Shown here piece after piece: positions 1-64,000 of a DNA stretch of 64,000 bases. Source of the stretch: Oceanobacillus luteolus (GTDB lineage: Bacteria > Bacillota > Bacilli > Bacillales > Amphibacillaceae); contig NZ_JAMBON010000001.1 in the NCBI RefSeq assembly GCF_023715655.1, forward strand, positions 62,001 to 126,000. The letters are read 5' to 3'. Every line of letters begins with the position of its first letter. Position 1 is the stretch's first letter. The notes below the pieces were generated by a model. It was not told the origin of the DNA. It saw only the letters and a list, made by a program, of their open reading frames with translations, and did no database searches. The position numbers and the translations under genes are program-made.

Positions 1-1
1 G

Positions 2-1234
2 GTCAAATCAAATTCATTCGATAAACGTATTTTAGCTGCCATCCTAATTATTAGTGTAATAGTTATATCTTTAATGAAAGTCGTGAGTTTATATTCTACA
101 GAGAATAATCATTTGTTTTATTTGATGCCAATTGCCATGGGTACACTTCTCATCAAGCTATTTATAAGTGAAAGATTAGCGATTATTATGGCAGGCGTAT
201 ATGCAATCCTTGGGACAGTCATATTCAATGGATTTATTCCTGGGGCGTTAAATATAGAAGCAGGAATTTATTTCTTCTTTTCGCAGCTGGCTGGAATACT
301 TTTCTTCCCTCGGGTTAAGGATCGGTTGGCGATTTTAAAGTCGGGAATAGCGATTATTCTCGTTAACATCATCACGGTACTATTATTTTTATTCTTGTCC
401 TTTGAAAAATATACCGTGATGGACTTCTTCATCTATTCATCCTATGGGATGGTTTCAGCGTTCTTGTCTGCGGTTTTGACGATTGGATTGTTGCCTTTCT
501 TTGAAACTAGTCTAGGAATATTATCTGATGTTAAACTGTTGCAACTTTCGAGCCCTAATCAGCCGCTATTAAAAAAACTTTTAGTAGAGGCGCCGGGTAC
601 CTACCATCATTCGGTTATGGTAGCCAATATTAGTGAGACGGCCTGTGAAGCAATTGGAGCTAACGGCTTATTGGCAAGGGTTGGTGCGTATTATCATGAT
701 ATTGGTAAAACCGTGAGGCCACAATTCTTTATCGAAAATCAATTAACAAATCGTAATCCTCATGATCAAATGGATCCAAGAGAGAGTGCTAAAATTATTA
801 TAAGCCATCCATATGATGGAGCTGAGATGTTAAAGCAGAATAAGTTTCCTAAAGAAATTATTGAAATTACTAAGACCCATCACGGCACCTCACTTTTAAA
901 GTTTTTCTATCATAAGGAAAGACAACAAAATTCCGAAGTATTAGAGACGGATTACCGTTATCCAGGTCCAAAGCCCGCTACTAAAGAGGCTGCAATCATC
1001 AGCATATGTGATTCGGTAGAAGCTGCGGTCCGGTCACTAAATGAACCTACTGAAGATAAAATTGAGGAAATAGTGGCTTCTATTATGAATGACCGAATTT
1101 CTGATGGACAATTAGACGAAAGTCCATTAACATTAACAGAACTAAAAGTAATTCAAACTACCATTTGTGAGTCATTAAAAGGATTTTTCCATTCACGAAT
1201 TCAGTATCCTACAAAGGATAAGGAGGCAAATTAA
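2..1234 (+). CDS. pgpH: Cyclic-di-AMP phosphodiesterase PgpH (HD family), 5' truncated by window edge
   Basis: The reading frame is open from base 2, so the true start lies outside the window and an extracellular 7TMR-HDED sensor part is presumably missing. What is visible is a run of about six membrane segments followed by a cytoplasmic HD domain: HHSVMVAN, the YYHDIGKT core near base 690 and a later THHGTSLLKFF motif, all metal-ligand positions of the PgpH/YqfF family. The family hydrolyses the second messenger c-di-AMP, which controls potassium and osmolyte uptake. The stop codon abuts the ybeY start with no gap, which fits the usual yqfF-ybeY order and co-translation. Confidence 0.93.
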   Translation, partial: VKSNSFDKRILAAILIISVIVISLMKVVSLYSTENNHLFYLMPIAMGTLLIKLFISERLAIIMAGVYAILGTVIFNGFIPGALNIEAGIYFFFSQLAGILFFPRVKDRLAILKSGIAIILVNIITVLLFLFLSFEKYTVMDFFIYSSYGMVSAFLSAVLTIGLLPFFETSLGILSDVKLLQLSSPNQPLLKKLLVEAPGTYHHSVMVANISETACEAIGANGLLARVGAYYHDIGKTVRPQFFIENQLTNRNPHDQMDPRESAKIIISHPYDGAEMLKQNKFPKEIIEITKTHHGTSLLKFFYHKERQQNSEVLETDYRYPGPKPATKEAAIISICDSVEAAVRSLNEPTEDKIEEIVASIMNDRISDGQLDESPLTLTELKVIQTTICESLKGFFHSRIQYPTKDKEAN

Positions 1235-1702
1235 ATGTATATTGATTTTCATGATGAAACTAATTCACTACCCACTGAATATTTCGATCTCTTGCAAAGA
1301 CTTCTGGAGTTTGCACGGAAGAAAGAAGGGGTATCGCAAGAAGCGGAGATGTCTGTCAATATTGTTGATGATAAAGAAATACAGGAATTGAATAGAAATT
1401 ACCGACAAAAAGATGAACCGACTGATGTCATATCGTTTGCAATTCAGGAAAAAGTCGATGGGGAACTGCATATCTACGGAGAAGAAGATATTCCTACTAT
1501 TCTTGGTGATATCGTTATATCAATTGATCGAGCAAAGGAACAGGCGGAAGAGTACGGTCATACGCTAGAAAGAGAAATATCATTTTTAACGATTCACGGA
1601 TTTCTCCATCTTTTAGGGTATGATCACTTAACCGAAGAAGAGGAAAAGGAAATGTTTGCTAGACAAAATGAGATATTGAGTGAGTTTGGAATTGAAAGAT
1701 AA
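1235..1702 (+). CDS. ybeY: Endoribonuclease YbeY (16S rRNA maturation, ribosome quality control)
   Basis: The 155-residue protein carries the diagnostic zinc motif HGFLHLLGYDH near its C-terminus (three histidines with H-x3-H-x5-H spacing) and the DVISFA segment of the family. YbeY is a single-strand-specific metalloendoribonuclease needed for 16S rRNA 3' end maturation. ATG follows the pgpH stop directly and is preceded by an AGGAGG site inside the end of pgpH. Length matches the family. The 3' end overlaps the GTG start of dgkA by 23 bases, showing a translationally coupled set. Confidence 0.96.
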   Translation: MYIDFHDETNSLPTEYFDLLQRLLEFARKKEGVSQEAEMSVNIVDDKEIQELNRNYRQKDEPTDVISFAIQEKVDGELHIYGEEDIPTILGDIVISIDRAKEQAEEYGHTLEREISFLTIHGFLHLLGYDHLTEEEEKEMFARQNEILSEFGIER

Positions 1703-2063
1703 AAAAGGGAAGAAGGGTCATATAGGCTTTCTTCATGCGTTTGCCGGACTTATAGGTGTGTGGAAATCGGAGTGGAATTTTCGATTTCATTCTTTTGCAG
1801 CCTTGCTCGTCATTATTGTCGGCTTTATGTTGAGTCTAACCATAATGGAATGGGTGCTGATCAGCTTTGCTGTTGGAATGGTATTAATAAGCGAATTAAT
1901 CAATACGGCGATAGAAAAGACGATTGATTACCTGAAGCCTGAATATCACCCAAGTGCCCGTTTCATTAAGGATGCTGCCGCAGGAGCAGTACTGGTAAGT
2001 GCGATTGTCGCTGTCGTCGTTGGATTACTTATTTTTCTGCCAAAGATAAATATCCTCTTGTAA
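1680..2063 (+). CDS. dgkA: Undecaprenol kinase / diacylglycerol kinase family (DgkA)
   Basis: A 127-residue integral membrane kinase. An amphipathic N-terminal part (FAGLIGVWKSEWNFRFH) is followed by three hydrophobic helices; the RFHSFAALLV and ELINTAIEKTID segments with the conserved Glu and Asn are the active-site signature. In Gram-positives this family phosphorylates undecaprenol to recycle the lipid carrier for peptidoglycan and teichoic acid. The start is a GTG overlapping ybeY; no better start exists before the first helix. Cytidine deaminase (cdd), which follows dgkA in B. subtilis, is absent here. Confidence 0.92.
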   Translation: MSLELKDKKGKKGHIGFLHAFAGLIGVWKSEWNFRFHSFAALLVIIVGFMLSLTIMEWVLISFAVGMVLISELINTAIEKTIDYLKPEYHPSARFIKDAAAGAVLVSAIVAVVVGLLIFLPKINILL

Positions 2064-2337
2064 CTCCATCAGGCAGGACTAGGATATGTCCTGTCTGCAA
2101 CCCATCCTTCATCCTGCAGCAAATTATTAGAAGTTTTTACAACTTTTGTCGAAAATATGAAATGCAAGCTATTTTATAGTATGATATAAAAAAGTGTAAG
2201 CGACTGATTAGCGACGCACAGTTTTTCTTTGCTAATAGTTGCTGGTCGTAGCAGCTGTAAGTGGGAAATTGATGGAACTAATCTACCCACAACAACATTT
2301 AAATATTAAAAAAACAATCATCATGGAGGATCTTCAA
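2064..2337 (+). other. Intergenic region before era with several hairpins, no gene
   Basis: No open reading frame of note and no trace of cdd. A stem GCAGGAC/GTCCTGT lies at about 2073-2095 without a T tract. A possible -10 TATGAT (2180-2185) lacks a good -35. Downstream a GCTG/CAGC hairpin and a GTGGG/CCCAC hairpin (about 2260-2291) could form in an era leader transcript. Function unknown. Confidence 0.4.
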
Positions 2338-3240
2338 ATGGATTCCAATTATAAATCAGGTTTTATCGCTATCATTGGTAGACCGAATGTCGGGAAATCA
2401 ACTTTTCTTAATCATGTCATCGGTCAAAAAATCGCCATAATGAGTGATAAACCACAAACAACTAGAAATAAAATACAAGGTGTACTAACCGCAGAAGACT
2501 ATCAAATGATATTTATAGATACTCCTGGTATCCATAAACCCAAACATCGACTCGGTGATTTTATGATGAAAATTGCGGAAAACACATTAAATGAAGTTGA
2601 TGCTGTCTTGTTTATGATAAATGCAGATGAAGGCTATGGCAGAGGAGATCAATTTATTATTGATCGTCTCAAAACAGTGAAAAGCCCTGTTTTCTTAATC
2701 ATAAACAAAATTGATTTAGTTTCGCCTGAAGAATTACTGGGTATTATTGATGAGTACAGGGTAAAAAGTGATTTCCAAGAGATTATTCCAATCTCCGCAT
2801 TACAAGGTAATAATATTGATCGTCTCCTAGGAGAATTAAAGAAATATCTTCCAGAAGGCCCACAATATTATCCTGCCGATCAAGTTACTGATCATCCCGA
2901 ACGTTTCATCATAACTGAACTGATTCGGGAAAAAGCACTGCACTTGACGAGAGAAGAGGTACCTCATTCGATTGCTGTCGCATTAGAAAATATGGAAAAA
3001 CGAAGTGACGAAACGGTCTTTATACAGGCAACTATTGTTACGGAGAGAAATAGTCAAAAAGGAATCATTATTGGAAAGCAAGGAAGTATGTTGAAAAAGA
3101 TTGGGCAAGAAGCTAGAAAAGATATTGAAGTGCTTCTTGGTTCAAAAGTCTATCTGGAGCTTTGGGTTAAGGTGAAGAAAGACTGGAGAAACAAACAAAG
3201 TCAACTTTACGAACTAGGCTTTCGTAAAGATGAATATTAA
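2338..3240 (+). CDS. era: GTPase Era (30S ribosome assembly)
   Basis: Era couples GTP hydrolysis to 16S rRNA processing and 30S assembly. The 300-residue protein has the P-loop GRPNVGKST, switch region TTRNKI, DTPG (G3), NKID (G4) and SAL (G5) motifs in the first 180 residues, and a C-terminal KH RNA-binding domain with the [14 protein letters not shown] loop. The open frame extends upstream to 2239, but the ATG at 2338 has a TGGAGGA site at the right distance and matches the family N-terminus, so the upstream extension is not coding. It follows the dgkA gene, as usual for this locus. Confidence 0.97.
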
Positions 3241-3333
3241 TCATGGTAAATTTTAATACTTATTTTTTTAAACTTCCTGGTCAATCTAGAAATAGAAACA
3301 TTTTCAAACCACAATAGAAAGGCGGGGTTTCTT

Positions 3334-3495
3334 GTGCTCGATATTACTTGGAAAGTATTTAGTCAGACAGGAAACATTGAAACCTATTTATTATTAAAGG
3401 AACTAGAAAATGTCAAAAGCGAAAATCACGATCAAGGGAATGAATTTGATTTATCTAATATGAGCGATGTCGAGACTGTTCAAAAATTGTTTTAA
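3334..3495 (+). CDS. yqzL: YqzL family small protein
   Basis: A 53-codon gene. GTG start after an AAAGGCGGGG ribosome site. The product begins VLDITWKVFSQTGNIETYLL, closely matching the conserved N-terminus of B. subtilis YqzL, which also lies between era and recO. The C-terminal half is acidic and variable. Function is unknown in the family. Position and sequence make it a real gene. Confidence 0.88.
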   Translation: MLDITWKVFSQTGNIETYLLLKELENVKSENHDQGNEFDLSNMSDVETVQKLF

Positions 3496-3525
3496 TGCAT
3501 TAAATATGAAAAGAGCTGACGAGCT

Positions 3526-4275
3526 TTGCTTGAGAAAATTGAAGGGATTATTATCAAAACAGTCGATTATGGAGAAACAAACAAGATTGTCACGATTTTT
3601 AGTAAAAGAATAGGAAAATTTGCGGCGATGGCAAGAGGTGCTAAAAAGCCACGCAGTAGAATGGCTGCTGTAACGCAGCCATTCATTCATGGGCAATTCT
3701 TTGTGTATGTCAATTCAGCTTTAAGTACCATTCAGCAAGGGGAAATCATCGATTCATTTCGTCCGATCAGGGAAGATATTGAAAAAACTGCTTTTACAGC
3801 ATATTTGACAGAACTGACGGAAAAACTGATAGATGATAAATCTGCCGATCCATATCTTTATGAACAACTATACCAAACGATGCTTCGGATAGCCGACAAA
3901 GAGGAATATGCAGTACCAGTTATGATGTATGAATTAAAAGTCTTCAGAAAAGGTGGATTTGCTCCGACCTTATCACATTGTGTCAATTGCGGGCGTACAG
4001 AATTGCCTTATGTATTTTCGATAGGAGAAGGCGGTTTTCTTTGCCGGAATTGCAGGCGTTTAGATGAAAATGCAGTTCATCTAACAGAAACTCAAGTTAA
4101 ACTTTTGCAATTATTTCAGTCCGTTGGTATTGAACAGGTCGGTGAGATCTCCGTTAAGCAAGAAAATAAACAGTTATTAAGACAAATTATTGATGCGTAT
4201 TATGACCGTCATGGTGGCTACTTCTTAAAAAGCAAGAAGTTTATCCAGCAATTGGATAAATTGAAAGGGATATAA
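3526..4275 (+). CDS. recO: DNA repair protein RecO
   Basis: RecO anneals single strands and, with RecR, loads RecA on SSB-coated DNA in gap repair. The 249-residue protein has the N-terminal OB fold (IEGIIIKTVDYGETNKIV), then the helical domain holding a zinc site with two C-x2-C pairs (CVNC and CRNC at about residues 152-180). The start is a TTG at 3526, supported by alignment to the family N-terminus, with only a weak upstream purine tract. The stop is immediately followed by the -35 box of the glyQS promoter. Confidence 0.95.
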   Translation: MLEKIEGIIIKTVDYGETNKIVTIFSKRIGKFAAMARGAKKPRSRMAAVTQPFIHGQFFVYVNSALSTIQQGEIIDSFRPIREDIEKTAFTAYLTELTEKLIDDKSADPYLYEQLYQTMLRIADKEEYAVPVMMYELKVFRKGGFAPTLSHCVNCGRTELPYVFSIGEGGFLCRNCRRLDENAVHLTETQVKLLQLFQSVGIEQVGEISVKQENKQLLRQIIDAYYDRHGGYFLKSKKFIQQLDKLKGI

Positions 4276-4304
4276 TTGACATATCGACCATTTTGGTCTA
4301 TCAT
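4276..4304 (+). promoter_or_regulatory. Sigma-A promoter of glyQS
   Basis: TTGACA (4276-4281), a 17-base spacer and TATCAT (4299-4304): a near-consensus promoter starting one base after the recO stop. The spacer holds a perfect 5-bp inverted repeat, GACCA-TTT-TGGTC (4286-4298). Confidence 0.85.
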
Positions 4305-4315
4305 CTTTTACATAT

Positions 4316-4535
4316 TCACAATAAATATAATCAGCAATGAGGGAAAGAGTACTTATCAAATTAGTTTCCATAGCGAGTCCAGGATAGTGTAAGCTGGATA
4401 AACTGATGGTAAGGAAAGGCACTCCTGAGCTAATCAATAAAGTGACTCGATTACTAAAATCGGGTAAATAGGGTGGAACCGCGGTATGAAAGCCGTCCCT
4501 ATGTTTGCGCTGTGCAAGCATAGGGACGGCTTTTT
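4316..4535 (+). promoter_or_regulatory. Glycine T-box riboswitch with transcription terminator
   Basis: The leader before glyQ has the invariant T-box AGGGTGGAACCGCGG at 4470-4484. It is followed by a 12-bp terminator stem (4492-4503 with 4519-4530) and a T run. A Stem I-like region precedes it, with a candidate GGC glycine specifier at 4418-4420. Uncharged tRNA-Gly pairing with the specifier and the T-box bulge would stabilise the antiterminator and permit glyQS transcription. The specifier register is inferred from position and the downstream gene; the T-box and terminator are directly visible. Confidence 0.95.
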
Positions 4536-4669
4536 ATCGTTTAGAAACACGTAATCATATTCTCAAGCAAAATGCATAAGTGCTAAATTAGCTTTTGTAG
4601 GAGTGTTTCACCAACGGAGATGTTCCTCGTCCCTTTTAAATTATTACGTATAATATTGGAGGTAATGTA

Positions 4670-5557
4670 ATGAATATTCAAGAAATGATCTTAACCTTGC
4701 AAAAACATTGGTCTGAACAAAATTGTATTCTTGTTCAGGCTTATGATACGGAAAAGGGTGCCGGCACCATGTCACCAATGACCTTGCTTCGTAGTTTAGG
4801 GCCAGAACCATGGAATGTAGCTTATGTGGAGCCATCAAGGCGACCTGCTGATGGCAGATACGGTAACAATCCGAACCGTTTGTATCAACATCATCAATTT
4901 CAGGTAATTATGAAACCATCTCCTGATAATATACAAGAATTGTATTTAGAATCGTTAGTAAAACTAGGGATTGACCCGTTGAAACACGATATACGTTTTG
5001 TTGAAGATAACTGGGAAAATCCGACGCTTGGTGCAGCCGGATTGGGATGGGAAGTCTGGCTGGATGGTATGGAAGTAACCCAATTTACTTATTTTCAACA
5101 AATAGGAGGATTGGAAGCGAATCCTGTTTCTGTAGAGTTGACTTATGGTGTGGAAAGGTTGGCGTCTTATATACAAGATAAGGAAAATGTATTTGACCTG
5201 GAATGGACGGATGGTGTGACTGTCCGTGATATTTTCTACCAGCCTGAATTTGAACACTCTACATATACCTTTGAAGAATCAGATACAGACATGTTATTTG
5301 ATTTATTTTCGAAGTATGAAAATGAGGCAAAGCGTATCATGGAAAAAGGGCTTGTATTCCCAGCCTATGACTATGTTTTAAAGTGTTCTCACACATTTAA
5401 CTTATTGGATGCTCGGGGAGTAATCTCTGTTACCGAACGGACTGGATATATAACAAGAGTAAGAAATCTTGCTAGAAGCATTGCAAAAGCTTATGTAACA
5501 GAGAGGGAAAGATTAGGATTTCCAATGCTTAAAAAAGGAGGAGAGGTAAATGGCTAA
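4670..5557 (+). CDS. glyQ: Glycyl-tRNA synthetase alpha subunit
   Basis: The 295-residue catalytic subunit of the bacterial alpha2beta2 glycyl-tRNA synthetase. It shows the class II synthetase core, including GYEV-like [11 protein letters not shown], the [12 protein letters not shown] block and [21 protein letters not shown]. It charges tRNA-Gly with the beta subunit. ATG is preceded by GGAGG at correct spacing. The 3' end overlaps glyS by 8 bases. Expression is governed by the T-box upstream. Confidence 0.98.
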
Positions 5558-7628
5558 TAATGTTTTATTTGAGATCGGTGTTGAAGAACTTCCAGCACGA
5601 TTTGTCGATGATGCAGAAATGCAATTAAAAGATAAAACTATCGCATGGTTAAATGAAGCGAGAATATCTTATAATTCTATAACTTCGTATTCAACTCCAA
5701 GACGGATTTCCATCGTGATACGAGATATTGCTGAAGTGCAATCTACGATAGAGGAAGAAGCAAGGGGTCCAGCTGTCTCAATTGCTAAAGATGAGCAAGG
5801 ACAGTGGACAAAAGCAGCTATTGGTTTTGCGAAGGGGCAAGGGAAAACTGTTGAAGATTTAGTGGAAAAAGAAGTCAAAGGTAAATCCTATGTATTTGTA
5901 ACGAAGCGGATAGAGGGTAAACCAACGAAGGAAATACTACCTGGCTTTAAGGAAATAATTACTTCACTTACATTCAGCAGTAATATGCGTTGGGGAGAAC
6001 AATCTTTACGATTCGCCCGTCCGATCCGATGGCTAGTGGCTCTGTATGGAGAGGAAGTTATACCATTTGAAATCGCAGGAGTAAGAACAAGCAATGTAAC
6101 TTACGGTCACCGTTTTTTAGGCAAACCAACGACTATAAATGATGCAGAAGAATACGAAAGAATACTTGAGGAAAATTATGTAATCGCTGATGCTGGAAAG
6201 AGAAAAACAGAGATTTTAAACGGTATAAAAGCATTAGAAGAAGAAAACAACTATAAGATTATTGTGGATAACGACTTGTTAGCGGAAGTTACAAACTTGG
6301 TCGAATATCCAACTGTATTCCAAGGTACTTTTGAAGAAGGTTTCTTAAAACTCCCAAGCGATGTATTAATCATCTCGATGAAAGAACATCAACGATATTT
6401 CCCAGTAAAATCTTCAGATGGGAACTTGTTGCCTTATTTCATCGGTGTTAGAAATGGCAATGGAACAGCACTTCAAACGGTAGTCAAGGGTAACGAAAAA
6501 GTGTTAAGGGCAAGACTTGCAGATGCTGAATTCTTTTACGAAGAAGATCAGAAGAATTCTATTGATTTCTACTTAAACAAATTAGAACGCGTTGTGTTCC
6601 AAGAAAAATTAGGAACGGTAGCAGAAAAAGTTCAGCGAGTACGAAATTTAACACAACAAATTGCTGAGAAACTTGAACTTCCTAATGAAGCGACTAAACA
6701 TGCAATACGAGCTGCAGAAATCGGGAAATTCGATTTAATGACGAACATGGTAAACGAGTTTACCGAGCTACAAGGGATAATTGGTGAGATTTATGCACTT
6801 AATTTTAAAGAAGAAAATGAAGTGGCAATTGCATTAAGAGAACAGTATATGCCAACTCATGCAAATGGTGAATTACCTGCAACAGAAATTGGAGCAGTAT
6901 TAAGTGTAGCAGAAAAAATCGATACAATAGTTGGTATCATTTCAGTTGGATTGACTCCATCCGGTTCCCAAGACCCTTATGCACTCCGAAGACAGGCAGC
7001 AGGTGTGTTAAGGATATTGGAAGATAGAAAATGGAAGATTACATTGGAAGAATTGCTTAAATTAGCTTTTGATCTGTATGATGAACTAGATTTAGATAAA
7101 GACCAGGATTACCAAGATAAAATATATGATTTCTTCAAACTACGTGCCGGTTTCCTACTAAAAGAATTAGGTATCGAACAGGATGTGGTTCAAGCGGTTC
7201 TAAATGAAGAGATTGGTAATTTCAACTATTCCATAGAAAAAGCAAAAATCTTATCCAATAAGCGACAGGACGCATCCTTCAAAGCCACAGAAGAAGCACT
7301 TGTTAGGATTTTGAATTTAGCAGACAAGGCTGAATCAAATGTAGTAAATCCAGACCTGTTTGAAACAGATTCGGAAAAGCAGTTATATGAACAATACTTG
7401 AAATCAAAGCAACCATTTGAATTCCATAATGACAAACAAGAAGGATTGAAAGCTTTTGAACAGCTAGAATTACTTGCTGATCCAATACATCAATTCTTTG
7501 ACAATAATATGGTCATGGCAGATAATATAGAAATAAGAAATAATCGATTGGCACTTGTTTCTGTTATATCGGTATTAATTCGTGAGTTTGCTGATTTGAC
7601 GATGATTGAATGGAAACAGAGTTTCTAA
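5550..7628 (+). CDS. glyS: Glycyl-tRNA synthetase beta subunit
   Basis: The 692-residue beta subunit, needed for tRNA binding. The N-terminus [13 protein letters not shown] is diagnostic. It contains the central HD-like region, the [10 protein letters not shown] segment and a C-terminal anticodon-binding helical domain. The start overlaps glyQ, with AAAAGGAGGAGG just upstream inside glyQ. Length is standard for Firmicutes. Confidence 0.98.
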
Positions 7629-7711
7629 TGTCCTTTTAATGTACAAAATTATTTCAAGGATTACATTTGTTTCCGCGAAATAGTATGGCATAATTCCTTT
7701 TCGCCGCTTAA

Positions 7712-7730
7712 TAATGTATAATATACATTA
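7712..7730. promoter_or_regulatory. 19-bp perfect palindrome over a -10 box, candidate operator of ccpN
   Basis: TAATGTATA-A-TATACATTA is a perfect inverted repeat. It covers a TATAAT hexamer (7717-7722) which is the best -10 candidate for ccpN; the matching -35 is weak. No transcription factor is assigned. Confidence 0.45.
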
Positions 7731-7763
7731 ATTAGTATGTCTCTTTTAAGAGGTGGTGAATAA

Positions 7764-8396
7764 ATGGAATTAAGTGAGCGACAAGACAAGATTATCGAAA
7801 TTGTAAAACTGAATGGTCCGATTACTGGAGAAAAAATTGCTGAAAAGCTAGGATTGACTAGAGCAACTCTGCGGCCAGATCTTGCTATCCTTACCATGGC
7901 TGGTTTTCTTGAAGCAAGACCCCGTGTTGGATATTTTTACACGGGGAAAACTGGTTCAGAATTACTCACAGAGAATATCAAAAAGCTAAAAGTTCAAGAC
8001 TATCAACAAGTACCAGTAGCTGTAAATGAAGATGCGTCGATATACGATGCGATTACCACGATGTTCTTGGAAGATGTTGGAACTTTATTTGTGGTAAACG
8101 AACATTCTTGTTTAACTGGTGTCCTTTCAAGGAAGGATTTATTGAGAGCAAGTCTTGGTCAGCAACGTTTAAATGAAATACCAGTTCATATCATTATGAC
8201 TCGGATGCCAAATATAACAGTATGCAGAAAAAATGATTCACTGCTTGAAGCAGCGCTTAAATTGATCAATAAACAAATTGATGGTTTGCCTGTCGTTAAA
8301 GATACCGAAAAAGGCTTGGAGATTGTGGGGCGAATAACAAAAACCTCCATGACAAAGGCACTTGTTGAATTAACGGAAGAAAACCGTTTTGACTGA
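7764..8396 (+). CDS. ccpN: CcpN-type transcriptional repressor (HTH plus two CBS domains)
   Basis: The 210-residue protein has an N-terminal winged HTH (residues about 5-60, [25 protein letters not shown]) and two CBS domains (about 75-205). CcpN represses gluconeogenic genes such as gapB and pckA in glycolytic conditions, sensing nucleotides through the CBS pair. AGGTGGTG precedes the ATG. ppsR follows after 16 bases, matching the conserved ccpN-yqfL pair. A palindrome overlaps its likely -10. Confidence 0.93.
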
Positions 8397-8412
8397 TATT
8401 AGGGGGGAGAAG

Positions 8413-9231
8413 ATGAGTAAGCAACCTACCGTTTATATTCTATCTGACTCAGTTGGGGAGACAGCAGAACTCGTCATCAAAGCTGGATTGAGTCAATTTA
8501 ATAATGGAAGTTTCAAAATTAGCCGTGTACCATATGTGGAAGATAAAGGGACGATTTCCGAATATCTTCAGATCGCTAAGGAGAAGAAGGCGATGATCGG
8601 TTTCACATTGGTTGACCCTGAATTAAGAAACTATCTGAATGGCCAAGCAAAAGAACTTGGGGTAGAGGCACTGGATATTATGGGGCCAACCATTGAGGCG
8701 ATGGAGAGGTTTTTTGGAACCGAACCGCATTTGCAGCCTGGTCTCGTACATAAACTAGATGAAGATTATTTTAAGCGTGTTGAAGCAATTGAGTTTGCCG
8801 TCAAATATGATGATGGAAGAGATCCTAGAGGAATTGCACGGGCGGATATTGTTTTGGTCGGGGTATCGAGAACTTCGAAGACACCATTATCTCAATACCT
8901 GGCTAATAAGCGGATTAAAGTAGCTAACGTTCCAATTGTTCCAGAAGTGGATCCGCCAGAGGAACTGTTTGAAGTCGCAAAGGATAAATGTATCGGCCTT
9001 CGGATAAGTCCTGAAAAATTGAATGAAATCCGCAAAGAAAGGCTTAAAGCTCTAGGTCTTGGCAACCAAGCTACTTATGCTACAATTAAACGAATAAATC
9101 AAGAGCTTGAGTTTTTTGATAAAGTTGTAGATAAGATAGGTTGCGACGTTATTGACGTTTCAAATAAGGCAGTTGAAGAAACAGCTAATATTATTTTACA
9201 AATGATTAAAAATAAAGCTGAAAATAAATAA
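8413..9231 (+). CDS. yqfL: Pyruvate,phosphate dikinase regulatory-type kinase/phosphorylase (YqfL, DUF299)
   Basis: The 272-residue protein shows the family P-loop GVSRTSKTP near residue 155 and the N-terminal [14 protein letters not shown] block. Family members add and remove regulatory phosphate on PPDK or PEP synthase; in Bacillus the homologue works with CcpN. The open frame reaches back to a TTG at 8389, but ATG 8413 has AGGGGGGAG directly upstream and is preferred. A perfect 13-bp terminator follows. Confidence 0.93.
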
Positions 9232-9256
9232 TGAATTTCTAAAGCAGATTCACGAG

Positions 9257-9301
9257 GAAAACATTCTACTTCCTTTGTTTGTAGAATGTTTTCTTCTTTT
9301 T
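9257..9301 (+). terminator. Intrinsic terminator after ppsR/yqfL
   Basis: Perfect 13-bp stem (9257-9269 with 9281-9293), 11-base loop, then TTCTTTTT. Confidence 0.85.
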
Positions 9302-9683
9302 GAGTAGAAAAAGTATAATTTGATAGAAATTCTGCGAAAAATGTATTATAATGATTTTTTGTGTAAACATATAAATATTCATTGTTTAGTAGCTAGTTAT
9401 ATTCTGAAAAGTAAAACATTCAAAAAAAAGAAGGAATGTTGCTTTGTAATATAGAAATAACAACTATAGAGCAAGAAAAATTTAGTTATTACTAAAAAAT
9501 ATGTATTTCCATGTTTCTACTTTTTCTTAAATGAAGAAACTTCTATAATAAATGTAGATTTATGTAATGATTAAATTACATGTGGATGAATGGAAAGAAA
9601 AGAACAAAAGTAATTCTCTGAGTCAAAAATGTAAGCAGTAAATTATCTTTATGTAGAAAAATGTCGTAATATAAAGGAGTTTA
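9302..9683. other. Gene-free AT-rich stretch before dnaG
   Basis: No open reading frame resembling YqxD (P23), which precedes dnaG in B. subtilis. Contains an imperfect AACATTC/GAATGTT inverted repeat at about 9415-9443. dnaG promoters probably lie here, but I cannot place a convincing -35/-10 pair. Confidence 0.4.
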
Positions 9684-9704
9684 ATGATCTTACAGGATAG
9701 ATAG
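9684..9704 (+). other. Possible six-codon leader ORF before dnaG (MILQDR)
   Basis: ATG at 9684 has a strong AAAGGAG site (9673-9679) and stops at 9702-9704, three bases before the TTG start of dnaG, which has no good ribosome site of its own. Translation of this mini-ORF could couple to dnaG. Inference only. Confidence 0.3.
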
Positions 9705-9707
9705 AAT

Positions 9708-11525
9708 TTGGTGATTAGATTGAGTCAAATACCTGAAGAAATTATTGAAGAAGTAAGAAAAGCCAATGACATTGTGGACGTTATCGGAGAATACGTACAA
9801 TTAAAGAAACAGGGAAGGAATTATTTTGGGTTATGCCCGTTTCATGGAGAAAAGACACCTTCCTTTTCAGTCACACAGGAAAAGCAAATTTTCCACTGTT
9901 TCGGATGTGGAAAAGGCGGAAATGTAGTGACATTTTTAATGGAAATAGAGAGCTTCTCATTTTTTGAAGCGTTAGAGCTTCTTGCAACCCGGGCTGGAAT
10001 CAAACTTCCCGATACAGGTGGCGAGAAAAAGTCCTCTTATTCCGAAGAAAATCAACGTGTTCTTGAAGCGTATGAATGGCTCACAAAACTTTACCATCAC
10101 TTGCTCCGTTATACGAAAGATGGTAAAGAAGGATATAATTATTTAAGTGAGCGTTCAATCGATGATGAGGCTATCGATACCTTTCAATTAGGCTTCGCCC
10201 CTAATATAAGGGATTTCATTGTAAAGTTCTTGGAAAAAAAGGGTTTCAACAAACAATTATTAATTAAAGCCGGATTTGTAACCTTAAGGGAGGACAATAC
10301 AATTTCAGACCGATTTCAAGGTCGTGTTATCTTCCCGATTCGTAACCACCTTGGAAAGACCGTTGCATTCGGTGGAAGAGCAATCCAAGAACAAGGTCCA
10401 AAATATTTAAATAGCCCTGAGAGTGAATTATTCCAAAAGGGAAAACTCCTATATAATTTTGACCTTGCCAAGAGGCACATACGGAAAGAAAATGAAGCAG
10501 TTTTGTTTGAAGGGTATATGGATGTAATTGCTTCGTACCAGGCAGGAATAAAAAACGTTGTAGCTACGCTTGGTACTGCGTTGACTGAATCTCAGGCGAG
10601 TTTGTTGAAACGCTATGTAAACCAAGTCATTATTTGTTATGATGGCGATGCTGCAGGTCAAGAGGCAAGTTATAAAGCTGCTAACATCCTCCGAAAAGCA
10701 GGCTGTGAAGTTAAAATTGCTTACTTGAAAGACGGAAGTGATCCGGATAGCTTTATTAAACAAAATGGTGCTGAAGCATTTAAGAGTCAAGTTTTAAGAG
10801 CCAGCGATACTTACATGACATTTTACATGCGCTACTTTAAAAAAGATTATAATTTAAGCCTTGAAGCGGAAAGGCTAGATTATATCCAAAAAATACTTAA
10901 AGAGTTGGCGATGGTTGAAAGCTCGCTGGAAAGGGAATATTACTTACAGGAATTAAGTAAAGAATTCTCGATGTCTTTAGATGCATTAAAGGAAGAATTG
11001 GAAGTATTCCGATTAAAAAACGGGAATAACCCGGATAATAAGCTTCAGAACAGATATACTAATAACACTGTAAATTTTTCTAGAAACCGGAAACTACTTC
11101 CAGCCCATCACAATGCAGAGAGAAAATTAATATATCATATGTTGCAAAGTGAATGGGTAGCAGAACGTATTCAAGAGGAAATTGGAGCAAATTTTGAGGT
11201 TGATGAGCATAAAATAATTGTCACCCACTTATATGCTTTTTATGAAGAAAGAAATTCTCCAGATATTAGTAAATTCATTGAGAATCTTAGTGATGATAAT
11301 TTGAAAAAGGTTGTCACTGAAATATCAATGACCTCTGAAATCGAAGAAGTTAGTGAAGAAGCACTCTCCGATTATATTAACATTGTTAAAGCAGAATCGA
11401 GTGACAAAAATATTATCCAAACCTTAAAAGAAAAATTGAGAGTAGCGGAACAAGAAAGTGATCCACTCACCGCTGCTAAGATTGCACAAGAAATTTTAGA
11501 AATCAAAAGAAATTCAAAGAAATAA
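9708..11525 (+). CDS. dnaG: DNA primase DnaG
   Basis: Primase makes RNA primers at the fork and contacts the helicase through its C-terminal domain. The 605-residue protein has the N-terminal CHC2 zinc finger ([11 protein letters not shown] with HCFGCGKGG), the TOPRIM core with LFEGYMDVI and CYDGDAAGQ, and a helical helicase-binding C-terminus. The start is uncertain: TTG 9708, GTG 9711 or TTG 9720 are all possible, and none has a classical Shine-Dalgarno, while a mini-ORF with a strong one ends just upstream. sigA follows in the same operon. Confidence 0.97.
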
Positions 11526-11557
11526 TCAAGTTTAAATTGTTGGAAGGAGGGGGACTC

Positions 11558-12676
11558 ATGACCGAAAAGAAGCCGACTCAAACCAAAGAAACTGAAATGA
11601 CATTAGAGATGGCAAAGGATAAATTAGTCGAAATTGGAAAGAAACGCGGTGCATTAGCCTATGAAGAGGTGGCGGACCGTTTATCGAATTTCGAGATTGA
11701 ATCCGATGAAATGGATGAGTTCTATGAGTACCTAGGTGAACAAGGAATTGAAGTGATTGGAGAATCAGAAGATGATCCAAGCATGCAACAAATTGCTAAA
11801 GAAGAAGAAGTGGATACGGACGATTTAAGTGTGCCTTTGGGTATAAAAATAAATGATCCTGTTCGTATGTATTTAAAAGAGATTGGTCGAGTAAACCTAT
11901 TATCTGCTGCAGAAGAGATTGAGCTTGCATCCCGTATTGAAGAAGGCGATGAAGAAGCGAAGCGTAGGTTAACAGAGGCCAACTTGCGACTTGTTGTTAG
12001 TATTGCCAAACGGTATGTAGGACGTGGCATGTTATTCCTTGATTTAATCCAAGAGGGTAACATGGGTCTGCTTAAAGCAGTAGAGAAATTTGATTACCGT
12101 AAAGGGTTTAAATTCAGTACCTATGCTACATGGTGGATTCGTCAGGCTATAACGCGTGCAATTGCTGACCAAGCTAGAACCATTCGTATCCCAGTGCATA
12201 TGGTGGAAACGATCAATAAGTTAATTCGTGTCCAACGTTCATTATTACAGGATTTAGGTAGGGAACCAACTCCTGAAGAAATTGGAAAAGAAATGGAACT
12301 TTCACCGGATAAAGTCAGAGATATCCTTAAGATTGCTCAAGAACCAGTATCGCTTGAGACGCCAATCGGTGAAGAAGATGATTCCCACTTAGGCGATTTC
12401 ATTGAAGATCAGGAGGCTATTTCGCCATCTGATCATGCAGCTTATGAACTGTTGAAAGAACAGCTGGAAGATGTGCTTGATACCTTAACAGACCGTGAAG
12501 AAAATGTTCTTCGCCTCCGCTTCGGACTGGATGACGGTCGGACAAGGACCTTGGAAGAAGTAGGAAAGGTCTTCGGTGTCACACGAGAACGTATTCGACA
12601 AATCGAAGCTAAAGCATTGAGAAAACTGCGTCACCCAAGCCGTAGTAAACGATTAAAAGACTTTTTAGATGATTAA
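11558..12676 (+). CDS. sigA: RNA polymerase primary sigma factor SigA (RpoD)
   Basis: The 372-residue housekeeping sigma factor. Region 1.1 is at the N-terminus, region 1.2/2 holds [17 protein letters not shown], the [18 protein letters not shown] core-binding segment and the [15 protein letters not shown] -10 recognition helix, and region 4 has [25 protein letters not shown]. The ATG at 11558 has GGAAGGAGGG upstream; the open frame begins 21 bases earlier without support. It forms the conserved dnaG-sigA operon. Confidence 0.98.
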
Positions 12677-12683
12677 ACAATTA

Positions 12684-12720
12684 TGGTCATTGTTTACACT
12701 TTTAGTGTAAGCAATGGCTA
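12684..12720 (+). terminator. Hairpin after sigA, probable terminator with a weak T tail
   Basis: A stem of about 16 bp with G-T pairs (12684-12699 with 12705-12720) and a 5-base loop. The tail TTATTGCTTG is not a clean T run. Confidence 0.55.
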
Positions 12721-12758
12721 TTATTGCTTGATTTCCAAAACATACGGGGTGAATACGG

Positions 12759-13307
12759 ATGGAAGAAGAACGCAGGTTTACAATTATTCAGGAAATTGAG
12801 TATTGGAAACAACATAGGTTACTTCCTGAACACTATTGCAATTACTTGCTTGCTCTGTATACGAATGGTGAAGAAATGACAGATGTCATTACGCAAGATT
12901 ACAAAGGGTACAATAAATATTTGACGTTAATAGAGCGCTTTCAAATAGTTATACTGTATTTACTTCTTCCCTTTTCGTTTGTTGTAATCTATTTTACTGA
13001 ATTTCATATCTATTTGCAACTGGTTATTTTAGCTTTATTGCTTAGTTATTCTCTCTGGTGTACATTCTCCTTTAATGACAAAAGACGTCTCTATTTTCAC
13101 TCGGCTTTAATTATCAGTTTGTTCCTGTTCTTATTAACAACGATTCTAGTGGGGGACTTGTTATCTGGCAGCGCATTTGTCGTTACCGGAATTGTCTTAA
13201 TGAATTTCTTATTATGGTTAATTTTAGGATATTTAGCTAAATTTAAATATATGTTGATTAGTGGAATAATAGGGATAATTTTTGTACTTGTCTATTATTT
13301 TCTTTAG
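12759..13307 (+). CDS. Unrecognised integral membrane protein between sigA and cccA
   Basis: I do not recognise this 182-residue protein. Its first 60 residues are soluble and charged (EEERRFTIIQEIEYWKQHRL), followed by five predicted membrane helices at about residues 66-84, 86-105, 113-134, 138-158 and 162-181, with almost no loops. The N-terminal part, with a YW-x2-H-x-LLPE-type pattern, recalls helix-rich N-terminal domains found in some Bacillaceae membrane proteins, but I cannot name a family. GGGGTGAATACGG precedes the ATG. It sits alone between the hairpin after sigA and the cccA ribosome site. Confidence 0.8.
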   Translation: MEEERRFTIIQEIEYWKQHRLLPEHYCNYLLALYTNGEEMTDVITQDYKGYNKYLTLIERFQIVILYLLLPFSFVVIYFTEFHIYLQLVILALLLSYSLWCTFSFNDKRRLYFHSALIISLFLFLLTTILVGDLLSGSAFVVTGIVLMNFLLWLILGYLAKFKYMLISGIIGIIFVLVYYFL

Positions 13308-13405
13308 TTTTCATATCATTTCTCTTTTAAAGTTATTGATTTTAGAGTAAACTATATATAGTCTTTTTATAGATAGAAAATGGTAATACATAAGGAGGAA
13401 ACAAA

Positions 13406-13789
13406 ATGAAAAACGCGGTAATGCCATATGCAATTATTGCTATAATTGGGGTTGTGGCCGTAATCATTATTTCGGTTATCGGATTAAACCAACAACAAAA
13501 TATCGCTGATGGTGGCGAAGGAGAAAATACTGAACAGACAGAAGATGGCGCAGCGGGCGAAACGGCTGGTGGAGATGCAGACTCTGTTTTCCAAGCTAAC
13601 TGTGCTGCATGTCACGGTGCTGACTTATCCGGTGGTGCTGGTCCTGCATTAACAACTGTAGGAGCTTCTTATTCAGTGGATGAGATCAAAGATATTATTC
13701 AAAATGGTAAAGGCGGAATGCCTGCAATTCCTGCTGTTCAAGGTGAAGAGTTAGATGCTCTTGCAACTTGGTTGAGTGAAAAACAATAA
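13406..13789 (+). CDS. cccA: Membrane-anchored cytochrome c-550
   Basis: The 127-residue protein starts with an uncleaved membrane anchor (residues about 5-27), then a flexible acidic and glycine-rich linker of about 30 residues, then a c-type cytochrome domain with the heme motif CAACHG near residue 67 and an axial-ligand methionine in GKGGMPAIP. It carries electrons on the outer face of the membrane towards cytochrome c oxidase. AAGGAGG precedes the ATG. Gene order sigA-...-cccA is conserved. A terminator follows. Confidence 0.94.
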   Translation: MKNAVMPYAIIAIIGVVAVIIISVIGLNQQQNIADGGEGENTEQTEDGAAGETAGGDADSVFQANCAACHGADLSGGAGPALTTVGASYSVDEIKDIIQNGKGGMPAIPAVQGEELDALATWLSEKQ

Positions 13790-13810
13790 TTATCTATAAA
13801 AGGAAATGGA

Positions 13811-13845
13811 GAAGCTTTCTGAATAACAGAAAGCTTTTCTTTTTC
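13811..13845 (+). terminator. Terminator between cccA and trmK
   Basis: Stem AAGCTTTCTG/CAGAAAGCTT (13812-13821 with 13827-13836), loop AATAA, then TTTCTTTTT. Confidence 0.85.
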
Positions 13846-13859
13846 AAAAGGAGTGGACG

Positions 13860-14576
13860 ATGGAACAATATAATCTGAAGCTTTCCGAGCGTTTAATAGC
13901 AGTAGCTGAATTTCTTCCTAAAAGGGCCAAGTTTGCGGATATTGGTTCCGATCATGCGTACTTACCTTGTTTCGTATGTTTACATGATGAACAAGCATTA
14001 GCAATAGCAGGTGAAGTAAATCGCGGCCCATTTGAAAGCGCACAAAAGAACGTTTCAAAGCAAGGCCTAGAGGAAAGAATTGTAGTTAGACTTGGAAATG
14101 GATTGGAAGTTATAAATGAAGATGATCATATAGAGCAGATCGTCATTGCTGGTATGGGTGGAGGGCTCATTACAAACATTCTCGATAAGGGTGTAGAGAA
14201 ACTTTCCACGGTAAACCGTTTAATTCTTCAACCCAACGTTGATGCAAGGCAAATCAGGGTATGGCTTAATGAACATCAATTTGATCTAACTGCTGAAAGA
14301 ATCTTGGAGGAAAATGGTCATATCTACGAGATTTTAGTTGCAGACCGCAATGGAGTACATCCATACAAGTCCGAAATGATAGAGAAGCAATTACTGTTGG
14401 GGCCTTATTTAATGGAAGAAAAATCTTCCATATTCTTAAAAAAATGGCGGGAAGAAGCTAGTAAATTAAAGCTTGTAATTGAACAAATGAAGCAAGCAGC
14501 CCAACCTGACGAACAAAAAATCAAGAAATTTACACAAGAATTATCTTGGATTGAGGAGGAATTAAACCATGGTTGA
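13860..14576 (+). CDS. trmK: tRNA (adenine22-N1)-methyltransferase TrmK
   Basis: The 238-residue protein has an N-terminal Rossmann SAM-binding domain: ADIGSDHAYLP (motif I), the GEVNRGPFESA acidic loop and IAGMGGGLI (the catalytic-region motif of this family). A C-terminal coiled coil is rich in Lys and Glu. TrmK methylates A22 of bacterial tRNAs. AAAAGGAG precedes the ATG, and the end overlaps yqfO by 8 bases, as in other Bacillaceae. Confidence 0.94.
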   Translation: MEQYNLKLSERLIAVAEFLPKRAKFADIGSDHAYLPCFVCLHDEQALAIAGEVNRGPFESAQKNVSKQGLEERIVVRLGNGLEVINEDDHIEQIVIAGMGGGLITNILDKGVEKLSTVNRLILQPNVDARQIRVWLNEHQFDLTAERILEENGHIYEILVADRNGVHPYKSEMIEKQLLLGPYLMEEKSSIFLKKWREEASKLKLVIEQMKQAAQPDEQKIKKFTQELSWIEEELNHG

Positions 14577-15684
14577 TGTACCAACGAATTCGCTTATTTT
14601 TAGGCTGATTGAGGAATTAGCTCCAAAAGAGAAAGCTTATTCTTGGGATAATGTTGGTTTACAGATTGGTTCAGCTAATCAAAAGGCAACTAAAGTGATG
14701 ATAACCTTGGATGTAGTAGAATCTGTTGTGGATGAAGCAATAGAAAAAGACGTAAATCTTATTATTGCACATCACCCTTTGTTTTTTAATCCATTAAAGC
14801 GAATCAATGTCGATACTCCTGAAGGAAAAATAATATCTAAATTAATTCGCCATGACATTACAGTTTATGCCGCACATACGAACCTTGATGTTGTTGCATC
14901 TGGAGTAAATGATATGCTTGCGAAGCGCTTGAAACTTCAAAACAATAAAACACTTATATCTTTAGGGAAAGAAAGAATGTACAAATTTGCTGTTTACGTT
15001 CCTACTAGTCATATTGAAGCGATAAAAAACGTTATTGGTGATGTAGGTGGCGGGGAACAAGGGGATTATTCCCACTGTTCATTTGAAATAAAGGGAATAG
15101 GTTCCTTTAAACCAATTAAGGGGGCTGACCCATATATTGGCAAAGTAGGAGAAATCACTAAAGTGGATGAAGCGAAGATTGAAGTGCTGGTCACGGAGAG
15201 TAAGTTGAATGAAGTAAAGAAAGCAGTCTTAAAAGCACATCCTTATGAAGAACCGGCTTATGATATCATAGAGTTGGCTAATGAAGGCGCGGAGTACGGT
15301 CTGGGTAGAATCGGTGACCTATCGGAGAGAATAATCCTCGATGATTATGTTAAGTTGATGAAACAACAGCTAGGTCTCAATCATGTGCGGGTAGCCGGTA
15401 ATCTTGAAAAAGAGATTAAAAAAGTAGCTATTATTGGAGGAAGTGGGGAAAAGTATATACACCAAGCAAAAAGAGCTGGCGCTGATGTATATATCACAGG
15501 AGATCTTGGCTTCCACCAAGCCCAAACAGCTATTCAAATCGGATTGGCTGTTATTGATGCTGGACATTACATTGAAGAGATAATGAAAGAGGAAATCAAA
15601 GACTATCTACAAAAGAAATTAGCGTCAAATAATGTGGAAATTATAGTTTCCGATACGAACACTGATCCATTTCAGTATATATAA
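14569..15684 (+). CDS. yqfO: Nif3-like dinuclear metal centre protein YqfO
   Basis: The 371-residue protein belongs to the Nif3/DUF34 family: two metal-binding blocks (IIAHHPLFF, AHTNLDV in the N-terminal part; GDLGFHQAQTA and DAGHYIEE in the C-terminal part) flank an inserted PII-like domain (about residues 130-235, YKFAVYVPTSHIEAI... HPYEEPAYDI). Family members form hexameric toroids; their reaction is not firmly known, with GTP cyclohydrolase-like and metal-insertion roles proposed. Coupled to trmK by overlap. Confidence 0.94.
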   Translation: MVDVPTNSLIFRLIEELAPKEKAYSWDNVGLQIGSANQKATKVMITLDVVESVVDEAIEKDVNLIIAHHPLFFNPLKRINVDTPEGKIISKLIRHDITVYAAHTNLDVVASGVNDMLAKRLKLQNNKTLISLGKERMYKFAVYVPTSHIEAIKNVIGDVGGGEQGDYSHCSFEIKGIGSFKPIKGADPYIGKVGEITKVDEAKIEVLVTESKLNEVKKAVLKAHPYEEPAYDIIELANEGAEYGLGRIGDLSERIILDDYVKLMKQQLGLNHVRVAGNLEKEIKKVAIIGGSGEKYIHQAKRAGADVYITGDLGFHQAQTAIQIGLAVIDAGHYIEEIMKEEIKDYLQKKLASNNVEIIVSDTNTDPFQYI

Positions 15685-15720
15685 AAGAAATTAGTGCAAG
15701 GCAAAGAAGGAGTACAAATA

Positions 15721-17034
15721 ATGAGAAATTCAAACTTCGAATCTTTAGGTATAGGGTCCGATATACTTCAGGTAATTGATCAATTACAATTTAAAAAACC
15801 AACAGAGATACAACAAAAAGTAATTCCTCCAATTTTAGCAGGAGAGAGTGTAATCGGTCAGTCTCGTACTGGATCTGGGAAAACACATTCTTTTTTATTA
15901 CCTCTTTTTCAACAATTGGATAGCACGAAGCAAGAAGTACAGTTTGTTATCACAGCTCCAACAAGAGAATTGGCTACCCAACTTTATGAAGAAGTTAAAA
16001 AAGTGATCAGTTACGCTGGAAAGGATGGAGTCTGGAGTAGTAAATTATTAATCGGTGGAACTGATAAACAGAAAATGATTGACAAGTTAAAAACCCCACC
16101 TCATATTGTTGTAGGGACGCCTGGAAGAATCTTGGATATGGTGAAATCTGAAGCATTGTCCATTTATTCCGCTAACTCATTTGTTGTAGATGAGGCAGAT
16201 CTCATGCTTGATTTAGGGTTTATCCAAGAGGTTGACCAGTTGTTGGTAAGAGCTAAAAGTGATATTCAAATCCTAGTTTTCTCCGCAACAATTCCTGAGA
16301 AGTTGCAACATTTCTTTAAGAAATACTTGGAAAATCCTACCTATGTAAAGATTGAAGAGCATTTTTCTCCAGAAACGATGGAGCATCGTTTTATAGCTTT
16401 GAAACATCGTGACAAAGGAGAGCTGATCAAGGGAATTTCCAATACAATCCAACCTTATCTTGCATTGATCTTTGCTAACGGAAAAAAGGAAGCAGATTCC
16501 TTAGTTGACCAATTGTTAAGTGAAGGCTTGAATGTAGGAATCATCCATGGTGGTCTAGCTCCAAGAGAGAGAAAACGTGTTTTAAAAGAGATACAAAATT
16601 TACGTTATGAATATGTTGTCTGTACGGATCTCGCTTCCCGGGGCATTGATATTAAAGGGGTCAGTCATGTAATAAACGCTGATTTACCAAAGGAAGAAGA
16701 ATTTTATATCCACAGGGTTGGTCGTACTGCAAGGGCGGGATTAGAAGGAACTGCAATTAGCCTTTATACTGAAGAAGATCTCCCATTAATTGAAAAGCTA
16801 GAGAAAAAAGGGTTGCAGATTTCCTATGTAGATATTAATAATGGAGAATTTGTTGAGGCCAAGCCTTGGAATACAAGAAAATTAAGGAAAAATACTTCCA
16901 CGAACCTTGAAAACGAAGCTTGGAAGCAAGTGAGGAAAGTTAAGAAAGTGAAGCCTGGTTATAAAAAGAAAATGAAAAAAGAACAAGAAAATATAAAACG
17001 AAGATTAGGCAACAAAAAATATAAAAAGAAATAA
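15721..17034 (+). CDS. cshB: DEAD-box RNA helicase CshB
   Basis: The 437-residue helicase has Q motif (FKKPTEIQQ), motif I SRTGSGKTHS, PTRELA, motif II DEAD (VVDEADLML), SAT, and C-terminal HRVGRTARAG. A lysine-rich tail of about 60 residues favours RNA binding. CshB helps RNA folding and cold adaptation in Bacillus. ATG 15721 has AAGAAGGAG upstream; the frame extends to a GTG at 15694 that lacks support. Downstream nfo follows after 24 bases. Confidence 0.95.
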   Translation: MRNSNFESLGIGSDILQVIDQLQFKKPTEIQQKVIPPILAGESVIGQSRTGSGKTHSFLLPLFQQLDSTKQEVQFVITAPTRELATQLYEEVKKVISYAGKDGVWSSKLLIGGTDKQKMIDKLKTPPHIVVGTPGRILDMVKSEALSIYSANSFVVDEADLMLDLGFIQEVDQLLVRAKSDIQILVFSATIPEKLQHFFKKYLENPTYVKIEEHFSPETMEHRFIALKHRDKGELIKGISNTIQPYLALIFANGKKEADSLVDQLLSEGLNVGIIHGGLAPRERKRVLKEIQNLRYEYVVCTDLASRGIDIKGVSHVINADLPKEEEFYIHRVGRTARAGLEGTAISLYTEEDLPLIEKLEKKGLQISYVDINNGEFVEAKPWNTRKLRKNTSTNLENEAWKQVRKVKKVKPGYKKKMKKEQENIKRRLGNKKYKKK

Positions 17035-17058
17035 TTATATATAGGAGAGGTGTAAGAT

Positions 17059-17949
17059 TTGTTGAAAATTGGTTCACATGTTTCCATGAGTGGAAGCAAA
17101 ATGCTCTTAGGCTCAAGTGAAGAGGCTATTTCCTACGGAGCGAATACGTTTATGATTTATACAGGAGCACCACAGAATACGAGAAGAAAGCCCATTGAAG
17201 AATTGAATATAGAAGCTGGAAAAAAACATATGGAAGAGCATGGAATTTCAGATATCATTGTACATGCTCCATATATAATAAATATCGGTAATACACAAAA
17301 GCCAGCTACCTTTGAACTTGGAGTGAATTTCCTTCGTAGTGAAATGGAACGCACACAAGTAATCGGGGCTAACCAGATTGTCCTCCATCCAGGTGCACAT
17401 GTTGGGGCAGGGGAAGATGAAGGGATAAAGAAGATTATTGAAGGCTTAAATGAAGTATTAACGAGAGAACATCAGGTTCAAATCGCCTTGGAAACGATGG
17501 CAGGAAAAGGATCTGAAATCGGTAAAACTTTTGAAGAGCTTGCACGCATAATTGATGGAGTCACGTTCAATGAAAAGTTATCTATATGTATGGACACGTG
17601 TCATATACATGATGCAGGTTATAATATTGTAGATGATTTTGATGGTGTATTAAATGAATTTGACAAGATTATTGGTGTCGACCGAATTAAGGTTGTTCAT
17701 GTTAATGACAGTAAAAACCCTCGAGGAGCTAGGAAAGATCGACATGAAAATATAGGATTTGGCCATATTGGTTTTGATGCTTTGCATTATATCATTAACC
17801 ATCCTCAGTTGAGTGAATTGCCGAAGATTCTAGAAACACCTTATGTTGGTGAGGATAAGAAGAACAAAAAGGCTCCGTATAAACATGAGATTGAAATGAT
17901 TAAGGATGGAAACTTTAATTCGGAGTTGAAAGAACTAATTATGCAATAA
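17059..17949 (+). CDS. nfo: Endonuclease IV (apurinic/apyrimidinic endonuclease Nfo)
   Basis: The 296-residue TIM-barrel enzyme cuts DNA 5' to abasic sites in base excision repair. Zinc-site residues are visible in [35 protein letters not shown] and [24 protein letters not shown], as in family 2 AP endonucleases. The gene starts at one of two tandem TTG codons (17059 or 17062) behind AGGAGAGGTG. A 16-bp bidirectional terminator separates it from convergent yqfT. Confidence 0.96.
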
Positions 17950-17950
17950 T

Positions 17951-17994
17951 AAATAGACGCAAGCACTCATGATTGGGTGCTTGCGTCTATTTTA
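17951..17994. terminator. Bidirectional terminator between nfo and yqfT
   Basis: A perfect 16-bp stem (17951-17966 with 17977-17992) with A and T tails on both sides serves the two convergent genes. The yqfT stop codon touches its right arm. Confidence 0.9.
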
Positions 17995-18276
17995 TTTGAA
18001 ATAATCCTCAAGTCCATAGCTTTTAACTATTTGTTCGAATAACAATTTAGCTTTACTTGCTGTTTGCTGATCTGTTATCTCTGCTAATTTTACATATGCC
18101 TCATCCATCGCTTGTTTGGAAAAGATGTCAAGGTCACTTGATTGTAAATAATGCAATATATGGTGAGCTTCCTCTCTTGTTATTGAAAAACCATATTCTC
18201 CTGCGTAATGTAAGAGTTCATTGACAGTAAGCTGTCTTAACCTGTTTTTAACAATTTCTTTAATAAAAAAAGACAT
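17992..18276 (-). CDS. yqfT: DUF2624 family protein YqfT
   Basis: A 94-residue, mostly helical protein (ITREEAHHILHYLQSSDLDIF) that matches the DUF2624 family, YqfT, found next to nfo in Bacillaceae. AAAAAGGAGGAGG precedes the ATG. There is no signal peptide or membrane segment, so it is probably cytoplasmic. Function unknown. It is convergent with nfo and shares a terminator with it. Confidence 0.88.
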   Translation of the reverse strand: MSFFIKEIVKNRLRQLTVNELLHYAGEYGFSITREEAHHILHYLQSSDLDIFSKQAMDEAYVKLAEITDQQTASKAKLLFEQIVKSYGLEDYFK

Positions 18277-18408
18277 GTTCCTCCTCCTTTTTATCCTTCT
18301 ATACGTAAGTTATGCAGGACCACACCCATTCTTGCCAGGAAATAACATCATAAGTATGCTTTGATTCCATAAAATAAAGATGCACCAACTATAAGAGGAG
18401 GTCAAACT

Positions 18409-18729
18409 ATGGATGAAAATAAACGAAGCTCCGACATCCAGCCAGCTCCGCATCGAGGCGAAGATAACGACAAACGCAGATATGATGAAGAATACGCAGC
18501 AGAAATTGTAGGTCGGGATGTTGGTGTAAATAAAGGAACAGAGACCATCAGCACCTATGGATGGATAGGGATTGTCTTATCCTTTCTTTCCTTTTTAATA
18601 TGGCCGCTATTATTGGCTGTAGCGGGAATTGTCCTTGGGTTTATGTCTCGTAGTAAAGGCGCTGACACACTAGGTAATATTGCAATAGGTATTGGTGTGC
18701 TATCCATCATACTTCGACTATTCATATAA
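18409..18729 (+). CDS. YqfX-like small membrane protein (DUF4190-type)
   Basis: The 106-residue protein has a charged N-terminus of about 50 residues, including an RYDEEYAAEI segment, then two closely spaced membrane helices (about 51-75 and 86-105) separated by RSKGADTLGN. This layout and the DEE-AAEI repeat resemble B. subtilis YqfX. GAGGAGGTC precedes the ATG. The gene stands alone with a terminator after it. Function unknown. Confidence 0.82.
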   Translation: MDENKRSSDIQPAPHRGEDNDKRRYDEEYAAEIVGRDVGVNKGTETISTYGWIGIVLSFLSFLIWPLLLAVAGIVLGFMSRSKGADTLGNIAIGIGVLSIILRLFI

Positions 18730-18742
18730 CCGAAGAATGTAG

Positions 18743-18770
18743 AAGAGGTTGTTCACGCAACCTCTTTCTT
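18743..18770. terminator. Terminator between yqfX-like and yqfZ-like genes
   Basis: Perfect 9-bp stem AAGAGGTTG/CAACCTCTT with a 6-base loop, ending in TTCTT. It can serve both convergent genes. Confidence 0.75.
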
Positions 18771-18780
18771 ATGCTAATTA

Positions 18781-19098
18781 TTAGAAATCATTGTATAATG
18801 GAAAGTAGTAAAATGAATGAGGAATTATTGTCTCGCTTGTGGTACCCGGGTTCAAGTATTCGAAATCAGATACAATTTTATCGATATCAAGTTCATCCAT
18901 TTCATTAATCGATTCTGTAATGGAAAGAACTGTATCACCTGGTTTTACCTTAATATGAGCAATCTGATAGTCGGTATGAACATTTGATTCAGCTGGTTTA
19001 TCATGCGTTACAGATTTAGGTTTTGATAAGTCATCCATTACACTCAAAATGATCAAGAAAAATAATAAAATCAAAGAAAACCTCTTTAAAGCGGACAT
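18781..19098 (-). CDS. YqfZ-like LysM-type membrane-anchored protein
   Basis: The 105-residue protein has an N-terminal membrane anchor (residues about 5-22) followed by an extracellular part with the LysM-like opening IKVKPGDTVLSITE and a YFPLYND end, typical of a single degenerate LysM fold that would contact peptidoglycan. AAAAAGGTGATA precedes the ATG. B. subtilis yqfZ has the same architecture and neighbourhood. Function unknown. Confidence 0.75.
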   Translation of the reverse strand: MSALKRFSLILLFFLIILSVMDDLSKPKSVTHDKPAESNVHTDYQIAHIKVKPGDTVLSITESINEMDELDIDKIVSDFEYLNPGTTSETIIPHSFYYFPLYNDF

Positions 19099-19166
19099 AT
19101 TATCACCTTTTTATTTGAAACAAATTTAAAATGTAATACGTAGTACTACTGAAAGGGGGAATTGTT

Positions 19167-19793
19167 ATGGCGATATTTGATTATGAATGGATTGGGTTAA
19201 TTATTACTTTCTTTGGTACACTTTTTTTGATTGGTGAAGTATTAGTTAATATGCGCGGATTCTTTGCATTACTTGGAGTTGGCTTTATTTCCGTTTATTT
19301 TGGTGCTTATGCAGGAACTGATTCGGTTATACTTATGCTTATTATTTATTTTGTTGGATTAGTACTGATCGTTATAGATGGTAAAATAGTTAATGATGGA
19401 ACTCTTGCCACCATCGGGCTCGTAACCATGTTAACAGCAGTAGGTGTTGCAGCCCCTGACTTGACTACTGCGTTATATGCTATCATTGGAGTGATAATCG
19501 GAACTGGAGGTGCCTTTTTCTTTCTCAAAGTATTCAAAAAGAGAGAGATGTGGACGAAAATTGCTCTTAAAGATCAGCTTAGTAAAGAGGCTGGGTATAA
19601 TTCCATGAACATGGAGTATCAAAAGCTGCTAGGAGAAGAAGGAATTACAATGACCGATTTACGTCCTGTGGGGACGATTAAGGTCAGAGGAAAAACATAC
19701 AGTGCTCAATCAGATGGAAAATGGATCAAAAAAGATACAAAAGTTACTGTAGTAACCGTAGATGGTACAAAAATACAAGTGGAAGAAAGTTAA
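19167..19793 (+). CDS. NfeD family membrane protein
   Basis: The 208-residue protein has four or five membrane helices in its first 125 residues and a C-terminal OB-fold domain (about residues 150-208: MTDLRPVGTIKVRGKTYSAQ ... VTVVTVDGTKIQVEE), which is the NfeD signature. NfeD proteins usually pair with a stomatin/flotillin-like protein or a membrane protease; neither is visible here, so it stands alone. GAAAGGGGG precedes the ATG. A terminator follows. Confidence 0.88.
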   Translation: MAIFDYEWIGLIITFFGTLFLIGEVLVNMRGFFALLGVGFISVYFGAYAGTDSVILMLIIYFVGLVLIVIDGKIVNDGTLATIGLVTMLTAVGVAAPDLTTALYAIIGVIIGTGGAFFFLKVFKKREMWTKIALKDQLSKEAGYNSMNMEYQKLLGEEGITMTDLRPVGTIKVRGKTYSAQSDGKWIKKDTKVTVVTVDGTKIQVEES

Positions 19794-19811
19794 TATGCAG
19801 TTAATATCAGG

Positions 19812-19848
19812 AAATGCTTAACCCTATTAGGGTAAGCATTTTTTTTGA
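19812..19848 (+). terminator. Terminator after nfeD-like gene
   Basis: Stem AATGCTTA-CCC/GGG-TAAGCATT with one bulged A, followed by a run of eight or more T. Confidence 0.9.
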
Positions 19849-20020
19849 TATTATTCAACAATTAAGTGTCGAATAATGATTATTAATAATAAAAAATGGA
19901 TATTGTATTAAAATAAAGTAAAATATATAAACAACACTTTACAAATTGGTACATTTAATTTAATAATAGATAGGGTGATTTCGAAAAGAATGTATTTTAT
20001 GCTCGAAAGGATGAATATGA

Positions 20021-21652
20021 TTGGACATTGATTTACAGTCGCTTATATTTGAATTTATTGGTGGCTTAGGGATATTTCTCCTAGGTATTAAATTCATGGG
20101 AGACGGGCTACAACGTACGGCTGGAGATAGACTAAGGGACATTCTTGATCGATTTACAAGTAATCCATTCTTAGGCGTACTAGCAGGGATTGTAGTAACA
20201 GTATTAATTCAAAGCAGCTCTGGAACGACAGTTCTTACCGTCGGACTAGTTAGTGCAGGATTTATGACGTTAAGACAAGCTATTGGTGTAATTATGGGGG
20301 CAAACATTGGGACTACAGTTACTGCATTTATCATTGGGATTGATATCGGTGAATATGCACTACCTATAATAGCGGTTGGTAGCTTGTTGATTTTCTTCTT
20401 TAAGAACCAGAAAGTAAATGCAATCGGACAAGCAGTATTTGGATTCGGTGCATTATTCTTTGGACTGGAACTCATGAGTAGCGGAATGAGTCCACTACGG
20501 TCGTTGGAAGCTTTTCATGAATTAACAGTCAGTATGAGTGACACACCTGTTTTAGGAGTCGTAATAGGAACTGTATTTACATTAATTGTTCAAAGCTCAT
20601 CAGCAACTATTGGTATTCTGCAAGGGCTATTTGCAGAAGGTGCCATCGAACTAAAGGCTGCCTTGCCAGTGTTGTTTGGTGATAACATCGGAACAACCAT
20701 TACAGCAATTTTAGCTTCTTTAGGTGCTTCAATAGCAGCAAAGAGAGCAGCGTTAACTCACGTTGTCTTTAACTTGATTGGAACAGTTATTTTTCTGGTA
20801 TTTTTAGGGTTATTTACTTCCTATGTTGCATTTCTACAAAGTCAATTATCATTAAATCCTCAAATGACTATTGCATTTGCTCATGGATCATTCAACATTC
20901 TCAACACGGTTATTCAGTTTCCGTTTATCGGTGGTTTAGCGTGGTTGGTTACCAAATTGATTCCAGGTGAGGATACAGTCATTGAATATAAGCCAAAGCA
21001 TTTAGACCCACTAGTAATACAACAATCTTCTTCTCTTGCATTAGAACAAGCCAAAAAAGAAGTAGTGCGCATGGGAGAGTATGCTTATCATGGGCTGGAT
21101 GAAACGTTGAAGTATACGACAACTTCTGATAAGAAGCATTCAGAACTTGCTATGCAGATTGAGGGAGCGATCAATAACCTTGATCAAAAAGTAACGGAAT
21201 ATCTTGTTGATATATCTGCAGATTCCATGACAAAAATGGAACGAGATAAACACACATTTTTAATGGATAGCGTACGAGATATTGAACGGATAGGAGACCA
21301 TTTCGAAAATATTATAGAACTGAACGACTATAGAATTTCACATAAAGTCAATTTGACTGAACAAGCAATGGAAGATTTGAATGTGATGTTTGACTTAACA
21401 ATTCTAACGGTCAAACAAGCGGTAAAGAGTCTTGAGAATAACGATAGAGAAGCAGCACTAGAAGTTGTTCGTAAGGAAGATCAGATTGACCAAATGGAAA
21501 GAAACTACCGTAAGAAACATATCATTCGTGTAAATGAAGGATTATGTAGTGCAACAGCAGGTATTGTATTCGTTGATATGCTCAGTAATCTAGAACGCAT
21601 TGGTGACCATGCGGTTAATATTGCAGAAGAGATATTAGAAAAAGAAAATTGA
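20021..21652 (+). CDS. Na/Pi cotransporter family protein with PhoU-like C-terminal domain
   Basis: The 543-residue protein has two inverted repeats of membrane helices (to about residue 320), each with the NaPi-II signature: IQSSSGTTVL and VQSSSATIGIL. A cytoplasmic PhoU-like helical domain follows (about 340-540, with two copies of the ERIGDH motif). It should bring phosphate in with sodium, with the PhoU part as regulator. The start is a TTG with AAAGGATG about 10 bases upstream. The nearby phoU lacks an ABC transporter partner, so this may be a main phosphate route (inference). Confidence 0.92.
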   Translation: MDIDLQSLIFEFIGGLGIFLLGIKFMGDGLQRTAGDRLRDILDRFTSNPFLGVLAGIVVTVLIQSSSGTTVLTVGLVSAGFMTLRQAIGVIMGANIGTTVTAFIIGIDIGEYALPIIAVGSLLIFFFKNQKVNAIGQAVFGFGALFFGLELMSSGMSPLRSLEAFHELTVSMSDTPVLGVVIGTVFTLIVQSSSATIGILQGLFAEGAIELKAALPVLFGDNIGTTITAILASLGASIAAKRAALTHVVFNLIGTVIFLVFLGLFTSYVAFLQSQLSLNPQMTIAFAHGSFNILNTVIQFPFIGGLAWLVTKLIPGEDTVIEYKPKHLDPLVIQQSSSLALEQAKKEVVRMGEYAYHGLDETLKYTTTSDKKHSELAMQIEGAINNLDQKVTEYLVDISADSMTKMERDKHTFLMDSVRDIERIGDHFENIIELNDYRISHKVNLTEQAMEDLNVMFDLTILTVKQAVKSLENNDREAALEVVRKEDQIDQMERNYRKKHIIRVNEGLCSATAGIVFVDMLSNLERIGDHAVNIAEEILEKEN

Positions 21653-21704
21653 TGCATTAAATTATGAGGAGGGTTTCCTCCTCATAATTTAAATGCATTT
21701 TTTT
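21652..21704 (+). terminator. Strong terminator after the phosphate cotransporter
   Basis: A stem of about 20 bp (ATGCATTAAATTATGAGGAGG pairing with its complement around a GTTT loop, one extra A on the 3' arm) ending in a T7 run. The stem starts on the stop codon. Confidence 0.92.
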
Positions 21705-21778
21705 AATTTATCATGTATAATAAGTCTTGGATATTTTTTAATGTACTACAGGAAAATTGACGAAAAGACAAAAAGATG

Positions 21779-21807
21779 TTGACATATTTCTTCCTACATG
21801 ATAAATT
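21779..21807 (+). promoter_or_regulatory. Probable promoter of the tRNA cluster
   Basis: TTGACA (21779-21784), 17-base spacer, TAAATT (21802-21807), about 30 bases before tRNA-Asn. The -10 box matches 4 of 6 consensus bases. Confidence 0.5.
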
Positions 21808-21839
21808 ATATCTTGTTGACTCTTAAAATTAATTCTTAT

Positions 21840-21914
21840 TCCACAGTAGCTCAGTGGTAGAGCAATCGGCTGTTAACCGATCGGTCGTAGGTTCGAATCC
21901 TACCTGTGGAGCCA
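21840..21914 (+). tRNA. tRNA-Asn (GTT)
   Basis: Full cloverleaf: acceptor TCCACAG/CTGTGGA, D arm AGCTCAGTGGTAGAGC, anticodon loop CTGTTAA, T arm GTAGG-TTCGAAT-CCTAC, discriminator G and encoded CCA. First gene of the cluster; tRNA-Met follows after one base. Confidence 0.97.
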
Positions 21915-21915
21915 T

Positions 21916-21989
21916 GGCGGCGTAGCTCAGCTGGCGAGAGCGTACGGTTCATACCCGTGAGGTCGTGGGTTCGATCCCCTCCGCCGCTA
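21916..21989 (+). tRNA. tRNA-Met (CAT), elongator type, without encoded CCA
   Basis: Acceptor GGCGGCG/CGCCGCT, D arm AGCTCAGCTGGCGAGAGC, anticodon loop TTCATAC, T loop TTCGATC. Close to the B. subtilis elongator Met tRNA. The T stem reads GTGGG against CCCTC, giving a T-T mismatch (21966 with 21980), and the discriminator A is followed by TAAAG instead of CCA, so the end must be added enzymatically. It could be a weakened gene. Confidence 0.85.
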
Positions 21990-22055
21990 TAAAGGAAGGC
22001 TAAGAAGCTAGGTCTTGTAAATGATACTTGCTTCGATGCCGAAATTAGAAAGTTT

Positions 22056-22077
22056 GAGAACGCGATGACGCGTTCTC
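22056..22077. other. Perfect 9-bp GC-rich hairpin between tRNA genes
   Basis: GAGAACGCG-ATGA-CGCGTTCTC in a 192-bp gap between tRNA-Met and tRNA-His. No T tract follows. It may be an RNA-processing site or a remnant of a lost RNA gene; I cannot assign it. Confidence 0.5.
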
Positions 22078-22181
22078 GGCTATCTAATAAAGTTTAGAAA
22101 TATAAACACAGAGCCACGTATCTTTCGACATTAATCTGCATGATGTTTTATTTATACAAAAGCTAGTAATCTTACTATGAT

Positions 22182-22258
22182 GGCGGTCGTGGCGAAGTGG
22201 TTAACGCACCGGATTGTGGCTCCGGCATTCGTGGGTTCAACTCCCACCGGTCGCCCCA
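22182..22258 (+). tRNA. tRNA-His (GTG)
   Basis: Starts with the extra 5' G typical of tRNA-His, which pairs with C73. Acceptor GCGGTCG/CGGTCGC, anticodon loop TTGTGGC, T arm GTGGG-TTCAACT-CCCAC, CCA encoded. Confidence 0.96.
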
Positions 22259-22272
22259 TATATTTATAAAAC

Positions 22273-22349
22273 GGACCCTTAGCTCAGTTGGTTAGAGCTA
22301 TCGGCTCATAACCGATCGGTCGCAGGTTCGAGTCCTGCAGGGTCCACCA
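22273..22349 (+). tRNA. tRNA with CAT anticodon (elongator Met or Ile2/lysidine)
   Basis: Acceptor GGACCCT/AGGGTCC, anticodon loop CTCATAA, T arm GCAGG-TTCGAGT-CCTGC, CCA encoded. CAT anticodon tRNAs with a GGACC acceptor in Bacillus resemble the Ile2 type read as AUA after lysidine modification; sequence alone does not settle Met versus Ile2. It is not the initiator, since a 1-72 mismatch is absent. Confidence 0.93.
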
Positions 22350-22359
22350 TTTTTTATTC

Positions 22360-22452
22360 GGAGGTATACCCAAGTCTGGCTGAAGGGGTCGGTCTTGAAA
22401 ACCGAAAGGCGGGTCAAACCGCGCGGGGGTTCGAATCCCTCTACCTCCTCCA
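22360..22452 (+). tRNA. tRNA-Ser (TGA)
   Basis: A 93-base class II tRNA with acceptor GGAGGTA/TACCTCC, anticodon loop CTTGAAA, a long variable arm (GCGG-GTCAAA-CCGC) and T arm closing with CCCTC. CCA is encoded. The discriminator base reads T, whereas bacterial tRNA-Ser normally has G73. Confidence 0.92.
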
Positions 22453-22480
22453 TTACATATATTTAAAACATAAAATTATT

Positions 22481-22507
22481 GGCTCGGTAGCTCAGTCGGT
22501 AGAGCAA
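22481..22507 (+). pseudogene. Truncated 5' copy of tRNA-Phe
   Basis: The first 27 bases (acceptor 5' strand and D arm) are identical to those of the intact tRNA-Phe starting at 22659. The copy then runs into unrelated sequence, with no anticodon or T arm. The two starts are 178 bases apart. Confidence 0.85.
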
Positions 22508-22658
22508 AGCGTAAACCTCATTGGATATTCTTCTTTGTAGCTTTGCGAGGAGTGCTGCATCGTTGCATGTGCTTGCAACACGACGAGCAACAAACATCTA
22601 TGAATTTGCTTCGAAACCATTATGAAGCGAGAAACAAACTCTATATAAATACTATAAA

Positions 22659-22734
<76 letters not shown>

Positions 22735-22741
22735 TTTGAAC

Positions 22742-22767
22742 AACAAGCTTATTGCTTGTTTTTTTAT
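22742..22767 (+). terminator. Terminator of the tRNA cluster
   Basis: Stem AACAAGC/GCTTGTT (22742-22748 with 22754-22760), loop TTATT, followed by a T run. Confidence 0.9.
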
Positions 22768-22997
22768 TTAATAATTATTATTTATAACTGCTATAAAAAG
22801 CACTACTCGAGAAAAGTGGAAGATAATCGAACTGAAGAATTCCAATTGAGGCAACAACTTTAAATTTGGTTAATTTATAGCTTTGATTAAAATTGTTTAA
22901 AATAATAAATTAGGTGCATAAAATTTGCAACAATTTTTAAGCTTTGATACGCTACATATATAGGTAATAAATATATTTTTAGGGAGGAAGATTAGAT

Positions 22998-23609
22998 ATG
23001 GCAAAATTTGAATTACCAGAATTACCGTATGCATATGATGCACTAGAAAAATCATTTGACAAAGAGACTATGAACATTCATCATACGAAACACCACAATA
23101 CGTATGTTACAAACCTTAACAATGCACTTGAAGGGCATGCTGACCTACAAGAGAAGTCCCTTGAAGAGCTGATCAGCAACTTGGATGCAGTACCTGAAAG
23201 CATTCGCACGGCTGTCCGTAACAATGGTGGAGGACATGCTAACCATAGCTTGTTCTGGGAAATCCTATCTCCTAATGGTGGTGGAGAGCCTACTGGTGAA
23301 TTAGCTGATAAAATTAATGAGAAATTTGGCAGTTTCGACAAGTTCAAGGAAGAATTCTCAACTGCAGCAACTGGCCGTTTTGGTTCAGGTTGGGCATGGC
23401 TAGTCGTTAACAATGGTGAACTTGAAGTTACAAGTACTCCAAACCAAGATTCTCCATTAATGGAAGGGAAAACTCCACTTCTTGGTCTTGATGTGTGGGA
23501 GCATGCATATTACTTAAGATATCAAAACAAACGCCCTGACTACATTGCATCTTTCTGGGATGTTGTGAACTGGGAAGAAGTTTCTAAACGCTATAATGAA
23601 GCTAAATAA
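22998..23609 (+). CDS. sodA: Superoxide dismutase (Mn/Fe type)
   Basis: The 203-residue enzyme converts superoxide to peroxide and oxygen. Metal ligands are visible: His in [12 protein letters not shown], His in NHSLFWE, and the DVWEHAYY motif giving Asp and His. GGGTGGGAG-type specificity residues cannot decide metal choice by eye, though Bacillus enzymes use Mn. AGGGAGGAAG precedes the ATG. Gene order sodA then pbpA is as in B. subtilis. Confidence 0.97.
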
Positions 23610-23620
23610 ATAATTCTTTG

Positions 23621-23652
23621 AAACGTGGGGAACTTTTCCCCGCGTTTTATTT
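23621..23652 (+). terminator. Terminator after sodA
   Basis: 12-bp stem with one G-T pair (23621-23632 with 23636-23647), 3-base loop, followed by TATTTTT. Confidence 0.88.
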
Positions 23653-23798
23653 TTACGGTGAAAATTAATAAGTCCTCTATTACATCTACTGTTATTATTA
23701 ATCCTTCAAAATTTCATCGAAAATAACGAAAATGTTAAGATACTATGGTAAAATAAAATGATAATAAACTGTAAAAAAATTAACAGAGGGGAATCATT

Positions 23799-25949
23799 AT
23801 GAAAGAAAAGAAGAAAAAAAGAGCACAGCTTCCCTTTCGAACGAATATTATCTTTTTCATTATCTTCTTATTGTTCTCTGCCCTTATATTCCAGCTAGGG
23901 GTTGTGCAAATATTGAATGGGGAGGAATTTCAAGAAGAAATTGACCGGACTATTCAAGACATAACTAAGATACCAGTGCCGCGTGGGAAAATTTATGACA
24001 CGAATGGCAATCTTGTAGTCGATAATAAGGCGTTATATTCCATTACATATACGCCGCCAAAAGGTGTGCAAGCACAAGATAGACTGGAAGTTGCTGAAAA
24101 ACTAGCAGAATTTATTTCAATGGACAGCAAAGAATACTTAGACAAGATTACTGATCGAGATATACGGGAATATGTTTATCTTAAGGACCTTGAAAAAAAC
24201 GAAGGGAAAAGTACTGAAGAACAGGAAGAGACTTATGAAGAACGTATTCCTGATGAAAAAAAGGAAGATCTCTCCAATGCTGAACTATACCGTCTAGTTT
24301 TGGATTCTATACCGGATGAAGATGTAGCTGTAGAGAACTTTACGAAACAAGAGCTGGAAGTAATCCGAATCAAAAAGGAACTTGATAAAGCTTATTCTCT
24401 AACACCGCAAATTGTAAAAAATGAAAATGTAACCCCAGAAGAATATGCACTCGTCTCGGAAAATCTGGATAAATTACCTGGAATTAATGCTACGACGGAT
24501 TGGGATCGGGAGTATCTATATGATCAAACACTCCGCGGCTCCATTTTAGGAAATGTTACTTCCCATGAAGCCGGTATTCCAGCAGATGAAATTCAGCAGT
24601 ATATGTCTCGTGGTTATAGTAGGAATGACCGGGTAGGGACGAGTGGTTTAGAAAAACAATATGAGGAAGTTCTAAGAGGAAGAAAAGAACAAATAGAATA
24701 TACAACAACCAAAACAGGGGTAATCATTGACTCGGAGACGATAGTGAAGGGTGAAAGAGGAAAGGATCTTGTCCTTACCTTGGATATGGAATTTCAACAA
24801 GAAGTTGACAGGATTCTAGAAGAGGAATTGGAGAAGGCAATTAAGCTTGATCCATATAATAACAAATTTTTAAATGACGCCTTAGCAGTAGTCATGAATC
24901 CGCAGACTGGTGAATTGATTTCCGTATCAGGAAAGACATATAATCGTGAAAAGAATCAAGTTGTAGACGCGGCGAATAAAAATCTTCAAGCAACCTATCT
25001 TCCAGGCTCAAGTATTAAGGGAGCGACAGTTCTTGCAGGATTTCAGTCGGGAGTAATTAAACCTGGAACAACTTATTATGATAAACCGATACAAATTAAA
25101 GGTACACCACCAAAAAGATCTTTAAACCCAAATATTGGTTATGCAAATGATATTAAAGCACTAAAACAATCATCCAACGTTTATATGTTCAATATTGCTT
25201 TACAAATGGGTGGAGAAACACGTATTCCTTTCCCGAATAATAGTCCTACGTCTATTGATATTAATGCGTGGCAGGAATTCAGAAATTATTTCCGTCAATT
25301 TGGACTTGGAGGTCCCACTGGAGTAGATTTTCCATATGAGGAACCAGGATTAGTTGGTAAGTCCGAACCGAATGCCGGTCTACTAATGGACTTTGCCATT
25401 GGCCAATATGATCAATATACTACATTACAACTAGCGCAGTATGTATCAACCATTGCAAATGGTGGTTATCGGGTTCGTCCGCATTTTGTCAAAGAAATTA
25501 GGGAACCTATTGCATCTCAAGAAGAATTAGGTCCTGTTTATAAAAGTATTAATACGGAATACTTGAACCGAATTCAAATGAGCGAATCTGAATTGGCACG
25601 TGTTCAAGAAGGTTTTAGACAAGCATTTCAATCGCAAGGTGGAACTGCATATAGCTATTTTGCAGGGAAAGATTACGATGCTGTTGGAAAGACCGGTACT
25701 GCGGAACATTCGGTTTGGGAAAATAAAGTTGAATATAAAACAATTAACCGAAGTATTGTTGGTTATGCTCCTCAAGACGATCCCGAAGTAGCTTTTGCGG
25801 TAATTGTACCTAATATTGGTATTAATGCCAAAGAAGATGGGAATGTTAGTAATCGGATAGCTGAACGTATTCTTGATACTTATTTCGAAATGCAAGAGGC
25901 AGATGAGGAAGATTCAGAGGATGGCTCAAATGAAGATAGTGATGAGTAA
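23799..25949 (+). CDS. pbpA: Class B penicillin-binding protein 2 (PbpA type)
   Basis: The 716-residue transpeptidase cross-links peptidoglycan in the elongation machinery. A short basic cytoplasmic tail and one membrane anchor (about residues 15-38) lead to the dimerisation domain (VPRGKIYDTNG, RGSILGNVT). The transpeptidase domain has SSIK (S-x2-K, near residue 406), SSN (near 459) and KTG (near 631). The C-terminal tail of about 20 residues is strongly acidic (EADEEDSEDGSNEDSDE). GAGGGG precedes the ATG. Neighbours sodA and phoU match the B. subtilis yqgF locus. Confidence 0.95.
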   Translation: MKEKKKKRAQLPFRTNIIFFIIFLLFSALIFQLGVVQILNGEEFQEEIDRTIQDITKIPVPRGKIYDTNGNLVVDNKALYSITYTPPKGVQAQDRLEVAEKLAEFISMDSKEYLDKITDRDIREYVYLKDLEKNEGKSTEEQEETYEERIPDEKKEDLSNAELYRLVLDSIPDEDVAVENFTKQELEVIRIKKELDKAYSLTPQIVKNENVTPEEYALVSENLDKLPGINATTDWDREYLYDQTLRGSILGNVTSHEAGIPADEIQQYMSRGYSRNDRVGTSGLEKQYEEVLRGRKEQIEYTTTKTGVIIDSETIVKGERGKDLVLTLDMEFQQEVDRILEEELEKAIKLDPYNNKFLNDALAVVMNPQTGELISVSGKTYNREKNQVVDAANKNLQATYLPGSSIKGATVLAGFQSGVIKPGTTYYDKPIQIKGTPPKRSLNPNIGYANDIKALKQSSNVYMFNIALQMGGETRIPFPNNSPTSIDINAWQEFRNYFRQFGLGGPTGVDFPYEEPGLVGKSEPNAGLLMDFAIGQYDQYTTLQLAQYVSTIANGGYRVRPHFVKEIREPIASQEELGPVYKSINTEYLNRIQMSESELARVQEGFRQAFQSQGGTAYSYFAGKDYDAVGKTGTAEHSVWENKVEYKTINRSIVGYAPQDDPEVAFAVIVPNIGINAKEDGNVSNRIAERILDTYFEMQEADEEDSEDGSNEDSDE

Positions 25950-25997
25950 TTTTATTATCTCATCCTATCTATCCTTCAAATTAGATTTTTCGTAAAA

Positions 25998-26014
25998 TTA
26001 ACACTGTTTTAATA
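25998..26014 (+). promoter_or_regulatory. Two direct repeats resembling a PhoP box upstream of phoU
   Basis: TTAACA (25998) and TTAATA (26009) start 11 bases apart, which is the PhoP repeat spacing in Bacillus. They lie 10 bases before a perfect TATAAT (26024-26029), where a -35 box would be and is otherwise poor. Only two repeats are seen, so this is tentative. Confidence 0.35.
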
Positions 26015-26060
26015 ATCTTCCTGTATAATTAAGTAAATCACATTGATAGGAGGAAGGATA

Positions 26061-26717
26061 TTGACTACTACACGTGAACAATTTCAAACAGAGTTGGATC
26101 AATTAAAATCAGATATTATTACGATGGCAAATTTATCTGGAGAAGCCCTTACTAAGGCGGTTGAATCTTTATATGATCAAAGTATAGACCAAGCAAAAGA
26201 GATACTGGAAGAAGATAAAAAAATTGATGATCTTGAAGATGATATAAATGATAAATCTGTCTTATTAATAGCAAAACAACAGCCGGTTGCTACAGATCTG
26301 CGGCGGATTATTATGTACTTACGTGTCGTTACAGATATTGAGCGGATGGGGGATAATGCTAAAAATATTGCAAAGGCGACAATCCATTTAGATAAAAACC
26401 ACACGACCATTCCAGAAGGTTTGCGTCAAATGCATGAGATTACAATGGAAATGTTGAAAACGGCAATGCATGCTTTTAAATATGAAGATATCACTATAGC
26501 AACTAAATTAGCCGAAACAGATGATAAAGTAGACAAGATGTATAAACAGATTGTAAGTGAGTTGTTGGGAGAAACTGCAACAAATCCTGATAAAATCCAG
26601 TATGTCATGCAAGTGGCATTTTGTGCCCGTTATCTAGAGCGTTTCGCTGACCACATCACTAACATTGGAGAGAGTATACTTTACTTAGTAAAAGGAAAAA
26701 GCACTAAAATAAATTAA
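26061..26717 (+). CDS. phoU: Phosphate signalling protein PhoU
   Basis: The 218-residue all-helical protein has two PhoU repeats, with VVTDIERMGDNAKNIA and CARYLERFADHITNIG as the paired metal-binding E-R-x-x-D motifs. PhoU dampens phosphate uptake and Pho signalling. The start is TTG 26061 behind AGGAGGAAGG; an upstream in-frame TTG at 26043 overlaps that site. The pstSCAB genes that occupy this place in B. subtilis are missing. A bidirectional terminator follows. Confidence 0.94.
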   Translation: MTTTREQFQTELDQLKSDIITMANLSGEALTKAVESLYDQSIDQAKEILEEDKKIDDLEDDINDKSVLLIAKQQPVATDLRRIIMYLRVVTDIERMGDNAKNIAKATIHLDKNHTTIPEGLRQMHEITMEMLKTAMHAFKYEDITIATKLAETDDKVDKMYKQIVSELLGETATNPDKIQYVMQVAFCARYLERFADHITNIGESILYLVKGKSTKIN

Positions 26718-26718
26718 G

Positions 26719-26758
26719 AAAAAATCCAGTACCCTGATGTTGGGCACTGGATTTTTTT
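26719..26758. terminator. Bidirectional terminator between phoU and yqzC
   Basis: Stem AAAAATCCAGT-A-CCC/GGG-C-ACTGGATTTTT with one mismatch, T7 on the plus strand and A6 on the other side. The yqzC stop lies at its end. Confidence 0.9.
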
Positions 26759-27374
26759 AATTTGTTAACCGCTCAGCAATTTCGTAATGGGACATGCCAG
26801 TCTCTAATTCATGGCTGCCCATTTGTATACGTAAAGAATAATCATGCTCATCTAGATACTTACTGAACTCTTTAGCATCCTCAATAATTCCTAGATCTTC
26901 AAGCATGTCACTAATTTGGGAAGATGCCATTCCTGGTTCCACCGTAAACGTTACTGTGGAAGCGGTTTGTTTTTCTTTATTTTTCTCTTTCTGTTCTTTT
27001 TCTTTGTCTTCCTTTTTATCATTGTCTTTCTCGGAAGCTTTTTCAGTTTGCTTTTCTTTCTCTTTATCGTCTTTAGATGAATCGGCTTTTTCTTTCTGAG
27101 TAGACTTATCTTCCTCTGAAGCATCTTCATCATCTACTGTTTCTTCAGCATTTTTTTTATTAGAATTATCTTGTTGAGTAGAAGCTACTGAATAACTGAT
27201 ATACTCCTCTTCAGTTATCACGCGATAACCATCTTCTTCAATTTTTGTAATCATTTCCTCTGTGTTTAAATCTGCTTGTCCACTATTATCTCCCCCAGTG
27301 AAGTAAAATACACCAAGTAATATGAGGCCTGCAGTAACTAAACCTACAGAGAATGCTCGCATTGTATGTTTCAT
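26757..27374 (-). CDS. Membrane-anchored protein with C-terminal MltG/YceG-like domain (YqzC-like)
   Basis: The 205-residue protein has an N-terminal membrane helix (about residues 7-26), then a region with TEEEYISY, an extremely Lys/Glu/Asp-rich low-complexity linker of about 70 residues, and a C-terminal segment of about 65 residues (VTFTVEPGMASSQISDMLEDLG) like the N-terminal LysM-like subdomain of the endolytic transglycosylase MltG. The catalytic YceG part is absent, so it is probably a binding or scaffold protein. Position matches B. subtilis yqzC. AAGGGAG precedes the ATG; yqzD lies 19 bases upstream in the same direction. Confidence 0.78.
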   Translation of the reverse strand: MKHTMRAFSVGLVTAGLILLGVFYFTGGDNSGQADLNTEEMITKIEEDGYRVITEEEYISYSVASTQQDNSNKKNAEETVDDEDASEEDKSTQKEKADSSKDDKEKEKQTEKASEKDNDKKEDKEKEQKEKNKEKQTASTVTFTVEPGMASSQISDMLEDLGIIEDAKEFSKYLDEHDYSLRIQMGSHELETGMSHYEIAERLTN

Positions 27375-27393
27375 ACATAACTCCCTTTCTTAA

Positions 27394-27621
27394 TCATGGT
27401 TTTTCATTTTCAACCGAACTGGCCGCTTGATTCATGTTACCCGGGAGCAATTCTTCTTCCAGTATTTTAATTTTCTTCTTCATTTGATATGTATCTTGCA
27501 TTGATGTGATTGAATAATGCTCCAATTGGCTTTCAATTTCCTCTATACGATCATTCATAAAGTAAGAAAGAACGAACAATATCACACCTATGACAAGTAT
27601 GGTTACAATCGCAATCATCAT
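27394..27621 (-). CDS. YqzD-like small membrane protein
   Basis: The 75-residue protein has one N-terminal membrane helix (residues about 3-20) and a short coiled coil ([15 protein letters not shown]... [12 protein letters not shown]). AGGGAGGGAAATAAA precedes a double ATG. It is the first gene of a two-gene unit with the YceG-like gene, as yqzD-yqzC in B. subtilis. Function unknown. Confidence 0.75.
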
Positions 27622-27793
27622 TTTATTTCCCTCCCTTTAACCACATATTTAGTTATATCATAGATTAGCTCTGGTGAAAACCATTAAAATTTTCTTGGAG
27701 TTCTTGAATATTAATTCGAATTCTGTTATTATTGATAAGGTCTAATGAATGCTTATATGTTGAAGATAGTTTGAATAGTTTGGAGGGAAGACC

Positions 27794-27943
27794 ATGCGCG
27801 TTAACATTACGTTAGCTTGTACAGAAACAGGAGATCGTAACTATATCACTACAAAGAATAAGCGTACGAATCCTGAGCGTATCGAGCTTATGAAATATTC
27901 ACCACGCCTTAAAAAACACACATTACATCGTGAAACTAAATAA
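27794..27943 (+). CDS. rpmG: 50S ribosomal protein L33 (zinc-free type)
   Basis: A 49-codon gene with AGTTTGGAGGG upstream. The product begins [19 protein letters not shown] and ends [11 protein letters not shown], typical of L33. It has a single cysteine, so the zinc-binding CxxC pairs are missing; it is the C-minus paralogue used under zinc limitation. A hairpin with a TTCG loop ends the transcript. Confidence 0.95.
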
Positions 27944-27952
27944 ACAAAAATA

Positions 27953-27980
27953 AAGCTCTTATCTTCGGATAAGGGTTTTA
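27953..27980 (+). terminator. Terminator after rpmG
   Basis: Stem CTCTTATC/GATAAGGG with a TTCG tetraloop (27956-27975), followed by TTTTATTT. Confidence 0.85.
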
Positions 27981-28053
27981 TTTATTTTGCGGCGATATAT
28001 TAATATATTAAGCAATGATAATCTGCTATGATAAAGGGAAGGAAGGTGAATAC

Positions 28054-29604
28054 ATGTCTTTAAATGAACAATATCTTCTATATACTTATGCAGAGGAACT
28101 TATCAAGAATCATCAGTTCAATCTACTGTATATGAATGAAAAAAACGATGAAATATGGTTGGAGAAATACGAAAATCGTTCATCAACGGTGGTACGATTA
28201 ATACATAAGGGGTTTGATTGGAAAAATCATTTAAAACAGGATGTCTCTTTTCTAGTTCAACGAATACAAAATTTAAAGAGAATGTTTGGTAAGAATATCG
28301 AAGTCTATAACTTGTATTTCACCACCCATCAACCTGTGGATACGTGGGAAGTATTAAAAAATCCTTTAAGTGCTGAGGGTAAACCGAAAGTAAGTATGAA
28401 GGTATATTACTTTGATAAAGATGATTATGAGCAAGAAACGGAAAGATTCCAGCGAGATTTGCTGAATAATCCAGTCAGTTATGATCTTAGTTTACCTGAT
28501 GCAGCGAAAGAAAATATAATCGCAAAAACAAAAGTCAACTTCATACATTTGATAAATAGTAAAAAGAAGGAAATGCAAAATATTTTCAGTTTTGGTAAAC
28601 CTGTTTTTACTTACATTTTTATGGTGATTAATGTACTGTACTTTATTTACATGGAAATGAACGGTGGTACAACTTCTACTGAAACGTTGATTCAATTTGG
28701 AGCCAAGTATAACCCGGCAATTATATTAGACGGAGAGTGGTGGCGCCTTGTCAGTGCAATGTTTATCCATATTGGTTTTATACATCTTGCACTAAATATG
28801 CTTGCCGTTTTTTATTTAGGTGTCGCGATTGAGAAAATCTTCGGTAATGCCCGGTTTGTTTTTATTTACTTTATTGCAGGTATAGGTGGTTCACTCGCCA
28901 GTTTTTCCTTTACGACCAGTATAAGTGCCGGAGCTTCAGGAGCTATCTTTGGTTTATTCGGAGCCTTCCTATATTTTGGTGTAATTCACAAGCGATTGTT
29001 CTTTCAAACAATTGGAACGAGTATCTTACTTATTCTTGCTATTAATTTAGTGATTGGACTTTCTTTTGAGCAAGTAGATATGGCAGCACATGTTGGAGGC
29101 TTGTTAGCTGGTTTCCTTGCTGCAGCAATTGTTGGGATGCCTGGTAAGAAAAGGGCACTTAATCAACTTGCAATAGCAATTGTGACATTACTGCTTTTTA
29201 TTTTTATTGGTTATTATGGTGTTTCTGCAAATGAAAACAGCCAGTCTTTTCAACTTTTGGAGATACAAGAACATTTGATGAAAAATGAGTTTGATGAAGT
29301 AATCAACAAAGCGACAGACGCTCTAAGTTTAGAAGGAGATATGGAAAGTGCACTATTGTTCCAGCGTTCCTACGCCTATATCCAACAAGGCCGCTATAAT
29401 GAAGCATTGATTGATTTGGAGAAAAGTGTAACGTATCATAATCCTCTTCCCGAAGCATATTATAACCTTGCCTTATTGTATGAAATGAATGGGGAAGATG
29501 AAAAGGCTTCGAAAGCAATTGAAGAGGCTATCCGTCTCGATCCAAAAAACGAGGATTTTATTGAAATTCAAGAAAAAATAAAAGGTAAGCCATCGATTGA
29601 ATGA
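28054..29604 (+). CDS. gluP: Rhomboid-family intramembrane serine protease GluP (YqgP) with TPR tail
   Basis: The 516-residue protein has a cytoplasmic N-terminal domain of about 180 residues, a rhomboid core of six or seven helices with the GASGAIFG catalytic serine (near residue 297) and the AAHVGG catalytic histidine, and a C-terminal pair of TPR repeats (RYNEALIDLEKSVTYHNPLPEAYYNLALLY). In B. subtilis YqgP cleaves membrane proteins such as the magnesium transporter MgtE with FtsH. ATG 28054 has GGAAGGTG upstream; an earlier in-frame ATG at 28015 lacks a site. Confidence 0.93.
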   Translation: MSLNEQYLLYTYAEELIKNHQFNLLYMNEKNDEIWLEKYENRSSTVVRLIHKGFDWKNHLKQDVSFLVQRIQNLKRMFGKNIEVYNLYFTTHQPVDTWEVLKNPLSAEGKPKVSMKVYYFDKDDYEQETERFQRDLLNNPVSYDLSLPDAAKENIIAKTKVNFIHLINSKKKEMQNIFSFGKPVFTYIFMVINVLYFIYMEMNGGTTSTETLIQFGAKYNPAIILDGEWWRLVSAMFIHIGFIHLALNMLAVFYLGVAIEKIFGNARFVFIYFIAGIGGSLASFSFTTSISAGASGAIFGLFGAFLYFGVIHKRLFFQTIGTSILLILAINLVIGLSFEQVDMAAHVGGLLAGFLAAAIVGMPGKKRALNQLAIAIVTLLLFIFIGYYGVSANENSQSFQLLEIQEHLMKNEFDEVINKATDALSLEGDMESALLFQRSYAYIQQGRYNEALIDLEKSVTYHNPLPEAYYNLALLYEMNGEDEKASKAIEEAIRLDPKNEDFIEIQEKIKGKPSIE

Positions 29605-29611
29605 ATACGTG

Positions 29612-29699
29612 ACTGCGAACTAATTAGGATATAAATAATAAAATTAATGATTCTACGTATGAGGAATACCATATTAAAGTAAATTGATTAGTTCGCAGT
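29612..29699. repeat. 88-bp unit with perfect 13-bp terminal inverted repeats
   Basis: ACTGCGAACTAAT (29612-29624) and its exact complement (29687-29699) enclose 62 AT-rich bases. No T tract follows and no target-site duplication is obvious. It may be a MITE-like unit or a large stem-loop downstream of gluP. Confidence 0.6.
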
Positions 29700-29825
29700 T
29701 CCCGCTTTGTATAAACCCTCATAACTCTTCTTAAACAATCCTTCCTGCCTATTTCCTTTATTGTGTAGTTCCATTACACTTTTCTGTACATATATTTATT
29801 TGGTATAATATAAAGTGGTGAAAAT

Positions 29826-30032
29826 ATGAAAACAGTATATGATGTTCGTATGCTTCTAAAAAAATTTGGCACATTCATTTATTCGAGAAATCGGATAGGT
29901 GACCTTGTATTAATGGAAAGTGAACTTGAAGAACTTGCTAAAATGAATTTTATTTCAAAAGAAGAATATATAAATGGAAAATTAATTTTACAAAAAGAAA
30001 AGAATGAGGAAATGGCCAGGGAGAGGGACTAA
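29826..30032 (+). CDS. yqgQ: YqgQ family protein (DUF910)
   Basis: The 68-residue helical protein (TVYDVRMLLKKFGTFIYSRNRIGDLVLMESEL) matches the YqgQ family, which forms a three-helix bundle proposed to bind nucleic acid. It sits two bases before glcK, the standard arrangement. TATAATATAAAGTGGTG precedes the ATG, so a -10 box and the ribosome site are compressed together. Function unproven. Confidence 0.9.
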   Translation: MKTVYDVRMLLKKFGTFIYSRNRIGDLVLMESELEELAKMNFISKEEYINGKLILQKEKNEEMARERD

Positions 30033-30034
30033 AC

Positions 30035-31000
30035 ATGGAGAAATATATGATAGGTATGGATATGGGCGGTACATCAATAAAGTTTGGTTTATTTACAAGC
30101 GATGGAGAATTAATTCATAAATGGAGTATACCAACAAATATAGATAATAATGGATCCGCTATTTTAGATGATAGCTGGAACTCTATGAAAAGTAAATTAT
30201 CAGAAATGAACATTTCGACAGACAAAGCACTGGGCATCGGTGTCGGCATACCAGGTTATGTGGATAGTCAAACAGGTGTCGTCCACGAGGCGATTAATAT
30301 TGGATGGAAGAATAAATTGATTACTGAAGAGTTAGAGGGATTATCAGGATTACCTGTTTTTATTGAAAATGATGCCAATATTGCTGTATTAGGCGAGAAC
30401 TGGAAAGGTGCCGGAAATCAAGCACAGCATGTCATTGCTGTGACACTTGGAACTGGAGTTGGTGGTGGTGTCATTTCTGCAGGGAAAATCCTTAATGGTA
30501 CCAATGGTATGGCTGGTGAACTCGGACATATATTAATTGAAGAAAATGGTGCATATTGCAATTGTGGCAATCATGGTTGTTTAGAGACTATCGCTTCAGC
30601 TACAGGTATTGTTAGACAAGCAAAGGAAGCGATTAGTAAATATCCCGAGTCTTCACTTGCAAAACATTATGAAACTAATAAAAAAGTCACAGCCCGTGAT
30701 GTTTTTGAATTGGCTGCAGAAGGGGATGTAGCAGCAACAAGTATCGTTGATCGGGTTTCTGATGTTTTAGGTCATACATTCGCTAATATTGGAGTGATAT
30801 TGAACCCAGAGAAAATTTTGATTGGTGGGGGCGTTTCGCAAGCAGGTGAGCCTTTTGTAAATCGCATCAACTCATATTTCCAGCATTATGCCTTGCCTCG
30901 TGTTAAGGAAAGTTGTGAAATAAAGCTTGCTGAATTAGGGAATGATGCAGGCATAATCGGTGGAGCCTTTCTGGTTAGCCAAAATATGGCAGGAAATTAA
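30035..31000 (+). CDS. glcK: ROK-family glucokinase
   Basis: The 321-residue enzyme phosphorylates glucose with ATP. The phosphate-binding IGMDMGGTSIKFGLF segment opens the protein; the ROK signature with GELGHI and the zinc motif CNCGNHGCLE (near residue 175) are intact, as is ENDANIAVLGE with the catalytic Asp. GGGAGAGG lies before the ATG, and yqgQ ends two bases upstream. A perfect hairpin lies downstream. Confidence 0.96.
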   Translation: MEKYMIGMDMGGTSIKFGLFTSDGELIHKWSIPTNIDNNGSAILDDSWNSMKSKLSEMNISTDKALGIGVGIPGYVDSQTGVVHEAINIGWKNKLITEELEGLSGLPVFIENDANIAVLGENWKGAGNQAQHVIAVTLGTGVGGGVISAGKILNGTNGMAGELGHILIEENGAYCNCGNHGCLETIASATGIVRQAKEAISKYPESSLAKHYETNKKVTARDVFELAAEGDVAATSIVDRVSDVLGHTFANIGVILNPEKILIGGGVSQAGEPFVNRINSYFQHYALPRVKESCEIKLAELGNDAGIIGGAFLVSQNMAGN

Positions 31001-31106
31001 CTCTGGATTTTTTCCTCTTTATCTAGTAAAATATAATCTCAGAATAAAATATTGATAAAATGTAAAAAATATGAAACTTATGCTGTCTGTAATACGTCAT
31101 ATATAT

Positions 31107-31138
31107 AGCTGATTGTAAATGAAAGTTTACAATCAGCT
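31107..31138. other. Perfect 13-bp hairpin without T tract between glcK and the LTA synthase gene
   Basis: AGCTGATTGTAAA and its complement around a TGAAAG loop. Followed by TAAAGAGGG, so not a classical terminator on the plus strand. It could be a leader element of the next gene. Confidence 0.5.
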
Positions 31139-31207
31139 TAAAGAGGGAATAGATTTGTGCTTTTCTAGCCTCAGTCTGTTCTTTTTACTTTTTTGGGAGG
31201 ATTTAAT

Positions 31208-33136
31208 ATGCGAAATAAACAATTAAAAATACCATTATATATGTTAGCCACCTTACTATTTGGCTTAAAAACATATATAGTTTACCGCTTTATGTTTAAT
31301 ATCGAGCTTGAAAATGGAATGCAGGAATTAATTTTATTTATCAATCCGTTTGTATCTGCATTTCTGATCTTTGCAATATCAGTTTGGTTTAAAAAGCAAT
31401 CGAGACAAATGAAATATCTGCGGTACACCGCATTTATTTTCAGTTTTCTCGTTTTTGCCAATCTAGTATTTTACCGACAGTTCACGGACTTTATTACACT
31501 TCCTCAGTTGTTCATGGGAAGTAATATGGCTGATCTAGGTTCTAGTATTCTGACATTGATAAAACCATATGACATTTTATTATTTGCTGACGTAGTCATT
31601 ATTTGGTACTTCAGTAAAAAAGATGAAAAAATTGGTTCGGTACAATACTTGAAGCGCGGAAAAGTTTTTGCTTTAGCAATGTCATTACTTCTATTAGCAG
31701 GAAACTTTTTCCTTGCAGAAATGGAAAGACCACAATTATTCACACGTGCATTTGACCGGGAGTACCTAGTCAAGAATATTGGGTTATTCAACTATCACAT
31801 CTATGACTTAGTTATTCATTCAAAGGCTGAATCGCAACGCGTATTCGCTGATGGAAATGAAATACCTGAAATTAAAAAATATGTAGATGAAAATGTTATT
31901 AGCGAAGAAAAATCTGATCTTTTCGGAGCGGCCGAAGGGAAAAACGTCATTTTTATCAATGCAGAATCCATTCAAAACTTTGTAATTGGTAGGGATGTAA
32001 ATGGTCAAGAAATTACACCTTTTTTAAATAAGTTGGTTGAAGATGAAGACACGTATTATTTTGACAATTTCTTTGAGCAAACTGGTCAAGGTAATACATC
32101 CGATTCAGAGTTTCTTGTAGAAAATTCATTATATCCTTTATCTCGTGGTGCTGTATTTTTCACCCATGGTGGAAATGAGTATCATGCACTACCTGAGATT
32201 ATAAGAGAAGAAGGATATTATTCTGCTGTGTTGCATGCAAATAATAAAAGTTTCTGGAACCGTGATGGGATGTATCAGAGCCTAGAATATGATCATTTCT
32301 ATAGTGAAGATGCATATGAAATAAATGAAGAAAATTCAGTGGGCTGGGGATTGAAAGATAAACCGTTCTTTGAACAGTCCATAAAATATTTGCAAGCAAT
32401 GGAAAAACCTTTTTATACTAAATTTATAACTTTGACAAATCATTTTCCTTTTGAATTAGATGAAGAGGATAAGTCAATAGAACCTTATAATTCCAACTCC
32501 AACACACTTAATAATTATTTCCCGGCAGTACGTTATGCAGATGAAGCGATGGAAGAATTTTTCAATCATCTGAAACAAGCTGGTCTTTATGAAGACTCAA
32601 TTATTATTATAATGGGAGACCATATTGGAATTAGTGCAAACCATAACCGTGCTATGAGTATGTATTTGGATAAAGAAGAAATAACTCCATTTGATCAAGT
32701 ACAACTTCAAAAAGTACCATTATTTATCCATATCCCAGGGCATGGCGAGGGAGAAGTGATTTCTGAAGTTGCTGGACAAATTGATTTGAAACCAACAATT
32801 CTTAGTCTATTAGGTATTGAGCATAAATCAGACATCTATTTCGGTAATGACTTATTTTCCGAAGATAGAAAAGGCTACATTGCTTTAAGAAACGGTGACT
32901 TTATCAGTAACGATTATGTCTCTACTGCAGGCATGTGTTACGACGTGAATACAGGTGAACCGATTGAAAGTGAGGAAACAGAATCTGCAGAAGAAAATGA
33001 TGCAGAAACAACATTTCCTTGTGATGAGATTGAAGAAAAGGTTGATTTGGAATTAAATTATTCCGATGATATCATCTATGGAGATTTATTCCGTTTTGTA
33101 GACTTTGGCAAGGAAGAAAAGGTAGAGAATGACTAA
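31208..33136 (+). CDS. Lipoteichoic acid synthase-family phosphoglycerol transferase (YqgS type)
   Basis: The 642-residue enzyme has five N-terminal membrane helices (to about residue 175), then an extracellular sulfatase-fold domain with metal site NAESIQN, the nucleophile threonine in TGQGNTSDSEF (near residue 297), and MGDHIG. It moves glycerol-phosphate from phosphatidylglycerol to growing lipoteichoic acid. Several paralogues exist in Bacillaceae, so which role it plays is open. The C-terminal tail is acidic. ATG 31208 has GGGAGG upstream. The stop codon lies within the terminator loop. Confidence 0.93.
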   Translation: MRNKQLKIPLYMLATLLFGLKTYIVYRFMFNIELENGMQELILFINPFVSAFLIFAISVWFKKQSRQMKYLRYTAFIFSFLVFANLVFYRQFTDFITLPQLFMGSNMADLGSSILTLIKPYDILLFADVVIIWYFSKKDEKIGSVQYLKRGKVFALAMSLLLLAGNFFLAEMERPQLFTRAFDREYLVKNIGLFNYHIYDLVIHSKAESQRVFADGNEIPEIKKYVDENVISEEKSDLFGAAEGKNVIFINAESIQNFVIGRDVNGQEITPFLNKLVEDEDTYYFDNFFEQTGQGNTSDSEFLVENSLYPLSRGAVFFTHGGNEYHALPEIIREEGYYSAVLHANNKSFWNRDGMYQSLEYDHFYSEDAYEINEENSVGWGLKDKPFFEQSIKYLQAMEKPFYTKFITLTNHFPFELDEEDKSIEPYNSNSNTLNNYFPAVRYADEAMEEFFNHLKQAGLYEDSIIIIMGDHIGISANHNRAMSMYLDKEEITPFDQVQLQKVPLFIHIPGHGEGEVISEVAGQIDLKPTILSLLGIEHKSDIYFGNDLFSEDRKGYIALRNGDFISNDYVSTAGMCYDVNTGEPIESEETESAEENDAETTFPCDEIEEKVDLELNYSDDIIYGDLFRFVDFGKEEKVEND

Positions 33137-33155
33137 CATTCTCTACCTTTTTCTT
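33118..33155 (+). terminator. Terminator of the LTA synthase-family gene
   Basis: 14-bp stem (33118-33131 with 33137-33150) whose loop contains the stop codon, ending in TTTTT. Confidence 0.9.
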
Positions 33156-33160
33156 ATATA

Positions 33161-33196
33161 AAAACAGCAGAAGATCTATTGATCTCCTGCTGTTTT
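33161..33196 (-). terminator. Terminator for the convergent DUF2759 gene
   Basis: AAAACAGCAG-AGATC paired with GATCT-CTGCTGTTTT, TATT loop; read on the minus strand it ends in a T run. Confidence 0.85.
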
Positions 33197-33225
33197 CACA
33201 CGCTATATTTATTAACGCTTTAATC

Positions 33226-33402
33226 TTAAAGATTAGACAGCTCGGAAATGATTGTTGCGATTGAAAAGAAGCCAAAAGATAATGCTGTAATCGCTGAGAA
33301 GAGCAGTGCCAAATAGTTTTTAAATTTTAATTGACGAATAACGGAAACTACCGCAAGTAATGCAACTAACAAGAAAATGATTCCTAATATAATATGGCTC
33401 AT
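33226..33402 (-). CDS. DUF2759 small membrane protein (YqgW-like)
   Basis: A 58-residue protein with two membrane helices (HIILGIIFLLVALLAVVSVI and LALLFSAITALSFGFFSIA). The ATG at 33402 has AAGGAGGGTGAAC upstream; the open frame extends further 5' but without support. Family DUF2759 lies at this position in B. subtilis. Function unknown. Confidence 0.82.
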   Translation of the reverse strand: MSHIILGIIFLLVALLAVVSVIRQLKFKNYLALLFSAITALSFGFFSIATIISELSNL

Positions 33403-33583
33403 GAAAAGTTCACCCTCCTTATGTCTATTCTCCTTAGAATAAATTGGAACACTAAGGAATTCCTTTATATTATTATGTAAATACTCTATACTCATTTTAA
33501 AGCATATTAATATTTTTGTCGAGAAATAACCTAGCCGAATTGTTTTTGGTTAGACTCTCGATTGGTAGAAGGAGATGGATATA

Positions 33584-34207
33584 ATGGATATTAAAACGAT
33601 GCCTGTTGGAATCATAGGTGCAAATTGTTATGTTCTTTCTAAAGGGGAAGATGCATTAATAATAGATCCAGGTGGGGATGCGGAACAGATTATTCAATAC
33701 ATTGAAGCAAATAAATTACGTCCGTTAGCTATATTATTGACCCATGCACATTATGATCATATCGGTGGGGTAGAAGAGGTTAGAAATAAGTACCAAACTA
33801 ATGTTTATATTAATGAAGCTGAGCAAAGCTGGTTAACTGATCCGATGTTGAATGGTTCGTATAAACTAGTGAGTGGAGGGATCACTACTTCTGAAGCAGA
33901 AATTGTACTAGAAGAAGGGGAGCTTTCAATAGGACCTTTCAATATTCATGTTCTTCATACGCCAGGTCACTCACCTGGAAGTGTAAGTTTTGTATTTACT
34001 GATACAAAACAAGCGATTAGTGGCGATGCTTTATTCAGGCAAGGGATTGGCCGTACAGATTTACGTGGAGGCGATTTAGCGACGTTAGAACATTCCATAC
34101 GTCAAAAATTATATCAATTGGATGATGATTATGAAGTATTCCCTGGTCATGGACCAAGCACGATGATAGGCTTCGAAAAACAATACAATCCATTCTTTCG
34201 TGAGTAA
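33584..34207 (+). CDS. yqgX: Metallo-beta-lactamase-fold hydrolase (YqgX, glyoxalase II-like)
   Basis: The 207-residue protein has the metal-binding THAHYDHIGG motif (H-x-H-x-D-H), further ligands in HTPGHSPGS and SGDALF, and a final PGHG. The family hydrolyses thioesters such as S-lactoyl-bacillithiol or polyketide esters; the substrate here is unknown. Two ATGs (33575 and 33584) are possible; the second has AGAAGGAG at proper distance. Confidence 0.92.
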   Translation: MDIKTMPVGIIGANCYVLSKGEDALIIDPGGDAEQIIQYIEANKLRPLAILLTHAHYDHIGGVEEVRNKYQTNVYINEAEQSWLTDPMLNGSYKLVSGGITTSEAEIVLEEGELSIGPFNIHVLHTPGHSPGSVSFVFTDTKQAISGDALFRQGIGRTDLRGGDLATLEHSIRQKLYQLDDDYEVFPGHGPSTMIGFEKQYNPFFRE

Positions 34208-34276
34208 ATAGTAGTTCGAAACCTTTGATTTATTGTATTTAAGAATAAAAAATTTCTACATGAGGACCGAGTCAAA

Positions 34277-34440
34277 TCCCTTTCGCTTTCCGCAGGTGGC
34301 CGTGAGCTTCGACACAAAGGAAGTGCTAATGCAGACGTTGCCACAGGACGTGGTCGATTTTAGTCTGCCTCGCTACGCTGCGGGGTCTCCTCTGGCCTGT
34401 CCTCCTGCACGAGTCTCGAAATATTTGGACTGCTCCTTGT
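34277..34440 (+). repeat. Dispersed noncoding repeat, copy A
   Basis: GC-richer than its surroundings. Carries the ordered blocks CGCTTTCCG (34284-34292), GTGAGC, TGCGGGGTCTC (34379-34389) and GAGTCTC (34411-34417), shared with copy B. Not coding; an overlapping open frame of 70 codons has no ribosome site or recognisable product. Confidence 0.7.
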
Positions 34441-34574
34441 CATAATTTATTGGTCTCACTGGATTCCTTCAATTTCTAAAGCAACGGATGAAACTTAGAT
34501 GCAAATGTATTAATTGTTTTAATAAAATTAATTCCCTTATTCAATGAACCAAATCAACATATTTGCTGGAGCTG

Positions 34575-34697
34575 CACCCGATACACCGGAGACTCCTGTG
34601 GGAGCAGAAGCATCGGTGAGACCCCGCAAGGTGCTTGCTCCTGAGGAGGCTCACCAGCCGACCACGGAAAGCGAAGGTGTATCGGGGGCGGCGAACT
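34575..34697 (-). repeat. Dispersed noncoding repeat, copy B (inverted)
   Basis: On the minus strand it reads CACCTTCGCTTTCCGTGG (ending near 34677), then GTGAGC, TGCGGGGTCTC (34618-34628) and GAGTCTC (34589-34595), the same block order as copy A. A and B face each other across about 130 AT-rich bases. Open frames across it on both strands are by-products of its base composition. Confidence 0.7.
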
Positions 34698-34761
34698 TCG
34701 GGAAAAGAGAATCCATTAATCAACAGTTTAAATATATCGTGCAGGAGATATTTTTCATAAT

Positions 34762-34797
34762 AAAAAACCATGCATTCGAACCATGCATGGTTTTTTT
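34762..34797. terminator. Bidirectional terminator next to the DUF2626 gene
   Basis: AAAAAACCATGCA and its complement TGCATGGTTTTTTT with a 9-base loop (34775-34783). Confidence 0.88.
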
Positions 34798-34804
34798 GGG
34801 TTTT

Positions 34805-35047
34805 TTAGCTTCCGAAACCTGGTACAAGGATAAATTCGGAGTACCACGTATAACCTACGATAAATACAGTTAAATAAGCTCCGAATAAATACATATACGT
34901 CCGTTCAGATAATTTCAAATAGCTTACTGTAAGGAAAAATACTGTTTGGATCAGGGATAAAACCGCTGGTACCATCATGTCGCCAGTATAGAACATTACT
35001 GCGAAGATACCTGTCCAAAAAGCAAGCATACGAAAAACACGATCCAT
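34805..35047 (-). CDS. yqgY: DUF2626 membrane protein (YqgY)
   Basis: The 80-residue protein starts MDRVFRMLAFWTGIFAVMFY, the conserved start of the DUF2626 family, and has three membrane helices. ATG 35047 has AAGGAGGGGGAAAG upstream; 11 more in-frame residues upstream are not supported. Adjacent to yqgX as in B. subtilis. Function unknown. Confidence 0.86.
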   Translation of the reverse strand: MDRVFRMLAFWTGIFAVMFYTGDMMVPAVLSLIQTVFFLTVSYLKLSERTYMYLFGAYLTVFIVGYTWYSEFILVPGFGS

Positions 35048-35122
35048 GCCCTTTCCCCCTCCTTCTAGTTGACATCTCATAGTTATTATAAACGAGTAAA
35101 CAAATATTGTAAACGTTTGACC

Positions 35123-35821
35123 CTATACAATTAAAAGTTTTGCAGTATATGCACAATTACTACATTTATTGACAAACATATTTTGCTTTTCTATCAAGTC
35201 AATCGACGTAAATAAAACTTCAAACATACCTTTAATAAAAATACGATGCATCTCACATACCATTTTATGGTTGTTAGTGGCCATTTCCTTGAAAGGGCAG
35301 TTATTGATTGAGAAAGAAATACTATTCGTGTTGCTCTCGTATTCGAAGTCCGGATACATTCCGAGAATTCTGCTTGCGTTTTCCAATAGCTTGATTTTAT
35401 CTTGGATTGTTAACTGTTCGCCCAAATGGTTCAAACTCTTGCGCATTGCTTCTTTTCCATATTTTTTCCCTGTTTCGTAAAGGGCTTTTTTTCCTGGATC
35501 ACCTAGATCCATCAACGCTTCTAGAGCAATGGATGAAAGAATCTTATAATCACGGGCTGGAAAATTCAATTCAATCACTTCATTCGACAATTGATAGCGT
35601 CTCCCAGGTCTTCCACCTTTTCCTGTTTTCTTTAGGTAGGAGGTGACAAGACCTACTTCCTCAAGTTTAGATAGGTGAAGTCTTGCTACATTCGGGTGAA
35701 TGTCAAATGTATTGCCAATATCAACTACGCTGACATCCTGATGGTTTTCAACTAAATATTGATAAATATAGAATCTGGTAGGGTCACTCATTACATTTGT
35801 CACCTTTAATGTGTTTTCCAT
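35123..35821 (-). CDS. HTH regulator with C-terminal cysteine cluster (SufR/COG2345-like)
   Basis: The 232-residue protein has an ArsR-like winged HTH in the first 75 residues (VVDIGNTFDIHPNVARLHLSKLEEVGLV, then GGRPGRRYQL wing), a helical middle and a C-terminal cysteine set: NNCPFKEMA, MVCEMH and CSNC. This spacing is typical of the COG2345/SufR-like regulators, where some members bind an iron-sulfur cluster. GGGGTGAAAA precedes the ATG. Its targets are unknown. It lies 100 bases downstream of comGG in the same direction. Confidence 0.82.
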   Translation of the reverse strand: MENTLKVTNVMSDPTRFYIYQYLVENHQDVSVVDIGNTFDIHPNVARLHLSKLEEVGLVTSYLKKTGKGGRPGRRYQLSNEVIELNFPARDYKILSSIALEALMDLGDPGKKALYETGKKYGKEAMRKSLNHLGEQLTIQDKIKLLENASRILGMYPDFEYESNTNSISFSINNCPFKEMATNNHKMVCEMHRIFIKGMFEVLFTSIDLIEKQNMFVNKCSNCAYTAKLLIV

Positions 35822-35921
35822 TTTTTCACCCCACATCATACACATTGTATATACTTTAATTATATTAGAAAATTAATTTGAAAGGTGGTACAGATTGACT
35901 TTGTTGAAAAGTTTACATAAT

Positions 35922-36281
35922 TTATGGGGTGAAGAATTCCGCACTAATCAAGTGATTGATTGAGAAAAATTCTTGTTGAGATTGTAGTCTTATTTGAAAG
36001 TTTAAATTTCGATAATGTTCAGTAGCATTTCCCAACGTGATCTCGACTTGACCATAGGGAAAAGTATATCTTGCAGTTCGTAAGATTTCTTCTGATTTTC
36101 TCTGCTCTTCTATATATTTTACACGAGCCATTTGGAATAAGGTTTCTATTTGATTCTGTTCTATCTGTCTATCTGTGATAAAAAGCTCATTACGATAGGC
36201 GATAATACTAGTGCTGATTATGATAAATATAATTGATATGGTAAATAAAACGTGAATGAGAAAAAATCCATTAGGTTTCAT
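35922..36281 (-). CDS. comGG: ComGG, minor pseudopilin of the competence pilus
   Basis: The last gene of the comG operon. The short 119-residue product starts MKPNGFFLIHVLFTISIIF, a basic stub followed by one hydrophobic helix, with an extracellular basic part. ComGG is a poorly conserved minor pseudopilin needed for DNA uptake. The open frame extends to 36314, but the ATG at 36281, which overlaps the comGF end, gives the normal N-terminus. Identification relies on operon position. Confidence 0.78.
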   Translation of the reverse strand: MKPNGFFLIHVLFTISIIFIIISTSIIAYRNELFITDRQIEQNQIETLFQMARVKYIEEQRKSEEILRTARYTFPYGQVEITLGNATEHYRNLNFQIRLQSQQEFFSINHLISAEFFTP

Positions 36282-36729
36282 TGTAAAATGTGAATGTTCG
36301 TTCAAACCTAGCACCTTCTTCGACAGTAATCACTATTTTTATGCCATAAGGTTGACTATAAAATTCTAATCCCTCTATATCACGCAAATAAATTTCATGT
36401 CCTCTGTTTTCAACCTGTCTACGAATTAGATTATCGTATTGGCTGATAATAACGATTGCATCATCTTCTTGGATAAGGTGTAAGGCATCTTTCTTAATAA
36501 AATAAGAATGTGATGAGATGATGTCATCCCGGATAAAACGGAAAAATTCATGAACAGATAGCTCTTCGTAACTATCGGATGGTTTTGTTGTGATTTGGAG
36601 GACATATCCGAGAAAAGGCAGGGTAATAAAAATTAGACTTATCATCGTAAGAAGTGTAACAAGGTTAAATCCTTTTTCATTTGTAAGGTAAGCCATATAG
36701 GCAGAAGGATTCTGTCGTTTTTTTTGCAT
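36271..36729 (-). CDS. comGF: ComGF, competence pseudopilus protein
   Basis: The product has an N-terminal prepilin-like segment (NEKGFNLVTLLTMISLIFITLPFLG) and an extracellular domain of the ComGF family (FFRFIRDDI, DAIVIISQYDNLIRRQV, GIKIVITVEEG). It overlaps comGE upstream by 53 bases and comGG downstream. The start is uncertain: GTG 36744, ATG 36729 or ATG 36696; none has an ideal ribosome site, so translation is probably coupled. Confidence 0.84.
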   Translation of the reverse strand: MQKKRQNPSAYMAYLTNEKGFNLVTLLTMISLIFITLPFLGYVLQITTKPSDSYEELSVHEFFRFIRDDIISSHSYFIKKDALHLIQEDDAIVIISQYDNLIRRQVENRGHEIYLRDIEGLEFYSQPYGIKIVITVEEGARFERTFTFYNET

Positions 36730-37018
36730 TAATCCAGTATACACATCCTTTCACATAACCTTCTTCCTCGTAAAAATGTAAGCTGAAAACCCTATTCTTA
36801 AGTTCTGTTTCAAATGTAGCAGGGAGGAGGGGAGCATCCTCCCATATAAAATGTTGGATTTCTTCATGTAATATAATAGAAGCCCATCTCTTATCTGATA
36901 ATGTGTCTGTTGCCATCTGCAGTTGTGAATGGATGGGTATAAAAATTAAAATGACTTGAAAGAAGATGGTTGATGCAACTAGTACCTCAATCATGGAGTA
37001 TCCGTTTTTCCCTCTCAA
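36677..37018 (-). CDS. comGE: ComGE, minor pseudopilin
   Basis: A 113-residue protein starting at TTG 37018 behind AAAGGGAGG. The N-terminus RGKNGYSMIEVLVASTIFF has the prepilin peptidase site (G before YSMIE, with Glu at +5). ComGE is a minor pseudopilin and overlaps the comGD end by 32 bases. The longer open frame upstream, to 37099, lies within comGD and is not used. Confidence 0.84.
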   Translation of the reverse strand: MRGKNGYSMIEVLVASTIFFQVILIFIPIHSQLQMATDTLSDKRWASIILHEEIQHFIWEDAPLLPATFETELKNRVFSLHFYEEEGYVKGCVYWINAKKTTESFCLYGLPYK

Positions 37019-37424
37019 CGTAAAACCTCCCTTTACCGAGCGGAAATACGAAATGTATCCGATCCGTTGGTGTATACATGGGTATCCTGCGAGGTTCAAG
37101 AAACGTTCCAGTTTCTTTAAATCTTATCGTTTGTCCTGCTATGGTCGACCAGCCAGCTGGATAATCTCGATCTGCGTAGGTAGGATTTCTACCGTGTAAT
37201 ACACGGTAATAATGATCGTGAAATCTGATGGACATTTGATTTACTCCATGATGACTCGTCTGATTTTGGACGAGTAAAACATCCAATTTCAATTGTTCAA
37301 TAAATTGTTCCTCTTTTAGATTATTTAAAGTGTTAAATTGAAGTGGAACAGTAAGAATCATCAAGAGAGCTACTATGCTTAAAACAATGAGCATCTCAAG
37401 AAAGGTAAATCCATTTTTATTCAT
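36987..37424 (-). CDS. comGD: ComGD, minor pseudopilin
   Basis: A 145-residue prepilin-like protein. It starts NKNGFTFLEMLIVLSIVALL, a type IV prepilin signal with cleavage after Gly and Glu at position 5 of the mature form, then an extracellular domain. It follows comGC by one base. ComGD supports assembly of the DNA-uptake pseudopilus. Confidence 0.92.
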   Translation of the reverse strand: MNKNGFTFLEMLIVLSIVALLMILTVPLQFNTLNNLKEEQFIEQLKLDVLLVQNQTSHHGVNQMSIRFHDHYYRVLHGRNPTYADRDYPAGWSTIAGQTIRFKETGTFLEPRRIPMYTPTDRIHFVFPLGKGRFYVEREKRILHD

Positions 37425-37425
37425 T

Positions 37426-37737
37426 TCAATTTTGAGGTGATTTAATTGTAGCTTTTCCGTTAGAAACCGTTATTTGCGAATCCCCACAAGTCTTCTGATT
37501 TTCCTCAAGATAATTGTTTTCAATTAAGGTTTGAATACTGCTGGCAGTCTGACCTTTGTCTAAGTAGTAAGCATCCGCTTGAGCCTGAACAACAGCTACT
37601 AACGCATCACACCCCTTATCGTTTACATTTTTCGACTGAGATGTAAGATTGGGAATGATTAGTATCAACAAGACAGAAATAATCAACATAACGATTAACA
37701 TTTCAATCAACGTAAATCCCTTATTATTTTTAAGCAT
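37426..37737 (-). CDS. comGC: ComGC, major pseudopilin
   Basis: The 103-residue major subunit of the competence pilus. Prepilin signal NNKGFTLIEMLIVMLIISVL, then a mature part with two cysteines (KGCDAL and KTCGDS) in the positions that form the intramolecular disulfide in B. subtilis ComGC. AAAAGGAG precedes the ATG. Processing needs the prepilin peptidase ComC, not in this window. Confidence 0.95.
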   Translation of the reverse strand: MLKNNKGFTLIEMLIVMLIISVLLILIIPNLTSQSKNVNDKGCDALVAVVQAQADAYYLDKGQTASSIQTLIENNYLEENQKTCGDSQITVSNGKATIKSPQN

Positions 37738-37753
37738 TTTACATTCTCCTTTT

Positions 37754-38782
37754 CTAAAAAGTGTTCATTAGTTGAAACATTGGCCACATTAAACTGAGGT
37801 AAATGAAAATAATAAAAATGCCCAATATGATATAAAATATCGGTTGAATAACGGTTATTATCTTAATGGTCATCCGTTCCATCTCTTCTAAAAGCATATC
37901 GCTATATAAAGTTAAATCCCTCTCAAGTACATCAGTTGTAGCGTTTTTTTGAAAGATGATGGCTAACTGTTCTTCAATCAAAGGAAACTCTCTAAGTAAA
38001 TTACTAATATGAAAACCATGCTCCAAATTATTTATCAAGAGTGTAGCGTAATAAGAAATAATCGGAAGTCGCTGTTGGTTGGATAATTCATAGAGAATTT
38101 CTTTTAAGGAAAGACCTGCTTTAAGCAGTGAACTGAAATGCGTGGCAAATTGAAAGGAAGTTTGTATCCGCAAGTAATGGCGGTAGAGTGGAACTCGTTG
38201 AGTCACTTTAACCTGCTCTTCGATTGGCATCTTCTTACTGTAATAATTCCAAAGAATTGTTAATGCAAGAAGTAGAATCGAACAAAATATTAAAGAAAAT
38301 TGAAGAAAGTCCATGATCCATTTTACAACGGTTATTGTCGTTAGTGCTTGCGATGAGGTTAGGAAAAGTGATTGAAAAGCAGGCAATACATGATAGTTAA
38401 TGAAAAATAGAATTAAGGAAAAGAAAAACAGAAGCATTAAAGGATAACGTATGATCAATTTGAGTTTCTTCATTGTATTAAACCGTTGTTCCATGACTTC
38501 GATGCATTTCTTTATTGCCTCTCTTAGATTGGAGTTTGAGTGGATAAAGGATAGAAACGCACTGACAGAAGAATGGAACTTTGTTTCTTCAAAAATAAGT
38601 TCCAATCGTTCACCCTCTTTTAACCTAAAGAGAAAGTGGGAGGAAATATCTGCAAGGTCCTTGTCCCATGCTATTGCTTCTAGTGCATCTTGTAAGGCAT
38701 AACCATTTGAAATAAAGTGCTCCAATCGTTTAAGAAACCTCATTTGAATTTCTTCTGGCAACATATCTCGTTTCTTTGTCAT
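37754..38782 (-). CDS. comGB: ComGB, polytopic membrane platform protein
   Basis: The 342-residue protein belongs to the GspF/PilC family: two copies of the T2SSF domain with FLKRLEHFISNGYALQDALEAI at the N-terminus and FQFATHFSSLLKAGLSLKEILYEL in the middle, and three membrane helices. It anchors the pseudopilus assembly ATPase. I prefer ATG 38782 by alignment with the family N-terminus; GTG/ATG options at 38809, 38764 and 38743 exist. It overlaps comGA. Confidence 0.92.
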   Translation of the reverse strand: MTKKRDMLPEEIQMRFLKRLEHFISNGYALQDALEAIAWDKDLADISSHFLFRLKEGERLELIFEETKFHSSVSAFLSFIHSNSNLREAIKKCIEVMEQRFNTMKKLKLIIRYPLMLLFFFSLILFFINYHVLPAFQSLFLTSSQALTTITVVKWIMDFLQFSLIFCSILLLALTILWNYYSKKMPIEEQVKVTQRVPLYRHYLRIQTSFQFATHFSSLLKAGLSLKEILYELSNQQRLPIISYYATLLINNLEHGFHISNLLREFPLIEEQLAIIFQKNATTDVLERDLTLYSDMLLEEMERMTIKIITVIQPIFYIILGIFIIFIYLSLMWPMFQLMNTF

Positions 38783-39770
38783 AAACTTCAGAGAAGAAAC
38801 CATACGCATATGCTTTCCTCCTTAAGTGGTCAAAAGAATGATACTTATTCGTTACATCTTCTAGTCGAATTGCTCTCGCCAATTCGTCCCCATCTAATAA
38901 CTCCAAAATTGCTGCTCGTTGAAAGGAATCTTTTCTTTTGATGGGGACTAATTCAATACTGGCAACCGCAAGTAACGATTGTAATAAATCTTGCTGATTG
39001 ATTCCCATCTCAAGTAAACGGTAAATCGTTCCTGTAGTATTTTTTGCATGTAGAGTGCTTAATACTAAATGGCCTGTCAATGAAGCCTGAAATGCAAATC
39101 GGGTTGTAGTTGCATCTCTAAGTTCTCCAATCATCAACACGTCCGGATCATGTCGTAAAGCTGCTTTCAAACCTGTCTGATAAGTGATTCCTGCTTGTTC
39201 ATTAATTTGGACTTGTATCACTCCATCAATCAGTTTTTCAACTGGATCCTCCAGCGTTATCATTTGATAGGTGTTATTCTCCATTAAGGCTTTTATTAAT
39301 GCGTAAAGCGTGGTTGTTTTTCCACTTCCTGTAGGTCCGGTAATTAAAATTATCCCTTCTTTTTTTGTCAGCCATTTTTTTAAAGTATTGAGTTGATTTG
39401 GGAAAAGAAAAAGTTTATCCAGTGGCAGGAGATTCTCCTCTGGCAAGATTCTGATTGCCAAGCTTTCGAGTGAAGCGAGGGGGAGTGTTGAAAGTCTAAG
39501 GGAGTAGCTGCCTAGTGATGAAAAATGGTGGAAAATACTACCGTCTTGTGGCTTTCTTGATTCTCCAATATCCATACCAGCTGTAAATTTAAAATAGGTT
39601 AGCAATAGCTCATATTGACTAGTCTGGATGGAGCGGTGGTATACGCGTTTGCCATGAATGCGAAAAAATACGTTCGTTTCCTTACGAGCGGGGAAGAAGT
39701 GAAGATCGGTTGCTTTGGTAGTGATAGCGTTATGGAGCAGCTCTTCAACTAAAGGTAAAGCCGGGTTCAA
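38730..39770 (-). CDS. comGA: ComGA, competence pseudopilus assembly ATPase
   Basis: The 346-residue secretion ATPase powers pseudopilus assembly. It has Walker A GPTGSGKTTTLYAL, the aspartate box TLEDPVE, Walker B DVLMIGELRD and the His box LSTLHAKNT. It starts at TTG 39770 with AAAGGAGGTGA upstream. It heads the operon comGA-GG. No clear ComK box was found upstream, only an A8T4 tract. Confidence 0.95.
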   Translation of the reverse strand: MNPALPLVEELLHNAITTKATDLHFFPARKETNVFFRIHGKRVYHRSIQTSQYELLLTYFKFTAGMDIGESRKPQDGSIFHHFSSLGSYSLRLSTLPLASLESLAIRILPEENLLPLDKLFLFPNQLNTLKKWLTKKEGIILITGPTGSGKTTTLYALIKALMENNTYQMITLEDPVEKLIDGVIQVQINEQAGITYQTGLKAALRHDPDVLMIGELRDATTTRFAFQASLTGHLVLSTLHAKNTTGTIYRLLEMGINQQDLLQSLLAVASIELVPIKRKDSFQRAAILELLDGDELARAIRLEDVTNKYHSFDHLRRKAYAYGFFSEVYDKETRYVARRNSNEVS

Positions 39771-39896
39771 GCCTGAGTCACCTCCTTTTGCTATTTGTAA
39801 TTCGACAACGTTTGCAAAATTCCTGCTTTATTTTTATTTTTTGTATAAAATTTTTTTTGAGGTGTAAGCTATTAAAAAAATCAGGGAGGTTTTATC

Positions 39897-40073
39897 ATGT
39901 CTACAAATAACTACTTGAAGTTTATGACAGAGGAAATAGTGAGATATTTAAACAGTTCAAAAGAAGAAAGGAAAGTGAGAAAGGAAGCGGGGAAACAATC
40001 GGATTCTGCTATTCTGAACCGTTGGTTTGGGGTGCTTCCATTCTCCTTCAAATTATTCATCAGAGGAAAATAA
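39897..40073 (+). CDS. yqzE: YqzE family protein
   Basis: A 58-codon gene with CAGGGAGGTTTTATC before the ATG. The product MSTNNYLKFMTEEIVRYLNS... NRWFGVLPFSFKLF matches the YqzE family of Bacillaceae, always found near comG. It is basic, with a hydrophobic C-terminal stretch. It diverges from comGA and its stop is one base from the end of convergent yqhG. Function unknown. Confidence 0.88.
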   Translation: MSTNNYLKFMTEEIVRYLNSSKEERKVRKEAGKQSDSAILNRWFGVLPFSFKLFIRGK

Positions 40074-40074
40074 G

Positions 40075-40860
40075 TTAAGATTTAGGAAAGTTGTCCAATA
40101 AATAAACTATACCACCGCTGATCACTTCGATATTAATTTCTGGAGTATAGCGGTTATTCAATTCCTCAACTTCTTTTTTTAGAATCTTATCGTCCAAATC
40201 GTCCTGGTAAAAGTGCTGTAGAAGGGCGATTTCTTCATTTAATGTCTCCATTGCTTCATTTGCCCATTCTTTTGGTTGGTTGTCGATATAATTCAATATG
40301 ATTTTCTCAAGGCGTTTATATCCGCTTGATAAAGTAATAATAGGGGTGATTGTATAACATAAATCGGAAATTTGCTGTTTGAGGGTAAGTTTCTCCAATT
40401 CATCCATCATGTTAACAATCATTTTTCCATTTAATAGGTGAATACCAAGGGAGATTAATTCTTCCTTTTTTTGTCGTCCGCTATAGCTGATTTTAAAGTT
40501 GGCCAGCAGCCAAGGGTAGAGGGGTGTATTTATCTCTGCTTCCACCTCTTGAAACAGTAACACATATTTTTCTTGAGATGTGACATGGTTAAATATTTGT
40601 TGGAGGCGCGGACTGCCGATATCAATCCATTCTCCCTTCATGTCCCTTTTATCAGGGTCTGTAATCAACGTCAGCGACATGGGGACCCCTTGCTGATTGA
40701 GACTCTTCATATAATGCCAGTAGAACGGGCGATTCATCAATGCTTTATCCAATTCCTCAGTAAGCTCCACTTGGATAACGCCAGATTCTTGATTTTGGAC
40801 ATTACACCCATAAGCATTAAAAAATTCGACGATAAAACTTTCTAAATTAGCGATTGTCAT
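40075..40860 (-). CDS. yqhG: YqhG family protein
   Basis: The 261-residue protein has no signal or membrane segment. The N-terminus TIANLESFIVEFFNAYG and the YLLDNF end match the YqhG family, present only beside yqhH. It resembles a soluble alpha/beta protein. ATG 40860 has GCAGGTGAAT upstream, and the gene overlaps the end of yqhH by 14 bases, so the pair should be made together. Function unknown; a partner role for the helicase is an inference from coupling. Confidence 0.85.
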   Translation of the reverse strand: MTIANLESFIVEFFNAYGCNVQNQESGVIQVELTEELDKALMNRPFYWHYMKSLNQQGVPMSLTLITDPDKRDMKGEWIDIGSPRLQQIFNHVTSQEKYVLLFQEVEAEINTPLYPWLLANFKISYSGRQKKEELISLGIHLLNGKMIVNMMDELEKLTLKQQISDLCYTITPIITLSSGYKRLEKIILNYIDNQPKEWANEAMETLNEEIALLQHFYQDDLDDKILKKEVEELNNRYTPEINIEVISGGIVYLLDNFPKS

Positions 40861-42508
40861 AATATTCACCTGCCGCCTTATTTTCATTAGCCATTTGATG
40901 AACGATGGATGCTAAGTTTTCCAACTTGATCTTAGCTTCTCCTAAGGAATCAGATTCTGCATAAATCGATTCAATTTCTTTATCAAAGTTATTTATATTT
41001 AATTCAGATAAAATTGCATCCAGTTCACCAATAACATTCTCAAATAGTTGTATTTTTTCATATAGAATGGTCAGTATATGTTCTTCGATTGTATTTTTAA
41101 TTGCTATATTATAAATTTTGACATCGTTTTCTTGTCCAAATCGATGGATTCGGCCAATCCTTTGTTCTATCTTCATTGGATTCCATGGCAGGTCATAATT
41201 AATCAAGTGATGACAAAACTGTAAGTTGATTCCCTCAGCACCTGCTTCAGTAGCTATTAATACTTGTGCACGATCCCTGAATAACTGAATCATCCAATCT
41301 TTTTTTCCTCGTTTAAACCCTCCCTGAAAAGGCACGGAGCTGATACCGTGTTGTTGCAAATACCATTGTAAATAAAGCTGAGTCGCTCTATATTCTGTAA
41401 AAATGATAACTTTCTCATCACCAATGGACTGGATCAATTCAACGGCTTTATCTGCTTTTGAATGGGCAGGCAATTGACCGATATCTTGTATAATGGATTG
41501 GATATCTTCATCTTCCCCACGAGATTCAAGCAACTTGTTTAATGATAAATAACACGCTTCTCTTGAAGAGCACATCTCTCGTAATAATGTCATTTTTGTA
41601 AACATATCATTTACTTTTTTCAAGTTATTTAATCGATCGTATACACTGGCTTCATCCTTTGAAAAGTCAACCCAAATTGTATTGATATGGCGGTTCGAGG
41701 GTTTTAAATCTGTATTTTCTCGCGTGTTTCGAATCATCACCCTTTCTATCAATTGTTTCAAATAAGTATCTGCTTCCACTTTACCTTTATTTCCAGTATA
41801 TTTTTGTTTGAAAGTTGTCATATCACCAAGGTGACCTGGACGAAGTATCGCAATTAAATTAAATATCTCCATTAAATCATTTTGTATCGGTGTTGCAGTT
41901 AATAGTAAACAATATTTTTTCTTAATTTGTCTTACAAATTGATAGTTTTTCGTTTTATGGTTTTTCAGCTTATGTGCTTCATCAATCAAAACAAAATCAT
42001 ATTCATTTGCTAGAATTGCTTCCCGATGTGGTGAACGTTTAGCAGTATCAAGGGAGGAGACGAGTATATAATTTCCATCCCAATTATAATTTTTTCTATG
42101 GGAAACCGCAGGGATATAAAATTTTTGATTTAATTCATTGACCCATTGATTAACGAGTGAAGCTGGCACTAATATCAGCGCATTTTTTACGAGTCCACGC
42201 AACATATATTCTTTAAGTATCAATCCCGCTTCTATTGTCTTTCCAAGTCCTACTTCATCTGCAAGAATCGCTCTACCATTCATCTTTTCTATTGTTTCCT
42301 TGGCCGTCACCAATTGATGATCAAGAAAAGACATATGTGGAAGAAAGTCCAGACTTCTTAATCCAGTAAAGGAGGGGATTATTTTAGCCTGATCTGCCTG
42401 GTGTGCAAGTGAAAAAAGTTGATGAGAAGTGAACGGACCATCACTTTCCACTCTCTTCTCTAACTCTTTAATAAATGTCTGATCTGTTTGTAATTTAATA
42501 AAATCCAT
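40847..42508 (-). CDS. yqhH: SNF2-family ATP-dependent helicase YqhH
   Basis: The 553-residue helicase has motif I DEVGLGKTIEAG, motif II DEAH (LIDEAHKL), motif III LTATPIQN, and C-terminal EGINLQFCHHLINYDLPWNPMKIEQRIGRIHRFGQ. It is of the RapA-like SNF2 type and lacks obvious extra DNA-binding domains. ATG 42508 follows AAAAAGGGTG. It pairs with yqhG. The role in Bacillus is not established. Confidence 0.93.
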   Translation of the reverse strand: MDFIKLQTDQTFIKELEKRVESDGPFTSHQLFSLAHQADQAKIIPSFTGLRSLDFLPHMSFLDHQLVTAKETIEKMNGRAILADEVGLGKTIEAGLILKEYMLRGLVKNALILVPASLVNQWVNELNQKFYIPAVSHRKNYNWDGNYILVSSLDTAKRSPHREAILANEYDFVLIDEAHKLKNHKTKNYQFVRQIKKKYCLLLTATPIQNDLMEIFNLIAILRPGHLGDMTTFKQKYTGNKGKVEADTYLKQLIERVMIRNTRENTDLKPSNRHINTIWVDFSKDEASVYDRLNNLKKVNDMFTKMTLLREMCSSREACYLSLNKLLESRGEDEDIQSIIQDIGQLPAHSKADKAVELIQSIGDEKVIIFTEYRATQLYLQWYLQQHGISSVPFQGGFKRGKKDWMIQLFRDRAQVLIATEAGAEGINLQFCHHLINYDLPWNPMKIEQRIGRIHRFGQENDVKIYNIAIKNTIEEHILTILYEKIQLFENVIGELDAILSELNINNFDKEIESIYAESDSLGEAKIKLENLASIVHQMANENKAAGEYYDNR

Positions 42509-42654
42509 ATGATACACCCTTTTTAGCTAATTAAAATTTGGATTTCACTATACCTTTCCTAAAAAATATGGTATTATTCAATGCAAGAATAGAAATTTTC
42601 TTATTATAGATGTAGTTTTACCATTAACTGAAAATATATGCCGTGGATGAAGAT

Positions 42655-42843
42655 AAGGGGAGAGATTACATCATTTGATGTAACGCCGAAGGAGCAAGTT
42701 GAAGACGAATCTCTCAGGCAAAAAGACTCTTATTGGACACAACTCTGGAGAGCGTTTACATATCCTGTAAACCACCCAAGAAGCAAGTATTTACTTAGAA
42801 GATTTTCTATGTAAATATGCAACTTTCTGGTACAAGGACAGAG
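42655..42843 (+). promoter_or_regulatory. Tandem glycine riboswitch of the gcv operon
   Basis: Two aptamers are visible. The first (about 42657-42735) has GCCGAAGGAGCAAG and CTCTCAGGCAAAAAGAC. The second (about 42743-42843) has CACCCAAGAAGCAAG and GCAACTTTCTGGTACAAGGAC. The closing stem of the second pairs CTCTG (42743-42747) with CAGAG (42839-42843), which overlaps the terminator stem at 42840. Glycine binding should thus prevent termination and turn gcv genes on. Confidence 0.95.
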
Positions 42844-42874
42844 ATTTCTTTAATAAGGAAATCTCTATTTTTTT
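42840..42874 (+). terminator. Riboswitch-controlled terminator upstream of gcvT
   Basis: Stem AGAGATTTC/GAAATCTCT (42840-42848 with 42858-42866), then ATTTTTTT. Confidence 0.93.
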
Positions 42875-42963
42875 GTTAAAAAATCTGAATATACTATAAT
42901 TATTCAGGTTTCATTATTAATGCATAATAAGTTTATTAATTATTTGAGGGGAGTGGACATTAG

Positions 42964-44079
42964 GTGACTACTTTAAAAAAGACACCAGTTTATCCGGAGT
43001 ATGAGAAATATGGGGCTAAGACGATTGATTTCGGAGGCTGGGATTTACCGGTTCAATTTTCTGGGATTAAAGAAGAGCATGAAGCGACAAGAACAAAAGC
43101 GAGTCTATTTGACGTATCTCATATGGGCGAAATTGTTGTCAGAGGGGAAAAATCTGTTGAATACCTTCAAAAGATGACTACTAATGAAATTAGTAAACTA
43201 TCCCCGAAAAAAGCACATTATACATTTTTATGTAATGAAAATGGTGGAGTAGTTGATGATCTGATCGTTTATATGTTGGAGGAAAATAATTACCTTCTTG
43301 TCGTCAATGCGGCGAATACTGATAAAGACTACGAGTGGCTCACAAAACATAATAGTTATACGGAAAGTGAACTGGAAATCGTTAATGACTCTGATAACTA
43401 TGCACAACTCGCCATTCAAGGTCCTTTAGCGGAATCAATTCTGCAAAAACTCACAGAAACGGATCTCTCAGATATTAAGCCGTTCCGATTTGAATCGGAT
43501 GTGGCTTTTGAAGGAATTGCTGATAAAGCTTTAGTTTCACGTTCTGGATACACCGGTGAAGATGGATTTGAAATTTATATAGCACCAGCAAGTGTCGCTG
43601 AACTTTGGAACCTCATTTTAGAAAGTGGTAAGGAAGACGGAATTGTTCCAGCGGGGCTTGGTGCACGGGACACCTTGCGATTTGAAGCCAATTTGCCATT
43701 ATATGGTCAGGAGCTTTCCGAAACAATTACACCAGTTGAAGCAGGTCTTAAATTTGCAGTAAAAGTGGATAAGGAAGCCGACTTTATTGGGAAAGATGTA
43801 CTTAAACAACAGATTGAGAATGGTGTAACGAGAAAATTAGTAGGTATTGAGATGATTGATAAAGGAATTCCACGTACAGGCTATGACGTAGTATCTGATG
43901 AAAAGGTAATTGGACATGTTACGACAGGTACGCAATCACCGACTTTAAAGAAAAATATCGGTCGTGCTCTCCTTGATATCGACTATACCGAAATCGGAAC
44001 AGAAGTTTTAGTGCAAGTAAGAATGCGCCAGTTAAAAGCAAAAGTGGTAGCAACACCATTTTATAAACGAGATAAATAG
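42964..44079 (+). CDS. gcvT: Aminomethyltransferase, glycine cleavage T protein
   Basis: The 371-residue T protein releases ammonia and transfers the methylene group to tetrahydrofolate. Family blocks are clear: [62 protein letters not shown] start at 42964 with GAGGGGAGTGG about 10 bases upstream. First gene of the operon behind the riboswitch. Confidence 0.97.
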
Positions 44080-44092
44080 GGAGGACATAGTA

Positions 44093-45442
44093 ATGGAATT
44101 TCGTTATTTACCAATGACTGAAACCGACAAAAAGGAAATGTTGGATAAAATCGGTGTATCATCCACTGAAGAGTTATTTTCCGATATCCCACAAGAAGTA
44201 AGACTGGACAGGGAATTAAATCTTAAAAAACCAACAAGTGAATATGAGTTGAAAAAAGAACTTACAGAAATGGCAAGTAAAAATGCGAACTTAACAGAGT
44301 ATCGATCATTTTTAGGGGCGGGTGTATATGATCATTTCATTCCATCCGTTGTTGACCACGTCATTTCAAGACAAGAATTCTATACAGCTTACACACCATA
44401 TCAACCGGAAATCACACAAGGCGAATTACAGGCTATGTTTGAATTCCAGACGATGATATCGGAATTAACGGCAATGCCTGTCGTCAACTCTTCCTTATAT
44501 GATGGAGGAACGGCTGTAGTCGAAGCAGTCAATTTGAGTGTTGGCCAGACAAAACGCAAAAAAGTCCTTGTTTCAGCTGCCTTGCATCCGGAATATCGTC
44601 AGCTTGTTGAAACCGCTGCGAATGGACAGAAATTAGAAATCGTTGAGATCGATTATAAAGATGGTGTGACTGACTTAGAACAATTGGAAAAGGAACTGGA
44701 TGAAAATACTGCTGCAGTTCTTGTTCAATATCCTAACTTTTTCGGTCAAATCGAGCCATTGGCAAAGATTAATGAACTGATTAAACAACAAAAGAAAACG
44801 ATGTTTGTCGTTTCCAGTAACCCATTATCACTTGGGTATTTGACTCCTCCTGGTGAATTTGGCGCAGATATTGTTGTAGGTGATACACAAGTGTTTGGTA
44901 TTCCAGCACAATTTGGTGGGCCACATTGTGGTTATTTTGCAACGACTCAAAAGCTGATGCGAAAAGTACCTGGTCGCTTAGTTGGTCAAACGGTAGACCA
45001 AGATGGAAAACGCGGGTTCGTTTTAACTTTACAAACAAGAGAACAGCATATTAGACGTGAGAAAGCAACATCGAACATCACATCAAACCAGGCGTTGAAC
45101 GCTTTAGCTAGCTCAGTTGCGATGAGTGCTCTAGGTAAGAATGGTGTTAAAGAAATGGCTAAATTAAATATGCAAAAGGCAAGATATACAAAGCAAAAGT
45201 TAGCAGAAGCAAATTTATCAGCTAAATTTGATGGACCATTTTTCAATGAATTTGTAGTTAAACTTTCCAAGCCGGTATCTGTTGTAAATGATGAGTTATT
45301 TGAAAAAGGATTTATTGGCGGATTTGATCTTGGCAAAGTATACCCAGAATTGGAAAACCACATGCTGATTGCGACAACAGAAATTCGTTCTAAAGAAGAA
45401 ATCGATGCTTTCGTAAAAGAAATGAGGGATATCAATGGCTAA
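44093..45442 (+). CDS. gcvPA: Glycine dehydrogenase (decarboxylating) subunit 1
   Basis: The 449-residue alpha part of the split P protein, as in Bacillus. It includes [35 protein letters not shown] and [11 protein letters not shown]. It works with subunit 2 to decarboxylate glycine on PLP and load the H protein. GGGAGGACA precedes the ATG; the end overlaps gcvPB by 8 bases. Confidence 0.97.
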
Positions 45443-46904
45443 AGAGAACTTTCCATTAATATTTGAACGTAATAAAGAAGGTAGAACGTCATTTAATCTA
45501 CCGCCGCTTGATGTTCCAGAAGTTGATTTGGAAGCGGAACTTGGAGATGAATATGTACGTAAGACGGATGCTGCATTACCAGAAGTCAGTGAGCTGGAAT
45601 TAATGCGCCATTATATCGGATTATCCAATCGTAACTTCGGTATCCTTTCCGGATTCTATCCGCTAGGGTCTTGTACGATGAAATATAATCCGGTAATCAA
45701 CGAGGATATTGCAAGACTCCCTGGATTTAGTCATATCCATCCTTATCAGGATCCGAAAACAGTACAAGGTGCACTTGAATTGATGTATGATTTGCAAGTC
45801 CATCTTGAAGAGATTACAGGTATGCATGAAATCACTCTACAGCCTGCTGCCGGATCACAAGGAGAGTGGACTGCTTTAATGATGATTAAAGCTTTCCACG
45901 AAGCAAACGGTGATCACCATCGTAATGAGGTTATTGTGCCGGACTCTGCCCATGGTACAAATCCTGCTTCTGCTGCAGTTGCAGGTTTCAAAGTAGTTGA
46001 AGTGAAGTCCAATGAAAAAGGGCTAGTGGACGTTGAAGATTTGAAAAAGGTCGTTAATGAAAATACTGCAGCACTTATGTTAACAAACCCTAATACTTTA
46101 GGTCTGTTCGAAACTGAAATCTTGGAAATGTCAGAGATTGTTCATAATGCTGGTGGAAAAATGTACTATGATGGTGCAAACTTAAACGCAATTATGGGTT
46201 ATACTCGTCCTGGAGATATGGGGTTTGATGCGGTCCACTTGAACTTGCATAAGACATTTACTGGCCCACACGGTGGAGGGGGTCCAGGATCAGGACCTAT
46301 TGGTGTATCTGAGGAGCTCGCGCCATTCCTTCCAAAACCAGTAGTCCGTGAAAATAATGGTGAATATGATCTGGATTATGATTTGCCGCAATCTATTGGT
46401 ATGGTGAAAGGCTATTACGGAAACTTTGGAATAAATGTGCGAGCATATATGTATATCCGCACGATGGGTCCTGAAGGCCTGAAGAAGGTAAGTGAATACG
46501 CGGTACTAAACGCAAACTACATTATGCGTAGCCTTGAAGGAGAATACGAGCTTCCGTTTACGCAACATTGTAAGCATGAATTTGTCTTATCTGGTAATAA
46601 ACAGAAGAAAAACGGAGTGAAGACATTAAACATTGCTAAGCGTCTGTTGGATTTAGGAATTCATCCACCTACAGTTTACTTCCCATTAATTGTGGAAGAG
46701 GCAATTATGGTTGAGCCTACTGAAACGGAGTCGAAAGAAACATTGGATGGTTTCATCGATGCAATGCTCCAAATTGCTGAGGAAGCGAAGACTAACCCGG
46801 AGATTGTGCAGGAAGCTCCACAGACTACAGCTGTAAAACGTTTGGATGAGGCCACAGCATCGCGTAAGCCAATTTTGCGCTACGTAAGTGAAGAGAATAA
46901 TTAA
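45435..46904 (+). CDS. gcvPB: Glycine dehydrogenase (decarboxylating) subunit 2
   Basis: The 489-residue PLP-binding subunit. The PLP lysine lies in [28 protein letters not shown] and [14 protein letters not shown] are family blocks. It completes the P protein. The H protein gene is elsewhere. Coupled to gcvPA by overlap. Two hairpins follow. Confidence 0.97.
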
Positions 46905-46917
46905 TCATTCTAATGAA

Positions 46918-46955
46918 ATACACCTGCCTATGAATAGGGCAGGTGTATATTTGTT
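46918..46955 (+). terminator. Terminator of the gcv operon
   Basis: 11-bp stem ATACACCTGCC/GGCAGGTGTAT (46918-46928 with 46938-46948), followed by ATTTGTT. Confidence 0.75.
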
Positions 46956-46989
46956 GATATTATGAATTTATCGAAATGGTAATCGGATA

Positions 46990-47036
46990 AAAGAGCTATA
47001 CCGGAAATTATTTTCGCCGGTATAGCTCTTTATTTT
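46990..47036. terminator. Bidirectional terminator before the yqhL stop
   Basis: Perfect 15-bp stem (46990-47004 with 47017-47031). A and T tails on both sides; mainly serves yqhL on the minus strand. Confidence 0.88.
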
Positions 47037-47040
47037 GTTC

Positions 47041-47412
47041 TTATTTTGCCTTGATTTTACCTGTCCAGTTTTTAAATCCGCCTTTTAATTGATAAAGCTC
47101 TTTGTAGCCATTTTTATGGAGGATTTGCGCTGCACGTGCAGAACGGCTGCTTTTTTGGCAATATAAATATACTGGTTTATCTTTACGAATTTCGATTAAT
47201 CGTTGCTTTAATTGAGTAACAGGTATATTTCTGGCGCCTAGGATGTGTCCTGCATCAAATTCTTGTGGCTCCCGGACATCAATCAATTGCGCTTTACGAT
47301 ATCCTTCGATCCATTGATCTTGTGTCAGTACACTTAGATACATTTTCTGTCTATAATAACGGAAAATTGATATAGCTAATAGTACTACTAAAACAATAAT
47401 TAATACTTCCAT
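47041..47412 (-). CDS. yqhL: Membrane-anchored rhodanese-like protein YqhL
   Basis: The 123-residue protein has an N-terminal membrane helix (residues 2-19), then a rhodanese domain with VREPQEFDAGHILGARNIP and the active loop YCQKSSRS holding the persulfide-forming cysteine. It may transfer sulfane sulfur; the acceptor is unknown. GGGGGAAATTAA precedes the ATG. In B. subtilis yqhL follows gcvPB in the same neighbourhood. Confidence 0.92.
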   Translation of the reverse strand: MEVLIIVLVVLLAISIFRYYRQKMYLSVLTQDQWIEGYRKAQLIDVREPQEFDAGHILGARNIPVTQLKQRLIEIRKDKPVYLYCQKSSRSARAAQILHKNGYKELYQLKGGFKNWTGKIKAK

Positions 47413-47580
47413 TTAATTTCCCCCGTCTTTCACATATCTAATCTGTTTTATTATAAAATACTTTTAATTACATGGAAAGTTTTTGTGCTGTCATTATTTA
47501 ACTCCATAGTTTTTATTCTTAAAATGTCGAGTTATGTTGCTTATTGGTGTTTTACATAAAAAAACTACGGGATTAAACGA

Positions 47581-47609
47581 TTGACAAAGGTGTTAACACA
47601 ATATATAGT
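47581..47609 (+). promoter_or_regulatory. Sigma-A promoter of nrdJ
   Basis: TTGACA (47581-47586), 17-base spacer, TATAGT (47604-47609). The -10 lies inside the first NrdR box. Confidence 0.85.
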
Positions 47610-47611
47610 AT
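47596..47611. promoter_or_regulatory. NrdR box 1 upstream of nrdJ
   Basis: ACACAATATATAGTAT matches the NrdR consensus (acaCwAtATaTwGtgt) almost fully and overlaps the -10 box. Confidence 0.8.
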
Positions 47612-47627
47612 GACTTATACATTAATA

Positions 47628-47643
47628 CTACAACATGTTGTTT
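47628..47643. promoter_or_regulatory. NrdR box 2 upstream of nrdJ
   Basis: Palindromic CTACAACATGTTGTTT, with a centre exactly 32 bases from that of box 1; the paired 31-32 spacing (three helical turns) is the hallmark of NrdR operators. Weaker match than box 1. Confidence 0.65.
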
Positions 47644-47716
47644 TAAAACATTGAAGATGTGGTACTTAGTAATTATAACATAAATAATAGAAAAAGATGA
47701 GTAAGGGAGCGATTTA

Positions 47717-50287
47717 ATGTCGACAGTTTTAGAAAAAGTAAATGGAATTGATATTGCTTCATTGAATAAGGACATTGAGTTGTTTGATGCTGTCCATCCG
47801 ATAACCGAAGATATGAAGCTTACCCATTCAGGCGTTTCCAGATTGGTAATGCTTGATAGGTATGCTTACAAGGATACAGAGAAAGTGACACTAAAAGTCG
47901 GGGATTTTGTCGTTTTGACTGTAAAATCTGATCCGAAATTCCCAGCAAGAGGATTAGGATTTGTACAAGCGATTGATTGGGAAGCAAATGAAGTGAAAGT
48001 CAAAGTCTTAGATGAGTTTTTATCAGCGTTGGACAATGAAGATGAAGTAAAAACTGGTATCATCACCCGTTCCCTAGATGTTATTGATAAACCATTGGAA
48101 ATCTTTTATGAGCAAATCGCAAAACGAAATGCAACAGGTTTATCAGTTGTTGAAAAATCTGAAGAAAAACAAATGAAATCCTTCGATGAGTTTTATAATG
48201 AATTGGCAAGCTTAAACTTTGTACCAGCTGGACGGGTTCTCTACGGTGCTGGGGCAAATACAGAGGTAACTTATTTTAACTGTTATGTGATGCCTTATGT
48301 AAAGGATTCAAGAGAGGGTATTTCTGATCACCGCAAACAAGTGATGGAAATCATGTCACGCGGCGGTGGCGTAGGAACAAACGGTTCGACTCTCCGTCCT
48401 AGAAATACACTAGCTCGCGGAGTAAACGGAAAATCATCTGGTTCCGTTTCCTGGTTAGACGATATCGCAAAGCTTACACACCTTGTTGAACAAGGAGGTT
48501 CACGACGTGGAGCTCAAATGATAATGCTCGTAGATTCGCATCCAGATATTATTGAATTTATCATCTCTAAAATGCAAAATCCACGTATTCTACGATATTT
48601 GATTGAGAATACAGAGGACGAGCAAATTAAACGATTAGCTAAAGAAAAGTTGAATTTTAAACCATTAACTGAAACAGAAATAGATCTGTACACAAGTGTT
48701 GTGAACTACAAACATTTCCCAGGTTTAGGTGGCTTCACCGAAGATGCTATGCGTGAAGCAGAATTGAAATTGAAGGAAGGCGGAACGTACAGCGTTCATA
48801 ATCCTGAATTCTTAACGGGTGCAAACATTTCTGTTTGTATTACTAAAGAGTTCATGGAAGCTGTAGAGAATGACGAAATGTATGAACTGCGCTTCCCGGA
48901 TGTGGAAAATTATTCACCAGAAGAAATGAAGGCATATAATGAAAAATGGCATGAAGTCGGTGATGTGCGTAAGTGGGAAGAAATGGGATATGGCGTTCGT
49001 GTTTACCGTAAAATTCGTGCAAAAGAACTTTGGAATTTAATTAATGTTTGTGCAACATATTCCGCAGAACCAGGAATTTTCTTTATAGACAATGCCAATG
49101 ATATGACAAATGCATCAGCATATGGCCAGCAAGTTGTTGCAACAAACCCATGTGGTGAACAACCATTGGCACCATATAGTGTTTGTAACCTTGCAGCAGT
49201 AAACCTTGCTGAAATGGCAGATAAAGAAAATAAGACGGTTAACTTTGAAAAGCTTAAACAAACCGTACGAACAGGTGTGAGGATGCAGGACAACGTAATC
49301 GATGCGACTCCTTACTTCTTGGAAGAAAACCGTAAACAAGCACTAGGCGAACGTCGTGTAGGTTTAGGGGTAATGGGGCTGCATGATCTATTAATCTACT
49401 GTGAAACGAAATATGGTTCAAAAGAAGGTAACGAACTTGTTGACAAAGTGTTTGAGGCAATTGCAACTACTGCTTATCGTGCATCCATTGAACTCGCAAA
49501 AGAAAAAGGAAGTTTTCCTTTCTTAGTTGGAGAGACGGAAGAAGAGACAATGAGATTGAGAGAAGCTTTCATTAATACAGGTTACATGAAGACTATGCCT
49601 GAGGATATCCGTCAAGATATCTTGAAATACGGAATACGTAACTCTCACCTGTTGACGGTAGCTCCAACAGGAAGCACAGGTACAATGGTTGGGGTTTCCA
49701 CAGGACTTGAACCATACTTCTCCTTCTCTTACTTTAGAAGTGGGCGTTTAGGAAAATTCATCGAAGTAAATGCAGGAATTGTTGAAGAGTATCTACAAAA
49801 TAACCCTGATGTTGATCCTAATAACTTACCAGATTGGTTTGTTTCTTCCATGGATCTAACAGCGGAAGAGCATGCAGATACACAATGTGTAATTCAGCGT
49901 TGGGTAGATAGTTCAATCTCGAAGACTGTTAATGCTCCAAAAGGATACACTGTAGAGCAAGTGGAACAGGTGTATGAACGTTTATACAAAGGTGGAGCAA
50001 AAGGTGGAACGGTTTATGTAGATGGTAGTAGAGATTCCCAAGTTCTGACTCTGAAAGCTGAAGAAAACACAGTTGGAGAGCAGACAGAGTTATTTGATGA
50101 GGAAAGTGAAATCGAAAAACCGAAAGTAGTATTAATGGACACCATTCAAGAATTAGACTCCACTAATGTTAAAATCGGATCGGAAATCGGGGATACTTGC
50201 CCAGTTTGCCGTAAAGGTAATGTTGAAGAAATTGGTGGATGTAATACATGCACAAGCTGTGGTGCCCAATTAAAATGTGGTTTATAA
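47717..50287 (+). CDS. nrdJ: Vitamin B12-dependent (class II) ribonucleotide reductase
   Basis: The 856-residue enzyme reduces ribonucleotides with adenosylcobalamin. It has FVPAGRVLYGAGA, FNCYVMP with the first redox cysteine, RGGGVGTNGSTLRPR, the active-site NPCGEQPL (near residue 478) and NSHLLTVAPTGSTGT. The C-terminus has a zinc-type cysteine set (CPVC, CNTC, CGAQLKC) that re-reduces the active site. GTAAGGGAGCG precedes the ATG. No cobalamin riboswitch is visible upstream, but a paired NrdR operator is. B. subtilis has no such gene at this place. Confidence 0.96.
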   Translation: MSTVLEKVNGIDIASLNKDIELFDAVHPITEDMKLTHSGVSRLVMLDRYAYKDTEKVTLKVGDFVVLTVKSDPKFPARGLGFVQAIDWEANEVKVKVLDEFLSALDNEDEVKTGIITRSLDVIDKPLEIFYEQIAKRNATGLSVVEKSEEKQMKSFDEFYNELASLNFVPAGRVLYGAGANTEVTYFNCYVMPYVKDSREGISDHRKQVMEIMSRGGGVGTNGSTLRPRNTLARGVNGKSSGSVSWLDDIAKLTHLVEQGGSRRGAQMIMLVDSHPDIIEFIISKMQNPRILRYLIENTEDEQIKRLAKEKLNFKPLTETEIDLYTSVVNYKHFPGLGGFTEDAMREAELKLKEGGTYSVHNPEFLTGANISVCITKEFMEAVENDEMYELRFPDVENYSPEEMKAYNEKWHEVGDVRKWEEMGYGVRVYRKIRAKELWNLINVCATYSAEPGIFFIDNANDMTNASAYGQQVVATNPCGEQPLAPYSVCNLAAVNLAEMADKENKTVNFEKLKQTVRTGVRMQDNVIDATPYFLEENRKQALGERRVGLGVMGLHDLLIYCETKYGSKEGNELVDKVFEAIATTAYRASIELAKEKGSFPFLVGETEEETMRLREAFINTGYMKTMPEDIRQDILKYGIRNSHLLTVAPTGSTGTMVGVSTGLEPYFSFSYFRSGRLGKFIEVNAGIVEEYLQNNPDVDPNNLPDWFVSSMDLTAEEHADTQCVIQRWVDSSISKTVNAPKGYTVEQVEQVYERLYKGGAKGGTVYVDGSRDSQVLTLKAEENTVGEQTELFDEESEIEKPKVVLMDTIQELDSTNVKIGSEIGDTCPVCRKGNVEEIGGCNTCTSCGAQLKCGL

Positions 50288-50296
50288 TAGCTAATT

Positions 50297-50368
50297 AAAA
50301 GACTTGTTAGTTAGGAAGCAATCTTACGTTAATCATGTAAAGTTGCTCCTTCTAACAGGTCTTTTTTT
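50297..50368 (+). terminator. Terminator after nrdJ
   Basis: Long hairpin: AAAAGACTTGTTAG (50297-50310) with CTAACAGGTCTTTT (50352-50365), plus an inner AGCAA/TTGCT stem, then T7. Confidence 0.88.
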
Positions 50369-50479
50369 CATTTCCAAGGATAATTACTTGTTCCAACATA
50401 ATTTTTACGATATTCTTTAAGTAATAGAAAAAATGTTGCGCTATATAAAAAAAGATGCACAATGAAATGGAGTGTTATT

Positions 50480-50902
50480 ATGCCAACGCCAAGTATGGAG
50501 GATTATATTGAACAAATATACATCCTCATAGAAACTAAAGGTTATGCCAGAGTATCGGACATGGCAGAAGAACTGGATGTCCATCCTTCCTCTGTTACAA
50601 AAATGATTCAAAAACTGGATAAAAGTGAATATGTCAATTATGAGAAATATCGTGGATTCGTTTTAACATCGAAAGGCAAAGAAATGGGTGAAAGGTTGTT
50701 ATATCGCCATGATTTGCTTGAAGAGTTCTTGGAAATCATTGGAGTGGATAAAGAGAATATCTACAACGATGTTGAAGGAATTGAACATCATTTAAGTTGG
50801 AATTCAATTGATCGCATCAGTGATTTAGTCAATTATTTTAAGGCAGATGAGAATCGATTGAAAGATTTAAAAGAAATACAGCAATTATCCAAAAATAAAT
50901 AA
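50480..50902 (+). CDS. mntR: Manganese-responsive repressor MntR (DtxR family)
   Basis: The 140-residue regulator represses manganese uptake when Mn is plentiful. N-terminal HTH ([20 protein letters not shown]), then the metal-binding dimer domain. All six Mn ligands of B. subtilis MntR are at the same numbers: D8, E11, H77, E99, E102, H103. ATG 50480 has ATGGAGTG upstream; the earlier in-frame ATG at 50462 would add six residues and shift that numbering. Confidence 0.96.
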
Positions 50903-50947
50903 ACACGCAAGTTTAGCAGACTCATCCTAACTTTTGCGTGTTTTTTT
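50902..50947 (+). terminator. Terminator after mntR
   Basis: AACACGCAAGTT and AACTTTTGCGTGTT pair with a small bulge, followed by T7. Confidence 0.85.
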
Positions 50948-50984
50948 ATGAATAATTTAAATAGATTGCTGATAAGTGAATTTA

Positions 50985-51035
50985 GGCCTCTGCCCCGCAC
51001 ACCCAAAACACCTTCGCTTTCCGTGGGCGGCTCAG
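50985..51035 (+). repeat. Dispersed noncoding repeat, copy C (truncated)
   Basis: ACACCTTCGCTTTCCGTGG (about 51008-51026) is identical to the matching part of copy B on its minus strand, and the next six bases differ at one position. The homology ends after GGCTCAG. Confidence 0.65.
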
Positions 51036-51131
51036 TTAAGTATGTAAAGGGTTCATATATGAAAAAATAGTTCTAAAACAACATCTCACCCTAGTAAATA
51101 TAATACTATCTAAACATTTAGGGGGAGAGTC

Positions 51132-52022
51132 ATGCGGATTGATGCAGTTTTCTCGGGTGGTGGGGTGAAAGCCTATGCCTATATGGGAGTACTGGAGAGC
51201 ATCGATAATCACCAACTTCAGCTCGAACGCACTGCCGGTACATCGGCTGGTGCGATTGTGTCTGCATTAATAGCTGCTCGCTACTCATATGAAGAAATCG
51301 AAAAACTTATTTATGAATTGGATGTTAAATTATTTATGGATCCACCATTAATTACCCAGTATCTTCCATTACTAAAATGGCCTTTATTATATTTTCAAAT
51401 GGGTATCTATAAGGGAGATAAGTTGGAAGAATGGCTCACGGAAAAATTAGCTGCGAAAAATATTAGAACATTTAAAGATATTAAGGAAGGTTATTTAAAA
51501 GTTATCGCCAGTGACTTGTCAATGGGGAGAATTGTCGTTTTTCCGGATGATTTAATGACATATTACGGAATCCACCCGAATGATTTTCCAGTTGCAAAAG
51601 CGGTGCGTATGAGTGCAGGTTTTCCTTTTTTCTTTATGCCTAAGAAGCTTCCAGGAAAAAAAGGAACAAAGAACATTATTGTTGATGGTGGTTTATTAAG
51701 TAATTTCCCTCTGTGGTTATTTGGACAAAAAAAGCATCAGCTGCGCCCGGTATTAGGTATAAAATTGACTGAACAAGATAGTGAAGGAAACCAAGAAGAG
51801 AAAATTACAAATGCATTCAATATGTTTTATGCATTATTCCATACAATGAAAAAAGCACATGACATGAGGTATATCTCAAAGTCGGAGGAAAACAATATAC
51901 TTTTTATCCCTGTTGAAAATATTCTAGCTACAGATTTAAATATATCTGATGAGGAAAAGTCGCATTTGGCTGCAGTGGGAAAAGCAAGAGCAGATACTTT
52001 TTTAGCAAGATGGCCGAGATGA
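51132..52022 (+). CDS. yqhO: Patatin-like phospholipase family protein YqhO
   Basis: The 296-residue protein has the patatin signature: oxyanion loop SGGGVKAYAY, nucleophile elbow GTSAGAIVSA, and the catalytic Asp in VDGGLLSNFP. The family hydrolyses acyl esters of membrane lipids; the substrate is unknown. GGGGGAGAG precedes the ATG. No signal peptide, so it acts in the cytoplasm or at the inner membrane face. Next to mntR as in B. subtilis. Confidence 0.92.
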   Translation: MRIDAVFSGGGVKAYAYMGVLESIDNHQLQLERTAGTSAGAIVSALIAARYSYEEIEKLIYELDVKLFMDPPLITQYLPLLKWPLLYFQMGIYKGDKLEEWLTEKLAAKNIRTFKDIKEGYLKVIASDLSMGRIVVFPDDLMTYYGIHPNDFPVAKAVRMSAGFPFFFMPKKLPGKKGTKNIIVDGGLLSNFPLWLFGQKKHQLRPVLGIKLTEQDSEGNQEEKITNAFNMFYALFHTMKKAHDMRYISKSEENNILFIPVENILATDLNISDEEKSHLAAVGKARADTFLARWPR

Positions 52023-52063
52023 AGATAGCAAAAACATACCGAAACAGTCTATAAAAACCAAAT

Positions 52064-52103
52064 AAAAAAGACCGAGTTACTTAGAAAGTTGCTCGGTCTT
52101 TTT
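52064..52103. terminator. Bidirectional terminator between yqhO and yqhP
   Basis: AAAAAAGACCGAG and CTCGGTCTTTTT pair around a 15-base loop that contains the yqhP stop codon. Confidence 0.88.
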
Positions 52104-52458
52104 CTTTAGATTTATTGCCTTCAATGACACGTAAATGGGTAGGTCGTTTTTTCCCTTTACGTGCCGTAGCAGCTTTTTTATTTATCGTAGGAACGTGTGC
52201 AGGTTTTTTTGGTGCAGCTTGATTGTATTTTGATTTTGATTGTTTGACTGCTTGTTTGTACTTTTTCATTTCGTCGGACGAACCTCTTGATCGGTTGACA
52301 AGAAAATAAAGTAACGCAAAAATAGCTACAGCAAAACCAAGCATCATAAACATACTAGTCAAGAAACCTCGAGTATTTCCAAACAACTGCGTGACGAGTC
52401 CAAATCCAGCAAGAATCATGATGAGGTAGAATAGGTAAGCTATTTTTTTACGCTTCAT
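52081..52458 (-). CDS. YqhP-like small membrane protein
   Basis: The 125-residue protein has two membrane helices (IAYLFYLIMILAGFGLV and MFMMLGFAVAIFALLYF) and a basic, probably cytoplasmic C-terminus (KKRPTHLRVIEGNKSKEK). ATG 52458 has AAGGAGGACTTCTTC upstream; the longer open frame to 52566 is unsupported. Position matches yqhP (SA1362 family). Function unknown. Confidence 0.82.
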   Translation of the reverse strand: MKRKKIAYLFYLIMILAGFGLVTQLFGNTRGFLTSMFMMLGFAVAIFALLYFLVNRSRGSSDEMKKYKQAVKQSKSKYNQAAPKKPAHVPTINKKAATARKGKKRPTHLRVIEGNKSKEKDRATF

Positions 52459-52782
52459 GAAGAAGTCCTCCTTTCCATCGAACAAATAATACATACTACT
52501 AGCATATACCACAACTTCGCTTTTAGGAAACTCAGAAATTTCCATGTGCTCAATAGGTAAAACCATTACCAGTCTTGACTATCTGCAAAAAACTATACAT
52601 GAAAGAATGTGAAAGTCTGAATCCCGTAGGAGAATAGGTCCCTTATCTTAATTGTACTAAAAACATCATAATAAAACTATCGGTTTTCAGAATTTTAATT
52701 CACAAAATCATGACATTTTAGTCATTCTTCCAATGATAGAAATAGAATTGATTGGTCATACTACAAATGGAGGTGATCGAAG
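52459..52782. other. Divergent intergenic region between yqhP and yqhR
   Basis: Promoters for both genes are expected, but I see no convincing -35/-10 pair. One small inverted repeat, ATGAC-ATTTTA-GTCAT, lies at about 52709-52724. yqhQ, found here in B. subtilis, is absent. Confidence 0.4.
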
Positions 52783-53289
52783 ATGGAAAACGACAATAAA
52801 AGTGCACAGATTCCTAGTACGGGAACGTTATTTGTGCGAGCGCTAGTTATTGGATTGGTTGGTGGTTTCATCTGGAGTGCATTATTAGCTGTTTCCTATT
52901 ACTTTAATTTCTCCGGAATTTCACCAAAGACATATTTATTGAAGCCTTGGGTTCAGGAAGGGTGGGTTGACCGCTTCTCCGGACATGTGATAGCGATTAT
53001 TATAGCAAGTATTTTATCCTTAGTTCCCGCAGTTATTTACCATATGATATTCAGAAAAATAGATTCCATGTGGGTTGGTGTCGGTTATGGAATTGTACTA
53101 TGGACAATCGTATTCTTTCTTCTGCAACCAATTTTTCCATACACGAAGAGAATGCTGGAACTTGATGCAAATACATGGATAACTACATTATGTGTATTTA
53201 TATTATATGGTCTGTTTGTGGGATATTCTATTTCCTACGATTACCATGAGATGCAGATAAGGTCCTTGGAGCAAAAGACGGAAAGCTAA
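52783..53289 (+). CDS. yqhR: Conserved membrane protein YqhR
   Basis: The 168-residue protein has four membrane helices (about residues 17-39, 65-86, 98-120, 128-150), with the WVQEGWVDRFSGHVIAII family segment between the first two. AATGGAGGTGATCG precedes the ATG. Family YqhR, of unknown function, often sits near the prolidase and efp genes, as here. Confidence 0.88.
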   Translation: MENDNKSAQIPSTGTLFVRALVIGLVGGFIWSALLAVSYYFNFSGISPKTYLLKPWVQEGWVDRFSGHVIAIIIASILSLVPAVIYHMIFRKIDSMWVGVGYGIVLWTIVFFLLQPIFPYTKRMLELDANTWITTLCVFILYGLFVGYSISYDYHEMQIRSLEQKTES

Positions 53290-53369
53290 CGTTACCATTC
53301 CTGCAAACATTATGATAAACTAAAAAACATGATATATTATCGATGTATGCGCAGGGAAGGAATGAGAAA

Positions 53370-54431
53370 ATGGTTAAATTACAAAAGCTACGGCAGCAGT
53401 TTCAGGACCATGGACTAGATGCTATTCTAATCGCTAGTCCAATAAACAGAAGATACATTAGCGGTTTTACCGGAACTGCTGGTGTAGCAATCATTTCGGA
53501 AAACAATGCATTATTCATTACGGATTTCCGCTATACAGAACAGGCGGCAGCGCAAGCTGAAGGTTTCGAGATAATCGAACATAAACAAGGCTTGGAATCA
53601 GAAATCAAAAAACAATTGAATGCTCTACAGGTAAAACGTGTTGGATTTGAAAAAGACCATACTACATATGGACAATATGAAACCTATAAAAAAACATTTG
53701 ATGTAGAATTGCTTCCAGTAAGTGGGCTTGTAGAAAGCCTACGTACAATTAAATCTCCTGAAGAGCTAGCTGTTATGAAGCAGGCAGCAAAAATAGCCGA
53801 CGATGCTTTTACACACATACAATCCTATATTAAACCAGGGGTAAAAGAAATCGAGATTGCAAATGAGCTGGAGTTTTTCATGAGAAGAAATGGAGCAACC
53901 TCCTCAAGCTTCGATACGATTGTTGCTTCTGGATACAGATCAGCAATGCCACATGGCGTAGCATCTGAGAAAGAAATCCAATCTGGCGAATTAGTGACGC
54001 TGGATTACGGAGCGCTATACAATGGTTACTGCTCCGATATAACTCGCACAGTAGCGGTTGGAGAAGTCAGCGATGACCTTCGGAAAATTTATGATATTGT
54101 GTTAGAGGCAAACATACGCGGGGTAAATGAAATCAAAGCGGGTATGACCGGTAAGGAAGCAGATGCGATAACAAGGGATTATATCAAGGAAATGGGATAT
54201 GGTGTAAACTTTGGTCATTCCACAGGACACGGCCTGGGAATGGAAGTACACGAAGCACCAAGACTCTCTCATCTATCTAAAGAGACGCTTAAGCCTGGTA
54301 TGGTAGTTACAGTAGAGCCTGGCATTTATGTTGCAGGTCTCGGTGGTTGTCGTATTGAGGATGATATTGTAATCACGGAAGAAGGAAATGAGCGATTGAC
54401 CTTCTCCACCAAAGAATTTATTCAACTGTAG
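53370..54431 (+). CDS. yqhT: Xaa-Pro aminopeptidase / M24 peptidase YqhT
   Basis: The 353-residue peptidase removes residues next to proline in peptides. N-terminal creatinase-like domain (RYISGFTGTAG, ITDFRYTEQA), then the pita-bread catalytic domain with metal ligands in TLDYGALYNGYCSDITRT, GHSTGHGLG, TVEPGIY and RIEDDI. ATG 53370 has AAGGAATGAG upstream; a longer frame to 53343 is unlikely. efp follows after 18 bases, so the two form an operon. Confidence 0.94.
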   Translation: MVKLQKLRQQFQDHGLDAILIASPINRRYISGFTGTAGVAIISENNALFITDFRYTEQAAAQAEGFEIIEHKQGLESEIKKQLNALQVKRVGFEKDHTTYGQYETYKKTFDVELLPVSGLVESLRTIKSPEELAVMKQAAKIADDAFTHIQSYIKPGVKEIEIANELEFFMRRNGATSSSFDTIVASGYRSAMPHGVASEKEIQSGELVTLDYGALYNGYCSDITRTVAVGEVSDDLRKIYDIVLEANIRGVNEIKAGMTGKEADAITRDYIKEMGYGVNFGHSTGHGLGMEVHEAPRLSHLSKETLKPGMVVTVEPGIYVAGLGGCRIEDDIVITEEGNERLTFSTKEFIQL

Positions 54432-54449
54432 AGTTCAAGGAGGAAAATT

Positions 54450-55010
54450 ATGATTTCAGTAAACGATTTTAAAACTGGCTTGACCATTAAAGTAGATGGT
54501 GATCTTGTACAGGTTATTGAATTCCAACATGTAAAACCAGGAAAGGGTGCAGCGTTTGTTCGCAGTAAATTACGTAATTTACGAAATGGGAACATTCAAG
54601 ATAAAACATTTCGTGGCGGTGAAAAAGTAGAGCGGGCACATATAGAAACAAAAACGATGCAGTACCTTTACGGTTCAGGAGATTCATATGCTTTCATGGA
54701 TACGAATACGTATGAACAAATTGAAATCCCTGCCAACAGATTAGAGCATGAATTGAAATTTATTAAGGAAAACATGGAAGTTTCTATTGTATCCTATGAG
54801 GGAGAAATTTTAGGGATTGATCTGCCTAAAAACGTAGAACTTGAAGTCGTGGAAACAGAACCTGGCATAAAGGGAGATACGCAAAGCGGCGGCTCTAAAT
54901 CAGCTACATTAGAAACGGGCCTGATTGTCCAAGTCCCACTCTTTGTAAACAAAGGTGACAAACTAGTCATCAGTACAGACGAAGGAAAATACGTTTCACG
55001 TGCACATTAA
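54450..55010 (+). CDS. efp: Elongation factor P
   Basis: The 186-residue EF-P relieves ribosome stalling at polyproline. It has the domain [21 protein letters not shown] loop; the modified position is the lysine in PGKGA, which in Bacillus is 5-aminopentanolylated. Domains II and III follow ([17 protein letters not shown]). TTCAAGGAGG precedes the ATG. A terminator follows. Confidence 0.97.
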
Positions 55011-55024
55011 TACTATATAAAATG

Positions 55025-55055
55025 AGGGTAGCATGAACATCATGCTGCCCTTTTT
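55025..55055 (+). terminator. Terminator after efp
   Basis: 12-bp stem (55025-55036 with 55040-55051) with one G-T pair, 3-base loop, then TTTTT. Confidence 0.9.
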
Positions 55056-55182
55056 GTATTTCTACCCCAAATCCTCTCACTGAATTTTCCTCTATGAATA
55101 GATGTAATAAGCATATTTTAATTTGTTCTTCATACATTTTCTATATAGTCTTCAACCGAGAAAGGATAGGAGAAAAAGTTAT

Positions 55183-56106
55183 ATGAAAGAGATATTGCGA
55201 ATTTTTCCACCAGATTTAAAAAGCTGGGTTGCCCTAAGAGTTGGGAACCGCTGGGACAAGCTTGAAGAAATTCGCTGCAGAATCAATCAGCCCATTGAAT
55301 TGATCTTTGAAGATGAAGTGGAGTGGATAACAGAAGTTTTACCTAGTCAAAATGACGGTATGTTTTTGTTGAATCAATTGAGCGAGTACTCCTTATACCG
55401 GTTAGAAAACGAATTGCGAGAAGGTTATATCACCATAGAAGGTGGTCATCGGGTGGGGATTGCGGGAAGAGTCAACACCATGGACGGTTCCGTAAAAACC
55501 ATACAGAACATCTCTTACTTTAATATTCGTGTAGCAAGACAAAAAATAGGTGTTGCCGAGCCCTTTATACCATTCATTTATGAAGACAACTACGTAAATA
55601 CATTAGTAATCGGCCCACCCCAGTCAGGGAAAACAACGTTGATCCGCGATATAGTTAGAATTATTTCTTCAGGTTGGAAAGACAAATTTGCAAGGAAGGT
55701 TGCCGTCATCGATGAACGTTCGGAGATTGGGGCTTCTATACTTGGCGTTCCACAACATGACCTTGGATTACGGACCGATTTAATGGATGGTTGTCCAAAA
55801 GCAGAAGGAATGATGATGATGATTCGTTCTATGTCACCAGAAGTTTTGGTAGCAGATGAAATCGGTGGGGAAAAGGACATCCATGCACTTTGGGAAGCGA
55901 TCCACTCTGGAGTAACGATTATTTGTTCCATCCACGGTCAGGCTTTAGATGATATTAAGCGACGTCCGCTACTAGAAAATATGGTTAAAGCGGGAGTTTT
56001 CAAACGGTTTATTGTTCTTGGCAAACGCACATCTACGTATCATCAAGTGCAGGTTTTCGATTCGAATGGGAAAAGAATTCAACATTATGGGGACAGATGG
56101 AAATGA
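55183..56106 (+). CDS. spoIIIAA: Stage III sporulation protein AA (ATPase)
   Basis: The 307-residue ATPase of the SpoIIIA-SpoIIQ channel resembles secretion ATPases. Walker A GPPQSGKTTLIRD, Walker B VLVADEIGG, plus RLENELREGYITIEGGHRVGIAG. It acts in the mother cell to drive the channel feeding the forespore. ATG 55183 has AGGAGAAAAAG upstream; 20 more in-frame residues upstream are not supported. It overlaps spoIIIAB by 10 bases. Confidence 0.96.
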   Translation: MKEILRIFPPDLKSWVALRVGNRWDKLEEIRCRINQPIELIFEDEVEWITEVLPSQNDGMFLLNQLSEYSLYRLENELREGYITIEGGHRVGIAGRVNTMDGSVKTIQNISYFNIRVARQKIGVAEPFIPFIYEDNYVNTLVIGPPQSGKTTLIRDIVRIISSGWKDKFARKVAVIDERSEIGASILGVPQHDLGLRTDLMDGCPKAEGMMMMIRSMSPEVLVADEIGGEKDIHALWEAIHSGVTIICSIHGQALDDIKRRPLLENMVKAGVFKRFIVLGKRTSTYHQVQVFDSNGKRIQHYGDRWK

Positions 56107-56615
56107 AGTGGCTTGGTGCTGTATTACTGATTATCGCTTCCACATGTATAGGGATGTATATAAGTAATCGATTTGAGAAAAGACCAAAGCATATTAGGCA
56201 ACTGCAAAGTGCATTGCAGCTTTTGGAAGCTGAAATAACGTATAGTCAATCACCCCTCCAAATGGCGTTTCGTACAATTGCAAACCAGCTGCCATTCCCA
56301 GTCAGTCAATTTTTCCATCTGCTTAGTGAAGATATGAAAACAGCTGAAACAGATTTTACGATACTTTGGAATAAGAGGGCAGAGGAGTTGGCCGAATTAG
56401 CCAGTTACAGAAAGAATGAGGTTGAGATTCTTAAACAATTTGGCAGTTCACTAGGTCAACATGATTTTATCCAACAGCAAAAACAAATACGTCTTGCTTT
56501 GACTCATTTAGAACGTGAACTTGAAGATGCGCGGGACGAGCATCATAAATACAGTAAACTAGCCAGAAGTTTAGGTGTGCTCTTAGGTGTATTTATCGTG
56601 TTACTGCTCGTCTAG
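56097..56615 (+). CDS. spoIIIAB: Stage III sporulation protein AB
   Basis: The 172-residue protein is related to the GspF platform proteins. N-terminal membrane helix (KWLGAVLLIIASTCIGMYI), FEKRPKHIRQLQSALQLLEAEITY, and a C-terminal helix (LGVLLGVFIVLLLV). Starts at ATG 56097, or 56103 by alignment to B. subtilis. Part of the mother-cell complex needed for sigma-G activity. Confidence 0.95.
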   Translation: MEMKWLGAVLLIIASTCIGMYISNRFEKRPKHIRQLQSALQLLEAEITYSQSPLQMAFRTIANQLPFPVSQFFHLLSEDMKTAETDFTILWNKRAEELAELASYRKNEVEILKQFGSSLGQHDFIQQQKQIRLALTHLERELEDARDEHHKYSKLARSLGVLLGVFIVLLLV

Positions 56616-56633
56616 TCAGAAAGGGGTAAGAGC

Positions 56634-56834
56634 ATGCTCACCGATATATCTGTTTTATTTCAAATCGCAGGCATTGGCATCATCCTTGCTCTGATCCATA
56701 CGATATTAAAGCAGATGGGCAAGGAAGAAATAGCACAGTTCGCAACTTTAGTTGGATTTATTATCGTTCTCTATATTGTCATTAATGGGCTGAGTGATTT
56801 ATTTAATCAGATAAAATCGGTTTTTCTATTTTAG
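56634..56834 (+). CDS. spoIIIAC: Stage III sporulation protein AC
   Basis: A 66-residue protein with two membrane helices (ISVLFQIAGIGIILALIHTIL and ATLVGFIIVLYIVINGL) joined by KQMGKEEIAQ. AGAAAGGGGTAAG precedes the ATG. An integral membrane part of the SpoIIIA channel. The gap to spoIIIAD is unusually long, at 92 bases. Confidence 0.95.
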   Translation: MLTDISVLFQIAGIGIILALIHTILKQMGKEEIAQFATLVGFIIVLYIVINGLSDLFNQIKSVFLF

Positions 56835-56926
56835 GAGAATAGAAGATTTATGAAATTATTCCAATACACTTGTTAATAGCCGAAATGACTTTTATTGGAC
56901 AAGTAATAAATCCTTAGGAGAAAAAT

Positions 56927-57319
56927 ATGGATATATTACAATTAGTTATTATTTCAATAGTTGCTAGTGTAATCTTTATTATTTTAAAAGATATTAATCC
57001 AGGTTTTGCGTTTTTTATCATTATTTTAGTGGGAATCATCATTTTCTCTAGTGTCATCCAACAAATCCGTTTAATATTTCAGGTCATCCAATCATTGGGA
57101 GAGCAAGCGAGTGTTCCCGGATTATATCTCGAAACCATATTGAAAATTATTGGTATTGCTTATATAGCTGAACTGGGTGCGAGCATGACGAAAGATGCAG
57201 GGCTGAACTCGGTTGCTAAGAATATTGAACTTGCTGGAAAAATATTTATTCTTCTACTTGCCATACCTATAATTACAGCAGTAATTGAAGCAATTGTAAA
57301 TTTTCTGCCTACGGTTTAA
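56927..57319 (+). CDS. spoIIIAD: Stage III sporulation protein AD
   Basis: The 130-residue membrane protein (four helices, ELGASMTKDAGLNSVAKNIELAGK between the third and fourth) is homologous to spoIIIAC repeated. TTAGGAG precedes the ATG. Component of the channel between mother cell and forespore. Confidence 0.95.
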   Translation: MDILQLVIISIVASVIFIILKDINPGFAFFIIILVGIIIFSSVIQQIRLIFQVIQSLGEQASVPGLYLETILKIIGIAYIAELGASMTKDAGLNSVAKNIELAGKIFILLLAIPIITAVIEAIVNFLPTV

Positions 57320-57330
57320 GGAGCAAGCAT

Positions 57331-58500
57331 ATGACTAAAAAATTAGTTATGGGTTTCATCATCTTATTCATCACTTTATGGTTTCCCATAATCGTTAAAG
57401 CAGAAGATGGGGATTTGCAAATCCAAGAACAACTAATTGATGATATCTCATTAGAATCTGTAGAGGAATACTGGGAAAACATTGGTAGTGAATACGGAGG
57501 GTATTTACCAGAGGTTGATCGTACGTCGCTGAAAGATTTTATTCGAAATACAGACAGTTTTTCCTTCAAACAAGTTTTCCGAGGGGTTATGGATTTTTTG
57601 TTTCATGAACTAATCTTCAATGGTAAATTACTTGGAAGCTTATTATTGCTAACTATATTTTCCATGATCCTTCAGTCCATGCATGCAGCTTTTGAGAAAA
57701 GCACCGTAAGTAAAATTGCGTATTTTGTCGTGTTTTTAGTTTTGATTTTTATTGCTCTTTCCAGCTTCTTTACGGTTGTCACTTACGCAAAAGATGCAAT
57801 CGATACGATGAGCAGTTTTATGATCGGTCTATTGCCACTGATTTTAGGAATCATGGTTACCTTCGGGAACATATTTGCTGTATCGTTTTTTCATCCAATA
57901 ATTATTTTTCTCATTCATTTCACTGGCGTCTTTATTTCATATTTTGCAATTCCCCTGTTGTCATTTGCTGTGCTTCTAGTCATTATAAGCAGTCTATCTG
58001 ATAATTATAAAGTAACGAACCTAGCGAATTTGCTTCGCTCTGTAGCGATAAGCAGTCTTGGTGTATTATTTACAGTCTTTCTTGGGGTCATGTCCGTACA
58101 GGGTGCAGCTAGTGCGATTCAGGACGGAGTAGCAATGAAGACCGCAAAATTCATCACAGGCAACTTCATACCGGTAGTCGGTAGAACTTTCACGGATGCA
58201 GCAGATACTATTTTATCTGCCAGTCTCCTCTTAAAAAATTCTTTAGGTATAGTCGGACTCGTCGTAATACTATTCATTTGTTTGTTTCCAGCTATTAAGA
58301 TTCTTGTCATTGCTTTTATTTATAAATTGGCAGCGGCAATCTTGGAGCCGCTTGGCAAGGGGCCGATCATTACTACCCTACAATCACTGAGCACGTATAT
58401 TTTGTATGTATTAGCTTGCCTTCTCGCGGTCTCTTTCATGTTTCTACTTGCGATTGTGCTAATTGTTGCGGCAAGTAATCTGACACTCCTTCTAAGGTAG
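57331..58500 (+). CDS. spoIIIAE: Stage III sporulation protein AE
   Basis: The 389-residue protein has a signal peptide (residues 1-24, ending VKAEDG), an extracytoplasmic part and about eight membrane helices with SVQGAASAIQDGVAMKTAKF as the conserved loop. It is the large polytopic part of the channel. AAGGAGCAAGC precedes the ATG. Confidence 0.95.
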   Translation: MTKKLVMGFIILFITLWFPIIVKAEDGDLQIQEQLIDDISLESVEEYWENIGSEYGGYLPEVDRTSLKDFIRNTDSFSFKQVFRGVMDFLFHELIFNGKLLGSLLLLTIFSMILQSMHAAFEKSTVSKIAYFVVFLVLIFIALSSFFTVVTYAKDAIDTMSSFMIGLLPLILGIMVTFGNIFAVSFFHPIIIFLIHFTGVFISYFAIPLLSFAVLLVIISSLSDNYKVTNLANLLRSVAISSLGVLFTVFLGVMSVQGAASAIQDGVAMKTAKFITGNFIPVVGRTFTDAADTILSASLLLKNSLGIVGLVVILFICLFPAIKILVIAFIYKLAAAILEPLGKGPIITTLQSLSTYILYVLACLLAVSFMFLLAIVLIVAASNLTLLLR

Positions 58501-58504
58501 AGTG

Positions 58505-59125
58505 ATGATAATGGAATTTATATCAGATTGGATTACACAAATTATTATATTTATTTTATTAGCGACTATCATTGATTTACTTACACCAAATCTTGCAATG
58601 AGTAAGTATATCAAACTCGTATTAGGTTTAATCTTGATTTTAATTTTACTCACTCCAATCTTTTCGCTCTTTAATTTGGACTTTGAGGGGGCCATAAATA
58701 ATAACTACAGAAATCTATTTGAAATGGATGGGGAGATGGAAAGAATGGAAAGTTCAATAGAAATGCAAAAAAGTGAAATAGAATCAACACATGATGCATA
58801 TATTTTAGAAGAAATGGCTGTCCAATTAAAATCTCTCACAAACGAAGAACTGCTTGACGAACATGATGCTCACATAACAGATATAAATTTTCAGTTTGAG
58901 GACGAGACAACCAAGACATACGAAGGACTGACAGAGGTTATCGTTTATTTAGAGAAAGGGGCTGACGGGGAAGGAAATATAAAACCAATCGAACAAATCG
59001 TGATCAATTCATCAGAAATTGAAGAAGATGGAGAAATGGATGAAAGCATTATCAAACTGTTGAGAGATAAATGGGAGCTGGAAGATAAAAAAATTACTAT
59101 TCACTGGGAAGGGGGGACATCTTGA
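58505..59125 (+). CDS. spoIIIAF: Stage III sporulation protein AF
   Basis: The roughly 206-residue protein has two N-terminal membrane helices (IIIFILLATIIDLLTP, YIKLVLGLILILILLTPIF) and an extracytoplasmic ring-building-like domain. Start codons at GTG 58502, ATG 58505 and ATG 58511 are all possible; AAGGTAG favours 58505, alignment favours 58511. It overlaps spoIIIAG by 4 bases. Confidence 0.94.
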   Translation: MIMEFISDWITQIIIFILLATIIDLLTPNLAMSKYIKLVLGLILILILLTPIFSLFNLDFEGAINNNYRNLFEMDGEMERMESSIEMQKSEIESTHDAYILEEMAVQLKSLTNEELLDEHDAHITDINFQFEDETTKTYEGLTEVIVYLEKGADGEGNIKPIEQIVINSSEIEEDGEMDESIIKLLRDKWELEDKKITIHWEGGTS

Positions 59126-59742
59126 AACGACTTCTTGATAAGTTGCTTTCAAATGATTCTGGAAGAGAAAAGATGACTCTAAAACCAAAATACTTTTTGA
59201 TTATAGGATTAGTTGGCTTGTTGTTAATTTTAATGAGTAACCTGTTGTTTAATAAGAAAGATGAATTAGAACCACAATATGAATCACCGGTAACAGAGCA
59301 AAAAACACAGGCTGGAGAAGCAGCAACGAGTCCAGCTTCAGAGATTGACGAATTGGCCCGCAGTTATGAACAAGATTTAGTAACGATGCTCAACAAAATT
59401 CAAGGGGTATCAGAAGCTGAAGTAATGGTTAATTTGGATTCATCTGATATAAAAGTGTACGAGCATAACCTCATTTCTGGCACGCAAACGACTAGTGAAG
59501 AAGATCAAAGTGGTGGTACCAGACAAGTGGAGGATCGTACAGAAGATATGCAAACGGTTTTAGTCAGGCAAGGGGATACCGAACAGCCTATACTTGTACA
59601 AACGAAACGTCCGGATGTAAGGGGTGTTTTCGTTGTAGCAAAAGGTGCTGAAAAAGCAAATGTAAAAAGTTGGATTATTGAGGCAATATCTAGTGTCCTA
59701 GATGTTCCTACCCACCGAATTTCTGTAATGCCTAAAGATTAA
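59122..59742 (+). CDS. spoIIIAG: Stage III sporulation protein AG
   Basis: The 206-residue protein has one membrane helix (about residues 26-44) and an extracytoplasmic ring-building motif domain (LVTMLNKIQGVSEAEVMVNLDSS) that makes large rings in the intermembrane space. Starts at TTG 59122 behind GAAGGGGGG. It is disturbed by no frameshift. Confidence 0.95.
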   Translation: MKRLLDKLLSNDSGREKMTLKPKYFLIIGLVGLLLILMSNLLFNKKDELEPQYESPVTEQKTQAGEAATSPASEIDELARSYEQDLVTMLNKIQGVSEAEVMVNLDSSDIKVYEHNLISGTQTTSEEDQSGGTRQVEDRTEDMQTVLVRQGDTEQPILVQTKRPDVRGVFVVAKGAEKANVKSWIIEAISSVLDVPTHRISVMPKD

Positions 59743-59753
59743 GGAGGAGTATC

Positions 59754-60317
59754 ATGTTAAAAAAACAAACGGTTTGGTTACTTACGATGTTAAGTTTATT
59801 GGTTGTGTTAAGTGTCTTTTATATTATGTCTCCAAATGACGATTTAACCTTAGTGAATCAAGGAAGCGATGAGAATGAAGAAGTAGTGCAAACTGAATCA
59901 ACCACAGAGGATTCTGCTGAAGCAGAGGTAACTGATATTACAAATGTCACGAGTGATGAATTATTCGATATGATTCGAATGGAAGTGCAAGATGATCGCA
60001 GTATGGAAAAATCCCGTTTAGAAGCGATTGTTTCCTCAAGTACGGCTTCAATAGAAGAAAAAGATAATGCTTTAAAAGGGATTGACGAACTGGAAACAAT
60101 CCAAATGAAAGAGAAGATTCTGGAACAATCCATCGTCTCAGAAGCGGGTTATGAAGATGTCTTGGTTAGAAGTTCCGACGACGATAAAGTGCATGTCCAA
60201 GTGCGTGCGGACGAGTTATCCAGCGAAGAAGCACTAAAAATTATGCAAATGGTAAGAGATGAATTTAATCGCGATGTAACTGTTGAAGTAAACTATCAAT
60301 CTGCTTCTGCTAGATAA
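59754..60317 (+). CDS. spoIIIAH: Stage III sporulation protein AH
   Basis: The 187-residue protein has an N-terminal membrane helix (residues 5-25), an acidic linker and a C-terminal YscJ/FliF-like ring domain (ILEQSIVSEAGYEDVLVR ... NRDVTVEVNY) that binds SpoIIQ across the septum. AAGGAGGAGT precedes the ATG. End of the spoIIIA operon, with a hairpin after it. Confidence 0.95.
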   Translation: MLKKQTVWLLTMLSLLVVLSVFYIMSPNDDLTLVNQGSDENEEVVQTESTTEDSAEAEVTDITNVTSDELFDMIRMEVQDDRSMEKSRLEAIVSSSTASIEEKDNALKGIDELETIQMKEKILEQSIVSEAGYEDVLVRSSDDDKVHVQVRADELSSEEALKIMQMVRDEFNRDVTVEVNYQSASAR

Positions 60318-60328
60318 ATAATCTATTA

Positions 60329-60356
60329 AAATCCAGACGAATATTCGTCTGGATTT
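60329..60356 (+). terminator. Terminator of the spoIIIA operon
   Basis: Perfect 13-bp stem AAATCCAGACGAA/TTCGTCTGGATTT with a 2-base loop, followed by ATTATTT. Confidence 0.75.
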
Positions 60357-60733
60357 ATTATTTCATAGCCGATTCACGAATAACAATCCGTATCCTATGC
60401 TCATCGTTCCCCAGGACTGCGTAGCTTAATCACAAATGAAAAGTATTTTAGTTCGATCAGTATTTAATTTATGCTCTATTCCTTTATAGCACCAGCTTCT
60501 AATTGTAACTTATAATTTTATTAGCTATAGTCATTCACTACTGATATAATGGATAGATGGAAACCATACTACATATTTCTGTTGTTACACTTGCCTATCG
60601 ATAAAGCATTGGCTTAGAATAAAGTGAAATGGCATAGGCATAGTGAACATCTAAGTTTTCGATGTAGTTGTGAGGTTTGCATGAATTAAGTAAAATATAC
60701 CGTATACAAAACATATAAGGGGTGCGTTTACTG
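60357..60733 (+). promoter_or_regulatory. Promoter region and structured leader of the acc operon
   Basis: No gene. A perfect extended -10, TGATATAAT (60542-60550), should start a leader of about 170 bases. It contains TGCCTAT (60592-60598) complementary to ATAGGCA (60634-60640), and a hairpin ACATC/GATGT (60647-60651 with 60661-60665). No known riboswitch is recognised. Confidence 0.5.
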
Positions 60734-61237
60734 ATGTTAAAAGTACAAGAGATACGCGAAATCATCAAACTAATTGATGAATCTTCTATTACAGAATTCA
60801 ATTATGAGTCGAATGGTACAACAGTTACTTTGAAGAAGGGAACGGAAGTTGTATCTAAGGCTGCGAGTCCAGCAACACAAGTGATTGAAGTGCCGGCAAC
60901 AGCACAAGCTCAAGAACAAACAGTGCAAGTACAAAAAGAAGTGAAACAAGAAACCGTAAAACAAGAGAAACAAGAAGTATCGACAGAAACGGTGGATTAC
61001 GATTATGAAGTAGTCTCACCAATGGTTGGTACATTCTATTCTGCACCATCACCTGAAGATGATCCATATGTGACAGTTGGAACGAAAGTAGAACCTCAAT
61101 CCATTGTCTGTATCGTAGAAGCGATGAAGTTATTTAACGAAATTGAAGCTGAAGTGAGCGGAGAAATCGTTGAAATACTCGTGCAAAATGGAGAATTAGT
61201 GGAATATGGTCAGCCATTATTCCGTGTAAAGAAATAA
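60734..61237 (+). CDS. accB: Acetyl-CoA carboxylase biotin carboxyl carrier protein
   Basis: The 167-residue carrier holds biotin for malonyl-CoA synthesis. An N-terminal helix ([14 protein letters not shown]), a Gln/Lys/Glu/Val-rich flexible linker (about residues 45-88), and the biotinyl domain with VEAMKLFNE, whose lysine is the biotin site. ATG 60734 has AAGGGGTG upstream; a GTG at 60722 is too close to that site. accC follows after 15 bases. Confidence 0.96.
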
Positions 61238-61252
61238 TAAGGGGATGGAGTA

Positions 61253-62608
61253 ATGATTAAGAAAGTATTAGTCGCGAATAGAGGCGAGATTGCTGTTCGT
61301 ATTATCCGTGCTTGTCATGAGATGGGCATTGAGGCAGTCGCAATCTATTCGGAAGCAGATAAAGAATCGTTACATGTTCAATTGGCTGACGAAGCGTATT
61401 GTATCGGGCCAACATTAAGCAAGGATAGCTATCTTAATTTTACTAATATCTTGAGTCTCGCAACATTGACAGATGTGGATGCGATTCATCCAGGATATGG
61501 GTTTTTAGCTGAGAATGCTGACTTTGCTGAAATGTGTGAGGCATGTAATATCACGTTTATTGGACCTACACCTGAAGCTATTCAACGTATGGGCATAAAA
61601 GACGTCGCTCGTGAAACGATGAGGCAGGCTAACGTGCCGATTGTTCCCGGTTCAGATGGAATTATTGAAACTGAAGAAGAGGGAAGGGAAGTAGCCGAGA
61701 AAATTGGCTACCCAGTTATAATTAAAGCTACTGCAGGTGGCGGTGGTAAAGGTATTCGTGTAGCAAGAAATGAGGAAGACCTGATTAAAGGAATTCGGGT
61801 TACACAAAAGGAAGCAGAAACTGCATTTGGCAATCCGGGAGTATACCTAGAGAAATTCATCGAAGACTTTCGCCATGTGGAAATTCAAGTTCTTGCGGAT
61901 AAACATGGTAATATCATTCATTTGGGCGAACGTGATTGTACCGTTCAACGTCGATTGCAAAAATTAATTGAAGAGACACCATCTCCAGCGATTACACCAG
62001 AAATTCGGAAACAGATGGGTGAAGCAGCTGTTAATGCAGCTGCAGCAGTTGACTACGTTGGCGCAGGTACGATTGAGTTTATTTTTGACCGTCAGTCACA
62101 GGAATTCTATTTCATGGAAATGAATACTAGAATTCAAGTGGAACACCCTGTTACGGAAATGGTTACCGGTGTTGATCTGATAAAAGAACAAATCAAAATA
62201 GCAAATAATGAAAAGCTTAGTCTAAAGCAAGAGGATATCACATTTAATGGATGGTCTATCGAGTGCAGAATCAATGCGGAAAATCCGTACAAGAACTTTA
62301 TGCCGTCTGCCGGTATGATAGATATGTATCTTGCGCCAGGTGGGTTCGGTATCCGTGTGGATTCAGCAGCATATACCGGTTATACAATTCCACCATATTA
62401 TGATTCGATGATTGCAAAACTTATAGCATACGCTCCAACAAGAGACGAAGCTATTAAAAAAATGAAACGTGCGCTCGATGAATTTATTATTGAAGGAATT
62501 CATACAACCATTCCATTCCACCGACAAATCATGGAGCATGAAGTGTTCCAAAATGGAGATTTTAATACGAACTTCCTTGATGAAAACCCAATCGTTGAGA
62601 AAAAATGA
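61253..62608 (+). CDS. accC: Acetyl-CoA carboxylase biotin carboxylase subunit
   Basis: The 451-residue ATP-grasp enzyme carboxylates biotin on AccB. It has [28 protein letters not shown], the glycine-rich [13 protein letters not shown] lid, [21 protein letters not shown] and [26 protein letters not shown] precedes the ATG. Standard length and order. Confidence 0.98.
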
Positions 62609-62633
62609 CAACTTACTAAAAAGGTGTGATTTC

Positions 62634-63020
62634 ATGAGTGAACAACCATTATTGAATGTTAGTGACGACACGTCCTTAGGTAAAGTGGAAATTGCCCCAG
62701 AAGTAATTGAAGTGATTGCAGGTATTGCAGCAACGGACGTTAAGGGATTATATGCCATGCGTGGCAACTTTGCATCTGGAGTAGCAGAACGATTTGGAAA
62801 GCAAACTCATAACAAAGGTGTGAAGGTTGAACTTACGGACACCGGAATTAACATTGACGTATATTGTATTCTACACTTTGGTTCCTCCATACCTAAAGTT
62901 GCTCAGGAACTGCAAACGAATATCAGACAAAGTTTGAAGACGATGACTCAACTTGATATTTCGGAGATTAATATCCATGTAGTCGGCATTCATATGGATG
63001 AAAAAGAAGATAAAGAGTAA
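62634..63020 (+). CDS. yqhY: Asp23/Gls24 family envelope stress protein YqhY
   Basis: The 128-residue protein contains the Asp23 fold: GKVEIAPEVIEVIAGIAATDVKG, then VKVELTDTGINIDVYC. YqhY is conserved with accBC and is proposed to affect acetyl-CoA carboxylase activity in Firmicutes. ATG 62634 has AAAAAGGTGTG upstream; the open frame reaches far into accC in another frame and is not used. Confidence 0.94.
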   Translation: MSEQPLLNVSDDTSLGKVEIAPEVIEVIAGIAATDVKGLYAMRGNFASGVAERFGKQTHNKGVKVELTDTGINIDVYCILHFGSSIPKVAQELQTNIRQSLKTMTQLDISEINIHVVGIHMDEKEDKE

Positions 63021-63026
63021 GACACC

Positions 63027-63058
63027 AAGGCCAGAGCTAATCACTTTGGCCTTCTTTT
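63027..63058 (+). terminator. Possible terminator after yqhY
   Basis: 7-bp stem AAGGCCA/TGGCCTT (63027-63033 with 63047-63053), followed by CTTTTAT. Moderate. Confidence 0.6.
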
Positions 63059-63175
63059 ATTCTGATATGATGGGAATACTATTACATAACGGGAACGTAA
63101 GAATCTCCTGTGAGTAGCATTCAAACTGTAAAACATGTTATTATTTGTGAAGAAACGTGTAAAAGGAGCAATAGG

Positions 63176-63559
63176 ATGAAACGAAGAGAAGCAAGAGAAA
63201 AAGCATTTCAATTTCTTTTTCAAATAGATATAAATGATGAGGTCGACAATCACATCGTACAAGATTACCTAGAAGAGCAAAATAACGATAAATTCCTCAA
63301 GCAGTTGATTGAAGGAGTAATGGATAAAAAGCAGGAAGTAGACGATACAATCTCCAGACATCTTGAAAATTGGTCTTTAGATCGTTTAGCTTCTGTAGAG
63401 AGAACAGCTTTACGTCTTGCTGCTTTTGAAATTGAATATCTGGACGACATTCCTACGAATGTTTCAATCAATGAAGCTGTAGAGCTGGCCAATCGTTATG
63501 GTGATGCGAAATCAGGGAAATTTATTAATGGTGTGTTATCTAAAATCGTTCAAAAGTGA
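63176..63559 (+). CDS. nusB: Transcription antitermination factor NusB
   Basis: The 127-residue all-helical factor binds boxA RNA with S10 in rRNA antitermination. KRREAREKAFQFLFQIDIN and the SINEAVELANRYGDAKSGKFINGVLSKI end are diagnostic. ATG 63176 has AAAGGAGCAATAGG upstream; the open frame to 63110 is unsupported. folD follows after 11 bases. Confidence 0.97.
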   Translation: MKRREAREKAFQFLFQIDINDEVDNHIVQDYLEEQNNDKFLKQLIEGVMDKKQEVDDTISRHLENWSLDRLASVERTALRLAAFEIEYLDDIPTNVSINEAVELANRYGDAKSGKFINGVLSKIVQK

Positions 63560-63570
63560 GGGAATGGAAA

Positions 63571-64000
63571 ATGACTGCTGATATTATAAGTGGAAAAGAA
63601 TTATCTGCTCAAATTAAACGCAATTTATCTCAAGAGATTCTACAATTGAAAGAAAAAAATCTGGTACCGAAATTAGTAGTTGTCTTAGTAGGGGATAATC
63701 CCGCATCTCTGTCTTACGTAAAAGGAAAAGAAAAAGCAGCGGCAGAAGTTGGAATGGATTCTGATTTAATCAGATTACCAGTTGAAACTTCTGAACAAGA
63801 ACTTTTATCCTTGCTCGATCAATTAAATCAAGATTCTTCCGTTCACGGAATACTTGTCCAGCTTCCGTTACCTGAACAAATTGATGAACAAAAAGTCATT
63901 GATCGAATCGATCCTAAAAAAGATGTAGATGGCTTCCATCCTATCAATATTGGAAAAATGATGACTGGTGAAGATAGTTTCTTACCGTGTACTCCTTATG
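63571..64000 (+). CDS. folD: Bifunctional methylenetetrahydrofolate dehydrogenase/cyclohydrolase FolD, 3' truncated by window edge
   Basis: The first 143 residues are visible and the frame stays open to the window end. FolD makes 10-formyl-THF for purine synthesis. The N-terminus TADIISGKELSAQI and the blocks VVLVGDNPASLSYVKGKEKA with the catalytic lysine, HGILVQLPLP and DPKKDVDGFHPINIG are characteristic. GAGGGAATGG precedes the ATG. It continues the nusB-folD operon known from B. subtilis. Confidence 0.96.
   Translation, partial: MTADIISGKELSAQIKRNLSQEILQLKEKNLVPKLVVVLVGDNPASLSYVKGKEKAAAEVGMDSDLIRLPVETSEQELLSLLDQLNQDSSVHGILVQLPLPEQIDEQKVIDRIDPKKDVDGFHPINIGKMMTGEDSFLPCTPY

Follow-up and report, generated by a model that had tools for sequence, protein, structure and literature searches.

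What kind of element is the pair of facing, non-coding repeats that lies between two convergent genes of Oceanobacillus luteolus, and are its two copies separate arrivals or parts of one unit? The window that we analysed is a stretch of 64,000 nucleotides from this genome. A sequence-only reading had proposed a dispersed, possibly mobile non-autonomous element or a structured RNA family, with the two copies (A and B) as independent insertions. We arrive at a composite non-coding element of the MITE type, of which A and B are the arms, and give this reading a probability of roughly 0.78.

Copies A and B and the hairpin family

The four blocks said to be common to copies A and B were all located in both and in identical order (Table 1), and the copies are indeed GC-rich (the G+C content is 0.54 in A and 0.61 in B, over the matches to R1, a covariance model built from alignment A1 of 26 copies from the same genome). 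The R1 matches are 113 bp apart. Much of the difference in length between A and B is a separate module nested within A, the Bacillaceae-1 RNA of Rfam.

Table 1. Positions in the window of the facing pair, its conserved blocks and the adjoining features
Feature	Positions	Strand	Basis or remark
Copy A, long hairpin form, type II outer stem, with Bacillaceae-1 insert	34257-34445	+	R1 match, 60.6 bits, E 1.9e-14
Copy B, short hairpin form, type I outer stem	34559-34704	-	R1 match, 139.2 bits
AT-rich spacer separating the two hairpin tails	34446-34558	.	sequence
Inserted segment holding both hairpins	34208-34761	.	missing at the orthologous junction in most relatives; limits approximate
Bacillaceae-1 RNA (Rfam RF01690), inside copy A, opposite strand	34311-34379	-	42.8 bits, gathering score 35
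Internal-loop block CGCTTTCCG, copy A	34284-34292	+	sequence; conserved order-wide
Internal-loop block CGCTTTCCG, copy B	34665-34673	-	sequence; conserved order-wide
GTGAGC block, copy A	34302-34307	+	sequence
GTGAGC block, copy B	34649-34654	-	sequence
TGCGGGGTCTC block, copy A	34379-34389	+	sequence
TGCGGGGTCTC block, copy B	34618-34628	-	sequence
GAGTCTC block, copy A	34411-34417	+	sequence
GAGTCTC block, copy B	34589-34595	-	sequence
Terminator-like hairpin, directly outside the inserted segment	34762-34796	.	similar hairpin right after the gene in G142, G143, G009 and G144

Each copy is predicted to form a rod-like hairpin of about 140 bases, consisting of an outer stem, an asymmetric internal loop (in which CGCTTTCC faces GGAGTCT), a middle stem and an inner stem that closes on GAGCCTC, facing GGGGTCTC. 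Within the genome the outer stem comes in two recurrent types, I (CCCCGATACACC) and II (CCAAATACCTC), and aligned pairs mostly combine one of each. For six short copies the predicted folding energy on the + strand lies between -57.7 and -82.0 kcal/mol; for copy B the minus strand gives the somewhat more stable fold (-68.0 vs -57.7 kcal/mol).

Strong pair covariation bears out the proposal of a structured family, as far as the predicted fold is concerned. In A1, which holds 26 of the 28 listed rows (omitted were the second register of the copy at L021 and the degenerate copy at L032), 18 of 46 pairs changed on both sides and paired cells amounted to 92.9%, values that none of 500 shuffles reached. 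A second alignment, A2, has 124 rows (121 distinct copies from many genera) taken from 85 chosen sources, with several rows per genome. Here 38 of 44 pairs changed on both sides, a count that is biased towards the R1 structure because A2 was fitted to it; the covariation was 0.433, as compared with 0.140 after shuffling and at most 0.095 after sliding. Correction of DNA palindromes could yield the observed stem covariation, as could RNA function.

The family is dispersed, as proposed, and its core is far more frequent than expected by chance: a query of 511 bp gave 57 BLAST matches in the genome of O. luteolus, and R1 gave 40 at E<=0.01 (38 of them below 1e-5; 150 of 272 candidates scored), the weakest of which falls on the opposite strand of a copy already in the list. 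Within the order, R1 matched in 87 of 120 genomes, where copy counts are lower bounds (21 candidates scored per genome); three relatives, G006, G011 and G141, had 65, 87 and 142 matches, respectively. In a phylum-wide sample, with 8 candidates scored per genome, matches were found in 3 of 299 genomes. A stricter pattern found at least 106 stretches in named genomes, and the 80 matches listed include Halobacillus, Oceanobacillus, Ornithinibacillus, Rossellomorea, Evansella and other genera that, going by their names, we take to be Bacillus-like. Four plasmid records matched (query coverage 60-62%), and a search of phages for the family gave no match.

The copies are mainly intergenic. A non-element open reading frame of at least 70 aa overlaps 2 of 30 loci in this genome and 5 of 58 elsewhere; the blocks did not prove to be part of a coding gene in relatives. 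Divergent gaps are the rarest context (2 of 29 loci here, 4 of 56 in other genomes, both neighbours called), where some pairs contribute both arms from one place to the count for O. luteolus. The gene-context survey showed no fixed gene partner.

Facing pairs as units and their mobility

Copies that lie within 700 bp of each other nearly always face each other: this holds for all 16 cases in the genome of O. luteolus, 8 of 8 in loci of three relatives, 29 of 31 in named genomes and, among loci of 29 further genomes, 4 of 6 (the remaining two form one tandem array). Moreover, in two related genomes, G141 and G148, one pair of terminal inverted repeats (TIRs) and one target duplication enclose both hairpin copies. 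These observations do not support the view of A and B as independent insertions; we read the window pair as a single unit whose arms have diverged. Single copies also occur, and at one locus (L115, 1529-1999) three copies stand in tandem in the same orientation at a spacing of about 193 bp. Convergent genes as the cause of the facing arrangement were ruled out, as pairs are found in tandem gene contexts as well, and so was a pair of intrinsic terminators, as the hairpins lack a U tract and a separate terminator lies outside.

The units in G141 and G148 carry terminal repeats of the form GGCTnTGTTAAAG...TGTTGAT and are flanked by 8-bp target duplications. The end pattern GGCTWTGTTAAA matched 31 times in G141 and 46 times in G148, against one control match in each; in O. 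luteolus it stayed at background (2 matches vs 3 for the control). Thirty-six units bounded by such ends span 76-1166 bp, with a longest internal open stretch of 155 codons in the subset examined, and hold a facing pair (20 units), one core (9) or no detectable core (7). The 8-bp duplication was identical in 14 units and had one mismatch in 10 (no more than one mismatch in 24 of the 36, compared with 0 of 144 for shifted flanks), and the remaining 12 had more than one. Three units (L225, L260 and L261) have perfect duplications and no detectable core. As in MITEs, the units of G141 and G148 are short, multi-copy and free of an internal transposase gene, and terminal inverted repeats with target duplications are present in the relatives. 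Among named genomes of other genera, ends of this kind together with an 8-bp duplication were found for only 6 of 84 units, though for none of the 84 after shuffling. An empty site was found as well: the pair unit L147 of G141 has no counterpart at the corresponding position in G148, a close species, where the flanks are 96 and 98% identical; a clean duplication is absent there because the right end of the unit is truncated.

The same ends bound a 2204-bp transposon on a plasmid of Pontibacillus sp., with a ATTCGAAA duplication on both sides and a transposase of the IS1595 family (NF033547, E 7e-62; PF12762, E 2e-13). Two pieces with a glutamine synthetase annotation flank this transposon (L398, 2501-4704), which has other genes inside. 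G141 contains two intact transposase genes that are 91% identical to each other, one of which (L407) lies in a complete element with the same ends (GGCTCTGTTAAAG...TGTTGATATT), a AATTCTTT duplication on both sides and an open frame of 352 aa; it is only in G141 that unit ends match those of an IS1595-family transposon of the same genome. None of the autonomous IS1595-family transposons examined contains the hairpin core, and since it is also absent from the three perfectly duplicated units, the hairpins appear to be cargo for IS1595-type transposition. Taken together, the terminal repeats with their 8-bp duplications, the empty site in the sister species and the IS1595-family transposon with the same ends indicate that the family behaves as a MITE-type composite, which agrees, for the relatives, with the earlier suggestion of a mobile and non-autonomous element.

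Two further arrangements were seen around such ends. On an Aneurinibacillus plasmid (L394, 1924-2710) IS1595-type ends and a ATTTTTTA duplication surround a GNAT gene without a transposase, a non-autonomous unit with a protein passenger, and in G058 (L403, 3100-3700) a facing hairpin pair adjoins an IS1595-type end near a transposase gene. ISL3, which also gives 8-bp duplications in AT-rich targets, was rejected as the mobiliser: PF01610 was found in 4 of 9 genomes, and none of the fetched transposases was bounded by GGCTnTGTTA ends. The transposase query had no match in G148, despite its many TIR-bounded units, and none in O. luteolus. Since the end pattern is at background in the latter genome as well, we do not file the window copy as IS1595-derived.

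Other ends occur in the genome and genus of the window. A whole pair unit occurs twice in the genome of O. luteolus, about 14.8 kb apart (L020 and L022), homologous inside GAGGTTGGGACAA-like ends and unrelated outside, and other units in the genus end in GTTGATATAAAGTGCGAAC-like repeats and lack a clear duplication. With the IS1595-type ends, one core is thus present within at least three kinds of ends.

The units may also have a preferred position. A terminator points at the unit within 70 bp in 11 of the 24 units with a clean duplication, compared with 1% in shuffles, which were the control for this preference in place of random intergenic positions; in the 400-bp flanks, 6 of the 7 terminators found in 28 flanks lie within 50 bp of the unit.

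The window junction and the nested Bacillaceae-1 module

In the window, 604 bp separate the coding ends of a metallo-hydrolase gene and a convergent gene of 80 aa, as compared with 57 bp in the nearest relative, G142. The distance is 50-135 bp, with no match to the family, in 12 of the 15 relatives that have both genes, and in G142, G143, G009 and G144 the junction is little beyond a terminator. The inserted segment of the window adjoins a terminator too. Degenerate hairpin copies are present at the junction of G017 (537 bp), Bacillaceae-1-like sequence, as judged by eye, at those of G016 (283 bp) and G004 (362 bp), and in G021, whose contig ends before the second gene, a facing pair lies downstream of the first. 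Because these four genomes hold related sequence, the junction was either hit more than once or received an old, shared insertion that was repeatedly lost; either course may apply in place of a single recent insertion. Neither TIRs nor a target duplication were seen around the window pair, by eye or by matching one degenerate repeat, as for an old, eroded copy; this repeat, GTTGATATAAAGTGCGAACTA, scored mostly at shuffled level against the ends of 15 pairs of the same genome. Elsewhere in the window there are a glycine riboswitch aptamer (42647-42739, + strand, 68.6 bits) and a set of genes (35922-39770, - strand) that presumably form a competence (comG-like) operon.

The insert in copy A matches RF01690 over its full length and above the gathering threshold; copy B has no such match. 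The genome of O. luteolus has 12 Bacillaceae-1 matches, 11 of them above the cut-off, and 8 of the 12 sit in hairpin loops, all 8 antisense to the hairpin + strand. One of the others lies in a 23S-5S spacer, directly adjoining the 5S rRNA (L037, 1501-1568), and three lie in another dispersed repeat with a common CAGGGACTG...ATAAGTC...GTGTTTCCTTTATC (L038, L039 and L040, about 1350-1750). Of the duplicated units L020 and L022, one carries the insert in its first hairpin and the other in its second, which gives a filled and an empty version per site; because the neighbouring loop moves with the insert in one case, insertion is no more likely here than gene conversion from arm to arm. Bacillaceae-1, catalogued as an sRNA, may be a module that comes and goes in mobile repeats, a point that matters for the interpretation of such RNA families.

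Alternative readings and known systems

In the composite that we favour, a unit would consist of hairpin I, an AT-rich spacer and the inverted hairpin II. A transposase acting in trans would work on the unit ends and move the unit, often to just behind a terminator, while the hairpins would be cargo, dispensable for transposition, and Bacillaceae-1 in copy A a further optional module that is gained or lost within a hairpin. The window pair would be an old, eroded member that landed between two convergent genes. For the family as such, mobility has good support, and for the window copy we infer it.

Much of the same evidence has to be weighed for other readings. The strongest competitor, which we place a little below even odds, is that the facing arms are long subterminal inverted repeats of a MITE and functionless, their covariation being due to palindrome correction by template switching. 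The symmetry of the unit (TIR-hairpin-spacer-hairpin-TIR) fits this, as do the near-perfectly Watson-Crick outer stems, which change from one Watson-Crick pair to another with almost no G.U intermediates. However, every hairpin is by itself a complete palindrome with conserved unpaired blocks, the core is found with different ends and as single copies, and U.G pairs, which correction should erase, persist: at three + strand positions of A2 they are near-constant (113, 96 and 93 of about 107-121 cells). These U.G positions, the order-wide conservation of the internal loops, the both-side changes in 38 of 44 pairs and the presence of the Bacillaceae-1 RNA in the loop of 8 copies would instead suit a putative functional RNA family (an sRNA or an element of 3' ends), in which selection maintains the copies and mobility is incidental. 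We consider this rather unlikely: the switches between Watson-Crick pairs are what palindrome correction would give, the nested Bacillaceae-1 is antisense in all 8 cases, and no fixed gene partner was seen. Outside the constitutive positions, furthermore, A.C exceeds G.U on the + strand (164 vs 88), so that either strand may be the working one.

Inverted hairpin pairs that are intergenic and multi-copy are also reminiscent of REP/REPIN-like elements moved by a tyrosine transposase (RAYT), but the IS1595-type TIRs and 8-bp target duplications around the units disfavour this for G141 and G148, and we regard it as very improbable. Building on the composite reading, we put forward, as a speculation that may well be wrong, that sequence-specific selection acts on the hairpin as a non-coding module that can be exchanged, spreads in Bacillales by travelling in inward-facing pairs on transposon ends of unrelated kinds (IS1595-type in G141 and G148, GAGGTTGGGACAA-type in L020 and L022, and GTTGATATAAAG-type in the genus of the window), itself hosts Bacillaceae-1 and outlives its vehicles. 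Under this speculation the hairpin might plausibly shield the 3' ends of genes, as clean units often stand directly behind terminators. The link to IS1595-type ends offers a testable mechanism of mobility, and conserved internal loops on different ends make a function of the cargo itself directly testable.

The family is very common but little described, with matches in 87 of 120 sampled Bacillales genomes and over 140 copies in one of them. It had no Rfam match of its own up to E=1 over the window stretch searched, and a literature search by sequence letters, repeat type, MITE terms and IS family, with few subscription journals covered, found no published description of it, nor did it confirm a 190-bp repeat in B. 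subtilis. BOX elements of Streptococcus pneumoniae and bcr1 of Bacillus cereus are dispersed non-coding repeats that are modular or form hairpins; we liken them to the hairpin family by description, not by sequence. The accessible parts of PMC2267715 and PMC3733652 name bcr1, and those of the latter treat GTAG/CGTC REPs. Bhal-1, a stem-loop repeat of Bacillus halodurans (74 bp, 36 copies, intergenic type, conserved structure), is given as previously undescribed in the available part of its report (Cozzuto 2008, PMC2267715), and may be the core of the hairpin family, again by description of that part and not by sequence. Bacillaceae-1, which appears in the list of Weinberg 2010 (PMC2864571) as far as that source was accessible, differs from the hairpin family in being an optional loop module only, in antisense orientation. 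IS1595-family insertion sequences and their non-autonomous derivatives resemble the units of G141, G148 and some other genera in their ends of about 25 bp and their 8-bp duplications, whereas the window copy lacks such ends and the autonomous elements lack the hairpin core. The kind of element is ordinary (MITE-type) and its form unusual: a conserved and very widespread pair of hairpins that differing ends carry as cargo, and in which a catalogued RNA is nested.
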